The notes beneath the pieces are model-generated. The model was not told where the DNA came from, searched no databases, and saw nothing but the letters and a program-made list of their open reading frames with translations. Position numbers and translations under genes: made by a program. From Minwuiaceae bacterium (GTDB taxonomy: Bacteria; Pseudomonadota; Alphaproteobacteria; Minwuiales; Minwuiaceae), in assembly GCA_028278525.1 (NCBI GenBank), contig JANQEE010000033.1, forward strand, positions 1 through 64,000: a stretch of 64,000 bases of DNA. Reading direction: 5' to 3'. Positions 1 through 64,000 of the stretch are shown here, in pieces (position 1 is the first letter of the stretch; every line of letters starts with the position of its first letter).

Positions 1-62
1 CCCAACCACCCATACAGGGTACCCTCGGGGTGGTTGGGACGGGGGAGCGGGCCGGCTAGGCC
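1..62. repeat. Dispersed palindromic repeat, family A (cut by window edge)
   Basis: The first bases form an inverted repeat (CCCAACCACCC ... GGGTGGTTGGG around a GGTACC centre) followed by a flank rich in GGGGGAGCGGGCCGGCT. The core recurs in reverse orientation at 23887-23961, and the right-flank type recurs at 24845 and 27017. It sits just past the 3' end of the porin-like gene, so it could end transcription, but there is no T-run. The left arm is lost at the window edge. Confidence 0.7.
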
Positions 63-77
63 CCCTATACCCACAAA

Positions 78-944
78 CTAGAACCTGACGTTCATACCCA
101 GATAACCCAGATACGCCGGCGTGAAGCCTTCCGGGTCGCTGTGCCACTGCACGCCGCCGGCCAGATTGACGCCGTGCGCCAGGCTGTACTGGCCCTTCAC
201 CTGGACCGCTTCCATGCGGCCTTCGAACCGGGTCGGGTTGACCTTCACGTCGTTGGCCGTCTGTACCGCCAGGCCCCAGGGCCCGTCGAAATAGCGGACG
301 CCGATGTTCCAGTCCGTGCGGTCGCGGCGCAGCACGCGGACGGTGCGCTGCTTGCCGACGTCCAGGGCGAAGCCGCCGTGGGTCAGCCGGCCGCCGACGA
401 TCCAGTCGTTGTTCTTGCCGCCGCCGCTTAAGCGGTTGGTGCTGAACAGGCCGACCGATGTTTTGCGCTTTTTGTTGTGGCGGTTCAGATGGACGTCGTA
501 GGTCCGCCCGCCGACCGTGGTCGCCAGTTCGCCGCCGAAACCGTAGCCGTGATCGGCCTTGCCGAAGGCGTTGCCGCAGCCGGCCGCGCCGAATCCGATA
601 AAGCCGCCGCGGCACTCGCTGGCGATATCCAGCGCGAAACCCGTTCCGCGCGGGCTGAACGATACCGCGACGGGCGTGCCGGGGCCGGCGGGCACCGTCA
701 GCGGGTAATGTGCCGTTATCTTCAGCCGCAGCGCCGCTTCGTCGGCGTCGGCCAATCCATTTGGCGCGGACATTGGCAGCACCGCGTTGGATGGGGCCAG
801 CGACGGCCCGGTCTGCGTGGCCGGGGCGCTAAGCGTCGCCAGATGATGCTCAAGGCCGGCCTCCACCGCGATGAACCTGTCCCCGGCCCGCTCCGCGCAG
901 GCAGCGGTGAACAGTGTCAGCACGCCACAAAGAAGTTTCCGCAT
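78..944 (-). CDS. Porin-like outer-membrane beta-barrel protein
   Basis: This 288-residue protein has a hydrophobic export signal (residues 1-18, with a Cys at 17 but a poor lipobox). From about residue 70 it shows alternating beta-strand patterns typical of Gram-negative porins (for example KTSVGLFSTNRLSG and NIGVRYFDGPWGLAVQ), and it ends in a C-terminal Phe (MNVRF), the usual outer-membrane assembly signal. It is shorter than classical trimeric porins. An AGGAGG sequence lies just upstream of the ATG. The gene stands alone and probably forms or decorates a small outer-membrane barrel. The substrate cannot be told. Confidence 0.72.
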   Translation of the reverse strand: MRKLLCGVLTLFTAACAERAGDRFIAVEAGLEHHLATLSAPATQTGPSLAPSNAVLPMSAPNGLADADEAALRLKITAHYPLTVPAGPGTPVAVSFSPRGTGFALDIASECRGGFIGFGAAGCGNAFGKADHGYGFGGELATTVGGRTYDVHLNRHNKKRKTSVGLFSTNRLSGGGKNNDWIVGGRLTHGGFALDVGKQRTVRVLRRDRTDWNIGVRYFDGPWGLAVQTANDVKVNPTRFEGRMEAVQVKGQYSLAHGVNLAGGVQWHSDPEGFTPAYLGYLGMNVRF

Positions 945-1345
945 CGCGTTCCTCCTTCGGCTGTCGGGTCCGCCCGCGTCTTGCGGGCTTTGCCACCGGC
1001 CGTCGAACTGGCGATCGAAGCGAAACTAAAGAAATCGGGCTTTTCCGCGAAACGATCTTCAAATTAACTGTCGTTCGACGTGCCGTTTGCTTAGGAGTAG
1101 CAATTACAATGCCATATAGAGCAAATTGCCTGTTTTCAAAGATCCTTAAGGTTAATGGCCAGTCACGCTCCGGTGTCTCTGTAAAAATACTCGACATTCT
1201 TTCGCAATGCACAATTGGTCATGATTTATACTTAAACGGTAAATCGCGGCGGCTTGGCGGATTGCACCGCTCCTCTTGCCGCCGGTCATGACAATCCGGG
1301 CGGTTTGCCGCAAGATCGCCGGGCAATCGACAGGGAGCCCGATCC
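945..1345. other. Divergent intergenic region, no gene seen
   Basis: These 401 bases separate the porin-like gene from the MaoC gene, which are transcribed outward. The stretch from about 1060 to 1240 is clearly AT-richer than its surroundings, as expected for promoters in a high-GC genome. Open frames here have no recognisable protein content. I see no structured RNA or convincing operator. Confidence 0.5.
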
Positions 1346-1828
1346 GTGACCGACAAGCCGTTCCTCATCGCAACTGCCGAAGACTTTGTTGGCCGTGAAC
1401 TGGCGGTCAGCGACTGGATGAAGCTGGATCAGGCGCGCGTGAACATGTTCGCGGAGGCGACCAAACATACCCATTGGATGCACACGGACCCGGAGCGGGC
1501 GGCGCGCGAGAGCCCGTACGGCGGCGCGCTGGCGCACGGCTTCCTGATGCTCAGCCTGATCTCGCACTTCATCGACGCCTGCGACCTGCGCCCGGCGGAT
1601 TCCGCCTACGCCCTGAACTACGGCGTCGACAAGGTGCGTTTTCTGGCGCCGGTCGTGGTCGGCGACGGCGTCCAAGTGCGCGACCGTATCAAGCTGCTGA
1701 GCGCGGAGCCGCGCAAGAACGGCCTGCTCGCCCGCACCAGCCACGAGATAGAGGTCGACGGCCTCGACCGCCCCGCGGTCTATGCCGAATACCTGGCGCT
1801 CTGGGTGCCGAAACAGGCGGCCGCGTGA
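1346..1828 (+). CDS. MaoC-family (hot-dog fold) dehydratase
   Basis: A 160-residue protein of the MaoC/NodN group, which hydrates 2-enoyl-CoA thioesters. The hot-dog helix and active-site region are visible at about residues 35-70: FAEATKHTHWMHTDPERA followed by GGALAHGFLMLSL. The first contains the Asp/His pair expected for R-specific hydratases. The start is a GTG. The stop overlaps the start of the next gene (GTGA), so the two are translationally coupled. The CoA substrate is unknown. It fits the many acyl-CoA enzymes in the window. Confidence 0.85.
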   Translation: MTDKPFLIATAEDFVGRELAVSDWMKLDQARVNMFAEATKHTHWMHTDPERAARESPYGGALAHGFLMLSLISHFIDACDLRPADSAYALNYGVDKVRFLAPVVVGDGVQVRDRIKLLSAEPRKNGLLARTSHEIEVDGLDRPAVYAEYLALWVPKQAAA

Positions 1829-2097
1829 CGGCGCTGCCCGACACCGTCGCCGAGTACCGCCGAACCCCGGTTTTCACCGAAACCACCGTGCCGGCGGCCC
1901 TGACCGACGAGCACGCCACCAAGCCCGGCGTCTGGGCCGTCATCGCGGTCGAGACCGGCCGCCTCGAATTCCACGACGTGGAAACCGGCGCGGCGCGCGT
2001 CCTCGGCGCCGGCGCCACCGCCGTCGTCGCGCCCGAACGGCGCCACAAGGTAACGCCGCTCGGGTCTGTCTCGTTCCATGTGGCGTTTCACCGCTGA
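1825..2097 (+). CDS. Small cupin-like DUF1971 protein
   Basis: A 90-residue protein with the DUF1971 pattern known from YeaR and from the N-terminal extension of some TehB proteins: LPDTVAEYRRTPVFTETTVPAAL, then GVWAVIAVETGRLEF and a final HKVTPLGSVSFHVAFHR. The fold is a small jelly-roll, and a role in oxyanion or thiol stress is often suggested but not proven. The GTG start overlaps the MaoC stop by four bases. The last ten bases overlap the convergent tetR-type gene. Confidence 0.75.
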   Translation: MTALPDTVAEYRRTPVFTETTVPAALTDEHATKPGVWAVIAVETGRLEFHDVETGAARVLGAGATAVVAPERRHKVTPLGSVSFHVAFHR

Positions 2098-2666
2098 GCG
2101 GACGCCGTGACCAGGGCGGCGGCAACACGGCCCGCCGCTTCCACGTAGGCCGGGTCGCGATGCACCAGGGCGACGGAGACCGCGCCGTCCAGCAGGATCA
2201 CGATCTGCCGGGCCAGCGCCGGCGAGTCGTCCAGACCGTCCGCGGCGATCACCTCGGTCAGCCAGGCCTCGAACCGTTTCTTGTGGGCGGCGCCGGCTTG
2301 CAGCGCCGGATGGCCGGGCGCGTTGGCCAGTTCGGCGGCGGTGCGCAGGAAGCCGCAGCCGCGCCATTTCGGATGCGCGGTCGATTGCGCCAACCGCCGG
2401 AACATCGCTTCCAGCTTCGCCGCCAGCGGGCCGTCCGCCTCGTCCAGCCAGCGCGCATAGAGGGCGAGGGTCGGTTGGTCGCGCGCCTGCAGGTAGGCGG
2501 CGACCAGGTCGTCCTTGCTCTTGAAGTGGTAGTACAGCGTGCGCTTGGTGACGCCCGCCTTCTCGGCGACGGCGTCGACGCTGACGCTCCGCACGCCCTC
2601 GCCGTAGAACAGGTCCACGGCGGCCCCGACGATGCGGCCCCGTGTCTCGGTCGAATCCCGTGCCAT
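2088..2666 (-). CDS. TetR/AcrR-family transcriptional regulator
   Basis: A 192-residue one-component repressor. The N-terminal helix-turn-helix is clear (residues about 8-55, with ATRGRIV-type helix 1 and VAEKAGVTKRTLYYHFKSKDDL). The C-terminal ligand domain is of the TetR_C type found in YcdC/ComR-like regulators (WRGCGFLRTAAELANAPGHPA). It is divergent from the enoyl-CoA hydratase gene and has a good palindrome immediately upstream (2674-2697), so it probably controls itself and that hydratase. The ligand is unknown. Confidence 0.9.
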   Translation of the reverse strand: MARDSTETRGRIVGAAVDLFYGEGVRSVSVDAVAEKAGVTKRTLYYHFKSKDDLVAAYLQARDQPTLALYARWLDEADGPLAAKLEAMFRRLAQSTAHPKWRGCGFLRTAAELANAPGHPALQAGAAHKKRFEAWLTEVIAADGLDDSPALARQIVILLDGAVSVALVHRDPAYVEAAGRVAAALVTASAQR

Positions 2667-2673
2667 GGTTCAA

Positions 2674-2697
2674 TGTATACCGACTAGTGAGTATACA
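2674..2697. promoter_or_regulatory. Likely TetR operator
   Basis: An imperfect 24-base palindrome: outer arms TGTATAC and GTATACA with an ACTAGT centre, 20 of 24 positions symmetric. It starts 8 bases upstream of the TetR ATG, in the divergent promoter with the enoyl-CoA hydratase. Confidence 0.7.
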
Positions 2698-2756
2698 CAA
2701 ATCCCGGTCTCGGCCATTGTCATGGAAACGACCGCTCAATTCGAAGAGGTGCGACC

Positions 2757-3548
2757 ATGTCCGAAACCGTCCTGATGGAGACCCGCGGCCCCGCCGCGTT
2801 GCTGACCCTGAACCGCCCGGAAAAGCTCAATGCCCTGAACTACGACCTGATCGACCGGCTGATGGTCCTGCTCGACGACATCGAGCGCGACGACGCGATC
2901 CGCGCCGTCGTGCTCACCGGCGCCGGCGATCGGGCCTTCAGCGCCGGCGCCGACATCGCCGGCTTCGCGCCCAGCGTGCGCCGGGGTCAGGCAGTGGCGC
3001 TCCGCGACTTCGTCCGCCGGGGCCAGCGCATGACCGCGCGTATCGAGACCTTTCCCAAGCCGGTGATCGTCGCGGTCAACGGCCTCGCCCACGGCGGCGG
3101 GTCCGAGATTACCGAGGCCGCGCCGCTGGCGCTCGCCAGCGACCGGGCGGAATTCTGCAAGGCCGAGATCGCGCTCGGCTTCGCGCCGCCGTTCGGCGGC
3201 TCGCAGCGCCTGCCTCGCCTGATCGGCCGCAAGCGCGCGCTCCGCATGATCCTGACGGGCGAGCCGATCACGGCGTTCGAGGCGCGCGACTTCGGGCTGG
3301 TCAACGACGTGGTCGCGCACGACCGCCTGCTCGACGAGGCGTTCGCGCTCGCCGGTCGGATCGCCGAGATGTCGCCGCTGGCCGTCGCGGCCTGCCTCGG
3401 CAGCGTGACGCGCGGCATCAACGTCCCCATCGACGAGGGCCTCGCCATCGAAGCCGGCTATTTCGCCCGCATGGTGCCAACCCGTGACATCGAAGAGGGG
3501 ATCTCGGCTTTTCTGGAGAAGCGAAAGCCGCAGTTCCAGGGCGCGTAA
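2757..3548 (+). CDS. Enoyl-CoA hydratase/isomerase family protein
   Basis: A 263-residue crotonase-fold enzyme. Visible family marks are LNRPEKLNALNYDLI (N-terminus), the oxyanion-hole segment AFSAGADIAGF (about residues 60-72) and the glycine-rich GLAHGGGSEITEAAPLALAS segment (about 104-125). Catalytic Glu positions of true hydratases are only partly conserved, so the reaction (hydration, isomerisation or other) is not fixed. It is probably controlled by the divergent TetR. The GFAPPFGGSQRLPRLIG segment is typical of the family. Confidence 0.88.
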   Translation: MSETVLMETRGPAALLTLNRPEKLNALNYDLIDRLMVLLDDIERDDAIRAVVLTGAGDRAFSAGADIAGFAPSVRRGQAVALRDFVRRGQRMTARIETFPKPVIVAVNGLAHGGGSEITEAAPLALASDRAEFCKAEIALGFAPPFGGSQRLPRLIGRKRALRMILTGEPITAFEARDFGLVNDVVAHDRLLDEAFALAGRIAEMSPLAVAACLGSVTRGINVPIDEGLAIEAGYFARMVPTRDIEEGISAFLEKRKPQFQGA

Positions 3549-3573
3549 TCCGGCCGCCCCGGGGCTTCGGCGG

Positions 3574-3678
3574 TTACGGCGGCAGCGTCCCCCAGGTGGT
3601 CGCGATCAAAAGGAATCCGATCACGGCCACGGAAAGCAGCACCGTTCGTTTGTGCGGCAAGGATTTGAATACCCGCAT
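3574..3678 (-). CDS. Small single-span membrane peptide (34 residues)
   Basis: A short frame encodes a basic N-terminus (MRVFKSLPHKRT) followed by one hydrophobic segment (VLLSVAVIGFLLIATTW). A perfect GGAGG sits 4 bases before the ATG, which is the main support. It lies convergent to the enoyl-CoA hydratase and downstream of a LysR gene. No family is recognised. It may be a real small membrane protein or a chance frame. Confidence 0.5.
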   Translation of the reverse strand: MRVFKSLPHKRTVLLSVAVIGFLLIATTWGTLPP

Positions 3679-3815
3679 TTTGCCTCCTTCCGGCCACGAA
3701 CGCTGTTTGCCGATGGCCGCACCCCTGTCGGACGGCTTGTGTGAAAAGGTGCCGTCCTGACGCCAAGGGTAAACGAGGCTTGGTCTGCGCCGCACCCTAC
3801 GAATGTAGGAAGTGA

Positions 3816-4712
3816 CTAACCGCGCGCGAAATCCTTCAGCCACTGCCCGACGCGCCTGGTCGCGGCGGTCGGCGTGTTGGCGACGGGCTGGCAGAGGTAA
3901 TAGCCGATGTCCGACGGGCCGGGCATGCCGAACGGCGCGGTCAGGGCGCCGGCTTTCAGCCGCTCGTCGACCAGCGGCCGCCGGCCGATGGCGAGGCCCA
4001 GGCCCTGTTCCGCCGCCGCCAGCACCTGCTCCTGCGTTTCCAGCCGCAGCGTCCGGTCCAGCGCGCCGTCCAGGGTGGCCGCATCCACGCCGTGGCCGCG
4101 CGCCCATTCGATCCACTCGTCCGGGAAATAGCCGTTGACGATCAGCCGGCCGGATTTGAGCGCCGCCTCGATATCGCCTTCGACGTAGCCGGCCTTGCAG
4201 ACCGGCATGGCCGTCTCCGCCAGCAGGAATTCGGCCTCCACGTCCGGCCAGCTGCCGCGCCCGTAGCGCACCGCCAGGTCGATCTGCTCCCGGCGCAGGT
4301 CGCAAAGCCGGGTCGTGGTCACCAGTTGCAGGTCGATGCCCGGGCAGGCCTGTTCGAAGGCGCCGAGGTTCGGCACCAGCCACAATATCGCCAGCGACGG
4401 CGGCAGGGTTAGCGCCACCCGGTCGCGCTCCGCCGGGCCGATCAGCGCCCGCGTCGCCTCGCGGATCCGCGCCATGGCCGGGTCGATCTCCTGGAAATAG
4501 CGCTGGCCCTGCGCGGTCAGGGCGATCCGGGGTCCGTTGCGGTCGAAAAGCTGCACATGCAGGAAGTCTTCCAGTCGCCGGATCTGGTGGCTGATCGCCG
4601 ATTCCGTCACCCCCAGCTCTGCCGCCGCGTCGCGAAACCGGCCGTGCCGCGCGGCGGCGTGAAAGGCGCGCAGCGCCGGGAAGGGGGGCATCCAATTTTG
4701 CATAGCGGCCAT
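3816..4712 (-). CDS. LysR-family regulator (GcvA-like)
   Basis: A 298-residue LysR-type regulator. The N-terminal winged helix reads LRAFHAAARHGRFRDAAAEL then VTESAISHQIRRLEDFLHVQLF, the form typical of the GcvA/AmpR subgroup. The C-terminal LysR substrate domain runs from about residue 92. It is divergent from the CmcJ/NvfI-type oxygenase gene at 4890 and is the likely regulator of it. The spacer holds two GAATTC copies 21 bases apart, which may or may not be part of a binding site. Confidence 0.9.
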   Translation of the reverse strand: MAAMQNWMPPFPALRAFHAAARHGRFRDAAAELGVTESAISHQIRRLEDFLHVQLFDRNGPRIALTAQGQRYFQEIDPAMARIREATRALIGPAERDRVALTLPPSLAILWLVPNLGAFEQACPGIDLQLVTTTRLCDLRREQIDLAVRYGRGSWPDVEAEFLLAETAMPVCKAGYVEGDIEAALKSGRLIVNGYFPDEWIEWARGHGVDAATLDGALDRTLRLETQEQVLAAAEQGLGLAIGRRPLVDERLKAGALTAPFGMPGPSDIGYYLCQPVANTPTAATRRVGQWLKDFARG

Positions 4713-4889
4713 TATCCCAGCATCCTGGAAGCATGAACGGAATTCAAGCTATCATGCCCCGAATTCGCTGGTATCCGGGCGTCGCAACGCCACATCCTCT
4801 GTAACGAAACGGATTGGACCGAAGGACGGGCATCGCCATATCAAATCCGGCTCATGGTCTGCGGACCGGCCCGATAGGAGACTCGCACA

Positions 4890-5771
4890 ATGTCACAGAT
4901 CACCGCCTCCCAGGCTGAGACCCGAATCCCGCCCCCCGGCGTCGATGCGCGCGTCGACGGCTCGTTCAACTACCTGGTGCCCGGCGCGGTCAAACCCGCC
5001 ATCCATATCGCTCCGCCCGGAGAGGGGGAAACCGACCGGTCCGGCACGTTTGCCGCGGAGACCATGCCGGTTGCCGACATGCGCGCCCTGGCCGAGGAAG
5101 CCACGCTGGACCGTCAGGGGTTTGCGCTGGTGCCGCACGACACGGCGGTCAAGGACTTCTATGACGAGGACGAGGTCCGCGCCGTCTATTACCCGGAGAT
5201 CGAACGCCTGATCAAGGAATCGACCGGCGCTAGCAAGGTCATCATCTTCGATCATACCATCCGGGTCGAAGGCGGCGATGCCGTCAACGACCGGGGCCTG
5301 CGTAAGCCGGTACGTGTCGTGCACAACGACTACACCGAGAAATCCGGCCCGCAGCGCGTGCGCGATCTGGTCGAGGATCCGGCGGAGGCCGAGGCGCGCT
5401 TACAAAACCGGTTTGCCGTGGTCAACATCTGGCGGCCGATCCGTGGCCCGGTCCAGACCGTGCCGCTCGGCATTATCGACGCGGAAAGCGTCGTGCCGGA
5501 CGATCTGGTTGCGACCGATCTGGTCTACACCGACCGTACCGGCGAGATCTATCAGATCGCCCACAATCCCAAGCATCGCTGGCATTACATCTCGCAGATG
5601 GAGCGCGACGAAGCGATGCTGATCAAAAGCTACGACTCGGCGACCGACGGCCGCGCCCGCTTCACGCCGCATTCGGCCTTCCACGACCCGACGGCCCCGG
5701 AAGGCGCCGCCCCGCGTGAGAGCATCGAAGTCCGCACGTTGATCTTCTTCGACGACGAACCGAGGCAGTAG
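4890..5771 (+). CDS. CmcJ/NvfI-family oxidoreductase
   Basis: A 293-residue protein of the CmcJ/NvfI family, which includes the cephamycin 7-alpha-methoxylase partner CmcJ and the fungal iron/2-oxoglutarate enzyme NvfI. The putative metal facial triad is suggested by VVHNDYTEKSGPQRV (H-x-D, about residues 147-161) and a distal His in the SRAF-like HSAFHDP segment (about 265-271). RFAVVNIWRPIRGPV is a strong family signature. It is followed by a long repeat-rich spacer. The substrate is unknown; it is not in a biosynthetic cluster here. Confidence 0.82.
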   Translation: MSQITASQAETRIPPPGVDARVDGSFNYLVPGAVKPAIHIAPPGEGETDRSGTFAAETMPVADMRALAEEATLDRQGFALVPHDTAVKDFYDEDEVRAVYYPEIERLIKESTGASKVIIFDHTIRVEGGDAVNDRGLRKPVRVVHNDYTEKSGPQRVRDLVEDPAEAEARLQNRFAVVNIWRPIRGPVQTVPLGIIDAESVVPDDLVATDLVYTDRTGEIYQIAHNPKHRWHYISQMERDEAMLIKSYDSATDGRARFTPHSAFHDPTAPEGAAPRESIEVRTLIFFDDEPRQ

Positions 5772-5830
5772 CGCGGCCCGTTTGAAAAAGGCGCTGGAGC
5801 CCTGCGTCCGCCCGAGCCTCACCCGCCGCC

Positions 5831-5915
5831 GTCATTGCGAGCGAAGCGAAGCAATCTCGACGGGCCTCGCACCCTTTTCACGAGATCGCCGCGGCGCTTC
5901 GCGCCTCGCGATGAC
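5831..5915. repeat. Palindromic repeat, family GTCATTGCGAGC
   Basis: Two arms, GTCATTGCGAGCGAAGCGAA on the left and a near-inverse ending CGCGCCTCGCGATGAC on the right, enclose a spacer of about 30 bases. A second copy lies at 18361-18445. This family is widespread in alphaproteobacterial genomes. It is the main content of the 424-base gap between the oxygenase gene and the LysR gene. Confidence 0.85.
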
Positions 5916-5954
5916 AGCCGGGCTTGGGTAGGGCAGCGTCGGCGGCACCATGGG

Positions 5955-6045
5955 CCCTCGGATCAAGTCCGAGGGCGACGGGTGGGCGAGCTTTCGATTA
6001 ACACACAGTCGTCATACTCGGACTTGATCCGAGTATCCATGCTGC
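5955..6045. repeat. Two copies of the CTCGGATCAAGTCCGAG palindrome
   Basis: A perfect short palindrome at 5955-5975 and a related copy at 6011-6045 (GTCATACTCGGACTTGATCC ... ATCCATGC). A third copy sits at 18298-18330. The two copies here lie about 50 bases apart in the same gap as the family GTCATTGCGAGC element. From 6046 to 6195 I see nothing further. Confidence 0.8.
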
Positions 6046-6195
6046 AACTGGCGTAGCCTTCGCAAGCACAACACAAGCCGTGCGAACCGAGTTTACGGCG
6101 CGTCGTATGGCACGCGAGGTCGGTCGAAGCCGTGTTCATCGGTAAAGCCCGCCGTTGTTCGTGCGGTCTGCTGAACCGGCATACCTGGACTTCCG

Positions 6196-7083
6196 TCAAG
6201 CAGTCTTAACCAGTTTCACCGGATCCCATTTCGCCGGATGGAACACGGGTCCGAACGACTCGCGAAGCCAGCGGACCGTCGCCTGGACGCGCAGGGTTTC
6301 CACCGTGTCGGGATGGGCGTGCAGGTACAGGGGACGTACAAGCTCCGGTTCGCCGTCGCTGACGCGCACCAGTTGGTCGTCTTCTTCGGCCAGGCACATC
6401 GGCAGCAGGCCTTTGCCGACGCCTTCGCGGACGGCGGATTGCATGACGCCGGCGTCCGTCGCCATCAGGCGCACCGGCTCGCCGCGCCGGCGCAGCCGCT
6501 TGTGGGCCCGGGTGATCTGCGGCCGCAGCTCGTTTTCGTCGTAGAAGGAGACCCAGCCCGGCCGTTCGTCCTTGATGTTGCGCGATTTGTAGATCGCATA
6601 GGGCACCTCGCCCAGCTTGATGGCGAATTCGCTTTCGCCGGGCTCGACTTCGAACCAGAGCGATACCGTGGCTTCGCCGTATACGCGGTTGCGCGGGATC
6701 AGGGCGATGACGCGCAAGTCCAACCGCGGGTTGGCCGCCAGAAAGGCCGGCATGGCCATCAGCGCCAATCTGTTCAGCGTCCACGGATTGCCGAGAAGCC
6801 GGACGATGCCGACCGGCCCGTCGTCGTCGGACCGGGTCACTTCGTCCACCAGCTTGTCCACCCGGCGTTCCACCTCGATGGCTTGTTTGACCGCCGCTTC
6901 GCCTGAATCGGTCAGGGCAAAGCCGGTCTTCGACCGTACAAACAGAATAACGCCCAGTTCGGCTTCTAAAGCGGAAAGCCGCCGCCCGGCCGTCGACTGA
7001 TCGATTCCCAGCATTTGTGCGGCTTGTGTCAGCGAGCCTGTTCGGCTTATCGCCAGGGCAACTTTCAAATTGTCCCAGTCCAT
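6196..7083 (-). CDS. LysR-family transcriptional regulator
   Basis: A 295-residue regulator. The N-terminal winged helix is MDWDNLKVALAISRTGSLTQ followed by AAQMLGIDQSTAGRRLSALE. The C-terminal half is a LysR substrate-type domain of the branch often linked to divergent single-enzyme genes. It is transcribed away from the globin gene with 167 bases between them, so it may control the globin. The stop lies next to the repeat-filled spacer. Confidence 0.88.
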   Translation of the reverse strand: MDWDNLKVALAISRTGSLTQAAQMLGIDQSTAGRRLSALEAELGVILFVRSKTGFALTDSGEAAVKQAIEVERRVDKLVDEVTRSDDDGPVGIVRLLGNPWTLNRLALMAMPAFLAANPRLDLRVIALIPRNRVYGEATVSLWFEVEPGESEFAIKLGEVPYAIYKSRNIKDERPGWVSFYDENELRPQITRAHKRLRRRGEPVRLMATDAGVMQSAVREGVGKGLLPMCLAEEDDQLVRVSDGEPELVRPLYLHAHPDTVETLRVQATVRWLRESFGPVFHPAKWDPVKLVKTA

Positions 7084-7250
7084 CTATCGACTCCCAACCT
7101 CACGGTGTAAATTTGCATCTTTCATGTGCGGTTTCTCAGGTTCATGTCCAGCAGTTTTACGTGTATCGCTGCATTTCGGAGGAACGCGCTGTGAGAAAAG
7201 TCAGTCAGCGGTGTGTAAAGTTACGCTTGGTAAACGGAGTTTTGGGCTCG

Positions 7251-7667
7251 ATGGCGCTCACGAAGGACGAAATACAACTTATTCGAGAAAGTTTTCGGAT
7301 GGTCTCGCAGTCCAACGAACAGGCGGCTGACCGGTTCTACCGAAACCTTTTCGAAGCCGCGCCGGAGACGCGTCATCTGTTCGTCAACGACATGAAGACC
7401 CAGGGCGCGATGCTGATGAGCAAGCTCGGCCTTGTCGTCGCCCAACTCCAGAACATGGATGCGCTTGCCCCGATGCTGGAGGACCTGGCCCTGCGCCATG
7501 TGGCGTACGGGGTGAAGCCGGAGCACTATCCGCTGGTGGGCGCCGCATTGGTCAAGATGATGTCCGATATGCTGGGCGACGAATTCACGCCGGAGGCGAA
7601 GGCCGCGTGGATCAATGCCTACAATGCGCTCGAGATGCTCATGGTGAGCACCGCCTATCGGGATTAG
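7251..7667 (+). CDS. Single-domain bacterial globin (haemoglobin-like)
   Basis: A 138-residue globin close to Vitreoscilla-type haemoglobin. Visible residues: B10 Tyr in FYRNLF, a candidate E7 Gln in MKTQGAML, and proximal F8 His in LRHVAYGV followed by EHYPLVGAAL, where the Tyr matches the conserved G5 Tyr. A late Glu in YNALEMLM matches the H-helix Glu of the proximal triad. Its likely role is O2 or NO handling in the cytoplasm. A GTG at 7191 with a better ribosome site (GGAGGAA, 7 bases upstream) would add 20 basic residues; the fold itself starts at the ATG chosen here. Confidence 0.87.
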   Translation: MALTKDEIQLIRESFRMVSQSNEQAADRFYRNLFEAAPETRHLFVNDMKTQGAMLMSKLGLVVAQLQNMDALAPMLEDLALRHVAYGVKPEHYPLVGAALVKMMSDMLGDEFTPEAKAAWINAYNALEMLMVSTAYRD

Positions 7668-7724
7668 AGCCTGGGCATTTCGTCAACCGCTCCCCAACCG
7701 AATATGGATCTGGAGGATGTCGCA

Positions 7725-8315
7725 ATGACGGGCCGCAGGCTGATTGCGATTTCATTGGTGATGTCGTTTCTGTCGTCGGCGGCCAGGGCGGAACTGCTCG
7801 CCTACGATATTTCCTGGACCGGCTCCAACGGGTACTCGTTGTCCGGCGGTTTCATTTTCGACGATGCCGCTGCCGCGGATGGCCGTATCGAAGAGAACGA
7901 ACTTATACATTTTGCGTTCATGACCTTCCTGAACGGATCCTTTATGGGCTCGTTCAACCTCTCCGACGGCGCGCACGGCGTCTTCAATTTCAATTTCGAT
8001 CCGGTATCGGAGGCCTTCTTCACCGGCGGCAAGACCGACAGCGAACAGGGGCAGACATGGAACACAAGCGCCACGGCCGGGGACTACTGCCCCGGTGGGG
8101 CCGGTTTCAACAGCGGCGACAACACGCAAGTCCTCTGTCTGGAAAACGAGTTTCGCGACGAGACCGCGATCCCCGTCTCGAAATCGACACTGCTCGCAAC
8201 CCGCCGCGGTGCGTCCGACATATCGGAGCCGGCAAGCGCGGCGATGTTCCTGCTCGGACTACTCGAACTCTTGCGGGCCAACCGTCGCGGCCCCGGTGTT
8301 ATCGAAAGGCCATGA
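7725..8315 (+). CDS. Exported protein with PEP-CTERM-like sorting tail
   Basis: A 196-residue protein with a Sec signal (MTGRRLIAISLVMSFLSSAARA). The body is rich in Asp, Gly, Ser and aromatic residues and begins LLAYDISWTGSNGYSLSGGFIF, as in many PEP-CTERM substrates. The tail is SEPASAAMFLLGLLELLRANRR: an EP motif, a hydrophobic span and an Arg-rich end, a divergent form of the exosortase recognition signal. A GGAGG lies 8 bases before this ATG. An in-frame ATG at 7704 is less likely. No exosortase gene is in the window. The 3' end overlaps the convergent symporter gene by 17 bases. Confidence 0.72.
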   Translation: MTGRRLIAISLVMSFLSSAARAELLAYDISWTGSNGYSLSGGFIFDDAAAADGRIEENELIHFAFMTFLNGSFMGSFNLSDGAHGVFNFNFDPVSEAFFTGGKTDSEQGQTWNTSATAGDYCPGGAGFNSGDNTQVLCLENEFRDETAIPVSKSTLLATRRGASDISEPASAAMFLLGLLELLRANRRGPGVIERP

Positions 8316-9882
8316 TGAATCCCAACATCAGCAGGAACAGGCCCGCCGCCTGCATCCGGTAGTCACGATACCACGCGCGTCCGCTTGCGGCCGTTTCGGG
8401 CTTTAGGTCGGACCAATGGAAGCGGGCGTCCGGTCGCGCTTCCTCCGCCGGGCCGGCCAGGCTGACCAGCGTCATGATAACCAGCGTCACGCCGAATACG
8501 ATCAGTGCCATATAGGTGAAATGGACTGTCGGCAGGCCGACGCCGCTCCAGATCTCGGTTACTTCCTGCGCGAGGAACAGGCCAAGCCCGACGGCAAGCC
8601 CGCCGACCATGCCGAAGAAGCCACCCGTGGCGGTGACCCGGGCCCAGAAGAGTCCGCCCAGATAAACGGCGACGATCGGCGGCACCAGATAGGCGAGCGT
8701 CGACTGGAAGTATTGGAACAGGGAGCCGAAGCGCTCGATCAGCGGCGCGTACAGCGCGGCGGCGACGATCAGCAGGGCGGTGAAGCCGCGGCCGATGACC
8801 AGCAGCGACCGTCCGGACGTCTTTGGCCTGAGCGGCTTGACGAAATCCATCGTCAGCAGCGAGGCGCCGGCATTCAGCGCGCTGTCGAGGCTCGACATGA
8901 TCGCTGCCAGCAGGGCGGTCAGCACCAGACCGCGTAAGCCGACCGGCAGCAGCTCGAAGGCGAGCGTTGGGAACACCCGGTCCGGATTGTCCAGGTCCGG
9001 CAGCAGCACCAGCGCGATCATGCCCGGCAGGATCATCAGAAAGACGTTCGGCAGCTTCAGCAGGCCGCCGAACAGCGCGCCCTTGCGGCCATGGTCCAGC
9101 GACCGGGCGGCGAGCGCCCGTTGTACGAAGTATTGATTGAGAGTCCAGTAATAGAAGCCCAGCAGCACCACACCGGCGATGCCCGGCCATGGCAGGAAAC
9201 CGTCGTCCGCCGGCTTGATCAGCCTGAGCTGCGCCGCGTCCAGCCCGTCGCGCAAGGCCTGCCAGCCGCCGACCTCGCCTAAGCCCATCCAGAAGATCAG
9301 CCCGGCGCCGCCGATCATCAGCACCGCCTGCATGGCGTCGGTCACCACCACCGCGCGCAGACCACCGAACAGGGTGTAGAGCCCGGCCAGCACGGCGAGC
9401 GCCGCGCTCGTCTGCCAAAGCGAGACGCCGGGCCAGGCCGTGCTGATCACGATGCCGCCGGCATACAGCGCGCCGGCCGTGTCGATGAACATCAGCGTCA
9501 GAATAGTGAAGCCGGCATAGGCGTAGCGCGAGCGCCGGTCGAACCGCGCTTCCAGGTAGGCCGGTACGGTGAACAGCTTCGCGCGCAGGAATACCGGCAG
9601 CATGACCAGCGCGAAGACGATCAGCACCAGTGTCGCGGTCCATTCGTAGGTGAACACTGCCATGCCGTGGCTGTAGCTCGCGCCCATCAGCCCGACGAAG
9701 CTCGCCCCCGACATGTTGGAGGCATAGAACGAGAAGCCGATCAGGTACCAGGGCAGGGCCCGCCCGGCCAGGAAATAGTCGGTCGCGTTCCGTTCGCCGC
9801 GTCCGGCCCACAGCCCGAACCCGACTGCCGCGGCCAGATAGATCGCGATGACCGCAAGATCGATGGAAGAGAGTTCGACCAT
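8299..9882 (-). CDS. Sodium:solute symporter (SSS/SGLT family)
   Basis: A 527-residue inner-membrane transporter with about 13-14 hydrophobic spans. Family marks include DYFLAGRALPWYLIGFSFYA and SNMSGASFVGLMG (span 1-2 region, sodium site), GGLRAVVVTDAMQAVLMI, and SSLDSALNAGASLLTMD in the conserved late loop. It probably brings in a small organic solute with Na+. The sequence alone does not show which: sugar, proline, pantothenate and carboxylate carriers all belong here. It stands alone upstream of a MITE-like repeat. Confidence 0.9.
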   Translation of the reverse strand: MVELSSIDLAVIAIYLAAAVGFGLWAGRGERNATDYFLAGRALPWYLIGFSFYASNMSGASFVGLMGASYSHGMAVFTYEWTATLVLIVFALVMLPVFLRAKLFTVPAYLEARFDRRSRYAYAGFTILTLMFIDTAGALYAGGIVISTAWPGVSLWQTSAALAVLAGLYTLFGGLRAVVVTDAMQAVLMIGGAGLIFWMGLGEVGGWQALRDGLDAAQLRLIKPADDGFLPWPGIAGVVLLGFYYWTLNQYFVQRALAARSLDHGRKGALFGGLLKLPNVFLMILPGMIALVLLPDLDNPDRVFPTLAFELLPVGLRGLVLTALLAAIMSSLDSALNAGASLLTMDFVKPLRPKTSGRSLLVIGRGFTALLIVAAALYAPLIERFGSLFQYFQSTLAYLVPPIVAVYLGGLFWARVTATGGFFGMVGGLAVGLGLFLAQEVTEIWSGVGLPTVHFTYMALIVFGVTLVIMTLVSLAGPAEEARPDARFHWSDLKPETAASGRAWYRDYRMQAAGLFLLMLGFIMAFR

Positions 9883-9918
9883 GATGCGCCGGAAGCATAA
9901 CCGGTTTGTCCCGCCGTC

Positions 9919-10190
9919 GTCCGGTTAAGGGCGAGGTCGCGTGTTTTGAGTTCGACCGGAGCGTCTGGCGCACAGCCCTCGCCCCCTTGATGGGGGAGAG
10001 GGTTGGGTGAGGGGGTGTTCCCGCTCCGAGATCGACGATGTCCAAACCGGTCCGTATCCGATGTCTGGCCCGGCACTTAGGCTCTTCCGGCAAGGGCGAC
10101 ACACATCGTCAAGACCCCCCTCACCCTGACCTCTCCCCCCGCAAGCAGGGGGAGAGGGGTTCAAGGAATTGCTTCATCATCTCAACCGGG
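9919..10190. repeat. MITE-like composite repeat, copy 1
   Basis: Two C/G-rich hairpins in inverted orientation frame a spacer. The left one (9976-10014) is CCCTCGCCCCCTTGATGGGG and its inverse. The right one (10114-10161) is CCCCTCACCCTGACCTCTCC and its inverse. The left outer edge carries GTCCGGTTAAGG, exactly the inverse of CCTTAACCGGAC at the right edge of copy 2 (18765-18776). It fills the gap between the symporter and PPOX genes. Confidence 0.75.
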
Positions 10191-10251
10191 CAGCAGTGGC
10201 ATGGACCTGCCCGTCGCGCTTGATTACGCTCCACGCCAAAGGAGCGAACAT

Positions 10252-10848
10252 ATGGATTTCTTTCACGACGGCATGCGCGAGTTGCAGGACCGCTACGAGG
10301 GCCGCGCCGTGGCCGATCGCCTCGAAAAACACCGCATGCACACGACGTTCACCGACGAAGACCGCGCGATGATCGACTCCTCGCCGTTCTTCTTCCTCGC
10401 CACTGCGACGGACGACAGCGTCGATTGCTCGTTCAAGGGCGGCGATCCCGGCTTCGTCCGTGTCGTCGGCGATGCGGAACTGGCTTGGCCGGACTACGAC
10501 GGCAACCGCATGTACCGCAGCCTCGGCAATATCCTGCGCTCGCCCCGTGTCGGCTTGTTGTTCCTGCGTTTCGACGGCCACCGCTTCGACGGTTCCGCCG
10601 CAAGACTTCGCATCAGCGGCCGCGCCTCGATCGACGAAAGCCCGGAAGCGCTGGCCGGGCTGCCCGGCGCCAAACGCCTGATCCGCGTCCACGCCGACCA
10701 TATCTTCCCCAACTGTCCACGCTACATTCCGAAGATGGAACTGGTCGAGCGATCCGTCTACGCCCCGCGCGACGGCCACGCGCCGCCCGATCCCGACTGG
10801 AAAAGCCGTTCCTTCGTGAAGGATATTTTTGACGAAGAGCGGGGCTAG
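10252..10848 (+). CDS. Pyridoxamine 5'-phosphate oxidase-family flavoprotein
   Basis: A 198-residue split-barrel flavoprotein. Typical features are the early segment FFFLATATDDSVDCSFKGGD (about residues 44-63), NRMYRSLGNILRSPRVGLLF (FMN-binding helix and strand) and LRISGRASI. The C-terminal PNCPRYIPKM is common in PPOX-type FMN enzymes of unknown substrate. The start was set at the ATG preceded by AAAGGAG with a 7-base spacer; an ATG 51 bases earlier would lie close to the repeat. It is 55 bases upstream of an amidohydrolase gene on the same strand. Confidence 0.85.
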   Translation: MDFFHDGMRELQDRYEGRAVADRLEKHRMHTTFTDEDRAMIDSSPFFFLATATDDSVDCSFKGGDPGFVRVVGDAELAWPDYDGNRMYRSLGNILRSPRVGLLFLRFDGHRFDGSAARLRISGRASIDESPEALAGLPGAKRLIRVHADHIFPNCPRYIPKMELVERSVYAPRDGHAPPDPDWKSRSFVKDIFDEERG

Positions 10849-10903
10849 CGCCCGTAACACAGCGGCCCGTAAAATCGCCTGATCGAGAGGGGAGGACTAC
10901 CGA

Positions 10904-12067
10904 ATGCCGTATGCCGAGGGCCGTATTTATCACGACGCCGATTCCCACATCATGGAGCCGCCGGACTGGCTGTTCCCCTACGCCGACGAGACCACCCGGT
11001 CCAAAATGGAAAGCCTCTACCAGGCGACCTTGGCGCCAGGCGAGCATGACGAGATGGCCGACCATCTGGCCCTGCAGGGCGACCCCGCCTTCCGCGCCAA
11101 AGACGAAGCCGAGATCATGCTGCGCAAGAACTGGCGCGCGACCGGCGCGACCCTGAAGGAGGATCGCCCGCGCGCCCTCGACCTGCTCGGATTCGAGACC
11201 CAATACGTCTTCAACACCTTCGCCAACCTGTCCTTGCAGAAGGCGGAGCACGGTGACGATGTCGACCTCGCCGTCGGCATGGCCGAGGCGCACAACCGCG
11301 CCATGCTCGATTTCTGTTCCGTCGACCCGAAGCGCCTGTTGTCGACCTGCTACGTGCCGCTGATGGATATTGAGCGCGCGCCCGGCATTGCGGCGAAAGC
11401 CATCCGCGACGGCGCCAAGGGCCTGCTGATCGCCTGCGCCTGCCCGAAGCATCACAGCCCGAGCCATGTCGGCCTCGACCCGCTCTGGGCGCTGATGCAG
11501 GAGGCCGGCATCCCGGTGCTGTTCCATGTCGGCTCCGGCGGCGACTTCTTCGACGCCACCTATTTCAAGAACGGCCTGCCCATGGAGAAGGACTTCCACG
11601 GCGGCGCCGAGAATTTCCGCTCCGTCGACTACATGGCGATCCCCGGCCCGGTGCAGATGACGCTCTCGACCATGATCCTGGACGGCGTGCTGGAACGGTT
11701 CCCGCGTCTCAAGTTCGGCGTCATCGAACTCGGCGCCTCCTGGGTGCCGAGCTGGATGCGCTACATGGACAGCGCCGCCGAAGCCTTCCGCCGCCACGAG
11801 CAGCGCTTACAGAAACTCACCCTTCGCCCCAGCGAATACGTGCAACGCCAGATCCGCGTCACCCCTTACCCGACCGAGGATACCGGCTGGATCCTGCGCG
11901 AGGCCGGCGACACCGTGCCGCTGTTCTCCTCCGACTACCCCCACGTCGAAGGCGGCCGCAACCCGCTCGCCCGCTTCGAAGCCTCTCTCGCCGACGCTTC
12001 GGAAGACCAGCGCGACCGCTTCTACCGCCGCAACTTCGAAGACCTGCTCGGCCCGATGCTGGATTAG
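10904..12067 (+). CDS. Amidohydrolase-family metal-dependent hydrolase (ACMSD-like)
   Basis: A 387-residue Amidohydro_2-type protein. The N-terminal DADSHIMEPPDW supplies the D-x-H metal motif. A central FHVGSGG gives the conserved strand-5 His, and the late FSSDYPHVEGG gives the strand-8 Asp and a His. ACMSD-like family members decarboxylate or hydrolyse small aromatic acids. A strong GGGGAGGA ribosome site precedes the ATG. It directly abuts the MORN-repeat gene (zero-base spacing), so the two are probably one transcript, although their functions look unrelated. Confidence 0.87.
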   Translation: MPYAEGRIYHDADSHIMEPPDWLFPYADETTRSKMESLYQATLAPGEHDEMADHLALQGDPAFRAKDEAEIMLRKNWRATGATLKEDRPRALDLLGFETQYVFNTFANLSLQKAEHGDDVDLAVGMAEAHNRAMLDFCSVDPKRLLSTCYVPLMDIERAPGIAAKAIRDGAKGLLIACACPKHHSPSHVGLDPLWALMQEAGIPVLFHVGSGGDFFDATYFKNGLPMEKDFHGGAENFRSVDYMAIPGPVQMTLSTMILDGVLERFPRLKFGVIELGASWVPSWMRYMDSAAEAFRRHEQRLQKLTLRPSEYVQRQIRVTPYPTEDTGWILREAGDTVPLFSSDYPHVEGGRNPLARFEASLADASEDQRDRFYRRNFEDLLGPMLD

Positions 12068-12676
12068 ATGGTCGCTGGGAAAACGAGCCTGCTGATTGCC
12101 GCGCTCGCCGCTTTTGCCGGCGCGGCCCACGCGGACGAGCAGGGGCGCTGGCAGCAGCTTGCCGATGATCCCGACTGCAGCGTTTGGAACACAAGCCCCG
12201 AAGCGGACGAAACGGTAACGTGGAGCGGCTCGTGCAAGGACGGCTACGCGCACGGGAGCGGCACGCTCATCTGGCGGTATTCAGCGGATGGTGAGAGGCG
12301 CGAGGAAACCTACGCCGGCGACTTGAGGAAGGGCAAGCTGCACGGCCATGGTGTTTTTGTCTGGCCCAACGGCGACAGGTTCGAGGGGCATTGGGAGGAC
12401 GATAAGGCCAATGGGTACGGCGTCGCGACCTGGGCCGACGGCGCGCGATACGAAGGCGGTTGGCACGCGGACAAAAGGCACGGATACGGGGTTTACCTCG
12501 ACGCCAACGGCGGTCGCTACGAAGGCGGCTGGAAGGACAACAAACCGAACGGAACCGGCGTCTGGCATGGCAGGGACGGCGATACCTTTGGCGGCACCTG
12601 GACGAATGGCTGTTTCGACGAGGGAGGGCGTGTCGCATGGTTCGGAACGACCGAAGAGGCCTGCCAATTCGACTGA
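12068..12676 (+). CDS. Exported MORN-repeat protein
   Basis: A 202-residue protein with a Sec signal peptide (residues 1-22, ending AGAAHA). At least five MORN repeats follow, with the G-x-G-x-x-x-W/Y pattern: HGSGTLIWRYSADG, HGHGVFVWPNGDRFEGHW, NGYGVATWADGARYEGGW, HGYGVYLDANGGRYEGGW and NGTGVWHGRDGDTFGGTW. MORN repeats mediate lipid or protein contacts. The start codon follows the amidohydrolase stop with no gap. It is probably periplasmic; its role is unknown. Confidence 0.85.
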   Translation: MVAGKTSLLIAALAAFAGAAHADEQGRWQQLADDPDCSVWNTSPEADETVTWSGSCKDGYAHGSGTLIWRYSADGERREETYAGDLRKGKLHGHGVFVWPNGDRFEGHWEDDKANGYGVATWADGARYEGGWHADKRHGYGVYLDANGGRYEGGWKDNKPNGTGVWHGRDGDTFGGTWTNGCFDEGGRVAWFGTTEEACQFD

Positions 12677-12719
12677 ACCGACCCGGCCAGACCCTTGCAA
12701 CGGAAGAATAGGCGGCGAA

Positions 12720-14084
12720 ATGGAAAAGTGGCTTAAGCCCGCGCTGGAGTACCTGCCGCGCTGGCTCGACTATCAGGTGCGGGAATTCGACCAGCCCGGC
12801 TGCGCGATCGCGGTCGCGCATCAGGGCCGCGTCGTGCTGGAGCATGCGGTCGGCCACGCCGACGCGGTGAAGAAGCGGCCGCTGACCCCGCGCCACCGCT
12901 TCCGCGTGGCCTCCCATTCCAAGAGCTTCACCGCAACCGGCGTCATGCTGTTGCGGGAGCGGAACAAGCTCCGCCTCGACGATCCGGTCGGCCGCTATGT
13001 CGATGGCCTGCACCCCGCGGTCGCCGACGCCACGCTCCAGCAGCTCCTCTCGCACAGCGCCGGCCTGGTTCGCGACGGCGCCGACGCCGGCCAGTGGCAG
13101 GACCGCCGCCCGTTCGCGACCGAGAACGAACTGCGCTTGGCCCTGGCCGAAGCCCCGGTGCTCGACACCAGCGAGCGCTTCAAATACTCCAACCACGGCT
13201 TCGGCCTGGTCGGGCTGGTAATCGAGGCGGTCACCGGCGAGCCCTATGCGGACTGGATCGCCCGCGAGGTTGCCGCCGCCGCGGGCTTAAAAGAGACTTA
13301 CGCGGACGGCCCCGCGCCGAGAGGCGTGCCCATGGCCGTGGGCCACAGCGGCAAGTGGCCGCTCGGCCGCCGCGTTGTCGTGCCGGGCGACAACCCGACC
13401 AACGCGTTGGCCTCGGCGACCGGCTTCGTCTCCACCGCCGCCGATCTCGCGCGCTTCTTTTCGCAGCTCGACCCGGCCGCCAAACGCAGCCTGCTAAAAC
13501 CCGCCAGCCGCCGCGAGATGACCCGCGAGCAATGGCGCGCGCCGCATAATAGCCTGGGGTATGCCTACGGCCTCGGCGTGATGCGCGGCCGCGTCGGCGA
13601 CTGGGACTGGTTCGGCCACGGCGGCGGCTTCCAGGGTTTCATTACCCGCACCGTCGCGCTGCCCGGCCGCGGCCTCGCCGTCTCCGTCCTGACCAACGCG
13701 GTCGACGGCCTCGCCAACCCCTGGTCCGACGGCGCCGTCGGCATCCTGCGCACCTTCGCGGAGCGCGGCGCGCCACCCGCCCGTGCCCGCGACTGGACCG
13801 GCCGCTGGTGGAGCCTGTGGGGCGCCGCCGACCTGGTGCCGACGGCCGACCGCGTCCTCGTCGCCGCGCCCGGTCTGCTCAACCCCTTCACCGACGCGAT
13901 GGAGATCGAGGTCACGGGAAAGGACACGGGCGTCATCCGCCTGGCCGGCGGCTTCGCCAGCCATGGCGAGCCCGCCCGCCTGGAGCGCACCAAGACCGGC
14001 CAGGTCCGCGCCGTCTGGCTCGGCGGCAACCGGTTCCAGCCGGAGGCCCGCGCCGCCGCCGCGCTGAAGCGCAAGTACGGCTAG
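12720..14084 (+). CDS. Serine hydrolase, beta-lactamase/class C PBP family
   Basis: A 454-residue enzyme of the beta-lactamase-related (AmpC/EstB/PBP4*) group. The nucleophile motif S-x-x-K is SHSK (about residue 64), the second motif Y-x-N is in KYSNHGFGLVG (about 156), and the HGGGFQGF segment replaces the KTG motif. No signal peptide is visible, so it may act in the cytoplasm as an esterase or peptidase. The C-terminal domain after about residue 340 carries a beta-rich region typical of this subfamily. The methyltransferase gene begins 5 bases later. Confidence 0.87.
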   Translation: MEKWLKPALEYLPRWLDYQVREFDQPGCAIAVAHQGRVVLEHAVGHADAVKKRPLTPRHRFRVASHSKSFTATGVMLLRERNKLRLDDPVGRYVDGLHPAVADATLQQLLSHSAGLVRDGADAGQWQDRRPFATENELRLALAEAPVLDTSERFKYSNHGFGLVGLVIEAVTGEPYADWIAREVAAAAGLKETYADGPAPRGVPMAVGHSGKWPLGRRVVVPGDNPTNALASATGFVSTAADLARFFSQLDPAAKRSLLKPASRREMTREQWRAPHNSLGYAYGLGVMRGRVGDWDWFGHGGGFQGFITRTVALPGRGLAVSVLTNAVDGLANPWSDGAVGILRTFAERGAPPARARDWTGRWWSLWGAADLVPTADRVLVAAPGLLNPFTDAMEIEVTGKDTGVIRLAGGFASHGEPARLERTKTGQVRAVWLGGNRFQPEARAAAALKRKYG

Positions 14085-14089
14085 GCCCC

Positions 14090-15019
14090 GTGCGGCGGCC
14101 TGACCAGCCCGCTCCCCAGAAGCGCTTGGTCGGTGCTGCGGCTGCCCGCGAGAAAGCCGGGCCCGTTCGCCGTGTCGCCGCCGCCCTGGCCGAGCCGGGC
14201 TACATCCTCCTGCTGCTCATCGCGATCGGCAGCCTGGTCCTGCTGTTTCTGCCCAGCATGCCGGGCAACCCGGAGATGCTGTTGCATATCGTCTGGTGGC
14301 CGACCGCGGCCCTGGTGCTGCTCTGGCGTCTTGCGCACTTCCTCTTCGACAACCGGCACTACATCAATGCGCGCCTTGGCTTGCGCCCGCCCAAGGCGCC
14401 GGCCTCCTATGTCAGGGCGTTGTTCGACGACTACGCCGACTACTACGACAACCATCTCATGGTCGAGCTTGCCTATGCGGGTCCCAACCTGCTGCGCGGC
14501 GCGGTCGACCGGCGCTTGGACGGTCGCTCGCCGCTGGTCGTCGACCTCGGCTGCGGCACCGGCATCTGCGGCCCGCTGTTCCGCCCATTGGCCGAGACCC
14601 TGATCGGCGTCGACCTCTCGCCGGACATGCTGGCCCGGGCCGAGGCGCGCGGTATCTACGACCGACTGGTCGAGGCGGACCTGGTCCGCTACATGGCGCA
14701 AGCCGAAGACCGGGTCGACCTCTGCCTCGCAGCCGACGTGTTCGTCTATATCGGCGATCTGGCGCCGGCCTTCCGCGCCATCGCCGCAGCCCTGTCGGAA
14801 GGCGGCTACTTCGCCTTCACCACCGAAGCCGGCGCCGGCCGCGACTGGACCTTGCAACGCTCCGGCCGCTACGCCCACGGTCGTGATTACATCCTCGGCC
14901 TCGCCCGGCAATGCGGCCTAATCGTCGTGTCGGTCGAAGCGGCGACCCTCCGCACCCAAAGGGGCGAGCCCGTCACCGGCGACGTCTGGCTGCTGCAGCG
15001 GCCGACCGTGCCCGCTTAA
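14090..15019 (+). CDS. Membrane-anchored SAM-dependent methyltransferase
   Basis: From a GTG start this gives 309 residues. Two hydrophobic spans lie near the N-terminus (GYILLLLIAIGSLVLLFLP and LLHIVWWPTAALVLLWRLAHF, about residues 36-85). A class I methyltransferase domain follows: VVDLGCGTGICGP (motif I, about 149-161), LIGVDLSPDMLARA, and DLCLAADVFVYIGDL (motif IV region). The methyltransferase part resembles TPR-associated methyltransferases of alphaproteobacteria; fusion to a membrane anchor is less usual. The true start could be slightly different. It is convergent with the MFS gene. Confidence 0.78.
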   Translation: MRRPDQPAPQKRLVGAAAAREKAGPVRRVAAALAEPGYILLLLIAIGSLVLLFLPSMPGNPEMLLHIVWWPTAALVLLWRLAHFLFDNRHYINARLGLRPPKAPASYVRALFDDYADYYDNHLMVELAYAGPNLLRGAVDRRLDGRSPLVVDLGCGTGICGPLFRPLAETLIGVDLSPDMLARAEARGIYDRLVEADLVRYMAQAEDRVDLCLAADVFVYIGDLAPAFRAIAAALSEGGYFAFTTEAGAGRDWTLQRSGRYAHGRDYILGLARQCGLIVVSVEAATLRTQRGEPVTGDVWLLQRPTVPA

Positions 15020-15033
15020 CCGAAACCTGCCTC

Positions 15034-16251
15034 CTACCCCACCATCTCCGGCTGTCGGGTGAGATGCACCACCGGCGACGCCAGGATTACCGCGGCCTGC
15101 AAGAAGAACCCGGCCAGCGCCACCAGCAGACACGCCTCCGCGCCCCAGGTCCCGCCGACCAGCGCGCCGATGCCCGCACCGGCCGGCCTGGCGCCGTAGG
15201 CCAGGATGTTGATCGCGGAGACCCGCCCCAGCAGCTCGGGCGGCGTCACGGTCTGGCGCAAGGTGGTGGTGCTGATCGTCCAGAGGATCGGCCCGACGCC
15301 GATCAGGAAGAAGCTCAGAGCCGCCAGCGCGCCGGACGGAATCCAGATCGTCGCGGCCATCGCCACCGACGACGCCACGCCGAACACCGGCCCGATCGCG
15401 ATCAGCACGCCGAACGGCACCGCCGCCGTAATCCGCCGCGCCAGGGCCACGCCGACCACCATGCCCGCGCCGTAGACGCCGAGCGTGAAGCCGACGCCGG
15501 TCGCGCTAAGCCCCAGATGGTTCACCGCGTACGGCACATAGACCGCCAGCAGCACGAAGTACGCGGTGTTGAAGATGATCTGCGTGACCAGAATCGGCAT
15601 CAGCAGCGCGTGGCGAAGCACGAACGCCGCGCCCTCCGTCACCTCCCGCCACGGGTGGCGCTTGGGCGCGGGCGCGCGCGCCGGTTCCCTTAAACCCGCC
15701 AGCAGGAACACCGCCCAGGCCGACAGCGCCGCGGCGAGGGCGAAGGCCGGCGTCGCCCCGGCCCAGCCGACCAGCGCCCCGGCCAGCGCCGGCCCGCCGA
15801 CATAGGCGACCGTCCGCGCCAGTTCGATCCGCCCGTTCGCCCGGCCGAGCGCGTTCGGCGGCACCAGGTCCGGCACCAAAGCGGGCGCCGCGACCGAATA
15901 GGCCACGGTGCCGCAGGCGCCGATAAAGCCGAGCAGCGCCAGCAGGGGCCAGGTCAGCAGCCCGAACGCCGCCAGCACCGGCACGGCAACCAGCGACGCG
16001 ACCCGCAAACTCTCCGCCCAGGCCATCAGCCTGCGCCTCGGCATCCGGTCCGCCAGCAATCCCGCCGGTATCGCGAACAGCAAAAACGGCAGTGTCGCCG
16101 CCGTCTGCAAAAGCCCGGTCTCGCCCGCGCCGACGCCGAGCGCCAGCACCGCCACCATCGGCGCCGCCGCCAGCCCGATCTGCTCCGCCGACTGCGCCCC
16201 CAGGTTGGACCAGGCGAGGCGATTGAACGAGGTGGGCAGGGGAGGCGACAT
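15034..16251 (-). CDS. MFS exporter, EntS/MFS_3-like
   Basis: A 405-residue inner-membrane protein with about 12 spans. It starts FNRLAWSNLGAQSAEQIGLA, as in the EntS (enterobactin exporter) branch of MFS, and carries the loop motif GLLADRMPRRRLMAWAESLR between spans 2 and 3. It is likely a drug or small-molecule efflux pump. The substrate is unknown and no siderophore genes lie nearby. It is convergent with the methyltransferase gene. Confidence 0.88.
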   Translation of the reverse strand: MSPPLPTSFNRLAWSNLGAQSAEQIGLAAAPMVAVLALGVGAGETGLLQTAATLPFLLFAIPAGLLADRMPRRRLMAWAESLRVASLVAVPVLAAFGLLTWPLLALLGFIGACGTVAYSVAAPALVPDLVPPNALGRANGRIELARTVAYVGGPALAGALVGWAGATPAFALAAALSAWAVFLLAGLREPARAPAPKRHPWREVTEGAAFVLRHALLMPILVTQIIFNTAYFVLLAVYVPYAVNHLGLSATGVGFTLGVYGAGMVVGVALARRITAAVPFGVLIAIGPVFGVASSVAMAATIWIPSGALAALSFFLIGVGPILWTISTTTLRQTVTPPELLGRVSAINILAYGARPAGAGIGALVGGTWGAEACLLVALAGFFLQAAVILASPVVHLTRQPEMVG

Positions 16252-16382
16252 GGGGCAGGACCGCTACGGTGATGGACGGGCCAAAGCCTACGCACCCGCA
16301 AGCCCGCGCCGCACTCCGGTTGTTGCGCTCGAATTCCCCTGGGCCCGGCGCATGACGTATGATCGGACATTGGAGGTCTGCC

Positions 16383-16982
16383 ATGAAACCGATCGATTTC
16401 TGGTTCTCAGTAGGAAGCACGTACAGTTACCTGACGGTCATGCGGCTCACGGCCGTGGCGGAGGAGGCCGGCATCCCGTTCGACTGGCGCCCGTTCAGCG
16501 TGCGCGCCATCATGCGGGAAATGGACAACATCCCGTTCGCCACCAAGCCGATCAAGGCCGGGTACATGTGGCGCGATATCGAGCGGCGCGCCGCGAAATA
16601 CGGCATCGAGGCGGCGCTGCCGGCGCCCTATCCGCTGGAGCAGTTCGATCTCGCCAACCGGGTCGCGGTCCTCGGCCGGCGCGAAGGCTGGTGCCGCGAC
16701 TATGTCGTCGCCACCTATCGCCGCTGGTTCCAGTTGGGCAAGCCGGCGGGCAGCGAGCCCAACCTCTCCGAAAGCCTGGCCGAGATCGGCCAGAACCCCG
16801 AACAGGTGATCGAAGCGGCCAGTTCAGAAGAAATCGAAACCGCCTATCAGGCGGCGACCGAGGAGGCCCGCGCCCTCGGCGTCTTCGGCGCGCCGACCTT
16901 CGCCGTCGGCGGGGAACTGTTCTGGGGCGACGACCGGTTGGACGACGCGATCGCCTGGCACCGGACCGGCCGGGTCGCCTGA
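16383..16982 (+). CDS. 2-hydroxychromene-2-carboxylate isomerase-like (DsbA-fold) protein
   Basis: A 199-residue protein of the DsbA/kappa-GST fold. It begins KPIDFWFSVGSTYSYLTVMR; the Ser at the redox-active position matches HCCA isomerase, which lacks the CxxC pair. The later VFGAPTFAVGGELFWGDDRLD is the classic family cis-Pro segment. HCCA isomerase acts in naphthalene breakdown with glutathione, but most family members have other unknown isomerase or GST roles. A GGAGG lies 6 bases before the chosen ATG; an ATG 24 bases earlier lacks one. It is followed by the selenoprotein gene. Confidence 0.87.
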   Translation: MKPIDFWFSVGSTYSYLTVMRLTAVAEEAGIPFDWRPFSVRAIMREMDNIPFATKPIKAGYMWRDIERRAAKYGIEAALPAPYPLEQFDLANRVAVLGRREGWCRDYVVATYRRWFQLGKPAGSEPNLSESLAEIGQNPEQVIEAASSEEIETAYQAATEEARALGVFGAPTFAVGGELFWGDDRLDDAIAWHRTGRVA

Positions 16983-17067
16983 ACCGTCTCGGTTCCACCG
17001 CCGTCTCGCCTTGGCCCGCCGGCCGCGCTACAGTGCGCCGACCGCCCGCATAGCAGATGAGGCACCC

Positions 17068-18195
17068 ATGACGACTGTCCTAACCGAACAGGGCCCGGCC
17101 GAGATCGAGGCCGCCCCAACCCCCGATACCGACGCGCTCTGGCTCGCCCCGGCGGAAGCCGAACGCGTCTTCGGCTGGACTTTGAAGCCCGAAGGCCTCT
17201 GCCGCGGCGAAGTCTGCATCCCCGTGCCCGCGGGGAGCGAAGCGGACTACGTCGCAGACGGCGCCGTCAACATCGCCGCCTTCTTCCGCCGGATGGGCAA
17301 GCCGGTGCTGACGAGCCGCGACCGCGACGTCTGGCTGTTCGGCGAAAGCGCCGGCGACCGCGCGGCCCAGCTCGAAAGCCTGGAGGCGCCCGACTTCACC
17401 CTGCCCGACCTCCACGGCAAGCCGCATTCGCTCTCCGACTACCGCGGAACCAAGGTCTTCCTCACGACCTGGGCGTCCTGGTGAGGCTGCCGTATGGACC
17501 TGCCCGTGTGGCAGGCTTTGTACGAACGCCTGAAGGACGATAACTTCACAATCATCGCGGTCGCGATGGACAGCCGCGACGGCGACCCTTTGCCCTGGGT
17601 GGAGGCAGCCTCGCCGACCTATCCCGTGCTGGTCGACCGCGACCACCTGCTGGCTGACTTGTACAACATGACCAACGTGCCCCAGGCCGTCTGGATCGAC
17701 GAGCAGGGCGCGATCGTCCGCCCGGCCGAAAACGCCGGCGCCTACGAAGCCTTCCGCGCCCGCGACCCGAAGACCGGCGCGCCCTCGGAGTCCGCCATGG
17801 CCACCTTGGCCGACGCCAAGCGCACCTACGTGGAAGCCATCGCCGACTGGGTCGCGAAGGGCCCGGAAAGCGAACACGTCTTCGACCGCCAACAGGCGCT
17901 GGACCATCTGTCGAGGCCGAACGACGACACCGCCCTGGCCCACGCCCACTTCCGTCTGGCCCAGCACCTCATCCGCCTCGGCCGCGGCGAAGAAGCCGAC
18001 GCGCACTTAGGCGAGGCCAAACGCCTGCACCCGGACTCCTGGAACATCCTCCGCCAGGCCATCCCGCCCAACGACATGGGCCTCGCCGTCGACCCCGACT
18101 TCATCGCCCGCGTCCAGTCCCTCGGGCGGAAGCACTACTACCCGCCGGTGGATATGAAAGGCATGCCCAGCGGCGACCCGCCGACGGCGGACTAA
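17068..18195 (+). CDS. Selenocysteine-containing thioredoxin-fold (redoxin) protein, UGA readthrough
   Basis: Read through one in-frame UGA (17482-17484), this is a 375-residue protein with Sec at residue 139. A leading region (1-105) precedes a TlpA/AhpC-like redoxin domain (about 106-250): EAPDFTLPDLHGKPHSLSDY, then FLTTWASW-U-GCRMDLPVWQ. The UGA replaces the first Cys of the redox pair, giving U-x-C. Downstream residues continue the thioredoxin fold without a break: FTIIAVAMDSRDG and NVPQAVWIDEQG, with the cis-Pro. The C-terminus is helical and TPR-like. A GAGG lies 5 bases before the ATG. A hairpin at 17491-17524 fits a bacterial SECIS. Standard gene calling would split it into two pieces (17068-17484 and 17494-18195). 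A nonsense pseudogene is the alternative, but the intact downstream frame and the placement of UGA argue against it. Confidence 0.85.
17491..17524 (+). promoter_or_regulatory. Putative bacterial SECIS element
   Basis: Directly after the UGA, CCTGCC (17499-17504) pairs perfectly with GGCAGG (17510-17515) around a 5-base CGUGU loop. A lower stem CGTA/TACG (17491-17494 with 17521-17524) flanks an internal loop. The apical loop begins 20 bases after the UGA and has G as its second base, within the limits known for bSECIS elements read by SelB. Confidence 0.7.
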
Positions 18196-18205
18196 CAAAT
18201 GCACC

Positions 18206-18272
18206 GTCATTCCGGCGGAGGCCGGAATCCAGAATGACCGCTGTCCTGGATTCCGGCCTCCGCCGGAATGAC
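18206..18272. repeat. Palindromic repeat, family GTCATTCCGGCGG (FRRRPES element), copy 1
   Basis: The arms GTCATTCCGGCGGAGGCCGG and its inverse, ending CGCCGGAATGAC, enclose a short spacer. It starts 11 bases after the selenoprotein stop. A second copy lies at 35819-35886. This family is widespread in alphaproteobacteria and is recognised by the translated string FRRRPES. Confidence 0.85.
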
Positions 18273-18297
18273 TATGGTGGCTGCGGCGTCTCATCCG

Positions 18298-18330
18298 TCA
18301 TCCTCGGACTTGATCCGAGGGTCCATGCTT
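18298..18330. repeat. CTCGGACTTGATCCGAG palindrome, third copy
   Basis: The sequence has a CCTCGGACTTGATCCGAGG core with a TCCATGC tail, matching the copy at 6011-6045. It is one of several repeat families packed behind the selenoprotein gene. Confidence 0.8.
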
Positions 18331-18360
18331 CCGCGCGCACGGTCCTCACCGCTCACGGCA

Positions 18361-18445
18361 GTCATTGCGAGCGAAGCGAAGCAATCTCGATCGGCCACGC
18401 CCCGCCTTCCCGAGATCGCCACGGCGCTCCGCGCCTCGCGATGAC
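18361..18445. repeat. Palindromic repeat, family GTCATTGCGAGC, second copy
   Basis: The left arm GTCATTGCGAGCGAAGCGAA is identical to 5831-5850 and the right arm ends CGCGCCTCGCGATGAC. The spacer differs from the first copy. A CTGTCGAAG-type fragment follows at about 18463-18496. Confidence 0.85.
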
Positions 18446-18544
18446 GGCTTGGATGGCTAAACCTGTCGAAGCCTCATCCTGAGCCTGTCGAAGGAACCCC
18501 CATGCCCGTCCTCATCGTCGCCCAGACGATCTCCTGAATTGACC

Positions 18545-18776
18545 GCCGTCCGGCATTTAGCCCTCGCCCCCTTGATGGGGGAGAGGGTTGGGTGAGGGGG
18601 TGTTCCGCTCCGGGATCGACGATGTCCGAGGCAGCCCAGGCCTAGCGTTCGGCTGAGCCTTTATGCCTCTCCGGCAATGGCGGTACACAACGTCAACACC
18701 CCCCTCACCCTAACCTCTCCCCCCGCAAGCTTGGGGAGAGGGGTTTGAAGTGGCGCTTTATCACCTTAACCGGACA
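18545..18776. repeat. MITE-like composite repeat, copy 2
   Basis: It has the same order as 9919-10190: a hairpin CCCTCGCCCCCTTGATGGGG (from 18560), the shared spacer words GATCGACGATGTCC and CTCTCCGGCAATGGCGG-like, and a second hairpin CCCCTCACCCTAACCTCTCC (18699-18743). The right end CCTTAACCGGAC is the exact inverse of the left end of copy 1, supporting terminal inverted repeats. Confidence 0.75.
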
Positions 18777-18808
18777 ACTGCGGCAGCGGCCGAAATGTCA
18801 CGCAGCGG

Positions 18809-19612
18809 TCACCTAAAAAGCGACCGCAACAAACCCTTCTTTTCAGGCGGGACATAGACGTGCGGCGGCAGGTCGCAAAGCGCCTTCGGTAGCAACGGGT
18901 GGTCGAACGACACGGCCAGCCCCCGATGCCGTGCCAGGTGCACCAGCCCGACCCCGTAAAAGCAGAGCAGCGCCTTGTTTACGGCGTGAAAATACCCCGC
19001 GCTTCCGCATTGCCTGGGGTAATCGTCGACGATTTTCCGCAACGCCTCATCCAGCATCGCCGGATCTTCCTCGTTAATCGCGCGAAACGCCGCCGCGTAG
19101 CCAGCGTACATGGCGCTGCTCTTGTACGCGCACCGTTTTTCGAACCTGTCTATCCAGCCGTCCGCCCCGGCCCGGTCGCCCAGCACCAGCAGCCGCAAGG
19201 CGGAGGTCAGCGCTTCGTTGAAAGGGTGTTGCGGCTCGGTCGGCTGCAATGCTTGGGGATCGCACTTTTCCGCAAGTTCCGTCGCAAACGCCAGGTCGTT
19301 GATACAGAGCGCATAGAAGAAGTATTCATGCTGAAACGGCCAGTCGCGTACCAGGTCGATATCCTCGCCGGCCTCGTGGCACCGATACAGCTTATCTACG
19401 GTCTGCAGGATCAGGTTCACTTTTTCCACGAAGCCCGCGACATCGTCCTCAACCAGGTAAGCGCCGACCGCCAGGATATAGGCGTCGTGGATCAACCGGT
19501 TGCACGGGTAGGTGTCCGAACCGCGGCTTTTTCTTTCCTCCTTTAATACCGCGCCCCACCGTTTTTCGACATCGCGGCAGAGTCTCGCAAGTTCGGCTTT
19601 CGTATGCTTCAT
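18809..19612 (-). CDS. Imm49-like immunity-family protein
   Basis: A mostly helical protein of 267 residues from the ATG at 19612; a TTG at 19696 would add 28. The C-terminus VGLVHLARHRGLAVSFDHPLLPKAL and the middle segment LRLLVLGDRAGADGWIDRF resemble the Immunity 49 family of polymorphic-toxin systems. I judge this by eye from the recurring length and motif order, so it needs a profile search. No partner toxin is visible on either side. It lies between repeat-rich DNA and a decayed selenoprotein copy, which suggests an acquired or rearranged region. Confidence 0.55.
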   Translation of the reverse strand: MKHTKAELARLCRDVEKRWGAVLKEERKSRGSDTYPCNRLIHDAYILAVGAYLVEDDVAGFVEKVNLILQTVDKLYRCHEAGEDIDLVRDWPFQHEYFFYALCINDLAFATELAEKCDPQALQPTEPQHPFNEALTSALRLLVLGDRAGADGWIDRFEKRCAYKSSAMYAGYAAAFRAINEEDPAMLDEALRKIVDDYPRQCGSAGYFHAVNKALLCFYGVGLVHLARHRGLAVSFDHPLLPKALCDLPPHVYVPPEKKGLLRSLFR

Positions 19613-19746
19613 CGCATCTATTGCCGGGCATTGAGGCTGCAACACATTGTTGATTCTAGCGACATAATACCTAACGGACAGTACACCGCCCGCCAATCGC
19701 TCAGTGGTCGGATGCTGTAATTAGCGACTGCCGACATCAATTGAGT

Positions 19747-19911
19747 ATGTATCTTCCAGCCTCCTGGAACATTGTCCAGCAAGCAATTCCGCCCAACCAA
19801 TCCGGCCTCGCCGTTGATGCCGACCTTATCGCCCGCGTGCTGGCCCTCGGCTACAAGCACTCCTATCCACCGGCGGCTGCAAAAGGCATGTCGGACGGAG
19901 GAGTGGAATAG
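19747..19911 (+). pseudogene. C-terminal remnant of a second redoxin selenoprotein-family gene
   Basis: The 54-residue frame contains SWNIVQQAIPPNQSGLAVDA and then LIARVLALGYKHSYPPAAAK, which align without gaps to SWNILRQAIPPNDMGLAVDP and FIARVQSLGRKHYYPPVDMK at the C-terminus of the gene at 17068-18195. Everything upstream of this tail, including the redoxin domain, is gone. It marks a duplication followed by deletion, just at the edge of the AT-rich insert. Confidence 0.75.
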
Positions 19912-19924
19912 CGGCTACGAATCG

Positions 19925-22900
19925 CTAGTCGCTACCCTCGCCTGGGTCTGTCGAAGAACGCTTACTTACCTCATCATGTTCAATAAGCCGCTTCAATCCT
20001 GACTTGTCGATGTGCACGTTCAGCGGCCTCATCAATTGTTCAGCAGCGTCCAGAAGAGCTAAACGGTTTTCAGATTGCCAGTGACTCCAATATACCCGGG
20101 TTAGGAAGTGTGTAGTCAGAGCTACTCTAAGAAATGGCGCCCTAGGGAGTTCTGCAATAGCTTTGCTAAGTTCCTTTCGGCCTCGCTTGCTATCCAAATC
20201 TGTAAGCCAAGCTGCACAGATTACGCGCTCAAGTTCCCCGTCAATCTTGGCTTCTGATATGCTTTTGGCTAGAACCTTGTGCCTCGCTTGCTCGGATAGA
20301 AAGTGTATTGTCTTACGTATTGGCTCAGCGAGCACAGTCATTTCAAGCGCTTCCACCATTGTGCCTACAAACTTTCTGGTTTTTTCTACGTCCTCGTCAA
20401 TCCCCACTTTTTTGATAAACGAATCGATTGCATCATCGCTTGTCAGTTCTTGTTTTACTTCAGAAAAATCTACAGAAGTATGAATTCGAGTCCATTGGTC
20501 TACAAAAAGAGCCGCAAGTTGCACTAGCAGGCTAGAAAGTTCTCTTTTAGTTTCCGCGTCTAAGTGCTCAGCGCCAGAGCCAAGCAAAACTGCACCGATT
20601 GCCCAAACATGAACCGAAAACTCGATTCGTTCTTGGTCGGCTTGGCCGTCATTCGGTTCCCTGTCTTTTATTTGCTCCGTTTGAATTGCGGTGCTCTCTC
20701 GGACTTGGTCCGCTAAATCCAAAAGACGTTGCTTCTCCTCCTTGTTTCCGCTGTTGCTTCGGACGTCTTCGATGGCCTTATATAATTGCTTGGTTAAGGT
20801 GCGTAGGCGGTCTTGTTTGGCGAGCATGGTCGGTTGCACTTCGCCGGTAAGCAGTATGTGGGTCTGGTTACCCGTTGCTTGAAGCTCAGCCACACATGAC
20901 CTCAGCGCTTTAATAGTGTTTTCAACAAGCTTTTTCGAGGCGCCGATCTCAGCATACAAATCGAAAGTGCCAAGATCGAAATGCTGCTCTTCGATGCGAA
21001 AGTAATTTAGTGCGCGCGGCTCGTCGTCCGACAGTTCACTGGCTAAGAGGTAGGATTCGATAAATGGAAGTGATATTTTAACAGTATCCTCTTGGAAATG
21101 GATTAGGCCTTTATCTGAGAATGACTGGAGAAAAGAAATAGGATCAATCTCGAAGTCGAATTCTTTTGAGAAGGAATTTGTAAAGGCTACTAGTTCTTCT
21201 TGGTTGAAGGACTGTTTCTCAAGATTGATGGCAACCGTTAGTCTTTTTAGAAACCTAGATCGGGTTGTTCGGCTCAGTGTAATGTCGGCCGTATCGTCAG
21301 CAACTACGAATGTAAGAAAACCATCAACTGCTAATTGGATGAGTTCTGCGCGGCGATTCGCTTGCAGTAGCGCTGAAAGCGTCTCTCGCGGAATTCCTGC
21401 AAAGTAAGTTGGATGAGCTGGCAGGTCGAATTTTGTGAATGTTTCTTTGAGTCTGAGCGCGACCACCTCTGACTCAGTTTCGGTCATCTTAAAGTTTTTT
21501 TGCACGAAATGAGAAATTTCGACAAATGAGACCTCGCAAATGTCATAGACGCTGGCCGAAGTTTCACTGACAAAATCGCTCTCGAATTTGATGTTTACAT
21601 CTGATCGATCGATGAATATGAATTGCGCTTTTTTAAATGAGCGCGTTTGTTCTATAAGAAATCTCAGCCTGCTTTTTGAATGAAATGGTATGTTTTCAAT
21701 TATGAGGACAAGCTGTGTTCCTTCCACATTTTCGATGGAACGTATTGAACGACCCGCATATCTTTCGAACCCAGATTTGGGGGGGCGGATTGCGCTTCCG
21801 TCGATTACGATTGGTAGGGCTTGTTTTCCTGATATCTCAGCGGTAAGCAGATCATCAGCTATTACCCAGGCTAGGCTCTGATCTGGATACGTGCGCGGAA
21901 TATTGAAGAGAAGTACTTGGTTCTGCCGTAACGCATCACGTACTTCAATAGGATGGGACTCGAAACTCTCTCCAATATAGTTTTGATAGTCAATTGGCCG
22001 AACTCGAGGGATTGGCAGGCGATATCCGGTAGGCTGCAACCGGAATTCAGGAGAGAGTTCTCGAAGCTTTTGGTCAACATCTAACCCAAGCTCACCAAGA
22101 ACTACAGACACATCGTCGATTGCTAGCGGAAAGATCTCGAGCTGATCAGATTGACCACTATGGTTCTTGTCTCTGAGCCGTATCAGTGCGTTTACGAAGC
22201 GGTCATTACTTAACTGGAGTTTTAGAAATGTTGCTGCGTTTGCGGCGGCAACGCGCCGCACTGCGCCGAGGCTATCGTCTTCGAGAGATGTCTTTCCCTC
22301 ATCAGCGTAGTCGGATATGCCCCGGATCGTGAGAGCCGCTACTCCATTTGCCGTGGCCCGCTCAAAAACTCCGCCGGACTCGGTGTCTATTGCCAGTATC
22401 TTTCGATCTACTGCAAGAAGTTTCTTGTTGTATGCTTCGCTCTTGCTGACTGCACCGCAAACAATATTTCCGTGGATTGAACGGGGCTGCCCGATCTTCT
22501 CTTTCGTACTACTTCGCCCTTTGATCGCGGGAATGTTAAGGCCCTCGACAAAGGCCTCTTGCTCTCTTACCCAACTCCAATACAAGGGCTTCAAGTCTGG
22601 GATCGTTCTTATAAAATTAAAGGCGGCAGTAATATCCAAGTTTGTTTTATAATAACTTGGAGAAATTTCGATGACATAACCGTCATCGCTGTTATCTAGA
22701 GCTTTGGAGTTGTCAAGAACATCAATAATTGTTCCGCTATAGCAAACATCGCCAAGTTTTAGATCTTTAGAAATACCTCCTGCAATCCCAAGAGAGACCG
22801 CTAGTCCCACACCAAATTCGTCCAATATGCCAGAGGTAGATTTTACAGCAGACTTCTTGCCCATATCTTCTTGTTGAACAATAAGAGCATTCAATCCCGG

Positions 22901-23032
22901 AACTCCGGTTTGTACCGAATATCGAAATTCTGTTTCTGTGCTAAGGTCTTCCACCCCCTCAAATACATTCATAACCTCCTGAAGTTCTTCTTCAAGCGGT
23001 ACAATTACAACTAAGTCGAAGTATTCCGGCAT
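19925..23032 (-). CDS. Nucleoside-phosphorylase-fold/STAND-like protein (possible anti-phage effector)
   Basis: A 1035-residue protein from the ATG at 23032 (a TTG at 23095 would add 21). Residues about 1-285 form a PNP/UDP phosphorylase-like nucleosidase domain: FDLVVIVPLEEEL, VSLGIAGGI, DTESGGVFERA and RGISDYADEGK with the catalytic-type Asp. The rest looks like a STAND NTPase. VLLFNIPRTYPDQSLAW sits where a Walker A loop belongs but lacks GK[S/T]; LVLIIEN resembles Walker B and AQFIFIDRSD a sensor strand. A winged-helix-like region and a long helical C-terminus follow. Related fusions include fungal NLRs and bacterial Avs/Detocs-type defence proteins that cut ATP or other nucleotides. Its base composition is much AT-richer than the neighbours, indicating transfer. 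Confidence 0.75.
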   Translation of the reverse strand: MPEYFDLVVIVPLEEELQEVMNVFEGVEDLSTETEFRYSVQTGVPGLNALIVQQEDMGKKSAVKSTSGILDEFGVGLAVSLGIAGGISKDLKLGDVCYSGTIIDVLDNSKALDNSDDGYVIEISPSYYKTNLDITAAFNFIRTIPDLKPLYWSWVREQEAFVEGLNIPAIKGRSSTKEKIGQPRSIHGNIVCGAVSKSEAYNKKLLAVDRKILAIDTESGGVFERATANGVAALTIRGISDYADEGKTSLEDDSLGAVRRVAAANAATFLKLQLSNDRFVNALIRLRDKNHSGQSDQLEIFPLAIDDVSVVLGELGLDVDQKLRELSPEFRLQPTGYRLPIPRVRPIDYQNYIGESFESHPIEVRDALRQNQVLLFNIPRTYPDQSLAWVIADDLLTAEISGKQALPIVIDGSAIRPPKSGFERYAGRSIRSIENVEGTQLVLIIENIPFHSKSRLRFLIEQTRSFKKAQFIFIDRSDVNIKFESDFVSETSASVYDICEVSFVEISHFVQKNFKMTETESEVVALRLKETFTKFDLPAHPTYFAGIPRETLSALLQANRRAELIQLAVDGFLTFVVADDTADITLSRTTRSRFLKRLTVAINLEKQSFNQEELVAFTNSFSKEFDFEIDPISFLQSFSDKGLIHFQEDTVKISLPFIESYLLASELSDDEPRALNYFRIEEQHFDLGTFDLYAEIGASKKLVENTIKALRSCVAELQATGNQTHILLTGEVQPTMLAKQDRLRTLTKQLYKAIEDVRSNSGNKEEKQRLLDLADQVRESTAIQTEQIKDREPNDGQADQERIEFSVHVWAIGAVLLGSGAEHLDAETKRELSSLLVQLAALFVDQWTRIHTSVDFSEVKQELTSDDAIDSFIKKVGIDEDVEKTRKFVGTMVEALEMTVLAEPIRKTIHFLSEQARHKVLAKSISEAKIDGELERVICAAWLTDLDSKRGRKELSKAIAELPRAPFLRVALTTHFLTRVYWSHWQSENRLALLDAAEQLMRPLNVHIDKSGLKRLIEHDEVSKRSSTDPGEGSD

Positions 23033-23552
23033 TTTATTTATCCAAGGGCTTGTGATGCGATCTGCAATTGAACAATCTTGTGCACTCTTAGTCAATTTAG
23101 TTGTAGAAGTGTTATGTACGCAATAGAGATTTAGCGACGACTGTTTGGAATCGCATGAGAAAATCGTCGAGCCAAAAATAGAGATAGATTGAAAGATTAG
23201 GCAGTTTTTTAGCCTAGACTCTAGAAAAATGATAAAGATTATTTCTGAGAATCACATTTGAAATATCACTCGCACATATTTGAGATCTAACCAAGTGATT
23301 TTGAATGCGCTATTAGGTTTCTGGTCATCCTGGGCTGAAGCCTTGCGTGATCATATTGTTTAATTTCTTAGCCCGCGTCCGGCCTGTCTGAATTGGACTG
23401 CCGTGACGCAAAGACAGTTCAACTTGCATGGAAGTAAGGAGTAGCCCGACACAGGACTCTTCGAAACGCAAATCTGCCTGCTCCCCTCAACCCTTTCTTG
23501 ACGCTTTCCCCCCACCGTTCTTGCCAGGAGAGGCAATAAACGGAACGGTGCG
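23033..23552. other. AT-rich noncoding stretch upstream of the STAND-like gene
   Basis: These 520 bases hold no convincing gene. They stay AT-rich to about 23350, matching the STAND-like gene, then return to high GC, so the inserted segment probably ends near 23350-23400. A small hairpin (TAGGC/GCCTA, 23198-23216) is present. The promoter of the STAND-like gene must lie here. I could not find direct repeats marking the junctions. Confidence 0.5.
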
Positions 23553-23879
23553 ATGACGGATATCGTTAGCGATGAAGTAACCAAGCCGAACCAGGCGCGG
23601 GCCACGGTGGCCCTGCTGGCCGGGTTGGTGCCGACCGTGTTCCTGTTGGTCAATCCTTTCGCCGGCGGCGAGGGGGCCTGTGTCTGGGTCTGCGCCGCCG
23701 CCATGCTGGCGGCGCTGGTCGGCCCGTGGGCCGGCCTGTTTCTCACCTGGGGCGCGTTCAAGGCCTGGCGCGGGCGCGGGGCCGGGCGGCCCGACTACGG
23801 GGCCGCGGTCTTCGCCGCCGTCGCCCTCATGCTCGCCTTCAATGCCGTCTCGATCCTGAAAGGGTATATTTTGGCGTGA
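23553..23879 (+). CDS. Small membrane protein of unknown function
   Basis: A 108-residue protein with three hydrophobic spans: TVALLAGLVPTVFLLVNPF, CVWVCAAAMLAALVGPWAGLF and GAAVFAAVALMLAFNAVSIL. A basic loop (WRGRGAGR) precedes the last span. No family is recognised. It returns to the high-GC composition of the chromosome, beyond the AT-rich segment. Its stop is followed after 7 bases by a large palindrome. Confidence 0.65.
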   Translation: MTDIVSDEVTKPNQARATVALLAGLVPTVFLLVNPFAGGEGACVWVCAAAMLAALVGPWAGLFLTWGAFKAWRGRGAGRPDYGAAVFAAVALMLAFNAVSILKGYILA

Positions 23880-23886
23880 CGCGCCA

Positions 23887-23961
23887 AGCCGGCCCGTTCC
23901 CCCGTCCCAACACCCCGAGGGTACCCTGTATGGGTGGTTGGGACGGGGGAGCGGGCCGGCT
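23887..23961. repeat. 75-base near-perfect palindrome, repeat family A
   Basis: The 30-base arms (AGCCGGCCCGTTCCCCCGTC... and its inverse) surround a 15-base centre with GGTACC. The arms differ by about three positions. The centre is in reverse orientation relative to the copy at 1-62. It lies between two convergent genes, so it may form a strong bidirectional hairpin. A tail GCAACAGAGGAATCCCGGGT follows, seen also in the copies at 24845 and 27017. Confidence 0.8.
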
Positions 23962-24031
23962 CGGCTGCAACAGAGGAATCCCGGGTCAGCGCAGGGTGGT
24001 AAAGCCATCCAAACAAAGGACTCCCGACCGC

Positions 24032-24700
24032 TCAGTTCGTCGCCGGCAGCCCCTTTGTCGCCGCGGTTTCGCTGGAATAGATGAACGGCGGCACCTCGGC
24101 GTCCAGGTCCAGCGTCACCACGTCCTTCTCCGCCAGTTCCGGGAACTTCGCCTTCAGCAACGGCAGGTCGCGCCCGAGGTTATAGCGGTGGACGAAGTGG
24201 CCGCCGGCCGGAATGGTGATGCCGAAAATGTTCTTGCCCCAGTACCCTCGCGCCAGGAAGTCGCCAATGTAGTAGGCCTTGCCCGCCTCCATCGAGAACG
24301 GCACCGAGAAGTCCTCCTTCGCCTCCCACGATTTCTCGACTTGCCCGTTGTTGTAATAGAAATGCACGTTGACCAGTTCGTACTCGCCGGGTTGCAGTGG
24401 CAGCGCAAACATCCTGCCCTTGCGGCCCGGTTCCTCGTAGTGGATCTCGACCGGGAACATCCAACTCTGGCTCATGACGATGTCGCCCCGATGTTCGACG
24501 CCCTTTCGCCGATAGATCAACCTGCTGAAGTTGTTGACCGACTTGTGCTCGCCACTGCTCCGGAACCCGATGCTGCCGATCAGATAGGCGGCGTCTTCGG
24601 GCGCGGCGGCGTAGCTCTCGGGTACACGGTGTTCCCCGGGATGGGCGCAGGCGCCCAGAGCCAGTGTAACGATCAGTAGACATATGACCTTCAGTTTCAT
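24032..24700 (-). CDS. Lipoprotein of unknown function (DUF2846-like)
   Basis: A 222-residue protein with a lipoprotein signal (ICLLIVTLALGAC, Cys at residue 18). The body resembles small DUF2846-type lipoproteins: an LQPGEYELVNVHFYY strand, then FSVPFSMEAGKAYYIGDFLA. These features suggest a beta-sandwich on the periplasmic face of a membrane. It is convergent with the small membrane-protein gene and stands alone. No function can be given. Confidence 0.72.
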   Translation of the reverse strand: MKLKVICLLIVTLALGACAHPGEHRVPESYAAAPEDAAYLIGSIGFRSSGEHKSVNNFSRLIYRRKGVEHRGDIVMSQSWMFPVEIHYEEPGRKGRMFALPLQPGEYELVNVHFYYNNGQVEKSWEAKEDFSVPFSMEAGKAYYIGDFLARGYWGKNIFGITIPAGGHFVHRYNLGRDLPLLKAKFPELAEKDVVTLDLDAEVPPFIYSSETAATKGLPATN

Positions 24701-24844
24701 CGTGATCCCACCCTGTCGAACATGGCCGTTCTTGCCCCCAGACCTTTATAACCGGCCTCGCAGCCGGCGCAACGGCCGATAGAATTTTGCGCGCCGACCT
24801 TACATCGTGCGGCGCAACCGCTCGGTGCGCTTACACAAAGACTC

Positions 24845-24960
24845 ATGGGTGGTCGGGTGGGGGAGAGGGCCGGCCAGGCCCTAAAAAAGGAATCCGGGTG
24901 GGGGCGAGGGATGGAACAGCCCTCAAACAGAGGAACCCCGGGTGGGGGCTTGCCGGGCCG
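24845..24960. repeat. Repeat family A fragments in tandem
   Basis: The right-arm type GGGTGGTCGGGTGGGGGAGA with GGGCCGGCCAGGCCCT is followed by AGGAATCCGGGTGGGGGCGA and, about 35 bases on, CTCAAACAGAGGAACCCCGG. The same words in the same order occur at 27017-27110. It is the main content of the 359-base gap 24701-25059. Confidence 0.75.
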
Positions 24961-24963
24961 AGC

Positions 24964-25018
24964 GCGTCGGCAGAGCCGACGCTGGCTCGGTTGTCCAACG
25001 TCCGAAGGACGCGACAAC
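24964..25018. repeat. Two tandem perfect hairpins
   Basis: GCGTCGGC-AGA-GCCGACGC (24964-24982) is followed by a nested hairpin (24990-25018) with an outer GTTGTC/GACAAC stem and an inner CGTCC-GAA-GGACG. There is no T-run, so they are not classic terminators. They lie at the 3' side of the linalool-dehydratase-like gene. Confidence 0.7.
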
Positions 25019-25059
25019 CACGGCAAGCGATGACAAGGCCATCCAAACCAAAAGACGCC

Positions 25060-26091
25060 CTAGCCAGCCACCAGCCGGCGGAAAGCCCCCGCCTCCAGCC
25101 GCTCGCCCAGCAGGTAAAGCCCCGACAGCAGCGGATCGGCCTCGAACCCGGCCGCCACGTTCCGGCGCAACGTATTGCCGAACAACCGCGCCCGTTCGGT
25201 CTGGCCGAGTTCCTTGCTCAGGCAGAATGCCCAGGCGGTGGCGAGCGCGTCGGACGAGAACTCCATCGCGTGGTCCTCGGCCGATATCGCGACATGGGCG
25301 CGGCCCGCCTCATACGTGACATTCCGCTGCCACTGCTCGAACCAGTCTTGCGCCCGGTCCGGTTCGACGCCGCTCATCAGGAAGAACGTCCAGATGTCGG
25401 CGCCGACGGACCGTCTCGTTCTGTCCGCCGCCGCCCGGTTCGGCTCGGTGCCATAGAAGAACGTCGCGGCCCCGCCGTCGACGGTCGTAAGGTGGTCGTC
25501 GACGGTGGCGAGCCAGGCCCGGTTCGCCGCCGCGTAGCCGGTGCCGAACAGGCGGTCGTGCAGCAGGTTGTTGATCAGCATATGCGCGTTGCACATCACC
25601 ATCGACTGATGGTGGTAACAGCTCACCCCGCAGCTCGGCGATTGCGTCATCTGCCGCCACAGGCTATCCGAAAGGGCCGAGTAGGTCGTCGCGCGCCCGT
25701 CCAGCGCGATCGCCTCGGCCGGCGGCTCGCCGAACGCGTCGATATAGAAGCCGACGAAGGTCGCCAGCCGGCCGGCATAGGTCAGGTTCCGCTCCTGCAA
25801 GGGCCAGGTCGTCTCGCCCAGTTCGTCGTGCCAGTAGCGCCAGACCCTGGGCGTCAGCAGGCCGCGATACATGGCGTCCAGCATCGGACGCACGGCCGCG
25901 GCCCGGTCCGGCCGTTGCTTCAACTCAATGAAATAACCGAGCGCGGGATAGACCAGATGGTACCGGCTGGCGAAATTCGCCCGCTCCAGCCGCGGCGCAT
26001 AGAAAAGGTCCCAATCGCAGTCCCCGCCGCCATAGCAGCGTTCCAGCCGCTCCGTCGCGGCGGCAATCGCGGTCTCCCGGCCTGACATCAT
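25060..26091 (-). CDS. Linalool dehydratase/isomerase-like (alpha-barrel) protein
   Basis: A 343-residue helical protein. The segment CGVSCYHHQSMVMCNAHM holds Cys residues spaced nine apart, like the active-site Cys171/Cys180 pair of linalool dehydratase/isomerase. RVWRYWHDELG and LTYAGRLATFVGFYIDAFGE resemble its early helices. The family hydrates or dehydrates terpenes, and relatives with other substrates exist. There is no signal peptide, unlike periplasmic LinD. The gene follows a tetR-type gene on the same strand and has a half-palindrome just upstream that resembles the TetR site, so TetR control is likely. The assignment is by eye. Confidence 0.55.
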   Translation of the reverse strand: MMSGRETAIAAATERLERCYGGGDCDWDLFYAPRLERANFASRYHLVYPALGYFIELKQRPDRAAAVRPMLDAMYRGLLTPRVWRYWHDELGETTWPLQERNLTYAGRLATFVGFYIDAFGEPPAEAIALDGRATTYSALSDSLWRQMTQSPSCGVSCYHHQSMVMCNAHMLINNLLHDRLFGTGYAAANRAWLATVDDHLTTVDGGAATFFYGTEPNRAAADRTRRSVGADIWTFFLMSGVEPDRAQDWFEQWQRNVTYEAGRAHVAISAEDHAMEFSSDALATAWAFCLSKELGQTERARLFGNTLRRNVAAGFEADPLLSGLYLLGERLEAGAFRRLVAG

Positions 26092-26110
26092 CGCATCTGC
26101 CTTGTATGTA

Positions 26111-26126
26111 TATACCGGTAGGTATA
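26111..26126. promoter_or_regulatory. Candidate TetR binding site upstream of the LinD-like gene
   Basis: TATACCGGTAGGTATA is nearly symmetric and shares the 9-base word CGGTAGGTA with the site in front of the tetR-type gene (26962-26978). It starts 20 bases before the gene start. Confidence 0.5.
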
Positions 26127-26182
26127 GTATGAAACGAAAGCATTCCCGTCAATCCCGGGCCCCAAAAGCCTGAAAACACCGT

Positions 26183-26362
26183 CTTCTCTCCCTCTCCCCA
26201 CGCTTGCGGGGGGAGAGGGTCGGGGTGAGGGGGGCGCCGACGACGGCCACCGACCGAGCCGAGCGTCTTCAAGAGACACAAACACACCGAGTAACAGGCC
26301 GTTGCCAAAGCGGCAGTCGCGCACCCCCTCACCCAACCCTCTCCCCCTCGAAGGGGGCGAGG
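26183..26362. repeat. MITE-like composite repeat, copy 3
   Basis: It has two hairpins like copies 1 and 2 but in reverse orientation: CTCTCCCCACGCTTGCGGGG first, then CCCTCACCCAACCCTCTCCC ending GAAGGGGGCGAGGG. The spacer between them is not shared. It separates the LinD-like gene from the tetR-type gene. Confidence 0.65.
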
Positions 26363-26363
26363 G

Positions 26364-26951
26364 CTATGCGCGCGACCCTCCGGCCCGCCTCCACCCCTCG
26401 ATCAGCGCCCGCGCCGCGTTCCCGGCTTCCCGCGCATAGGCCCCCTTGCCGTGCAGGAAGGCGTGGGTGACGGCGCCGTCCAGCAGCACGGTCAGTTGCC
26501 GCGCCAGCGGCTTCGGGTCGATAACGCCGTGCTCGTCCAGGAAGTCGGCAAGCCACCGCTCGAACCGGCGCTTGTGTCCCGACGCCAGTTGCCGCGCCGC
26601 GTGGTCGCGCTCGCCCGCGAACTCCGCCGCGCCGCGCAGGAACGGACAGCCCTTCCACGCCTCCCGGCGCGCCGCCCGGGCGACGTTCTCGAAGATCGCC
26701 GCCACCCTGTCGGCCGCCGGGCCGTCCGCCCGCAAGGCCGGCTCGGTCAGGCCGGCCAGAACCTTCTCGTCCTGGTCCTTAAGGTACGCGGCGATCAGGC
26801 CGTCCTTGCTGCCGAAATAGTGATACAGCGTCGGCTTCTTGATGCCCGCCTCCCGGCAGACCGTCTCGATCCCGACGGCCCGGATGCCGTCCCGGTAAAA
26901 CAACTCGCCGGCGACCGCCAGGATCCTCTCGCGCGTTGACGTCTCGACCAT
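26364..26951 (-). CDS. TetR/AcrR-family transcriptional regulator
   Basis: A 195-residue regulator with an N-terminal helix-turn-helix (RILAVAGELFYRDGIRAVGI, then AGIKKPTLYHYFGSKDGLIA). The ligand domain carries WKGCPFLRGAAEFAGERDH, close to the other TetR gene at 2088-2666. A symmetric site lies upstream (26962-26973). The LinD-like gene is next downstream in the same direction, beyond a 272-base repeat-filled gap, and has a related site; both may form one regulon. Confidence 0.9.
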   Translation of the reverse strand: MVETSTRERILAVAGELFYRDGIRAVGIETVCREAGIKKPTLYHYFGSKDGLIAAYLKDQDEKVLAGLTEPALRADGPAADRVAAIFENVARAARREAWKGCPFLRGAAEFAGERDHAARQLASGHKRRFERWLADFLDEHGVIDPKPLARQLTVLLDGAVTHAFLHGKGAYAREAGNAARALIEGWRRAGGSRA

Positions 26952-26961
26952 GCGGCAGTCT

Positions 26962-26973
26962 TACCGATCGGTA
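26962..26973. promoter_or_regulatory. Likely TetR operator
   Basis: A perfect 12-base palindrome TACCGATCGGTA, extended by GGTA, starts 11 bases before the tetR-type start codon. It shares CGGTAGGTA with the site at 26111-26126. Confidence 0.65.
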
Positions 26974-27016
26974 GGTACACCGCAAGGCCCGCCGACGCGG
27001 TCGCCCCAAAAGATTC

Positions 27017-27110
27017 CTGGGTGGTCGGGTGGGGGAGAGGGCCGGCCAGGCCCTCAAACAGAGGAATCCGGGTGGGGGCGACGGCCGGCTAGGCCCAATA
27101 CAGGAATCCT
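27017..27110. repeat. Repeat family A, fourth location
   Basis: GGGTGGTCGGGTGGGGGAGA, GGGCCGGCCAGGCCCTCAAA and CAGAGGAATCCGGGTGGGGG occur in the same order as at 24845, followed by a second partial unit CGGCCGGCTAGGCCC, the same words as at window positions 48-62. It ends just before the stop of the SnoaL-like gene. Confidence 0.75.
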
Positions 27111-27112
27111 CC

Positions 27113-27370
27113 CTAAACCCAGCCAAGCTCCCGCGACGCCCAGGTGGCGTTCCAGATCTTGGTCATGTGCGCGACCTTGTCATCCCCGTCCATTTTCAGG
27201 ACGTAGACGTAGTGCGAATGCGTCTCCCGTCCGGTCGGCGGCACCGGGCCGCCCTCGCCGGTGTGTTTGGCGTGGTAGGTCGCGAAGAACACTGCCGTCC
27301 GCGCCGCCTCGTCGTAGGTCGCGCTATGCAGGTCGTAAGCCGCGCCCGGCGCGGTGACCCGTCCGATCAC
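27113..27370 (-). CDS. Shortened NTF2/SnoaL-like protein, probably 5'-disrupted
   Basis: An 85-residue frame with the C-terminal half of an ester-cyclase-like NTF2 fold (TYHAKHTGEGG, ETHSHYVYVLKM, KIWNATWASRELGW). The family normally needs about 130 residues, so the N-terminal half is missing. A strong AGGAGG with an ATG lies at 27408, but that frame stops after 13 codons; moving two bases there would join the two. The GTG start used here has no ribosome site. It is probably a decayed gene, although a short expressed form is possible. Confidence 0.5.
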   Translation of the reverse strand: MIGRVTAPGAAYDLHSATYDEAARTAVFFATYHAKHTGEGGPVPPTGRETHSHYVYVLKMDGDDKVAHMTKIWNATWASRELGWV

Positions 27371-27457
27371 ACAAGCGTCGACTCGATCGGGTGAATCACG
27401 GGGCGCATGGGGTCGTTCCTCCTAATTTTTACCGAACCCCCCACCGACCCCCTGCCA

Positions 27458-28663
27458 TCAGAGCCCGAGCACCAGCTTGGCGATGATAGACCGCTGGATC
27501 TCGCTGGAGCCGGCGTAGATCGTCGCGGCGCGGTGGTTCAGGTGGGTCGGCATCAGCGTCACGCCGTAGTCCGGCCCGATCGGTTCCGCGTTGCTGCCCG
27601 CGACCCGGGCCTCGCGCTGTACCGGCGCGGCGTAGTAGCCGATCGCCTCGACCGTGAGCTCCGCGACCCGTTGCAGCACTTCCGACCAGCGCAGCTTCAA
27701 GAGAGACGACGCCGCGCCCGGCTGGCCGCCCTGGGCCATCTCCGACATCGCCCGCTTCTCGGTGAATTCCAGCGCGATCGCGTCCGCCTCGGCCTCGGCG
27801 ATCCGGAGCGCGAAGCCGGCGTCGTCCGCGAGCCGCCCGCCGTCGCCGGCCAGTTCGGCTTTGGCGACGCGGCGCAGCAGGGCGATCGCGGCGTGCAGGC
27901 CGGGGCTGTAGGTGTCGCCGCCGCGCTCGAACTCCAGCAGGTACTTGGCGATGGTCCAGCCCTGGTTCTCCTCGCCGACCCGGTTGGCGATCGGCACGCG
28001 GACGTCGTCGAAGAACACCTGGTTGACCTCGTGGTCGCCGGCCAGGGTGATCACCGGCTCGACCGTGATGCCGGGCGTCGCCATGTCGATCAGGATAAAG
28101 CTGATGCCTTCCTGCGGCTTGCCCTCCGTCGAGGTCCGGACCAGACAGAACATCCGGTTGGCGTGCTGGGCGTAGGTGGTCCAGAGCTTCGTGCCGTTGA
28201 CCACGTAGTCGTTGCCGTCGCGCACGGCCCGGCACTGTAGCGAGGCGAGGTCGGAACCGGAGCCGGGCTCCGAATAGCCCTGGCACCAGACGTGCTCTGC
28301 CGAGAGGATGCGCGGCAGGTAATGCGCCTTCTGCTCGTCGGTGCCGAAGCGCATCAGCACCGGCCCCACCATTCGGGTACCCATCGGTAGCAGGAGAGGC
28401 GCGCCGGCGCGGGCGCATTCTGAATCGAAGATGTAACGCTCGGTCTCCGACCAGCCGGGGCCGCCGTGTTCGGCTGGCCAGCTTGGCGCCGACCAGCCGC
28501 GCCCGTGAAGGATCTGGTGCCAACGGTGGCCGGCGTTGAATTCGGAGAAGGCGCCGGCGGTGAGCCGCCCGGCCTCGCGCAGGTCGTCGGTCAGTGCGCC
28601 GTCGATGAAGGTGCGCACCTCGTCGCGGAAGGCTTGGTCTTGCGGGGTCAGGGCCTGGTCCAT
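27458..28663 (-). CDS. Acyl-CoA dehydrogenase
   Basis: A 401-residue FAD enzyme of the acyl-CoA dehydrogenase fold. Marks: the substrate/FAD strand WCQGYSEPGSGSDLASLQ (about residues 126-143), TKLWTTYAQHANRMFCLVRT, and a C-terminal YAGSSEIQRSIIAKLVLGL with the usual Glu position. It removes two hydrogens from an unknown acyl-CoA and passes electrons to ETF. The large-subunit style is like the FadE-type enzymes of steroid or terpenoid degraders. It is 12 bases downstream of the SMP-30-like gene and probably shares its transcript. Confidence 0.9.
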   Translation of the reverse strand: MDQALTPQDQAFRDEVRTFIDGALTDDLREAGRLTAGAFSEFNAGHRWHQILHGRGWSAPSWPAEHGGPGWSETERYIFDSECARAGAPLLLPMGTRMVGPVLMRFGTDEQKAHYLPRILSAEHVWCQGYSEPGSGSDLASLQCRAVRDGNDYVVNGTKLWTTYAQHANRMFCLVRTSTEGKPQEGISFILIDMATPGITVEPVITLAGDHEVNQVFFDDVRVPIANRVGEENQGWTIAKYLLEFERGGDTYSPGLHAAIALLRRVAKAELAGDGGRLADDAGFALRIAEAEADAIALEFTEKRAMSEMAQGGQPGAASSLLKLRWSEVLQRVAELTVEAIGYYAAPVQREARVAGSNAEPIGPDYGVTLMPTHLNHRAATIYAGSSEIQRSIIAKLVLGL

Positions 28664-28675
28664 CTCTTGCTTCCT

Positions 28676-29593
28676 TCAGTCCATATGCGAAAACATAGTG
28701 CGGCCCGGCACCGGTAGTTCTGCCCGCAGAATACTGCCGGTCCGGGACTCGGTGATATAGAGGTGCCGCCGGTCCGGCCCGCCGTAGGCGATGTTGGTGG
28801 TGAACCGGCCGGCCGGCGAGACGATGCGGTAGAGCGGTTCGCCGAAGCGGCTGAACAGCCAGACCGAGCCGAGGCCAAAATGCGCGACCGCCAGGTTGCC
28901 GTCTTGGTCCATCGCCAGCCCGTCCGGGCCGCCCCCGCCGGAGAGCTGGATGAACAGCCCGACCTTGGTGGTCGTGCCGTCGGGCAAGAGCGGCAGCCGC
29001 CAGATCGCGTTGGCGCGCGTCACGGCAAGGAACAGCAGATCCTCTTCCGGGCTCAGCACGAGGCCGTTCGGGCTCGGCACGTTGTCGAGCAAGAGGTCGA
29101 GCCGACCGTCGGGTGTCAGGCGGTAGACCCGGCCGGTCGGGTCCTGCAAGCCGGTCTGGCCCTGGTCGGTGAAATAGAGGTCGCCGTTCGAGGCGAAGAC
29201 CAGATCGTTGACGCCTTTGAAGCTCTCTAGCTTCGGCCGCACCAGAAACGGCTCAACGGCGCCGGTCGCCGGGTCCAGGGTCATGATCCCGTGCATGTGG
29301 TCGGCGATGAAGATGCGGCCGTCGCGGTGGATCTTCAGGCCGTTCGGCCAGCCATCGTAGTCGGCGACCGTCTCGAACGCGGCCTCGGGCGAGACCCGGA
29401 ACACGCGCCCGAATGCGATATCGACCACGTAAAGGTTGCCGTCGCGGTCGAAGGACGGGCCCTCCAGGAACGAGCCGACCTCGGCGCCCATCAACTGCTG
29501 TCTGGCCCACGGCGCCGGCTCGCCGCTGCGGTCCAGGCCCGCCGGCAGTTCGGCGAACACCTCCGCGTCGATCTGTTGCGGCGGCGGATACAT
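28676..29593 (-). CDS. SMP-30/gluconolactonase-family (LRE) protein
   Basis: A 305-residue six-bladed beta-propeller. Blade motifs are visible: LEGPSFDRDGNLYVVDIAFG (metal-binding Glu near residue 40), GWPNGLKIHRDGRIFIADH, NDLVFASNGDLYFTDQGQTG, VPSPNGLVLSPEEDLLFLA and GPDGLAMDQDGNLAVAHFG. Family members hydrolyse sugar lactones or esters with a divalent metal. No signal peptide is seen. It is followed by the acyl-CoA dehydrogenase gene. Confidence 0.87.
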   Translation of the reverse strand: MYPPPQQIDAEVFAELPAGLDRSGEPAPWARQQLMGAEVGSFLEGPSFDRDGNLYVVDIAFGRVFRVSPEAAFETVADYDGWPNGLKIHRDGRIFIADHMHGIMTLDPATGAVEPFLVRPKLESFKGVNDLVFASNGDLYFTDQGQTGLQDPTGRVYRLTPDGRLDLLLDNVPSPNGLVLSPEEDLLFLAVTRANAIWRLPLLPDGTTTKVGLFIQLSGGGGPDGLAMDQDGNLAVAHFGLGSVWLFSRFGEPLYRIVSPAGRFTTNIAYGGPDRRHLYITESRTGSILRAELPVPGRTMFSHMD

Positions 29594-29678
29594 CCGTGCG
29601 CCTCCTCACTAACCGGGCACAAGGCTAGTCGATAGAGCCGATGGCCGGAAGGGGGCCGGCCGGTCTAGACTAGCTGCT

Positions 29679-30062
29679 ATGCGAATTTTGTTGTGCGGCC
29701 TTTGCGCTTTAATGATTTCGGCCTGCGTGCCGGCCGGCGTTCTGCAGCGGGAGGATCCGGTGCAGGTCAGGGAGGCCGCGGGGCGGTACGACACAATAGG
29801 TGCTTGCCTGGTACGACTGCTCGGCCCGCACTACAGCCTGGAGAACCACACGGACCCCGAGCGGCAGACGGTCACCGTCGCCGCCGTCGTCGTGCTCAGC
29901 CGGTTCGGCGATCTGCTCTGGCAGGTCGACGTGCGTCAAACAGCGGCCGACCGGGTCACGGTCGAACTGCGCAGCGCCGCGCCGGGCGAGGTTTTCGGCC
30001 AGGCGGCCTGGCCGGACGTGCGTGACGCGATCCGGCGCTGCATCGGCGCGCCGGGCGGATAG
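29679..30062 (+). CDS. Small lipoprotein of unknown function
   Basis: A 127-residue protein with a lipoprotein signal (CGLCALMISAC, Cys at residue 16). The mature part has no recognised domain; it contains WQVDVRQTAADRVTVELRSA and an acidic/basic mix with two further Cys residues. It lies between two genes on the opposite strand and is convergent with the GntR gene. There is moderate support for it being real because the lipobox is good. Confidence 0.6.
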   Translation: MRILLCGLCALMISACVPAGVLQREDPVQVREAAGRYDTIGACLVRLLGPHYSLENHTDPERQTVTVAAVVVLSRFGDLLWQVDVRQTAADRVTVELRSAAPGEVFGQAAWPDVRDAIRRCIGAPGG

Positions 30063-30071
30063 GAGCGCGCG

Positions 30072-30812
30072 TCAGGGTTCCCAATTGAGGTCCGGCGCCC
30101 AGCGGTCGATCACCTGTTTTATGTGCGCGGTGATGGCATCCGCCGCCTGGTCGGCTTCGCGCTGCTCGAATACCGAAAGAAGCGCGCGGTGCTTCGCGGC
30201 GAAGTCGGGGTCCGGCGGTTCGTCTTCGGCGTTCCGGTAGGTGAACCGGTGCACCTGCAGGGCGCAGCGGTTCAGGATCGGTTCGAGGCTTGCCAGGCCG
30301 GATTGCTGGAACAACAGCATGTGGAAGCGGCGGTCCAGTTCGCTGCCCCGGTAGAAATCGGCGGCATCGGTGGTTTCCTCCATCTCGTCGGTCAGCGCGT
30401 AAAGGTCGCGCAACGCATCTGCGGACAGGGAAGGAACGGCTCGGCGGATGCCCGCGCATTCAATCTGTACGCGGATCGAGACCATGACCGCCGCTTCCTC
30501 GACAGAGGTGTCCGACACGGTCGTGCCGCGATAACCGCGCCGGGCGACGAGGCCGTCCTGTTCCAACCGCAGGAAGGCTTCGCGGACGGTGCCTTGACTG
30601 CAATTGAGCTGTTCGGCGATCCGCTGTTCGAGCAGCATCTCCTGCGGCTGGATGTGACCGAGCAGGATCAGCCGCCGTACGGCATGATAGGCGGCATCGC
30701 CCTTTTTCATGCTGTACAGCGGGTCGAGCCGCACGGGCTTTCCCGCGATTGTGACGGTCTCGGTTCTTGACATCGAATTCGGCTGCCGGTCAAAATCAAT
30801 ATCGATAATCAT
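30072..30812 (-). CDS. GntR-family regulator with FCD domain
   Basis: A 246-residue regulator. The N-terminal winged helix reads AVRRLILLGHIQPQEMLLEQ, then IAEQLNCSQGTVREAFLRLEQDGLV. The C-terminal FCD ligand domain has its metal-type residues spread over RGSELDRRFHMLLF (Asp, His) and a later HIKQVIDRW (His). FCD regulators sense small organic acids. It is divergent from the ABC-transporter operon beginning at 31032 and probably controls it. The start could be the ATG at 30773. Confidence 0.9.
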   Translation of the reverse strand: MIIDIDFDRQPNSMSRTETVTIAGKPVRLDPLYSMKKGDAAYHAVRRLILLGHIQPQEMLLEQRIAEQLNCSQGTVREAFLRLEQDGLVARRGYRGTTVSDTSVEEAAVMVSIRVQIECAGIRRAVPSLSADALRDLYALTDEMEETTDAADFYRGSELDRRFHMLLFQQSGLASLEPILNRCALQVHRFTYRNAEDEPPDPDFAAKHRALLSVFEQREADQAADAITAHIKQVIDRWAPDLNWEP

Positions 30813-31031
30813 AATAAGGCCAGGCTGAAGAATGCAATTCGGCGTTTTTCGGTAACGTCGCTAGGGAAGGTCGCCTGTCACAGGGAGACGGAGGCGGAGC
30901 GCATGCCGCTCAATCGGGGTTGCGGGTCCTGCGTGCCGGCGGGCCGCATAGCATGTCCGCCACAAATGCACAGGTTTCAATGATCGGACAGATCCGGATG
31001 TCATGCGCCGGTTTACCGGATAGAACGACCA

Positions 31032-32063
31032 ATGGCTGACGCCCTGCTTGAGGTGCGAGACCTCAAAGTCCACTTTCCGGTGACGCGCGGCGCCTTGCTG
31101 CAGCGCGTTGTCGGCCAGGTGAAGGCAGTCGACGGCGTCTCGTTCACCGTGCGGCCCGGCGAGGTGCTGGGCCTGGTCGGCGAGTCCGGTTGCGGAAAGA
31201 CGACGGTCGCGCGCTCCATCCTGAAACTGGTGGCTCCGACGTCGGGGCAGATCCTGTTCGACGGGACGGACATCTGGGCGATGAACAAGGCGGAAGAGGC
31301 GGGTCTGCGCCGGCGTATGCAGGCGATCTTCCAGGACCCTTACTCCTCGCTCAATCCGCGCATGAAAATCCGCGAGATCGTCGGCGAGCCGTTCGTCATT
31401 CACGAATCTTCTATTGGCCGGCAGGAAATCGACCGGAGGGTCCGCGACCTATTGGATCTCTGCGGACTGCCGGGGCGCATCGCCGACCGCTATCCGCACG
31501 AGATGAGCGGCGGCCAGCGGCAGCGGGTCGGCATCGCCCGGGCGTTGGCCCTGAAGCCCGACCTGATCGTCTGCGACGAGGCCGTCTCGGCGCTGGACGT
31601 TTCCATCCAGGCGCAGATCATCAACCTGCTAGTCGACCTGAAGGACGAACTGGGCCTGACCTACGTGTTCATCGGCCACGACCTGAGCGTGGTTAAACAT
31701 ATCTGCGACCGTGTGGCGGTGATGTATCTCGGGCGTATCGCGGAATTCGCCGGTAGCGACACGCTGTTCGGGCAGCCTTTGCATCCCTATACGCGCGCGT
31801 TGCTGGACGCGGTGCCGGTGCCGGACCCGGCGGTCGAGGCCTCGACGGAGCATCAGGTCCTGTCCGGCGAGATCCCGAGCCCGGTGAACCCGCCGAGCGG
31901 CTGCGTGTTCCATCCGCGTTGCCCGATTGCGGTCGAGGGCTGCCGGACCGATGTACCGCCGTTGCAGGAGGAGCGCGCCGGGCACTTTGCGGCCTGTTCG
32001 CAGGTCCGTTTCGAAACGCCGACGGCGTCACCGCCGTCGATCCATTCACCGCCCATGCCGTAG
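31032..32063 (+). CDS. Oligopeptide-type ABC transporter ATP-binding protein (OppF/DppF-like)
   Basis: A 343-residue ATPase. Walker A is [16 protein letters not shown], the ABC signature is [16 protein letters not shown], and Walker B is [12 protein letters not shown]. The Q-loop is [13 protein letters not shown]. The C-terminal oligo_HPY domain contains [15 protein letters not shown], with a Cys cluster that often binds an iron-sulfur centre. It opens the operon with the solute-binding protein and two permeases. The matching OppD-type ATPase is on the opposite strand at 35820. Confidence 0.92.
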
Positions 32064-32105
32064 CTGGCGTGGGCACTGACATCAAGCCAGGGGAGGTTAA
32101 TCACA

Positions 32106-33890
32106 ATGACCAAACGATCCGGAGACCTCGATCCGATCACCATGCGATCGATCAAGGCGGACTACGAACGCGCGCACGATTTCGATCCCGACGACCCGAT
32201 GGTCGGCCTGCACCGCCACGATCTGTCGGGGCCGCAGTTGGAGCGCAGAACCGTGCTGCGGCTGTTGGCGGCCGCGGGCACGTTGACGGCCGCGCATCTG
32301 GTGCCGGGGATGGCGCCGCGGCCGGCCATGGCGGCGTCCGGCGGCACTTTAAGGGCCGGCTGGGCCGGCGTCGGCGAGTTCCGGACGCTCGACCCGGCGC
32401 AGATCAACCAGGTGCTGCTGTTCCAGATTGCGTCCAACGTGATGAGCGGCCTGACCCACATCAACCCGGACCTGGTTGCCGAGGGCGACCTGGCGGTGGA
32501 TTGGAGTGTCAGCGATGACGGCACAGAGTATGTGTTCAACCTGCGCGAAGGCGTCACCTTCCACAATGGCGATCCGTTCACGGCTGACGACGTGATCTAC
32601 ACCTACGAGCGGTCGCGCGATCCGGAGAAGTCGATCCATTCGCGGGTCGTCTCCAACATTACCGGCATCGAGAAGCTGGCCGACCACAAGGTGAAGATTA
32701 AGCTGAAGGCGCCGCAGGCGTCGTTCCTGGTGAAGACCCTGGAGCGGTCGAGCGGCCGGGCGATGACCATCGTCAGCCGGGGCGCCATTGATAGCATGGG
32801 CACGTCGCAGTACGGCCTGACACCGGTCGGAACCGGACCGTTCCGGGTGACCGACCATCAGCTTGGGCAATCGATCACCCTGGAGCGGTTCGACAAATAC
32901 TACGATCCGGAACGTCCGAAGCTGGACAAGATCGTGATCCAGCCGATCATCGATCCGGAACCGCTGGCCGCCGCAATGGAAGCCGGCGACATCCAGATCA
33001 TCGGCGGTAACCCGGTGGCGCCGGAACTGGTCGACCGGTTCGAGGCTAACAGCGATTTGACCGTGAATTCCGTGCCGGCGCCGGGATTCCAGGGCGTCTT
33101 CATCAATCCCTGGCGCGACCCGTTCAAAGTGCCGGACTTCAACAAACCGGTCGCCGAGCTGATGAAGGAGCCCGGCTTTATGGTCCGGTTGGCCATCGCC
33201 AAGGCCATGGACCGGGAGCGCTATATCAAACAGGCGCAGTTCGGCCGCGCCATCCCGGCGTTCGGTACGATCAATCCGGCGATGGGTTTCTACTTCGACA
33301 AGTCGCTGCCGGATAAAAGCAACCAGAAATTCGATCTGGACGAAGCGAAGAAGCTGCTGGCCGATGCCGGCTTCCCGAACGGCGAAGGCATCCCCAAGCT
33401 GAAGATCATCCACACCCCGTCCACCCGGCGCGACGTTCTGGTGATCAAGAACATCCTGAAGCGGAACCTGAATATCGACATCGAGCTCGACACCAAGGAC
33501 TTCCCGGTCCTGATCGACCAGTTTGACAAGATGGACTGGGACCTTTGCCGGCTGGGCTCGGGCGGCGACTTCGATCCGGACGACGGCGTTGTCGACTGGA
33601 TGCAGACGGCGTCGAAGTTCAACGGCCGTCGGCGGGACAAGGACAAGTTCCCGTTCGGGTTCTTCTCCGACAAGGAGGTCGACCGTCTGATCGACGAGCA
33701 GCGCACCACGGCGGAACTGGAAAAGAGGCGGGAATTGGTCCGGAAAGCCGATCAGCTCACGTCGGACAAGGTCGCCTGCGCGTTCATCTATCATCCGATG
33801 GACGTCCTGGTGCACCGCAAGGAAGTGGCCTTCCCTGCGGAAAGCCGGATTCCGGGCCTGGTCGACATGGATCGGGTGACCGTCTCTTAA
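32106..33890 (+). CDS. ABC transporter solute-binding protein, family 5
   Basis: A 594-residue SBP_bac_5 protein. An unusually long N-terminal lead precedes a twin-arginine signal (ERRTVLRLLAAAGTLTAAHL, about residues 46-65), so it is likely exported folded. The family pattern follows: TLDPAQINQVLLFQIASNV, WSVSDDGTEYVFNLREGVTF, and NGDPFTADDVIYTYERS. It should bind peptides, nickel complexes, opines or other compounds. It is 42 bases after the ATPase gene; the next gene is separated by a hairpin. Confidence 0.92.
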   Translation: MTKRSGDLDPITMRSIKADYERAHDFDPDDPMVGLHRHDLSGPQLERRTVLRLLAAAGTLTAAHLVPGMAPRPAMAASGGTLRAGWAGVGEFRTLDPAQINQVLLFQIASNVMSGLTHINPDLVAEGDLAVDWSVSDDGTEYVFNLREGVTFHNGDPFTADDVIYTYERSRDPEKSIHSRVVSNITGIEKLADHKVKIKLKAPQASFLVKTLERSSGRAMTIVSRGAIDSMGTSQYGLTPVGTGPFRVTDHQLGQSITLERFDKYYDPERPKLDKIVIQPIIDPEPLAAAMEAGDIQIIGGNPVAPELVDRFEANSDLTVNSVPAPGFQGVFINPWRDPFKVPDFNKPVAELMKEPGFMVRLAIAKAMDRERYIKQAQFGRAIPAFGTINPAMGFYFDKSLPDKSNQKFDLDEAKKLLADAGFPNGEGIPKLKIIHTPSTRRDVLVIKNILKRNLNIDIELDTKDFPVLIDQFDKMDWDLCRLGSGGDFDPDDGVVDWMQTASKFNGRRRDKDKFPFGFFSDKEVDRLIDEQRTTAELEKRRELVRKADQLTSDKVACAFIYHPMDVLVHRKEVAFPAESRIPGLVDMDRVTVS

Positions 33891-33902
33891 GCCGTACCGC
33901 CA

Positions 33903-33933
33903 ATTGGGGACAGCCGTCTCGGCTGTCCCCAAT
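33903..33933 (+). terminator. Perfect 13-bp intra-operon hairpin (attenuator or RNA-stabilising)
   Basis: ATTGGGGACAGCC and its exact inverse GGCTGTCCCCAAT enclose a 5-base GTCTC loop, right after the solute-binding-protein stop. There is no T-run, so it more likely protects the upstream mRNA end or partly reduces read-through to the permeases. Confidence 0.5.
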
Positions 33934-33960
33934 GCCTGTCAAGAAACAAGCCGGGAAAAC

Positions 33961-34908
33961 ATGGCTGGCTATCTACTGAGACGTTCCATCGGCGCTGTGA
34001 TCGTTATGTGGGCGGTGGCGACGCTGGTGTTCTTCATGATGCGGGTGGTGCCCGGCGATCCGATCGCGGCGATGCTATTCGACGTCGGCGACGCGGCGGC
34101 GATCGAGGCCGTGAAGCGCAAGCTCGGCCTGGATCAGCCGATCTGGGTGCAGTACCTGAAGTGGTTCGGCCTGGTCCTACAGGGCGATTTCGGCACTTCC
34201 CTCTACGGCAGCCGTATCGAGGTTTCGCGGATCGTGGTGGAGGCGCTGCCGCGCACGCTGTCCCTGGCCGGCCTGTCGTTCATCATCGCCATGGTGATCG
34301 CTGTCCCCGCCGGCCTGATTTCGGCCATCCGCAAGCATTCGGGTCTGGACCACACGGTGACGATCATCGCCTTCCTGGGCCTGTCCATGCCGGACTTCTG
34401 GCTCGGCATCATGCTGATCATCGTCTTCGCCGCCAACCTGCAATGGCTGCCGGCGATCGGCTACGCGCCGTTGTCCGAAGGGTTCTGGGCGTGGCTGTCG
34501 CACCTGATCCTGCCGTCCATTGCGGTCGGCACGGCGTTCGCGGCGATCATCGCGCGGATGATCCGCTCCGCCATGTTGGAGGTGCTGAAGACCGACTACA
34601 TCACCGTCGCGCGTTCCAAGGGGCTGCTGAACTGGCGCGTGATCATCGTGCATGCCTTTCCCAATGCCCTGATCCCGGTGGTGACGGTGATGGGCATCGC
34701 CGTCGCCCTGCTCATGGCCGGCGCCGTGGTGGTGGAAAACGTGTTTGCCATTAAGGGGCTGGGCCGGGTGCTGATCGAGAGCATCCTGAACCGCGACTAT
34801 CCGGTGGTGCAGGGCGCGATCCTTGCCGTTTCCGCGATCTTCGTATTCGCCAACCTGCTGGTCGACGTGCTGTACACGGTGATCGACCCGCGCATCCGGT
34901 ACGAATGA
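33961..34908 (+). CDS. ABC transporter permease (DppB/OppB-like)
   Basis: A 315-residue inner-membrane permease with about six spans, starting MAGYLLRRSIGAVIVMWAVA. It carries the BPD_transp_1 signature: RMIRSAMLEVLKTDYITVAR, then SKGLLNWRVIIVHAFPNALI (EAA loop). The conserved first periplasmic loop includes RVVPGDPIAAML. It pairs with the downstream permease, which overlaps by four bases (ATGA), as usual. Confidence 0.92.
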   Translation: MAGYLLRRSIGAVIVMWAVATLVFFMMRVVPGDPIAAMLFDVGDAAAIEAVKRKLGLDQPIWVQYLKWFGLVLQGDFGTSLYGSRIEVSRIVVEALPRTLSLAGLSFIIAMVIAVPAGLISAIRKHSGLDHTVTIIAFLGLSMPDFWLGIMLIIVFAANLQWLPAIGYAPLSEGFWAWLSHLILPSIAVGTAFAAIIARMIRSAMLEVLKTDYITVARSKGLLNWRVIIVHAFPNALIPVVTVMGIAVALLMAGAVVVENVFAIKGLGRVLIESILNRDYPVVQGAILAVSAIFVFANLLVDVLYTVIDPRIRYE

Positions 34909-35801
34909 TGAGCGAACTGGCCGAATCCAACCGAGCTGTGGTCGACGACGCCCCGCCCCGGTCGCGCTGGCTGCCCTGGCGGAAACAGCTACTGCGCGAC
35001 AAAAAGGCACTGTTCGGGTTGATCGTTCTCGCCGTGCTGACGCTCACGGCCATATTGGCGCCGCTGATCGCGCCCTACGATCCGAATGCGATGGACTTCA
35101 TGATGATGGAGGGGCCGTCGCTGGCGCACCCGCTGGGGGTGGACGATCTGGGCCGGGACCTGCTGAGCCGGCTGATACACGGCTCGCGAATCTCGCTCTT
35201 CGTCGGTTTCTCGACCGTAGCACTGGCGCTGATCGCCGGCGTCGCGCTTGGCGTGATCGCCGGTTACTTCGGCGGTATCGCCGATACCATCATCATGCGT
35301 TACATCGATCTACAGTGGGCGTTTCCGAATTTCATCATCGCGGTCTATCTCGTCGCGGTGTTCGGGACCGGCCTTGCCAACGTGATCGTGGCGGTGTCAC
35401 TCGCCTTCGTCGACGATTTCGCACGCATCGCCCGCGGCATGGTGCTGACGATCAAGCAGGAACAATATGTGGACGCGGCGCGCACGCTGGGCGCATCACA
35501 CAATCGGATCATGTGGCGGCACATCCTGCCCAATGCCACGGCGCCGATTATCGTGCAGGCGACGGTGAGCGTTTCCTACGCCATCCTCGCCGAGGCCGGT
35601 TTGTCGTTCCTCGGGCTGGGCGTGGAGGCCGATACGCCGACCTGGGGGCTGATCCTGGCCGACGGCCGCAGCTTCATCTCGCGGGCCTGGTGGATCGGCG
35701 TGTTCCCGGGGCTGTTCATTATGATCACGGTGTTGAGCATCAATTTTCTGGGCGACGCCATGCGCGACGTTTTGGACGTGCGCGAGGTGAAGGCGGACTA
35801 G
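34905..35801 (+). CDS. ABC transporter permease (DppC/OppC-like)
   Basis: A 298-residue permease. The N-terminal segment KALFGLIVLAVLTLTAILAP is the OppC_N span, and SLAHPLGVDDLGRDLLSRLI is the family signature. The EAA loop is IKQEQYVDAARTLGASHNR, then WRHILPNATAPIIV. It forms the membrane channel with the preceding permease. Its stop lies 17 bases before an FRRRPES-type repeat, beyond which the second ATPase gene converges on it. Confidence 0.92.
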   Translation: MMSELAESNRAVVDDAPPRSRWLPWRKQLLRDKKALFGLIVLAVLTLTAILAPLIAPYDPNAMDFMMMEGPSLAHPLGVDDLGRDLLSRLIHGSRISLFVGFSTVALALIAGVALGVIAGYFGGIADTIIMRYIDLQWAFPNFIIAVYLVAVFGTGLANVIVAVSLAFVDDFARIARGMVLTIKQEQYVDAARTLGASHNRIMWRHILPNATAPIIVQATVSVSYAILAEAGLSFLGLGVEADTPTWGLILADGRSFISRAWWIGVFPGLFIMITVLSINFLGDAMRDVLDVREVKAD

Positions 35802-35818
35802 GGGACGGTCCCCATGTT

Positions 35819-35886
35819 GTCATTCCGGCGGAGGCCGGAATCCATCATCACCGTCGAAACTGGATTCCGGCCTTCGCCGGAATGAC
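35819..35886. repeat. GTCATTCCGGCGG (FRRRPES) repeat, copy 2
   Basis: Arms identical in type to 18206-18272 sit at the convergent junction of the DppC-like gene and the OppD-like gene. The repeat lies inside the end of the OppD-like reading frame, which it extends with the residues [20 protein letters not shown]. Confidence 0.85.
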
Positions 35887-36881
35887 TGTGTTGGGGGCGG
35901 GGTGCCACCTAACAAGTCCGCAGAGCGGAAGCAGGCGGAGGCGTGGTCTTGCGCGACTGCTTCCAACGGCGGCTTCGAGCCGGCGCATTCGTCAACGGCA
36001 TAGCGGCAGCGGGGGCGGTAGGAACAGCCGGCGTCGAGGCGGCCGAGGTCCGGTGGCTGGCCGTCGATCGGGATCAGCCGTTCGTGGCTGGGTTTGTCCA
36101 TGCGCGGCACCGACGTAAGCAGCCCGAGCGTGTAAGGATGCTGTGGGCTCGCAAAAATTTCCGCCGTGCGCCCGTTCTCGACGATCCGGCCCGCATACAT
36201 GACATTCACGTGGGTGGCGTAGCGGGCGACGATGCCCAAATTGTGGGTGATCAGGATCAACGCTACGCCCATGCGGCTGGTTAGGTCCTTCATCAGCTTG
36301 AGGATCTGCGCCTGAATGGTGACGTCGAGCGCCGTGGTCGGCTCGTCCGCGATGATCAGTTTCGGTTCGCACGACAGGGCGATGGCGATCATCACCCGCT
36401 GCCGCATGCCGCCGGAGAAGTGATGCGGGTATTGCTTCAGGCGCCTAGCCGGATCGGAGATGCCGACCATCTGCAGGATTTCGACGGCCCTGGCGTCCGC
36501 GGCCTTGGCGGTGAGGCCTAGATGCTGTTCCATGCCCTCGCGCAGTTGGGTGCCGATGGACAGCAGCGGGTTGAGCGACGTCATCGGCTCCTGAAACACC
36601 ATGCCGATCGAGCCGCCGCGCACGTCGTGCATGGCCGTGTCGTCGAGCGTCAGCAGGTCGCGGCCGTCGAACATCACCCGGCCGGAGACGGTCGCCGGAG
36701 GGCTCGGCAGCAGGCCCATGACGGCCAGCGCGCTGACCGACTTGCCGGAGCCGGACTCGCCGACCACGGCCACGGTCTCGCCGGGTTCGACCGTGTAGCT
36801 GATACCGTCGACCGCCTTGACGGTGCCTTCGTCGGTGCGGAAGTCGATTTTCAGGTCCTGGATGTCGAGTAACGCCGCCAA
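35820..36881 (-). CDS. Oligopeptide-type ABC transporter ATP-binding protein (OppD/DppD-like)
   Basis: From a TTG start (GGAG six bases upstream) this is a 353-residue ATPase. Walker A is [16 protein letters not shown], the Q-loop [11 protein letters not shown], the signature [16 protein letters not shown], Walker [13 protein letters not shown]. The Cys-rich oligo_HPY tail is [14 protein letters not shown]. The last 22 residues are encoded by the FRRRPES repeat and are not family sequence. It follows the acyl-CoA ligase stop by one base, so it is in that operon. It is probably the missing partner of the OppF-type ATPase at 31032. Confidence 0.88.
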
Positions 36882-36882
36882 G

Positions 36883-38538
36883 TCAGTCTCCGTTGTCCGC
36901 CGCGAGGGTTTCCGCCAGCTCCCGCAGGCGGAATTTCTGTATCTTGCCGCTCGGCGTGCGCGGCATCTGGTCAAGCACTTCCAGCCGCTCCGGCAGATAG
37001 TTCTTCGCCATCTTGTGCCGTTCCAAATAGGCGACCATGTCCCGGAAGTCGAACGACTGGCCGTCGACGAAGGTGACGAAGGCGCAGCCACGTTCGCCGA
37101 GGCGGGGGTCGGGCATGCCGACGATGGCGGCGTCCTGTACGGCCGGGTGACGGTACAGCAGTTCCTCGACCTCGACCACCGGCACGTTCTCGCCGCCGCG
37201 AATAATAATGTCCTTGGATCGGGATGTGATGCGGATATAGCCGTCCTCGTCCATGCGGGCCCGGTCGCCGGTCTGGAACCAGCCGTCGGCATCGGTGCCG
37301 TAAAGCTCCGGCTTGTTCAGGTACCCGACGAAGTTGGACTGGCCACGGACCTGCAGGTCGCCTTCCTCGCCGGCCGGCAGCGGCGCGCCCTGTTCGTCTA
37401 CGACGCGGACCGCCATGCCGGGCAACGCGTCGCCGTCGGTGCCGAACGCCTTCTCCGGCGGGTCGTCCAGGTGGGTGGTGGTGACGCAGGCGTTTTCCGT
37501 CATGCCCCAGCCGGAGAGGATGGCCGCGCCCAGGCGCTGTTTCGCGGTCTGTACCAGGACGCGGGGGATCGGCGCGCCGGCGGACAGGAACACGCGAAGC
37601 GACGAGGTGTCGTAGCGGTCCAACGCGTCGGTACCGGCGAGATCCGACAGGAACGGGGTAGACGCCATGGTGAAGGTGACCCGCTCGTCCTGGATCAGGC
37701 GGGCGGCGGCCGCCGGGTCCCAGATATCCTGATAGACGGCCTTGGCGCCCAACATGATCGGCATGTTGACGCCGTAGATGAAGCCGGTGCGATGGGCCAG
37801 CGGCGAGGCCATGTGGATCACGTCGGCGCCAGTCATCTTCAGGCGCTGGATGTAGGGCAACAGACCCCCGATCAGGGTGTTGGAGGTGTGCAGCACGCCC
37901 TTGGGCTGGCCGGTGGTGCCGGAGGTGTAATTCAGTTCGACGAGATCGTTGGGCCGGGACTGGCGCTCGGCGAACAGCCGTTCGGCATCCATCTCGTCTT
38001 CCCAGCGCCGGTCGGTCAATGCCGTTTCGAAACTGTCCGGACCGTCGCCGCCAATGACGTAGACCGCCTTCAGGTCCGGCAGGTCGGCGCGGAACTCGTC
38101 GACCATGGCTGCGTAGTCGAAGCCGCGGTATTCGCGTGGAATGACGAACACCTTCGATTTCGCGAAGGCGAGCATGAAGCTGAGTTCGCGGGCGCGAAAG
38201 ATCGGCATCAGCACATTGGTGACCGCGCCGATCCGGACGCAGGCCAGATAGACTGCCGTCACCTGCCACCAGTTCGGCAATTGGCACGCGACCACGTCGC
38301 CGCGTTCGACACCGTTCGCGGCGAGTCCGATCGCGATACGCCGCGACAGCCGCTCCAACTGCCGGTAGGACAGGGTCGTGCGCCGGCCGGTCGTGGAATT
38401 GTGGTCGACGATGGCGACCTGATCCGGCCGCTCTCTGACGGCATCGTCCAGGTAATCGGTGATCACCCTGTCCGGCCAGAGCCCGGCGGCGGCCATCGCG
38501 TCGATCCGATCCTGGTCCAGCATCACGCCCGAGGTCAT
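36883..38538 (-). CDS. Acyl-CoA ligase (AMP-binding family)
   Basis: A 551-residue ANL-superfamily enzyme. The P-loop is NYTSGTTGQPKGVLHTS, the A5 motif GWGMTENACVTT, the A7-A8 region GWFQTGDRARMDEDGYIRIT, and the late Lys is in RTPSGKIQKFRLRELAE. It activates an organic acid to its CoA thioester. The N-terminus resembles cyclohexanecarboxylate- and other cyclic- or medium-chain-acid ligases. The true acid is unknown. It is transcribed with the OppD-like gene and may couple uptake to activation. The start at 38538 was preferred over a TTG 66 bases earlier. Confidence 0.9.
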   Translation of the reverse strand: MTSGVMLDQDRIDAMAAAGLWPDRVITDYLDDAVRERPDQVAIVDHNSTTGRRTTLSYRQLERLSRRIAIGLAANGVERGDVVACQLPNWWQVTAVYLACVRIGAVTNVLMPIFRARELSFMLAFAKSKVFVIPREYRGFDYAAMVDEFRADLPDLKAVYVIGGDGPDSFETALTDRRWEDEMDAERLFAERQSRPNDLVELNYTSGTTGQPKGVLHTSNTLIGGLLPYIQRLKMTGADVIHMASPLAHRTGFIYGVNMPIMLGAKAVYQDIWDPAAAARLIQDERVTFTMASTPFLSDLAGTDALDRYDTSSLRVFLSAGAPIPRVLVQTAKQRLGAAILSGWGMTENACVTTTHLDDPPEKAFGTDGDALPGMAVRVVDEQGAPLPAGEEGDLQVRGQSNFVGYLNKPELYGTDADGWFQTGDRARMDEDGYIRITSRSKDIIIRGGENVPVVEVEELLYRHPAVQDAAIVGMPDPRLGERGCAFVTFVDGQSFDFRDMVAYLERHKMAKNYLPERLEVLDQMPRTPSGKIQKFRLRELAETLAADNGD

Positions 38539-38614
38539 GGTCTCTGCCCGTTCTGTCGCGCTTACTCCCTGAAACAAGCCTAGCGCAGGCGGGCCGGCGC
38601 GCAAATGGTGCGGA

Positions 38615-39268
38615 TCAGCGGGCGATGCCGCAGCCTTTGAGGATCACGTCGGTGATGGTTGCGGCGGCGGTCTCGAAATCCTCGTCGGTCAGACGCTGCC
38701 GACCAAGCACGGCGCGCATCTGGACGTCGAAATCCGCATAGGTCTGGGTGGTCGACCAAATCATGAAGAACAGATGCGCCGGATCGACCGGATCCATTTT
38801 GCCGGCATTGGCCCATTGCCTCAGTACCCGGGACTTGTCCGTTACCCAGTCGCGTAGGTCCGTCTTCAGGTAATCTGAAAGAATCGGCGCGCCGCGAATG
38901 ATCTCGTTGGCGAAAATCCGGGAAGCCAGCGGCCGTTCTCTGGAATGGGCGAGCTTGGCCCGGATATAGTGGCCGAGCGTCTCGGCAGGATCGCTGTCTT
39001 CCGAAATATCGCCGAAAGCCTCCAGCCACAGTTCTATGATGCTGTCGATTACCGCGCGGTAGAGTGCACTTTTGGTACCGAAATAGTAGTGCACGTTGGC
39101 CTTCGGCAGCCCGGCGCGGTCGGCGATGGCGGCGGTGGTCGCGCCGTCGTAGCCGCGCTCCGCGAAGACATGCTCGGCCGCCTGCAGGATCTTCGCGCGG
39201 TTGCGTTGCCGCACCCGACCCGGCGCGTTTCTTTTAACCTGCCCGGCGCTGTCCGCCGATACCGCCAT
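38615..39268 (-). CDS. rutR: RutR-like TetR-family pyrimidine regulator
   Basis: A 217-residue TetR-family protein. The C-terminal TetR_C_3-type domain contains HLFFMIWSTTQTYADFDVQM, closely matching the RutR region (HLIFMIWASTQHYADF in E. coli). The N-terminal HTH is TAAIADRAGLPKANVHYYFG. RutR binds uracil or thymine and then releases DNA. A perfect RutR-type box lies in the divergent promoter with the dihydropyrimidine dehydrogenase operon. The neighbouring genes and the box agree with the assignment. Confidence 0.88.
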   Translation of the reverse strand: MAVSADSAGQVKRNAPGRVRQRNRAKILQAAEHVFAERGYDGATTAAIADRAGLPKANVHYYFGTKSALYRAVIDSIIELWLEAFGDISEDSDPAETLGHYIRAKLAHSRERPLASRIFANEIIRGAPILSDYLKTDLRDWVTDKSRVLRQWANAGKMDPVDPAHLFFMIWSTTQTYADFDVQMRAVLGRQRLTDEDFETAAATITDVILKGCGIAR

Positions 39269-39292
39269 TGTGATCCTGCTCCATCAAGAAAC

Positions 39293-39308
39293 TTGACCAG
39301 TTGGTCAA
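39293..39308. promoter_or_regulatory. RutR-type operator
   Basis: TTGACCAGTTGGTCAA fits the known RutR consensus TTGACCAnnTGGTCAA at every fixed position. It lies between the divergent rutR-like gene and the preT gene. Confidence 0.85.
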
Positions 39309-39381
39309 ATTCTAGCTAACCTTTCGCGTAACATACAATGGGCTAAACGCTTTAGGGGCTTCGCTCCGCAGGAGGTATAGC

Positions 39382-40728
39382 GTGACAACCAGCCCGGACA
39401 TAGAGCCCGGACGCCTAAGCGCCGAGGACTACGACCGGAATTTCGCCGACGTGCATCCGCCGTTGGACCGCAAGAGCGCGCTGATCGACGCCAGCCGGTG
39501 CTATTTCTGCCACGACGCGCCCTGTATCGAAGCCTGCCCGACCGGCATCGATATTCCGAGTTTCATTCGAAAAATCTCGACCGATAACGTCCGCGGCGCC
39601 GCTATCGACATTCTGAAAGAGAATATTATGGGCGGCGCCTGTGCGCGGGTCTGCCCGACCGAAGTGCTGTGCGAGCAGGCTTGCGTGCGCACGGCGCAGG
39701 AGAACAAGCCGGTCCGGATCGGGCTGCTGCAGCGCTATGCGACGGATCACTTGATGGCGGACGGCGGGCATCCGTTCGAGCGGGCGCCGGCAAGCGGCAA
39801 ACGGATCGCCGTGGTGGGCGGCGGCCCGGCCGGCCTGGCCTGTGCGCACCGCCTGTCGATGCTGGGTCACGAGGCGACGGTGTTCGAGACGCGCCCGAAG
39901 GCCGGCGGGCTCAACGAGTTCGGTATCGCGGCCTACAAGGTGCCGGACAACTTTGCGCAGCGGGAGGTGGATTTCATCCTGGAGCTCGGCGGCATAGAAC
40001 TGCGCCTCGGGCAGACGCTGGGATTGAACCTGAACCTGCCCGACCTGCGCCGCGAATACGATGCCGTCTTTCTGGGGATCGGTCAGGCGGGGGTTCGGAA
40101 ACTGGGCCTCGCGGGTGAGGAGTTGCAGGGCGTGCACAACGCGGTCGACTTCATCGAGGGGCTGCGCCAGGCGCAGGATCTCTCGAGACTGTCGGTCGGA
40201 CGGCGGATCGTGGTGATCGGCGGCGGCAATACGGCGATCGACATCGCGGTCCAGACCAAGCGCCTGGGCGCGGAAGACGTAACCCTGGTCTACCGGCGCG
40301 GGCCGGAGGCGATGTCGGCGACCGGACACGAACAGGAATTCGCCCAGGTCAACGGCGTCAGGATCAGGCATTGGGCGCAGCCGGCCGGCCTGATCGGCGA
40401 AGACGGGCGGATCGCCGCCGTCGAGTTCGAATATACCGAGCTGGATTCCGCCGGGCGGCTGTCGGGCACGGGCGAGCGCTTCCGCCTGGAAGCCGACATG
40501 GTATTCAAGGCGATTGGACAGGCTTTTATCGCCTCGCCGGTGCAAAGCGGCACCGCCGACCTGCTGGAGATCGCGGACGGGCGGATCGCGGTCGACGAGG
40601 AAGGGCGGACGTCGCTGCCGGATGTCTGGGCCGGCGGGGATTGCGTGGCCGGCGAGGACCTGACGGTTCAGGCGGTGCAGGACGGCAAGGTCGCGGCGCA
40701 CGCGATCGACCGCTTTTTGAGAGACTAA
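39382..40728 (+). CDS. preT: NAD-dependent dihydropyrimidine dehydrogenase subunit PreT
   Basis: A 448-residue FAD/NAD flavoprotein with N-terminal iron-sulfur clusters. Cys sets are CYFCHDAPCIEACPTGIDIP and CARVCPTEVLCEQAC. The FAD site is VVGGGPAGLACAHRL and the NAD site VIGGGNTAIDIA. With PreA it reduces uracil or thymine to the dihydro form in the cytoplasm. It is the first gene of the operon, 74 bases beyond the RutR box, with an AGGAGG ribosome site. PreA follows 14 bases later. Confidence 0.93.
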   Translation: MTTSPDIEPGRLSAEDYDRNFADVHPPLDRKSALIDASRCYFCHDAPCIEACPTGIDIPSFIRKISTDNVRGAAIDILKENIMGGACARVCPTEVLCEQACVRTAQENKPVRIGLLQRYATDHLMADGGHPFERAPASGKRIAVVGGGPAGLACAHRLSMLGHEATVFETRPKAGGLNEFGIAAYKVPDNFAQREVDFILELGGIELRLGQTLGLNLNLPDLRREYDAVFLGIGQAGVRKLGLAGEELQGVHNAVDFIEGLRQAQDLSRLSVGRRIVVIGGGNTAIDIAVQTKRLGAEDVTLVYRRGPEAMSATGHEQEFAQVNGVRIRHWAQPAGLIGEDGRIAAVEFEYTELDSAGRLSGTGERFRLEADMVFKAIGQAFIASPVQSGTADLLEIADGRIAVDEEGRTSLPDVWAGGDCVAGEDLTVQAVQDGKVAAHAIDRFLRD

Positions 40729-40742
40729 CGCGGGAGGCATCG

Positions 40743-42020
40743 ATGGCTGACCTGAGTTGTGAGATTGCCGGCGTCAAATCCCCGAACCCGTTCTGGCTGG
40801 CTTCGGCGCCGCCGACGGACAAGGAATACAACGTGGTCCGCGCCTTCAAGGCGGGTTGGGGTGGGGTGGTCTGGAAGACGCTGGGCGAGGACCCGCCGAT
40901 CGTGAACACCACGTCGCGCTACGGCGCCATGGGCTTCAACGGCGCGCGCATGGCGGGCTTCAACAACATCGAGCTGATCACCGACCGGCCGCTCGAGGTC
41001 AACTTACGGGAGATCAAGCAGGTCAAGCGCGACTGGCCGGACCGGGCGATGGTCGTCTCATTGATGGTGCCGTGTGAGGAAGAGAACTGGCGGTCGATCC
41101 TGGCCCGGGTCGAGGAGACGGATGCGGACGCGGTGGAGCTGAACTTCGGCTGTCCGCACGGCATGTCGGAACGCGGCATGGGCGCCGCCGTCGGACAGGT
41201 GCCCGAGTATATCGAGATGGTGACGCGCTGGTGCAAATCGCACACGCGGATGCCTGTGTTCGTCAAGCTGACGCCGAACGTCACCAACATCCTGGCGCCG
41301 GCGCGGGCGGCCAAGGCGGGCGGCGCCGACGCGGTGTCGCTGATCAATACGATCAATTCGATCATGTCGATCGACCTGGACCAGATGGCGCCGACGCCGA
41401 CGGTCAACGGCAAGGGCAGCCACGGCGGCTATTGCGGACCGGCGGTGAAGCCGATCGCTATGCATATGGTGGGCGAGATCGCCCGCGACCCGGACTGTGC
41501 GGGTCTGCCGATCTCGGCCATCGGCGGCATTTCCACCTGGCGCGACGCGGCGGAATTCATCACGCTGAACGCCGGCTCGGTGCAGGTCTGCACCGCCGCC
41601 ATGCATCGCGGCTTCAAGATCGTCGACGACATGATCGACGGCTTAAGCAACTGGATGGACGACAAGGGCTATAAGGGCCTGGACGACTTCCGCGGCGCGG
41701 CGGTGCCGAACGTCACCGACTGGCAGTATCTGGACATTAACTACGAGCTGATCGCCAAGATCGACCAGGATCTCTGCATCAAATGCGGGCTCTGCCACAT
41801 CGCCTGCGAGGACACCTCGCACCAGGCCATCGCCAAATTGCGCGCCGACGGCGAACGGCGTTACGAAGTGATCGACAAGGAGTGTGTCGGGTGTAACCTG
41901 TGCATGCATGTCTGCCCGGTCGACGACTGCATCACCATGGTCGAGGTCGACAACGGCAAACCATATATGAACTGGACGGAAGACCCGCGTAACCCGATGA
42001 ACCGCCAGGCGGCGGAGTAA
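40743..42020 (+). CDS. preA: NAD-dependent dihydropyrimidine dehydrogenase subunit PreA
   Basis: A 425-residue subunit: a DHOD-type FMN barrel (residues 1-320) with NPFWLASAPPTDKEYNVVRA and the FNCPHG-like NFGCPHGMSERGMG. The pyrimidine-site Cys lies in NFGCPHG. The C-terminal ferredoxin domain has CIKCGLCHIAC and CVGCNLCMHVCPV, two 4Fe-4S clusters. It forms the catalytic half of the PreTA complex. The start codon follows the PreT stop by 14 bases. Confidence 0.93.
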   Translation: MADLSCEIAGVKSPNPFWLASAPPTDKEYNVVRAFKAGWGGVVWKTLGEDPPIVNTTSRYGAMGFNGARMAGFNNIELITDRPLEVNLREIKQVKRDWPDRAMVVSLMVPCEEENWRSILARVEETDADAVELNFGCPHGMSERGMGAAVGQVPEYIEMVTRWCKSHTRMPVFVKLTPNVTNILAPARAAKAGGADAVSLINTINSIMSIDLDQMAPTPTVNGKGSHGGYCGPAVKPIAMHMVGEIARDPDCAGLPISAIGGISTWRDAAEFITLNAGSVQVCTAAMHRGFKIVDDMIDGLSNWMDDKGYKGLDDFRGAAVPNVTDWQYLDINYELIAKIDQDLCIKCGLCHIACEDTSHQAIAKLRADGERRYEVIDKECVGCNLCMHVCPVDDCITMVEVDNGKPYMNWTEDPRNPMNRQAAE

Positions 42021-42053
42021 AGAGGGTAACGGCGGGCGAACGGAGGCGAGAGC

Positions 42054-43292
42054 GTGTCGGGAAAGAACATTCAGATCAACGGCGAGCGGCTGTGGGACAG
42101 CCTTATGGAAATGGCCAAGATCGGCCCGGGGGTCGCCGGCGGCAACTGCCGGCTGGCGCTGACCGATGACGACAAGCGCGGCCGCGACCTGTTCGTGCAG
42201 TGGTGCGAGGAAGCCGGCTGCACGATCCGGGTCGACAAGATGGGTAACATCTTCGCCAGGCGGCCGGGCAAGAATGACGCGCTGCCGCCGATTGCGACCG
42301 GCAGCCATCTGGACACACAGCCGACCGGCGGCAAGTTCGACGGCGTGTTCGGCGTACTGGCCGGCCTGGAGGTGATCCGCACCCTGAACGATCACGGCGT
42401 CGAAACCGACGCGCCGATCGAGGCGACGGTCTGGACCAACGAGGAAGGCTCCCGCTTCGCGCCGGCGATGATCGCGTCGGGCGTGTTCGCCGGCGTGTTC
42501 GATATCGACTACGGCCACTCGCGGGAGGATACCGACGGCAAGACTATCGGCGCCGAGTTGGACCGGATCGGCTATCTGGGTGACCAGGATTGCGGCGACC
42601 ACAAGTTCGGCGCGTTCTTCGAGACGCATATCGAGCAGGGGCCGATTCTGGAAGCGGAAGAGAAGACCATCGGCGTGGTTGCCGGCGCTCAGGGGCAGCG
42701 ATGGTTCGAGCTGACGCTTACCGGCGCTGAGTCGCACGCGGGCACGACGCCGATGAACCGGCGCAAGGACGCACTGCTGGGGGCGTCGAAACTGGTGACG
42801 GAGATCAACCGGATCGCCCTGGAACGGGAGCCCTATGCCGTCAGCACGGTCGGCATGATGCAGGTCAGCCCGAATTCGCGAAACACCATTCCCGGCAGCG
42901 TGTTCATGACCATCGACCTGCGCCACCCGGAAGACGAGACGCTGATCGCCATGGCCGATGCGCTGCGGGCCGCCTGCGACAAGGTTTGTGCGGACGACGG
43001 GCTGACGGCCGAATTGGAGGAAATCTGGTATTCGCCGCCGATCGCCTTCGACAAAGACTGTGTCGAAGCGGTGCGCAACGCGGCTGCAACTGCCGGCTAT
43101 GCCAATATGGATATCATATCCGGCGCCGGGCACGATGCCTGCTACATCAGCCGAGTTGCGCCGACGGGCATGGTTTTCGTGCCCTGCGAGGACGGCATCA
43201 GTCATAACGAAGTAGAAAGCGCGACGCCGGAGGATCTTGCCGCCGGCTGCAACGTGCTGCTGCACGCCATGTTGGATCGGGCGACCGCCTGA
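42054..43292 (+). CDS. Zn-dependent amidase: beta-ureidopropionase / N-carbamoyl-amino-acid hydrolase family
   Basis: A 412-residue M20-family hydrolase. Metal-binding segments are GSHLDTQPTGGKFDG (His, Asp) and NEEGSRFAP (Glu pair), with a further HIEQGP and a late GHDACY His. In this operon it probably removes the carbamoyl group of N-carbamoyl-beta-alanine, the last step of reductive pyrimidine breakdown. Related enzymes take N-carbamoyl-L-amino acids or allantoate. The GTG start has GGAGG 7 bases upstream. Confidence 0.9.
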   Translation: MSGKNIQINGERLWDSLMEMAKIGPGVAGGNCRLALTDDDKRGRDLFVQWCEEAGCTIRVDKMGNIFARRPGKNDALPPIATGSHLDTQPTGGKFDGVFGVLAGLEVIRTLNDHGVETDAPIEATVWTNEEGSRFAPAMIASGVFAGVFDIDYGHSREDTDGKTIGAELDRIGYLGDQDCGDHKFGAFFETHIEQGPILEAEEKTIGVVAGAQGQRWFELTLTGAESHAGTTPMNRRKDALLGASKLVTEINRIALEREPYAVSTVGMMQVSPNSRNTIPGSVFMTIDLRHPEDETLIAMADALRAACDKVCADDGLTAELEEIWYSPPIAFDKDCVEAVRNAAATAGYANMDIISGAGHDACYISRVAPTGMVFVPCEDGISHNEVESATPEDLAAGCNVLLHAMLDRATA

Positions 43293-43365
43293 CGGGATCA
43301 CGTAACCGTCGCGGTTGACCGGCCGGCCGCTCGTGGGGAAGGGGCGGTCGTTTGGGAGGCTTGAG

Positions 43366-44202
43366 TTGACACAGAATCCGGCGCCGAAACTGGTGGAACC
43401 GGCGGCTTCCGGGCGGCAATCTGTCGCTCCGGTCATCGATATCCAAGGGCTTTCACTGACCTTTCAGACAGCGGACGGGCCGGTTTACGCGCTGTCCGAC
43501 GTCGATTTGAGCGTGGCGCCCGGCGACTTCGTTTCCTTCATCGGGCCGTCCGGCTGCGGCAAGACCACGCTGATGCGCGTAATCGCCGACCTGGAGAAGC
43601 CGACAGCGGGAGAGGTGTCGGTCAACGGCGTGTCGCCGGAGGCGGCGCGTCTGGCACGCGCCTATGGCTATGTGTTTCAGGCGCCGGCGCTGTATGCGTG
43701 GCGAACGGTGGAACGCAACGTGATGCTGCCGCTTGAGATTATGGGGATGGGGAAGGACGAGCGCCGCCGCCGCGCCGCCGAGTACCTGGACCTGGTGAAT
43801 CTGAAAGGCTTCGAGAAGAAGTTCCCCTGGCAGCTTTCCGGCGGCATGCAACAGCGCGTGTCGATCGCGCGCGCGCTCAGCTTCGAGCCGGACCTGCTGC
43901 TGATGGACGAGCCGTTCGGCGCCCTGGACGAGATCACTAGGGATCACCTGAACGAGCAGCTTTTGCGGCTGTGGGAGCGGACGGGCAAGACGGTGATCTT
44001 CGTCACCCATTCGATTCCCGAAGCGGTGTTCCTGTCGTCGCGGATCGTCGTGATGTCGCCGCGACCGGGGCGGATTATCGACGTGATCGACTGCAACCTG
44101 CCGCCGGACCGGACGCTCGACGCGCGGGAGACGCCGGAATTCCTGGAGATCGCGCACCGCGTTCGCGACGGGCTGCGTGCCGGCCACAGCTATGACGACT
44201 GA
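43366..44202 (+). CDS. ABC transporter ATP-binding protein (SsuB/TauB/NitT type)
   Basis: From a TTG start (GGGAGG upstream) this is a 278-residue ATPase; another TTG at 43315 would add 17 residues. Walker A is [15 protein letters not shown], the Q-loop [11 protein letters not shown], the signature [16 protein letters not shown], Walker [17 protein letters not shown]. It is the energiser of the transporter encoded by the next three genes. Its 3' end overlaps the first permease by 11 bases. Confidence 0.9.
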
Positions 44203-45115
44203 CGTCGCCGCCACCGCGCCAACCGGCAGCGGCCTGTGGCGGATCCTTGTACAAGGGCGCGCGGTCCCTTTGGCAGTGGTGATCGCGGCCATCGCCGTGA
44301 TCTGGTACGCCGGCGCCGTCTACATGAACGCCCCGAGGCTGACCGACGGTTACGAACGCAACAAGGTCGAGTGGACGTTCGGTCAATTGGTCGACGACGC
44401 CTGGTCCATGGAGCGGCCGATCCTGCCGGCGCCGCACCAGATCGTCGCCGAACTGGACAAGTCGGTCCTGCAACGCAAGGTCACGTCGAAGCGGAGCCTG
44501 GTGTTCCACGCGTGGGTGACGCTGTCGTCGACGCTGCTGGGATTCGCCATGGGGGCGGTGCTGGGAATCGTGTTGGCGGTCGGCATCGTGCATGTCCGCA
44601 CCCTGGACCGCAGCCTGCTGCCGTGGATCATCGCCTCGCAGACGATCCCGATCCTGGCTATCGCGCCGATGATCATCGTGGTGCTCGGCAATGTCGGTTT
44701 CACCGGGCTGGTGCCGAAGGCGATCATCTCCACCTATCTCTGCTTCTTTCCCGTGGCCATCGGCATGGTGAAGGGCTTGCGGTCGCCCGACCCGTTGCAG
44801 ATGGACCTGATGCGCACCTACAGCGCGTCGTCCGCCCAGGTGTTCTGGAAGCTGCGCTGGCCGGCCTCCGCGCCGTTTCTGTTCGCCAGCCTGAAGGTGG
44901 CCATCGCGATAAGCCTGGTCGGCGCCATCGTCGGCGAACTGCCGACCGGCGCGCAGGCCGGTATCGGCGCTCGGCTGCTGGTCGGATCCTATTACGGCCA
45001 AACCATCCAGATCTGGGCCGCGCTGATCGTCGCGGCCCTGCTGGCCGGCCTGTTGGTCGCTGCGGTCGGCTTGATCGAACGGATGGTGTTGCGGCAAATG
45101 GGCGCGCGGCCATGA
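44192..45115 (+). CDS. ABC transporter permease, NitT/TauT type (first)
   Basis: A 307-residue permease (a GTG at 44177 would add five residues). It has about six spans after an unusually long first periplasmic loop. The BPD_transp_1 EAA loop is [20 protein letters not shown], then [20 protein letters not shown]. It overlaps the ATPase gene upstream and the second permease downstream (ATGA). The two permeases are different, so the transporter is a heterodimer. Confidence 0.9.
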
Positions 45116-46239
45116 CAGGGCGTCTCGACATGGTCTCGCTCGGCGCGGCGCTGCTGATCCTGCTGGCGCTGTTCCTGCCGGCGACGGCAACGGAAGAGGC
45201 GACGTTCGGTTGGCTGTCCCAATCCGCGGCCTTCGGCGTCGTGCTTCTCGCCCTGGCGGTGGCGCTGGCACAAAGCTGGCTTCGCCTCAATGGTCTGTCG
45301 GCCGGACTCGGATTGGCCGTCGCTGTCGCCATCGGCGCCGCGGGACCCGTCCTGCTTTTGGCCGGTATGCCCGGTGCGGGGGCGGGGGCCGGTGTTTGGA
45401 TCTTCGTGATTGGCCTGGCGCTGCTCGCCTGGCGAACGCTGGAGGTGCTGTCGGCAAGCGGCGGGGACAAGACGGTCAACCGGCTGCTTATGCTGCTTGT
45501 GCCTGCCCTGTTCGGCATCTGGCTGCTCTATCTCTGGCAGGTGGTCGTTGTCGGATTGCAGGTGCCCTCCGTATTGCTGCCGGCGCCGAGCCTGATCGGC
45601 GGTGTGTTGGCCGGGGCGCAGTCGACGCTGGCAGCAGACTTCCACCAGACATTCATCAAGTCGGTGCTGCCCGGATTTGCGATGGGCTGCGGCGCGGGTT
45701 TTGCGGTCGCCATACTGGTCGATCGGGTGCCGTTCCTGCAGCGCGGCCTGCTGCCGCTCGGCAACCTTGTCAGCGCGCTGCCGATTGTCGGCATCGCCCC
45801 GATCATGGTGATGTGGTTCGGGTTCGACTGGCAGTCGAAGGCAGCGGTCATCGTCGTCATGACCTTCTTCCCGATGCTGGTCAATACGATTGCCGGCCTG
45901 AACGCGACCGGCGCGATCGAGCATGACCTGATGCGGTCGTACGGCGCCAGCTACCCGCAGACGCTGATCCGCGTCCGGCTGCCCAATGCGCTGCCGTTTA
46001 TCTTCAACGCTTTGAAGATCAACTCCACCCTGGCCTTGATCGGCGCTATCGTCGCGGAGTTCTTCGGTACGCCGATCGTCGGGATGGGCTTTCGCATCTC
46101 GACGGAGGTCGGCCGGATGAACGTGGAAATGGTCTGGGCGACGATTGCCGTCGCTGCCTTATCGGGATCGTTGTTTTATGGATTGCTGGCGCTGCTGGAG
46201 CGGATAACGACTTTCTGGCATCCATCGTACCGGGGATAA
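45112..46239 (+). CDS. ABC transporter permease, NitT/TauT type (second)
   Basis: A 375-residue permease, longer than the usual 250-280. The extra N-terminal 110 residues hold three or four further hydrophobic spans (for example LGAALLILLALFLPA and GVVLLALAVALAQSWL). The core domain has the EAA loop HDLMRSYGASYPQTLIRVRL, then PNALPFIFNALK. It is the partner of the permease at 44192. This N-terminal extension is seen in some pyrimidine- and riboflavin-type transporters, but I could not confirm that here. Confidence 0.87.
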   Translation: MTGRLDMVSLGAALLILLALFLPATATEEATFGWLSQSAAFGVVLLALAVALAQSWLRLNGLSAGLGLAVAVAIGAAGPVLLLAGMPGAGAGAGVWIFVIGLALLAWRTLEVLSASGGDKTVNRLLMLLVPALFGIWLLYLWQVVVVGLQVPSVLLPAPSLIGGVLAGAQSTLAADFHQTFIKSVLPGFAMGCGAGFAVAILVDRVPFLQRGLLPLGNLVSALPIVGIAPIMVMWFGFDWQSKAAVIVVMTFFPMLVNTIAGLNATGAIEHDLMRSYGASYPQTLIRVRLPNALPFIFNALKINSTLALIGAIVAEFFGTPIVGMGFRISTEVGRMNVEMVWATIAVAALSGSLFYGLLALLERITTFWHPSYRG

Positions 46240-46274
46240 CGCCAACAATAATCAAACCCTAGCAGGAGAGGATA

Positions 46275-47276
46275 ATGAAGAAGCTATCACTACTAACGAC
46301 CGCGGCCGTCATGGCCCTCGGTGTCGCCGCGGCGGAGGCGGCGGACAAAGTCACCTTGCAATTGAAATGGGTGACCCAGGCGCAATTCGCCGGCTACTAC
46401 GTCGCGCAGGACAAGGGCTTCTACGAAGAAGCCGGTCTGGACGTGACGATCAAGCCGGGCGGGCCGGACGTGGCGCCGCCGCAGGTGATCGCGGGCGGCG
46501 GCGCCGACGTGATCATCGACTGGATGCCGTCGGCACTGGCGTCGCGTGAGAAGGGCGTGCCGCTGGTCAATATCGCCCAGATCTTCAAGAAGTCCGGCAT
46601 GATGCTGACCTGCCGCAAGGACAGCGGCATCGCGAGCCCGGCCGACTTCAAGGGCCGTACGCTGGGCGTCTGGTTCTTCGGCAATGAATATCCGTTCCTG
46701 AGCTGGATGGCCAAGCTGGGCATCCCGACAGAGGGCGGCGATAACGGCGTGACCGTGTTGAAGCAGGGCTTCAACGTCGATCCGATCCTGCAGAAGCAGG
46801 CCGATTGCGTCTCGACCATGACCTACAACGAATATTGGCAGATTATCGACGCCGGGCTCACGCCCGACGACCTGATCGTCTACAAGTACGAGGATCAGGG
46901 CGTGGCGACGCTGGAAGACGGGTTGTACGTGCTGGAGAAGAGCTTGGGCGATCCGGCCTTCGTTGAGAAGATGGCGCGGTTCCTGAAGGCCTCGGTAAAA
47001 GGATGGGAATGGGCGCAGAAGAACCCGGACGACGCGGCGGAGATCGTGTTGGAGAACGATGCCACCGGTGCGCAGACCGAGAAGCACCAGAAGCGCATGA
47101 TGGGCGAGATCGCCAAGCTGCTGGAGGGTTCGTCCAAGGGCATCGGCTATCTGGAGCCGGCTGATTTCGACCGTACGGTCGATACCCTGCTGGCGAACGC
47201 GTCGACGCCGGTGATCACCAAGAAGCCGGAAGGCGCGTGGTCCCACGCGGTGTTCGAGAAGGCGTCCGGGATGTAA
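46275..47276 (+). CDS. ABC transporter solute-binding protein, NMT1/THI5-like
   Basis: A 333-residue periplasmic protein with a Sec signal (MKKLSLLTTAAVMALGVAAAEA). The family start TLQLKWVTQAQFAGYYVAQD is diagnostic for the NMT1/THI5 type, which bind thiamine precursors, riboflavin or pyrimidines. A GGAGAGG lies upstream. It is the last gene of the RutR operon and is followed by a terminator. The setting argues for a pyrimidine-like ligand. Confidence 0.9.
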   Translation: MKKLSLLTTAAVMALGVAAAEAADKVTLQLKWVTQAQFAGYYVAQDKGFYEEAGLDVTIKPGGPDVAPPQVIAGGGADVIIDWMPSALASREKGVPLVNIAQIFKKSGMMLTCRKDSGIASPADFKGRTLGVWFFGNEYPFLSWMAKLGIPTEGGDNGVTVLKQGFNVDPILQKQADCVSTMTYNEYWQIIDAGLTPDDLIVYKYEDQGVATLEDGLYVLEKSLGDPAFVEKMARFLKASVKGWEWAQKNPDDAAEIVLENDATGAQTEKHQKRMMGEIAKLLEGSSKGIGYLEPADFDRTVDTLLANASTPVITKKPEGAWSHAVFEKASGM

Positions 47277-47300
47277 GGTGGCGATCGCCCGATAAAGTGG

Positions 47301-47328
47301 AAAAGGGGGCCGAGAGGCCCCCTTTTTT
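47301..47328 (+). terminator. Rho-independent terminator
   Basis: AAAAGGGGGCC, a GAGA loop, and GGCCCCCTTTTTT form an 11-bp stem ending in a T-run, 25 bases beyond the last gene of the pyrimidine operon. Confidence 0.9.
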
Positions 47329-47338
47329 GCGGGTTGCC

Positions 47339-47441
47339 CATGCTTCGAGACGCCGCCTCCGGCGGGTCCTCAGCATGAGGTTTTGGTGTGATCCACAGTC
47401 CTCATGCTGAGGAGGCCCGTAGGGCCGTCTCGAAGCATGGC
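47339..47441. repeat. Large inverted repeat (ATGCTTCGAGACG family)
   Basis: The outer arms CATGCTTCGAGACG and CGTCTCGAAGCATG, and inner parts CCTCAGCATGAGG / CCTCATGCTGAGG, enclose a short spacer. The two arms are near inverse copies. This element is common in alphaproteobacteria. It sits between the terminator and the dihydropyrimidinase stop. Confidence 0.8.
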
Positions 47442-47449
47442 GACAGGCA

Positions 47450-48922
<1,473 letters not shown>

Positions 48923-48929
48923 TTATTTC

Positions 48930-48945
48930 CTGTCCGATTGGTCAA
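48930..48945. promoter_or_regulatory. Degenerate RutR-type site
   Basis: CTGTCCGATTGGTCAA matches the RutR consensus at 11 of 14 fixed positions, with a perfect right half (TGGTCAA). It lies 46 bases upstream of the dihydropyrimidinase start. Confidence 0.5.
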
Positions 48946-49005
48946 TATTGCCCGATGTTTTTGGGCGAGGCGAGTCCGCAATCGCCGGACGGGCGGCGCG
49001 ATGCG

Positions 49006-49467
49006 CTACAACGGCAGCGCCGTTGTGAACTTGACCCGATGCAGGGCGAAGCGGGAGTTGATCGACCCGACCTCCGGCAAATGCAGCAGGGTCTTGGTGA
49101 GAAACCGGTCGTAGGCCTCGATATCCGGCACGACGATACGCAGCATGTAGTCGCGGTCGCCGGTCACCGCGTGGCAGTCCAGTATTTCCGGCGCCGCCCG
49201 CACCGCGGCTTCGAAGGCGGTCACGCTTTCGCTGTGCTGCCCGCTTAGCGTGACGCTGGCGAAGACCGTCACCTTCAGCCCGACCGACGACGGGTCGACC
49301 AGGGTCACCTGAGCTTCGATCACGCCGGCATCGCGCAGCCGTTTGATCCGGCGCCAGCAAGGCGACGTCGACAGGCCGACCTTTTCCGCGATGTCGGCGG
49401 TTGACAGTCCGGCGTCCGCCTGAAGCAGGCGGAGGATCTTGCCATCCATCTCGTCCAGGTCGATCAA
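49006..49467 (-). CDS. Lrp/AsnC-family transcriptional regulator
   Basis: A 153-residue regulator: N-terminal HTH (MDGKILRLLQADAGLSTADI, then GLSTSPCWRRIKRLRDAGVI) and a C-terminal RAM domain (VTGDRDYMLRIVVPDIEAYD). Such proteins sense amino acids. It is divergent from the phenylalanine hydroxylase gene with about 120 bases between, which are AT-rich. It probably controls that gene, as known for PhhR-like or Lrp-like regulators in other bacteria. Confidence 0.9.
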   Translation of the reverse strand: MIDLDEMDGKILRLLQADAGLSTADIAEKVGLSTSPCWRRIKRLRDAGVIEAQVTLVDPSSVGLKVTVFASVTLSGQHSESVTAFEAAVRAAPEILDCHAVTGDRDYMLRIVVPDIEAYDRFLTKTLLHLPEVGSINSRFALHRVKFTTALPL

Positions 49468-49589
49468 TTTATACCTCCAGTGACTAGTATGTAGGAATAG
49501 TGTACCCCAATTAACTGCATATTAAGGCAAGAAAGGCAAGAATAACCGGCTGTCGGCGGTTAGATATTCCATGAAATGCTTTGGTGGAG

Positions 49590-50426
49590 ATGATGACCGT
49601 TCGGGACGACTACACGATCGATCAGGGTTGGGACGCCTATACGGCTGAGGACCATGCCGTCTGGCGCACTCTGTTCCAGCGGCAGGCCAAGCTGCTGCCG
49701 GGCCGCGCGACGCCGGCGTTTCTGGACGGCCTGGACGATCTGTCGATGGCGGCTGACGGCATTCCCGACTTTCGCCGTTTAAGCGACGCGCTCGGCCGCC
49801 GTACCGGATGGGAGATCGTCGCCGTTCCGGGGCTGGTGCCCGACGCGGTGTTTTTCGAGCATCTTGCCAACCGCCGCTTTCCGGCCGCGAACTGGGTGCG
49901 CAAGCCGGAGGAGATGGACTACCTGGAAGAGCCGGATGTCTTCCACGACGTATTCGGCCACGTGCCGCTGCTGATCAACCCGGTCTTCGCCGACTACATG
50001 GAAGCCTATGGCAAGGCAGGATTGGCGGCCCTGGACCAGGGCGCGCTGCATCATCTCGCCAGGCTCTATTGGTATACGGTCGAGTTCGGCCTGATCGAAA
50101 CCCTGCAGGGGCTTCAGATCTACGGCGCCGGCATCGTCTCGTCCAAAGGCGAGTCGATCTTCTGCCTGGACGATCCGTCGCCGAACCGGGTCGGCTTCGA
50201 CCTGGCCCGCGTGATGCAAACGCGCTACCGCATCGACGACTATCAGGAAACCTACTTCGTCGTCGACAGCTTCGAGACATTGTTCGAGATCGCGGGCCGC
50301 GACCTCAGTGCGCTCTATCGCGGTCTCGCCGGCAAGCCCGACTACAGGCCCGGCGATCTGGTGCCGGCCGACCGCATCCTGACCCGCGGCACCGGCGTCT
50401 ACCACGCGGCCAAACGGGCCGCCTGA
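49590..50426 (+). CDS. phhA: Phenylalanine 4-monooxygenase
   Basis: A 278-residue pterin-dependent hydroxylase of the bacterial monodomain type. The iron ligands are the two His of DVFHDVFGHVPLL (about residues 118-130) and a Glu in LYWYTVEFGLI. It converts phenylalanine to tyrosine. Possible starts are ATG at 49590 or 49593 after GGTGGAG; TTG at 49581 would add three residues. It stands between the Lrp gene and the convergent FAD oxidoreductase. Confidence 0.93.
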   Translation: MMTVRDDYTIDQGWDAYTAEDHAVWRTLFQRQAKLLPGRATPAFLDGLDDLSMAADGIPDFRRLSDALGRRTGWEIVAVPGLVPDAVFFEHLANRRFPAANWVRKPEEMDYLEEPDVFHDVFGHVPLLINPVFADYMEAYGKAGLAALDQGALHHLARLYWYTVEFGLIETLQGLQIYGAGIVSSKGESIFCLDDPSPNRVGFDLARVMQTRYRIDDYQETYFVVDSFETLFEIAGRDLSALYRGLAGKPDYRPGDLVPADRILTRGTGVYHAAKRAA

Positions 50427-50432
50427 CGCAGG

Positions 50433-51563
50433 TCACGCCGCCTGGCACCGCGCCGGGTCCATAGCCGCCTGTTCCACGCCTAAATCCTGCAGGTCCGACG
50501 GAATACCCCGGTCCGTAACCAGGCTTGAAACGACCCGCCCAAGCGACGGCGCGGTCTGAATGCCGTAGCCACCCTGGCCGGCCACCCAGAAGAAACCCGC
50601 CACCGCCGCGTCGTAGCCGATGACCGGCGTTTTGTCGGCAACGAACGACCGTAACCCCGCCCAACGGCTGTTCAGTCGGCCGATTTTGAACTCGGTCGCT
50701 TTCTCGATCCGGTCCACGGCGATCGCGATATCGATCTCTCCCGGCTGGGCGTCGCAGGGTTCGGACGGCGTTTCGTCGGCGGGCGACCCCATCAACTGGT
50801 CGGCATCCGGTTTGAAGTAGAACTGCTCGTCGACATCGACGACCGCGGGCCACGCGGAGATATCGGTATCGGCCGGCGGATCGAAGGTGATGGCAGTGCG
50901 CCGTTTCGGTATCAGCCCGATCGGTTTCGCGCCGGCCATTTCCGCGAGCTTGTCGCACCAGGCGCCAGCCGCGTTGAGCAATATCGGCGCGCTGAATTCG
51001 CCGGCGCTTGTCGTCAAACGCCATAGGCCGCCCGCGCGTTCGACCGCCTGCACATCGGCATTGGTGACGACCGACCCGCCGCGCGCCGCGAGGCCGCGGA
51101 GGAAGCCCTGATGCAGGCCATTGACGTCGATATCCATGGCGTCCGGCTCCAGCACGCCGCCCGCGACATAGTCGCTGCGCAGCGCGGGCACGGTGGCCAG
51201 GACTTCGGCGGCGTCGATCCGGCGGATGGTCTTCACCAGCGAACTGGTCTCCTCGGCGGTGCGGTCGAGAGCCGTCAACTGGTCGTCGCGGCCGACGAAC
51301 ATAGCGCCGCGCGGGGTCAGGATCGGGTGGTCGGAGAATCCGGCGGGCGGGTCCATAAAGAAACCCCTGCCGCCCGTGGTCAGGGCGCGAATGGTGGCGT
51401 TGCCATAGGCCTCGCTGTAGACGGCGGCCGACCGGCCGGTGGTGTGATAACCGGGCTGGTTCTCCCGTTCCAGGACGACCACCGGCCCGTGCGCCGACAG
51501 TTCGTAGCCGGCCGAGGCGCCGGCCATGCCGCCGCCGATGATGATGTATGCGAATTCCGCCAT
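50433..51563 (-). CDS. FAD-dependent amine/amino-acid oxidoreductase (DAO family)
   Basis: A 376-residue flavoprotein of the glycine oxidase / D-arginine dehydrogenase type. The dinucleotide fold starts YIIIGGGMAGASAGYELS with an ERENQPGYHTTGRS ADP segment. The C-terminal FVADKTPVIGYDAAVAGFFW then GQGGYGIQTAPSLGR binds the isoalloxazine end. It oxidises an amine or D-amino acid; the donor is unknown. It ends 6 bases from the convergent phhA stop. Confidence 0.9.
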   Translation of the reverse strand: MAEFAYIIIGGGMAGASAGYELSAHGPVVVLERENQPGYHTTGRSAAVYSEAYGNATIRALTTGGRGFFMDPPAGFSDHPILTPRGAMFVGRDDQLTALDRTAEETSSLVKTIRRIDAAEVLATVPALRSDYVAGGVLEPDAMDIDVNGLHQGFLRGLAARGGSVVTNADVQAVERAGGLWRLTTSAGEFSAPILLNAAGAWCDKLAEMAGAKPIGLIPKRRTAITFDPPADTDISAWPAVVDVDEQFYFKPDADQLMGSPADETPSEPCDAQPGEIDIAIAVDRIEKATEFKIGRLNSRWAGLRSFVADKTPVIGYDAAVAGFFWVAGQGGYGIQTAPSLGRVVSSLVTDRGIPSDLQDLGVEQAAMDPARCQAA

Positions 51564-51659
51564 GGGCCCGTTCTCCTTGCGCCGGCAGCATGGCCGAGCC
51601 CGGCCCCGGACCGCAAGGGAGGAGAGCGTATTAAATCGGCGTGCGTGGTTCGCGGGTGC

Positions 51660-53354
51660 TCAGATCGCCAGGTCTTTGGCGATGCCGGCTTGCGACAGGA
51701 GCTTGTGGAAATCCATCAGCATGTCGGCGCGCGCGGTGTCGTCGGCCGCATCCGCCAGGTAGGCATCCAGGAACCCGTCGCTCTTCAGGTAGCGCACGGT
51801 TTCCTTGCGTGCCTTTTTGCTGGAGGTGCCTGCGGTGAAGCATCCGGACGCGCACATCTTCAGCATCTTGATGCCCTTTTCCACCGGCGGCTCGTTCTGC
51901 TGATTGAGCCGCTGGAAAAACTCGTTCTCCTCGAGCACGCGGGCGCAGAAATCGTCGAGGCGCCCGGCCATCTTGCGTTTGTGGACTTCCTGGAAGCCGG
52001 ATTTGATCACCTGGCGCTGCAGCACGACGAGCCTTTGCAGGCGCTGCACCACGGTGCCGTTCTGTTCGACGAAGAACGTTTCGTTGTCCGGGGAAGCGAG
52101 GATCGGCAGGATGTAGTTGACCAACCGCCGCTTGTTCTCGGCGCCGACGATATAGGGTTCGATCCAAAGCAGCGTGTGGATCCTGTCGCCGGGATCTTCC
52201 GCGTCGCGCAGGCATTCGCCGATGGAATCGGGGTTCAGGTAGCGGCTGCACCGGTTCTTCAGGACCTCGCGCAACTCAAAACCGCCGATCAGCGAGCCGT
52301 CTTCGCGGCGCAGATGGTCGATCACCCGGCCAAGCGACCCGAGTTCCTCCAGCAGGGACGCATCGTTCAGGCGGCGCGGGCTGTTCAGTTCGTGCACGAA
52401 GCGCGTCTTGAGCGCGTTTTGCGCCTGCGGCAGGACGTCTTCGTTGATCATGTGGTTCAGCGCGCGAACGTCGTCCGGTACGGTCGGTCCATTGCCTGAG
52501 AAGCAACCGCGAGACATGTCCGCAAGCTGCACCAGGGCCGTGCCCCGGTTCTGCTGATCTCCGAGAAACTCTTTCAGCACCGATACGCCGGAAAGCAGAT
52601 CGCCGAGCAGGGTGTCGGCCACCTGGACAACCCAGGACGGATGGTAGGCCGAGACAAGCGACAGAATCCGGCCGGCTTTTTCGCGCATCGACTTCGTGCC
52701 ACGCAGGTGGCCCACCATGGCGCTGCTTAGCAGGTAACTCCGATCCGGCCTGTCCTCCAGCCTGTCGATCATGGTGTCGAACGTTGCCGGCTCGAAACTC
52801 GGAATCCGGCCGGTCTCCCAATCGGTGTTGAGTTTCTCGGTCGCCGTGTCGATCAGGGCCAGCAACTCTTTCGCCCGTTCGGTGACGCTTTGCCCGGTTT
52901 CCTTCACCTGCGCGATGGCCGCTCTCTGCACTGCGCGTTGCACCGCGTTGATGTCTTTCTGAACCAGGCTCAGATTGTCCGGGTTGTGCAGGACCTCCGA
53001 CACCGTAAGGCCGAGCCTGCTGAGTTCCTCGTTAAGCAGCCGTCCGATCGTGCTGCGGCCATCCGCCGTGTAGAAATCGATCATCCGCGAGCAGGGCACA
53101 ATCGTGACGCTGCCATCGTCGGATTTCGAGCGTCTGCGCGGCTCGCCCTGAGAAAAGACCTTGCGGCTTGTGAACGTTCCGCTGGATTCGTCGAAACGCT
53201 CGCGCATGACCTTGACCGCGCCGAAGCCGCCCGCGATCCGGCCAGCTTTGGCCGCTTCGATGGCTTCCGGCTCTTCGTCGAAGATGCCGAGAATTGTCCA
53301 CGAGTTGCCGCGCTGCGCCAGTACCTCGAAATGATTGCCGGTCTGCCGACTCAT
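51660..53354 (-). CDS. Large protein of unknown family
   Basis: A 564-residue soluble, largely helical protein. The first 110 residues form a small alpha/beta part (NHFEVLAQRGNSWTILGIFD, then FGAVKVMRERFDESSGTFTS) that resembles no domain I know. From about residue 115 it is helix-rich and acidic, with Arg-Lys patches. Cys residues cluster late (KMCASGCFTAGTSSKKARKE). No signal peptide or membrane span is present. The gene stands alone with a 238-base promoter region. No function can be assigned. Confidence 0.75.
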   Translation of the reverse strand: MSRQTGNHFEVLAQRGNSWTILGIFDEEPEAIEAAKAGRIAGGFGAVKVMRERFDESSGTFTSRKVFSQGEPRRRSKSDDGSVTIVPCSRMIDFYTADGRSTIGRLLNEELSRLGLTVSEVLHNPDNLSLVQKDINAVQRAVQRAAIAQVKETGQSVTERAKELLALIDTATEKLNTDWETGRIPSFEPATFDTMIDRLEDRPDRSYLLSSAMVGHLRGTKSMREKAGRILSLVSAYHPSWVVQVADTLLGDLLSGVSVLKEFLGDQQNRGTALVQLADMSRGCFSGNGPTVPDDVRALNHMINEDVLPQAQNALKTRFVHELNSPRRLNDASLLEELGSLGRVIDHLRREDGSLIGGFELREVLKNRCSRYLNPDSIGECLRDAEDPGDRIHTLLWIEPYIVGAENKRRLVNYILPILASPDNETFFVEQNGTVVQRLQRLVVLQRQVIKSGFQEVHKRKMAGRLDDFCARVLEENEFFQRLNQQNEPPVEKGIKMLKMCASGCFTAGTSSKKARKETVRYLKSDGFLDAYLADAADDTARADMLMDFHKLLSQAGIAKDLAI

Positions 53355-53592
53355 TCAATCACCCTAGGACCATCCAGCTTTGAGGTTGCCATCACGACGC
53401 TAAGACTGACCGTTAATGGTAGGGCAGGCGCGTTATAGAACTCTTAATATGCGAATCCCTGAAATCTCAAAAAATACATATATTTCAAGCAATTATGGGG
53501 CGTCTGGCGGGAACGGAACGGGAGATTTACACCCCAGGGCCTCCTGGTCCGGACGCACTGAACCCAATGGTTTAATGCGCCCGGATGTTGCT

Positions 53593-54642
53593 CTAGCGGG
53601 CAACCACCATAGGCCACAGGGCATCGGCGCCCCGTCCGGCCGCCAGACGGCCCAGCCGGCCGGCCCAATGGCTGGCCGTGCCGAATTCCGCGCGCCAGGA
53701 CCATAGCCGGCGGGTCGCGTAGTGCAGGGTGTGTTCGTAGGTGAAGCCGATCGCGCCGTGGGTCTGATGGGCGATGCTCGCGGCCGCCTCCGCCGCTTCG
53801 CTGGCGCGGGTCTTGGCCACCATGATCTCGAACTCGGGGTCTCCCGCCTCGGCCTTGCCGAACGCGGTCTCGGCGGCGGCGCCGACAGCCGCTGTTTGCC
53901 CGGCCAATATGGCGAGCTGCTGTTGCACCGCCTGGAACTTGCCGATCGGCCGCCCGAATTGCACACGGTCGTTGGCGTATTGCACCGACTGGTCGAGAAC
54001 CGTTTCCAAAGCGCCGGCGATTTGCGCCGACCGGATCATCGCGCCGTAGCGCCAGAGGCTGTCGCGGTCGGACGCCGGCGCCGCCGCGATCACGGCCGCG
54101 CCTTCGAAGGTGAGGGTGTCGCGCGGTTCCCGGGCGATATTTCTGTCGGCCTGAATGCTTGCCTGACCCTGGGCGACGAGGGCGACATGGGGCTGACCGT
54201 CGGCCTCCGCTTGAACCGCCAGATGGTCGGCCGCGGCGCCCCAGGGCACCCGGCTCACCGTGCCGCTCAGGCTCCAGGAGTTGCCCGTGCGGGAAATCTT
54301 CAGAACTTCGTCAGGCCGCACCGGCGCGATGGTTATCGGGCCATCCGGCACATCCAAAGCGGCGTCGGCGAGAATCCGGCCGGCGAGGATGGTTTCCGAG
54401 ATCGGCACCGGGGCCGCGAACCGGCCCGCTGCCTGAATGACCGTATGGGCGTCGAGCCAGCCGCCACCGACCCCGCCCTGGTCTTCCGGCACCAGGACAC
54501 GAGGATGGCCGTTTTCTTCCAGTTTTGTCCAAAGGGCCGTGGGCCAGTCGCCGTCTTCCGCCGAGCGGCGCACGTCGACCGTCACTTCGTCCGTCAACAG
54601 GCGGGCGATCGAATCCGAGAGAATGGCACGAAGTTCGTTCAT
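53593..54642 (-). CDS. Acyl-CoA dehydrogenase family subunit (smaller)
   Basis: A 349-residue acyl-CoA dehydrogenase-fold protein. The family helix VQFGRPIGKFQAVQQQLAIL and SIAHQTHGAIGFTYEHTLHYATRR are visible; the GFTxEHxLH form is typical of small subunits in steroid- or terpenoid-type enzymes. The usual C-terminal GGTxEI motif is missing. The N-terminal part is shortened. It overlaps the next ACAD gene by four bases (ATGA), which suggests an alpha2beta2-type heteromer with the 54639-55784 product. Confidence 0.85.
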   Translation of the reverse strand: MNELRAILSDSIARLLTDEVTVDVRRSAEDGDWPTALWTKLEENGHPRVLVPEDQGGVGGGWLDAHTVIQAAGRFAAPVPISETILAGRILADAALDVPDGPITIAPVRPDEVLKISRTGNSWSLSGTVSRVPWGAAADHLAVQAEADGQPHVALVAQGQASIQADRNIAREPRDTLTFEGAAVIAAAPASDRDSLWRYGAMIRSAQIAGALETVLDQSVQYANDRVQFGRPIGKFQAVQQQLAILAGQTAAVGAAAETAFGKAEAGDPEFEIMVAKTRASEAAEAAASIAHQTHGAIGFTYEHTLHYATRRLWSWRAEFGTASHWAGRLGRLAAGRGADALWPMVVAR

Positions 54643-55784
54643 CTCAGGCCGAGCCCCCGGGCGATGATGCCACGCAGGATCTCCCGCGTGCCGCCACGCA
54701 AAGAAAACGACGGCGACACCTGGGTGAGGAAGGCGAGCACCTGCTGGAAGTCGTTGCCGTTCTCCAGCGTCGGTTCCAGTTCGCTCAGGTCCTGGGCGAT
54801 GCCGGGCAGCGACTGCTCGAACACCGCGCCCAGGTCCTTGACGACCGAGGCTTCCAGTGCCGGGCTCTTGCCGTCTTGAAGCATCCCGGCGACGGAGAGG
54901 GACATCTGCCGCAAGTTGGCCAGTTGGGCGACCAGCTTGCCGATGGCGACGGCCTGACGCTCGGTGGGATCCTGAGACGCTTCGCGTATCAGTTCCAGCA
55001 ACAGGCGAATGCAGCTTAAGTAGCGTTCCGGCCCGCTGCGCTCGAAAGCCAGCTCGGCTGTGACCTGACCCCAGCCGCCGCCTTCCGTGCCGACCAGCAT
55101 GTCGTCGGGGACGAAGGCGTCTTCGAAGATCACCTCATTGAAGTGTTCCTGACCAGCCAGATCCGGGACCGGGCGGACCGTGATACCCGGCGACTTCATG
55201 TCGACCAGGAACTGGGTCAGACCACCATGGCGGTCTTCCGGGTTCGGGTCGGTGCGGAACAGCGCGATCATGTAGTGGGTGCGGTGCGCGCCACTGGTCC
55301 AGAGCTTGGTGCCGTTCACCTTCCAGCCGCCGTCGACTTTTTCGGCCCTCGTTCGGACCGAGGCGAGGTCGGAGCCGGAATCCGGTTCGCTCATGCCGAT
55401 GCAGAAATAGCATTCGCCGCGCACGATCTGCGGCAGGAAGCGCTGGCGCTGTTCCTCCGTGCCGAAGCGCAGCAGCAGCGGGCCGCTCTGCCGGTCGGCG
55501 ACCCAGTGTGCGGAGACCGGCGCGCCCGCCGCCAGCATCTCCTCCAGCACCACGTAGCGTTCGAAGAACGTCCGCTCATGGCCGCCGTACTGCTTGGGCC
55601 AGGTCATTCCGATCCAGCCGCGTTCGCCGACCTTGCGGCTGAATTCGGGCTCGAAACCGGACCAGGAGCGGGCGCGCTTTACTTCCGGGTCGTGCAGGTT
55701 CTCGGTCAGGAAGTCGCGGACCTCGACGCGCAGTTCCTCGGCTTCCGGCGGCAGTTGGCAAGGCTCGAAATGAAAGTGCTGCAT
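54639..55784 (-). CDS. Acyl-CoA dehydrogenase (larger subunit)
   Basis: A 381-residue acyl-CoA dehydrogenase. Marks are FCIGMSEPDSGSDLASVR (about residues 126-143), NGTKLWTSGAHRTHYMIALF, and SFSLRGGTREILRGIIARGLGL with the C-terminal Glu. It is the partner of the smaller subunit next downstream and follows the esterase gene by five bases, so three genes form one transcript. The acyl-CoA substrate is not known. Confidence 0.9.
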   Translation of the reverse strand: MQHFHFEPCQLPPEAEELRVEVRDFLTENLHDPEVKRARSWSGFEPEFSRKVGERGWIGMTWPKQYGGHERTFFERYVVLEEMLAAGAPVSAHWVADRQSGPLLLRFGTEEQRQRFLPQIVRGECYFCIGMSEPDSGSDLASVRTRAEKVDGGWKVNGTKLWTSGAHRTHYMIALFRTDPNPEDRHGGLTQFLVDMKSPGITVRPVPDLAGQEHFNEVIFEDAFVPDDMLVGTEGGGWGQVTAELAFERSGPERYLSCIRLLLELIREASQDPTERQAVAIGKLVAQLANLRQMSLSVAGMLQDGKSPALEASVVKDLGAVFEQSLPGIAQDLSELEPTLENGNDFQQVLAFLTQVSPSFSLRGGTREILRGIIARGLGLR

Positions 55785-55789
55785 GGGTT

Positions 55790-56680
55790 TTAAGCGATCT
55801 TCTCGCGAATGAAGGCGCCGGCCCGCGCCGTGGCGTCGCGGCCTTCCGACAACATCGGCGCGAACAGGTGCCAGACATGGATCATGTCGTCCCAGGCTTC
55901 CAGCGTGACATCCACGCCAGCGGCCTTGGCGCGCGTCTCGAGGCGGGTGGAATCGTCGAGTAGGACTTCCGCCGTGCCGACCTGGATCAGCAGCGGCGGC
56001 AGGCCGGCGAGATCGGCATTGAGCTGTGTCGCCAGGGGCGACTTCGGATCGGCGCCGTTCAGATAATGATTGGCGAACCAGGTCAGGGCTTCCGGCTGGA
56101 TCAGGGGGTCCTCGTCGGCCTTGGTGCGCATGCTGTTGCCGCTGCCTTCCATGTCGGTCCAGGGCGAAATGCAGTAGCCCATGGCCGGCAATGGCTCGCC
56201 CGCGTCGCGCAACGCGACCAGGGTTGCGACGGTCAGGCCGCCGCCCGCGGAATCGCCGGCAATCGCCGTCTTGGCCGGTGTCGCGCCGTTGGCCATCAGC
56301 CACTTATAGGCGGCGACCGCGTCGTCGACGGCGGCCGGGAACGGATGTTCCGGCGCCAGGCGATAGTCGATCAGCAGGACCCGCGCGCCGGAGGCCTGCG
56401 ATACGTCGTAGGCCAGCCTGCGGTGCGTGGCGATCGAGCCGATGACGTAGCCACCGCCGTGCAGGTAGAGGACGGAGCGGCTGGAATCGGCGCCGGGCGC
56501 GCTGACGAACTCGGCCGGCACGCCGCCGGCGTCGACCGTTGTCCGTTCCGCGTCGTCGGGAACCGGCAGATACTTGATCAGGTCGTTGAACCTTTCCCGC
56601 ATCTCGTCCGGTGTCGGGTTCTCAAGCTGTTCCCGGGACGTTAATAGCCCTATGAGACCTTCCAGTTCCGTTGCCGTCAT
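55790..56680 (-). CDS. HSL-family alpha/beta-hydrolase (esterase)
   Basis: A 296-residue esterase of the hormone-sensitive-lipase group. The oxyanion motif is YLHGGGYVIGS, the nucleophile GDSAGGGL, with acid Asp in EDPLIQPEALTW or the later VLLDDS strand, and a His in the IHVWHLFA segment. GGGAGA lies upstream of the ATG chosen. The first gene of the unit with two acyl-CoA dehydrogenases, it may release an acid for CoA activation. Confidence 0.9.
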   Translation of the reverse strand: MTATELEGLIGLLTSREQLENPTPDEMRERFNDLIKYLPVPDDAERTTVDAGGVPAEFVSAPGADSSRSVLYLHGGGYVIGSIATHRRLAYDVSQASGARVLLIDYRLAPEHPFPAAVDDAVAAYKWLMANGATPAKTAIAGDSAGGGLTVATLVALRDAGEPLPAMGYCISPWTDMEGSGNSMRTKADEDPLIQPEALTWFANHYLNGADPKSPLATQLNADLAGLPPLLIQVGTAEVLLDDSTRLETRAKAAGVDVTLEAWDDMIHVWHLFAPMLSEGRDATARAGAFIREKIA

Positions 56681-56790
56681 TGCCGATCTTCTCCCTAGTT
56701 GAGCCGCTTCACTACCATGAAGTCGCGGGCGATGGCAGGCCACCCCCCGGTTCCGTTATGATCTGCGCCGAACCAGGGGAGGGTCAACCG

Positions 56791-58212
56791 GTGTCCGACG
56801 AAATTGCTTACATGACGGCGACAGATTTGATTGCCTGCTACCGCAGGGGCGCGCTGTCGCCGAGCGAGGCGATCGAGGTGGTGCTGGCCAGGCTGGAAAA
56901 GCTGGAACCCGGCCTGAATGCCTTTCAATTGGTCGATGCCGAAGCGGCGCGAACCGCGGCGGTCCAATCGACGGAGCGCTGGGCCAAGGGGGCGCCGTGC
57001 GGCGCGCTGGACGGCGTGCCGATCAGTATCAAGGACATCATTCCAACCCTGGGCTGGCCGACCCGGTCGGGATCGCTGACCACGCCGGAAGGGCCCGGCG
57101 AATTCGATGCGCCGTGCGTGGCGCGACTGCGTGAAGCCGGCGCGGTTCTGTTCGGCAAGACCACGACGCCGGAATTCGGCTGGAAGGGGATGACCGATTC
57201 TCCGCTTAAAGGCGTGACCCGCAACCCCTGGAACCTGGCCCATACGCCGGGCGGATCCAGCGGCGGCGCCGGTGCGGCCATGGCCGCGGGAATCGGCGCG
57301 CTGGCGCACGGCAACGACGGCGGCGGGTCGGTACGAATTCCGTCCAGCTATTGCGGCCTGTACGGCCTGAAGCCGACCTTCGGGCGGGTGCCGCACCATC
57401 CCCAGGACAGCCCGTTCAGCACGCTATCGGCAAGCGGACCGCTGGCGCGGTCGGTCGCCGATGCGGCTTTGATGCTGAACGAAATGGCGAAACCGGACGC
57501 ACGCGACTGGTACGCCTTGCCCTATGACGGCCGCGACTACCTGGCCGACCTGGATGCCGGCGTCGCCGGCCTGAAAATCGGATTGAGCACCAACCTCGGC
57601 GGCGCCGAGGTGGTGCCCGAGGTGCTGGAAACAGTCACCCACGCCGCCAACAGGTTCGCCGATCTGGGCGCCGAGGTGACGGAGGTCGGGCCGGTGATCG
57701 AACCGCTGCGCCCGATCTTCGAGGACTATTGGCTGGCCGGATTCGGGTTCACCTTGTCGAAAGTTGCGCCGGAGAAACGCGACCTGCTGGAGCCGAGGTT
57801 CCGGGAACTTGCGGAGCGGGGCGCGGCCGGCAGCAAGGAAGCCGCCTTCGCCGGCATGGTGGCAAGGGCCGCCCTCGGCAGCACGTTCAGTCAGTTCCAC
57901 GAGACCTTCGATCTGCTGCTGACGCCGACCATGCCAACCCCGCCGCCAACCGCCGACACGCCGTACCACTCAGAGCAGTTCGACCGCTGGCATCACGCCG
58001 TCCCGTTCACGGTGCCGTTCAACCTGACGGGCCAGCCGGCAGCATCGGTGCCCTGCGGTCTGACCGTGTCCGGCCTGCCGGTCGGATTGCAGATCGTCGG
58101 CCCGCGCTATTCGGAGGCCTTGATCTTAAGGGCGATGCGGGCATTCGAGCGGGCGGCGCCGGTCGCCTGGCCGAACCCGGCAATCAACGCCAGCCTCGCT
58201 ACGATCAATTAG
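56791..58212 (+). CDS. Amidase (amidase-signature family)
   Basis: A 473-residue hydrolase. The catalytic triad is visible: Lys in ISIKDII, and two Ser in GGSSGGAGAAMAAG and GGSVRIPSSYCGLYGLKP. The GTG start has a GGGGAGGG ribosome site 8 bases upstream; upstream ATGs lie in frame but lack one. It is divergent from the esterase and overlaps the stop of the convergent enoyl-CoA hydratase by four bases. It cleaves an unknown amide. Confidence 0.92.
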   Translation: MSDEIAYMTATDLIACYRRGALSPSEAIEVVLARLEKLEPGLNAFQLVDAEAARTAAVQSTERWAKGAPCGALDGVPISIKDIIPTLGWPTRSGSLTTPEGPGEFDAPCVARLREAGAVLFGKTTTPEFGWKGMTDSPLKGVTRNPWNLAHTPGGSSGGAGAAMAAGIGALAHGNDGGGSVRIPSSYCGLYGLKPTFGRVPHHPQDSPFSTLSASGPLARSVADAALMLNEMAKPDARDWYALPYDGRDYLADLDAGVAGLKIGLSTNLGGAEVVPEVLETVTHAANRFADLGAEVTEVGPVIEPLRPIFEDYWLAGFGFTLSKVAPEKRDLLEPRFRELAERGAAGSKEAAFAGMVARAALGSTFSQFHETFDLLLTPTMPTPPPTADTPYHSEQFDRWHHAVPFTVPFNLTGQPAASVPCGLTVSGLPVGLQIVGPRYSEALILRAMRAFERAAPVAWPNPAINASLATIN

Positions 58213-59045
58213 CGACCGGTGAAGGCAGGCGCCCGTTTCTCTATGAAATGATCGACGCCTTCCTTGAAGTCCTCGCTGTCGAAGCTGAGCGTCATCTCGT
58301 GGTCGCCGACTTCGACGGCGGTATCCAGATCCTGCAGCATCGCCGCATAGATCTGCTGTTTCATGACCCGCATCGAACGCGGCGACACCAACGTCGCGAG
58401 TTCGGTTGCGTAGGCACGGACATCGTCCATAAAAGTCGCGGCCGGGAACACTTTGTTCACCAGCCCCATCTGCAGGGCTTCGTCGGCCCGGACCTTGCGC
58501 GCCGACATCAGAAGATCCAGGGCATTGGCGGGGCCGACGAGCTGCGGCAGCATCCAACTGATGCCGTGCTCGGCAACCAAGCCGCGGCGCGAGAAGGCGG
58601 TTGTGAACATGGCGGCGTCCGAGGCGAACCGCATGTCGGCATAGAGGGTCAGGACAAGCCCGATGCCGGCGCATGGCCCGTTGATGGCGGCGATAATCGG
58701 TTTCGGCACGGTCGGGTAATAAGTATTGCGCCGCGCGAAGTCTTTCGGCAGGTCCAGGCCGCCGGCAACGGGCCCGACCGGGATCGTCTCCAGTTCGGCG
58801 TTGCGGCCCTCGGCGCCTTTCAGGGCCGTCTTGTTCAGGCTCGACATGTCCGCGCCGGCGCAATAGCCGCGGCCGGCGCCAGTCAGGACGATCACCCGGA
58901 CCGCGTCGTCGCCGCTGGCTTCCTCCAACGCCATCCGAACTTCCCGCTCCATCACGCGGGTCCAGGCGTTCAACTTGTCAGGCCGATTAAGCGTGATCGT
59001 GGCGATGCCGTCTTCGATGTCGTAGAGAATTTCCTCAAAAGCCAT
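58209..59045 (-). CDS. Enoyl-CoA hydratase/isomerase family protein
   Basis: A 278-residue crotonase. LNRPDKLNAWTRVMEREVRM, GRGYCAGADMSSL (oxyanion region) and INGPCAGIGLVLTLYADMRF are visible, and SRRGLVAEHGISWMLPQLVG shows the family Glu. A GGAGGG lies upstream of the ATG. An earlier in-frame start at 59171 is not supported. It is divergent from the next enoyl-CoA hydratase gene. Confidence 0.9.
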   Translation of the reverse strand: MAFEEILYDIEDGIATITLNRPDKLNAWTRVMEREVRMALEEASGDDAVRVIVLTGAGRGYCAGADMSSLNKTALKGAEGRNAELETIPVGPVAGGLDLPKDFARRNTYYPTVPKPIIAAINGPCAGIGLVLTLYADMRFASDAAMFTTAFSRRGLVAEHGISWMLPQLVGPANALDLLMSARKVRADEALQMGLVNKVFPAATFMDDVRAYATELATLVSPRSMRVMKQQIYAAMLQDLDTAVEVGDHEMTLSFDSEDFKEGVDHFIEKRAPAFTGR

Positions 59046-59169
59046 GGCGCGTCCCTCCAATTCGTTGTCCGAGCGTGTTGTCCATAGAGTAGAGCGAGGC
59101 GCCGGGCCGACCAAGGGGCAACGGACCGCCGTCTTGGACGTATCGGCCGGCCCCCATATGATGCTGGCC

Positions 59170-59985
59170 ATGTCAGATTATCCCGAATGCGAAACGCTGC
59201 TGCTCCGCCGCCAAGGCTGGCGGCTGGAAGTGACGCTCAACCGGCCCGAAACCCGCAACGCCCTGACCCACCAAATGATGCGGGAGATCGGCGCGGTGGT
59301 GGACCGGGTGGCGGATGATGAAACCGTCCGGGCGTTGGTCCTGCGCGGCGCCGGCGGTCATTTTTCGGCCGGCGGCGACGTCAATTTCATGACCGACCTG
59401 CCGCCGCCGCCCGCGCCGGGCCAAGTGGATCCGCTAGTCGAGCCTTACCGTTATTTCGGCGACGTGCTGGTCAAGCTCAACCATCTGCCGCAGGCGGTGA
59501 TCGCCGTGGTCGAAGGCAACGCCGTTGGCGGCGGGTTCGGTATGGTCTGCTGCTCCGACGTGGTGATCGTGCTGGAGAAGGCGACCTTCGGCATCCCCGA
59601 AGCGCGACTCGGCTTCATTCCATCCCAGATCATTCCGTTTATCGTGCGACGCGCGGGCAGCGCCACGATCCGCCGTCTGGCGGTAACCGCCCAGCGGCTG
59701 AGCGGCCGTGAGGCGCTAGCGCACGGTATCGCCCACTACTGCTGCGAGACGCCTGAACAGGCGGAGGCAATTCTCAACGACGTCCTGGTGGAGATCGGCC
59801 AATGCGAGCCGAGCGCGATCGCGACCGTCAAACGCCTGGTGTTGGCCGCGGAAGACACGCCGGTCGATGCGGTACTGGACGACGCCGCACAAAGCCTGGT
59901 TGATCTTTTGCGCACGTCCGAGGCGCGGGAAGGTATGGCTGCTTTCCTGGAGAAGCGTCCTCCGCCGTGGGCGAACTCGACGTGA
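59170..59985 (+). CDS. Enoyl-CoA hydratase/isomerase family protein
   Basis: A 271-residue crotonase with LEVTLNRPETRNALTHQMMR, GGHFSAGGDVNFM and EGNAVGGGFGMVCCSDVVIV. FGIPEARLGFIPSQIIPFIV gives the family Glu region. Several ATGs (59158, 59161, 59170) are possible and none has a clear ribosome site. It is divergent from the gene at 58209-59045. The two probably act on related CoA esters. Confidence 0.88.
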   Translation: MSDYPECETLLLRRQGWRLEVTLNRPETRNALTHQMMREIGAVVDRVADDETVRALVLRGAGGHFSAGGDVNFMTDLPPPPAPGQVDPLVEPYRYFGDVLVKLNHLPQAVIAVVEGNAVGGGFGMVCCSDVVIVLEKATFGIPEARLGFIPSQIIPFIVRRAGSATIRRLAVTAQRLSGREALAHGIAHYCCETPEQAEAILNDVLVEIGQCEPSAIATVKRLVLAAEDTPVDAVLDDAAQSLVDLLRTSEAREGMAAFLEKRPPPWANST

Positions 59986-59995
59986 ACGCCGATGT

Positions 59996-60646
59996 TCAGC
60001 TGCGGCTGCCCCAGAACAGCTCTTTCTTCAGAGGACCGATGTTGATGTAAAACAGCATTCCGGTCCGGCGGTAGCCAAAGCGTTTCACCATGACGATGCT
60101 CGACCGGTTTTCCGGCGCGACCACGGCTACGGCGCGACGATAGCCCTGCTTGTAGACATCTATGTTGGCCCACGTCCTCACCCAAGGCAGTAGCCGCCGG
60201 CCGCGGTATTCCGGATCGGTGTGGGCCTCGAAAAAGTAGACCTGATCAGGTTCGAGTGTCAGCGCGCGTCCCAGGAAATCCAGCCATACGCTGCCGGTGC
60301 CGAACCACAAACTGCTTATCAGGCGTCCGTCCAGGCGGGCGGCGTAACAGCGTTGGCCGTCGGCCAAGCGTTTCCGAAATGCCGCGGGTGAGGTATGCCG
60401 CTGGAACGCGGTGTACTGTTCTGCGTCGTCGGGCCCGAGTTCGTCGAATTCGAGTGGGAGACCGACATCGGCCGGCTCGTCAAGCTGCTTTAATGGCCGT
60501 ACATACCAGCCGGCACACCAGTTGCCAGTGCGATATCCGGCCGCCGCAACAATACGTAACAACAGATTGCCGAGGCTTTCATGCCGCAGAACCTGCCGGA
60601 TTCGGGCAGACGCCCCAATTCGGTTGCTCGAACTGGCCTCGCTCAT
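59996..60646 (-). CDS. GNAT-family acetyltransferase
   Basis: A 216-residue protein. The C-terminal half has the GNAT acetyl-CoA site (DPEYRGRRLLPWVRTWANID) and the late ENRSSIVMVKRFGYRRTG strand-helix. The N-terminal 60 residues form an extra helical lead. A GAGGAG lies 6 bases before the ATG. The substrate is unknown. Between it and the acyl-CoA ligase gene (60647-60888) I see no gene. Confidence 0.75.
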   Translation of the reverse strand: MSEASSSNRIGASARIRQVLRHESLGNLLLRIVAAAGYRTGNWCAGWYVRPLKQLDEPADVGLPLEFDELGPDDAEQYTAFQRHTSPAAFRKRLADGQRCYAARLDGRLISSLWFGTGSVWLDFLGRALTLEPDQVYFFEAHTDPEYRGRRLLPWVRTWANIDVYKQGYRRAVAVVAPENRSSIVMVKRFGYRRTGMLFYINIGPLKKELFWGSRS

Positions 60647-60888
60647 GGCCACTCCTCGCTACGCCCGCCAGCCATGGAGCCGGCGACCTCAAAGCTACTG
60701 TGAGATCCATACTACGTTGTAAATATAGTTTCAAGGCCAGCGAGTTGGCAGGTTTGCACATTGCGGAACGCAGTAGCGCATCCTGGTTGAGCTAACAGGC
60801 GTCGAAAGACACCGCAGACGCATGCGGTGCCCAATTCGGCCAGCGGTTTGCGCCTGTTGCGAAGCGCCGATTGTCGACTGTTAGCCGA

Positions 60889-62583
<1,695 letters not shown>

Positions 62584-62643
62584 TTCTGGTTCCTCCCGGC
62601 CCTGTCTTACACGGGCATTTCGTATTCTTGATTTCGAGTATTG

Positions 62644-63084
62644 TCAGGCGGTGCGCTCAATCAACCCTTCCAGCAGCCGTTTCAGCTGCGACGTCTGCTC
62701 GTCGCCCCAGCTTTCCACCAGGCTGGCCTGATGGTCGGCCACCAGACGGTCCAAGCGTTCGTTTAAAGCACGGCCATGGTCGGACAGGAAAATCATAACC
62801 TTACGGCGATCCGTGGGATCGGCGACGCGGTAAACCAGTGCGCTAGAGACCATACGGTCGACGGTCTTGGTCAATGTCGGATGGTTCATCAGCACCGTGT
62901 CGGCCAGATCCCCCATCGACCGGCCGTTGCCGTCGGCCAGGGTTTTGAGAATCCGCCATTGTTCCAGCGGCACGCCCTCGCCGCGCAGCTCGGTTTCCAG
63001 TTGCCGGCTTATCTGCCGGTCGGCCTGGGCCAAAAGGTAGGCAAGGTATTCGTTTATCGGGACATCGTTGCGAATATCCGTCAT
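62644..63084 (-). CDS. MarR-family transcriptional regulator
   Basis: A 146-residue regulator with the winged HTH EQWRILKTLADGNGRSMGDL, then VLMNHPTLTKTVDRMVSSAL and the wing RVADPTDRRKVMIFLSDHG. It is of the subtype often linked to hydroxycinnamate or acyl-CoA genes. The synthetase gene follows. The divergent promoter region (63085-63271) has TTGAA/TTCAA half-sites but no convincing full palindrome. Confidence 0.9.
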   Translation of the reverse strand: MTDIRNDVPINEYLAYLLAQADRQISRQLETELRGEGVPLEQWRILKTLADGNGRSMGDLADTVLMNHPTLTKTVDRMVSSALVYRVADPTDRRKVMIFLSDHGRALNERLDRLVADHQASLVESWGDEQTSQLKRLLEGLIERTA

Positions 63085-63271
63085 GGAATCACATCATTGC
63101 TTGAAGGCGAAACTTTATCTTTTTCAAAGATTAATAGGGATGCTACCGCAGTTTGCAAGGAAGAATCTGTTCGCCCGCGCGCTTAGCCAGATACCGATGG
63201 GGTTGCCAGCCGTCGTGTTCTGCGCCGACAATATCCGCTGCCGCATAGGGGCGGCGAAAACAGGCCCAAGG

Positions 63272-64000
63272 ATGCCGACGACCGAGACACCGATCCAGTT
63301 TCGCGACTTTCCCGGACACGCGATTTCGCCTGTCGGGCGGATCGGGTTGGATACGCCGCGCGGGTTGCGGCGCACCAGGCGCGACCCGTTACGGGTCGGA
63401 CTGCTGATTCCGCTCTGCGGCCCGGCCGGTCTATGGGGTCCCTCCTGCCAATGCAGCGCGGAACTGGCGGCGGCGGAAATTAACCGGGACGGCGGAATCC
63501 TGGGCCGCGAGGTGGAACTCGTGCTGGCCGATGCGGGCGGCGACCCGGCCGACGTCGCGCGTGAGGTCGGCGATCTGGTGGATGACGGCGAAATCGATGC
63601 GGTCGTCGGCATGCATATCAGTGCCGTCCGGCTCGCCCTGGTGAAAGCGCTGCGGGCACGCATCCCCTATGTCTACACGCCGCTCTATGAGGGCGGCGAA
63701 CGGCGACTTGGCGTGTTTGCCACGGGCGAGACGCCGGACCAGCAATTGCGTCCCGCCATCGCGTGGCTGGGCGAGCGGAAACGGGCGCGTCGTTGGTACC
63801 TGATCGGCAATGACTACGTGTGGCCGCGGGTGTCGCACCGGGCGGCGAAGAAGTTCATCGCGGCTGCCGGCGGCATCGTTGTCGGCGAGTCCTATGTTCC
63901 CTACGGCAGCGAGAACCACGCGTCGGAATTGGAGGCGATCCGGGCGGCGAAGCCGGACGCCGTGCTGATATCGCTGGTCGGCGGCGACGCGGTGACGTTC
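63272..64000 (+). CDS. Type-I periplasmic-binding-fold protein (AmiC/urea-SBP-like), cut by window end
   Basis: At least 243 residues, continuing past the window. The fold starts after about 45 residues: LRVGLLIPLCGPAGLWGPSC, then NRDGGILGREVELVLADAGG and the typical RARIPYVYTPLYEGG. It matches amide- and urea-type ABC solute-binding proteins or the cytosolic sensor AmiC. No signal peptide is visible, which favours an AmiC-like sensor. The start is uncertain. Confidence 0.75.
   Translation, partial: MPTTETPIQFRDFPGHAISPVGRIGLDTPRGLRRTRRDPLRVGLLIPLCGPAGLWGPSCQCSAELAAAEINRDGGILGREVELVLADAGGDPADVAREVGDLVDDGEIDAVVGMHISAVRLALVKALRARIPYVYTPLYEGGERRLGVFATGETPDQQLRPAIAWLGERKRARRWYLIGNDYVWPRVSHRAAKKFIAAAGGIVVGESYVPYGSENHASELEAIRAAKPDAVLISLVGGDAVTF

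Follow-up and report, generated by a model that had tools for sequence, protein, structure and literature searches.

A dispersed REP/REPIN-like palindrome of Alphaproteobacteria with an apparently invertible centre

Results and discussion

The palindrome described here, termed P, lies in a 64,000-nucleotide stretch of a Minwuiaceae genome (the window) and belongs to a dispersed family that resembles REP and REPIN elements. The two arms of a P copy co-vary beyond chance and, as judged from two related genomes, the centre between them has probably been turned round at some sites. We lean, with slightly better than even confidence, towards the reading that P is a dispersed intergenic REP/REPIN-like palindrome in which both the matching of the arms and the flips of the centre arise by template switching.

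Anatomy of P in the window

The inverted repeat consisted of 34-nt arms (23883-23916 and 23932-23965) that were 88% complementary, and it was located between predicted genes ending at 23879 and 24032 (Table 1), which bears out the first-pass annotation of a near-perfect palindrome between convergent genes. The gene calls came from a codon-usage script, and neither of the two genes gave a Pfam or NCBIfam match at E ≤ 0.01. Compared with shuffled sequences, P folded with z of -6.9 as RNA and -9.7 as DNA. The P right arm had three matches in the window at ≤3 mismatches, with 0.00 expected. The usual layout of a copy is GCC-NN-GCCGGCCCGCTCCCCCGTCCCAACCACCC-centre-mirror image. The core AGGGTACCCT was present in most centres of the window's genome and varied in more distant relatives; because it is set off centre, the centre has a direction.

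The window begins at base 1 of contig C14, so the P copy at its start is incomplete. The first-pass annotation had described it as a recurrence at 1-62 with the centre flipped, suggestive of inversion or of hairpin-mediated copying. A truncated reverse copy was indeed present at 1-61; however, symmetric arms make a centre "flipped" between two different sites the same thing as opposite orientation, which proves no inversion, and orthologous sites are therefore needed to show one. The arm-like pieces near 24845 and 27017 proved to be of the same family, but they were arm pieces in 41-43-nt tandem units, that is, single-arm relics and not palindromes.

Table 1. Features of P and its surroundings in the window.
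Feature	Position	Strand	Remark
Full palindrome P, GCC-NN-arm-centre-arm-NN-GGC	23883..23965	.	here NN = AA / TC, unmatched
P left arm GCCGGCCCGTTCCCCCGTCCCAAC	23888..23911	-	
P right arm GGTTGGGACGGGGGAGCGGGCCGGC	23936..23960	+	
P centre	23912..23935	+	self-complementary core AGGGTACCCT at 23918-23927, off centre, short side left
Type A outer flank TGCAACAGAGGAATCC	23966..23981	+	flank itself repeated in the genome
Second P copy	1..61	-	reverse orientation, cut by contig start
Two single-arm tandem relics, P family	24837..24947	+	
Two single-arm tandem relics, P family	27009..27104	+	
Predicted gene	23553..23879	+	ends 3 bp before P
Predicted convergent gene	24032..24700	-	ends 66 bp after P

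Copies in the genome and in relatives

In the 5.95-Mb draft genome, the 21-nt P arm had 202 matches at ≤3 mismatches, compared to 3 for the reversed control, which corresponds to roughly 100 palindromes. We read 91 loci, mostly picked for holding an arm, in addition to the window, and found 61 full palindromes and 31 lone arms; the idea of a dispersed, many-copy REP-like palindrome was thereby confirmed. Many lone arms were cut by contig ends. At least 32 of the 142 contig ends lay within about 200 bp of a P arm, and the draft assembly therefore breaks at P. Seven of the 61 copies were ≤40 nt from a record end and three shared one flank, and a few of the 61 may represent one site assembled twice.

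Of the 385 genomes of the class examined in a DNA search, 20 contained relatives of P (E ≤ 1e-4), distributed over 13 families. An exact pattern with 22 fixed bases occurred in 63 stretches of nine named assemblies, in a search that possibly left the window's genome outside; all nine were labelled as alphaproteobacterial groups (Hyphomicrobiales, Sphingomonadales and unplaced). The only Rfam matches were two microRNA families, scoring 34 and 22 bits against gathering scores of 79 and 80, respectively; at so far below gathering, we rejected them as chance hits to a long hairpin. Judged by title, none of the papers listed in literature searches dealt with the P sequence, and a search with arm strings returned none on bacterial repeats.

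In many copies, among them those at L045, L032, L066 and L030, P was embedded in a larger unit, B-P-C, whose ends resembled terminal repeats (GAGTCTGTTC... / ...GGACAGACAC), and flank C contained a second hairpin (AAAATGCGTC-GACGCATTTT). Possible 3-bp TNA duplications around the unit were seen by eye in a few copies and were absent from others. As to the target-site duplication that accompanies the terminal repeats of a MITE, no clean one was readable at the six sites where only one of the related genomes G130 and G233 (see below) has P, and the flanking bases differed too.

Co-variation of the two arms

In the window's genome, mismatches between the arms of one copy summed to 112 (the 59 of the 61 copies with enough flank), compared to a mean of 214 when the arms were re-dealt among copies, and none of 2000 shuffles was as low. 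The variable NN pair showed 32 mismatches against 81 re-dealt, and the two bases just outside GCCGGC, which vary freely among copies, had 16 mismatches at each base against ~40 expected. The corresponding arm totals were 150 against 310 in G233 (44 of 45 copies) and 137 against 368 in G130 (51 copies), two genomes in which the detector itself accepted a copy only if 20 or more of 28 arm positions matched and so favoured matched arms. For the bases just outside the arms the effect was weak in the window's genome (12 of 2000 shuffles as low) and absent in G233 (131 of 2000) and G130 (1238 of 2000).

In six orthologous pairs, picked from the 18 described below, we counted arm positions changed in both arms and in one arm only. 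The counts (both/one) were 1/0 at the first L265/L274 site, 2/0 at L248/L202, 4/1 at L261/L207, 2/1 at L191/L205, 0/2 at L255/L272 and 0/0 at the second L265/L274 site. Matching of the arms, taken alone, can also be produced by selection on the hairpin.

Orientation of the centre at orthologous sites

G130 and G233 belong to one genus and yielded 51 and 45 distinct palindromes, respectively; of the two, G233 is a MAG in fragments, with a contamination of 10%. At 27 sites the genomes could be matched on both flanks: 18 of these held P in both genomes, six in one only, one was decayed (a P remnant at L251/L274) and two, L203 and L214:18923, with gaps longer than 420 bp, were left unaligned. Several shared copies were damaged in one genome. 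Among the 18 shared sites, the centre pointed in the same direction at seven, was flipped at five and was undecidable at six. An earlier scoring of 13 sites had given five same, six flipped and two unclear, with L248/L202 as flipped; the 18-site scoring, used here, places that pair among the undecidable ones.

The best flip was that of L265:3232/L274:9995, where the arms were identical at 62 of 64 positions (rank 1 of 49), the centre was reversed and the flanks were conserved over the 90 bp inspected to the left and to the right. When 50 bp of outer flank was counted in, the pair matched at 113 of 136 positions and the best other copy at 84, so the two are clearly orthologous. The runner-up (61/64 in the arms when reversed) was a G130 copy 0.7 kb away in opposite orientation, whose centre differed by two bases from the flipped L265/L274 centre. 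Because so similar a copy is so near, local exchange is possible at this site. We must also note that pairs of P 0.7 kb apart, with near-identical arms and opposite orientation, were observed in both genomes (L274:9983/10693 and L265:3220/3928).

The other pairs read as flipped were L191/L205, L261/L207, L253/L212 and L195/L217, in which arms or centre had diverged. By arm similarity the orthologs ranked 11 of 49 at L191/L205 and 30 of 49 at L261/L207, which is no nearer than copies taken at random. For L253/L212 the centre, once reversed, was nearly identical (26.0 vs 13.5), a score that 16% of other copies also reach. Every flip thus carries some doubt. An error of assembly is an unlikely source if the label k99 in the sequence records of both genomes gives the assembler's word length, as is the naming habit, since that length exceeds the roughly 75-nt element. 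The earlier suggestion that flips point to inversion stands in part, since the centre was found in both directions at orthologous sites (5 of the 12 decidable), although exchange is possible at the best of them.

Orientation was also mixed within single genomes. Thirteen copies of the window's genome were located between the asymmetric flanks B and C; in seven of them the centre turned its short side to B and in six to C. Relative to gene direction, the two orientations were about equally frequent, with 10 and 10 copies for the window's genome, 13 and 7 for G233, and 12 and 11 for G130.

Two further observations concern the surroundings of P in this genus. At L179:2897/L282:8768, the G233 copy was directly upstream of a gene that by eye resembled a selenocysteine tRNA, and the G130 site was without P. 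P in both genomes was often flanked by the repeat GGATSWACCCCATGCRCCCATCTTTTT (L199, L202, L261, L264, L268, L287); at L199 this repeat was present on both sides, and G233 had no P there.

Position relative to genes

None of the 61 copies in the window's genome was inside a gene, five overlapped a predicted gene and 12 were at record edges; in G130, one of 49 copies was inside a gene and two were overlapping. Within 30 bp of P we found 36 of 52 adjacent gene 3' ends vs 2 of 36 gene 5' ends in the window's genome, and 83 of 130 vs 20 of 132 in the three genomes together, with median distances to gene 3' ends of 15.5-22 bp. In the window's genome 16 of 44 classifiable copies lay between convergent genes, compared to 11 of 112 other gaps of at least 60 bp. 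Closeness to gene 3' ends held in G130 and G233; the convergent excess was absent there. Outer flanks other than types A, B and C were A-rich at 13-18 nt outward of P. The flank was A-rich after and T-rich before the hairpin, the opposite of what suits an intrinsic terminator; no T-run followed the stem, and a terminator scan predicted no terminator at P. From its position, the P hairpin may protect or bound mRNA 3' ends.

Comparison with REP and REPIN elements and search for a RAYT

REP and BIME elements, with their GTAG- and CGTC-tagged families, are many intergenic palindromes, often arranged as inverted pairs and mostly downstream of genes (PMC3733652). P is like them in being high-copy, palindromic, intergenic and mostly downstream of genes, but unlike them it forms a single palindrome, whose arms measure about 25-34 bp and whose core lies off centre. 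The CGTC families are the commonest in Alphaproteobacteria and have no dedicated transposase (PMC3733652). By eye, a terminal GTAG or CGTC tag was not conserved in P, which ends in GCC-NN with NN variable, and the CGTC inside the P arm was not conserved in G130 and G233. Like REPINs (PMC3116915), P is a doublet in inverted arrangement, about 70-80 bp long, and folds as a single hairpin, but no RAYT gene was directly flanked by P, and the local RAYT has its own repeat. Since neither a tag nor linkage to a RAYT was found, we do not file P as a tagged REP or as a RAYT-mobilised REPIN. Rhizobium intergenic mosaic elements, which are mosaic palindromic intergenic repeats of Alphaproteobacteria, may be likened to P by this description.

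The window's genome contained one Y1 transposase gene, of RAYT type, at the start of contig C57. The gene piece scored 71.4 bits with NCBIfam REP_Tyr_transpos (cut-off 80), and its frame, read by hand, offered no usual start codon before its conserved N-terminal part. The gene and its own small palindrome family, AAAAAGGGGACATTC..., lay at L031:1-67 and L031:88-783. The palindrome beside it, AAAAAGGGGACATTCATCTTTTT, was of a different family with 12 arm hits at about seven places, and the first 20 kb of the gene's contig (L083) held no P. We read 20 further Y1 neighbourhoods, 18 in P-positive and two in P-negative genomes. In P-bearing genomes, none of the 19 Y1 loci (18 elsewhere and the window genome's own) was directly beside P, although at five of them, near contig starts, part of one flank was missing; the nearest P was about 0.7 kb away, at L159. 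Ten of the 18 other loci had some other inverted repeat of at least 9 bp within 700 bp, the longest (17-29 bp) being at L162, L164, L168 and L171. In terms of co-occurrence, Y1 hits at E ≤ 0.001 were found in 10 of 20 P-positive genomes, and were absent from the other ten, vs 63 of 365 other genomes (Fisher p 0.001, uncorrected for genome size). The earlier advice to count copies and look for a RAYT gene thus turned up many copies and one RAYT, but no link between them.

Proposed mechanism and alternative explanations

We propose that, at a replication fork that reaches the palindrome, the polymerase may switch template between the arms. One arm would then be copied from the other, which would keep the arms matched, and a switch across the centre would turn it round in place. 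Arm homogenisation together with inversion of the spacer or loop is the published signature of template switching (PMC8604942, PMC8794818). P resembles such inverted repeats in that its arms are homogenised within a copy, and the apparent inversion of its centre would correspond to theirs; the reported cases are from yeast coding genes, rRNA and microRNA hairpins (PMC8604942, PMC8794818), and we now suggest the process for a repeat that is bacterial and dispersed and has a centre of about 16 nt.

Template switching is most likely the cause of the pattern within sites, with exchange between copies as its main rival. In that case the centre would not turn in place; different copies would exchange sequence or undergo gene conversion, or P would insert repeatedly at preferred sites. 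We consider this unlikely but a serious contender: near-identical arms are common to many copies, the arms at several shared sites resemble each other no more than those of copies taken at random, 6 of the 27 sites have P in only one of G130 and G233, and the 0.7-kb neighbour could have been the donor at L265/L274. On the other hand, the flipped L265/L274 centre is two bases off that of the neighbour and the site-specific flanks were kept, and the near-identity of the reversed L253/L212 centre also speaks against exchange, tempered by the other copies that score equally. A dedicated site-specific recombinase that inverts the centre, making P an array of small invertible switches, appears very improbable. 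The about equal frequency of both directions and the self-complementary core in most centres of the window's genome would suit such an enzyme; P is, however, spread over 13 families, and we know of no enzyme common to them.

Two other explanations account for P by its mobility or by its RNA. If P were a REPIN, with a RAYT tyrosine transposase moving the doublet via a single-stranded hairpin, opposite orientations would be insertions made either way. Its anatomy (an inverted pair of about 75 bp, forming a hairpin), its high intergenic copy number with direct tandem half-units, the RAYT-type gene of the window's genome and the excess of Y1 hits in P-positive genomes, including all five with the closest P relatives (best E <1e-20; G000, G009, G130, G233 and G364), agree with this. 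Nevertheless, the genome's RAYT gene adjoins its own palindrome, the Y1 loci read in P-bearing genomes did not adjoin P, half of the P-positive genomes lacked a Y1 hit, and the co-occurrence is not corrected for genome size, though five of the 19 Y1 genes lay near contig starts. We therefore find the RAYT mobilisation put forward in the first-pass annotation improbable. Still more doubtful is that P works as an intrinsic terminator of transcription in both directions, maintained through selection on the RNA hairpin. The proximity to gene 3' ends in three genomes and the convergent excess in the window's genome are in its favour, but that excess was missing from G130 and G233, the scan predicted none at P, and the missing T-run speaks against an intrinsic terminator. 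Moreover, selection on an RNA hairpin alone would keep the arms matched and would not explain the flips.

Template switching, the preferred explanation, can be extended to a bolder and more tentative picture, possible though not probable in our view: the ~100 palindromes per genome would be in-place flip-flops, with orientation at or near equilibrium within a genus, that record template-switch inversion and may even be the substrate of an unknown inverting enzyme. If that were true, the P family would be a ready-made genome-wide record of template-switch inversion. Should the flips occur in place, every P copy would be a scoreable mark of template switching between ~30-bp arms, and its rate could be derived from collections of strains for each genome position, direction of replication and repair genotype. 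It would also follow that copying can produce the matched stems of REP-like elements, which then would not have to imply selection for an RNA hairpin.

Other features of the window

On the minus strand, 19925-23095 encodes a 1056-aa protein with a phosphorylase-superfamily domain that the codon-usage gene caller missed; it also matched a STAND NTPase below the cut-off and, weakly, a family of anti-phage proteins. Further dispersed repeat families were located at 5828-5918, 9962-10201, 18206-18289, 18296-18448 and 18547-18785, some of which resemble CGTC-type REPs (GTCATTCCGGCGGAGGCCGGAATCC, GTCATTGCGAGCGAAGCGAAGCAATC).
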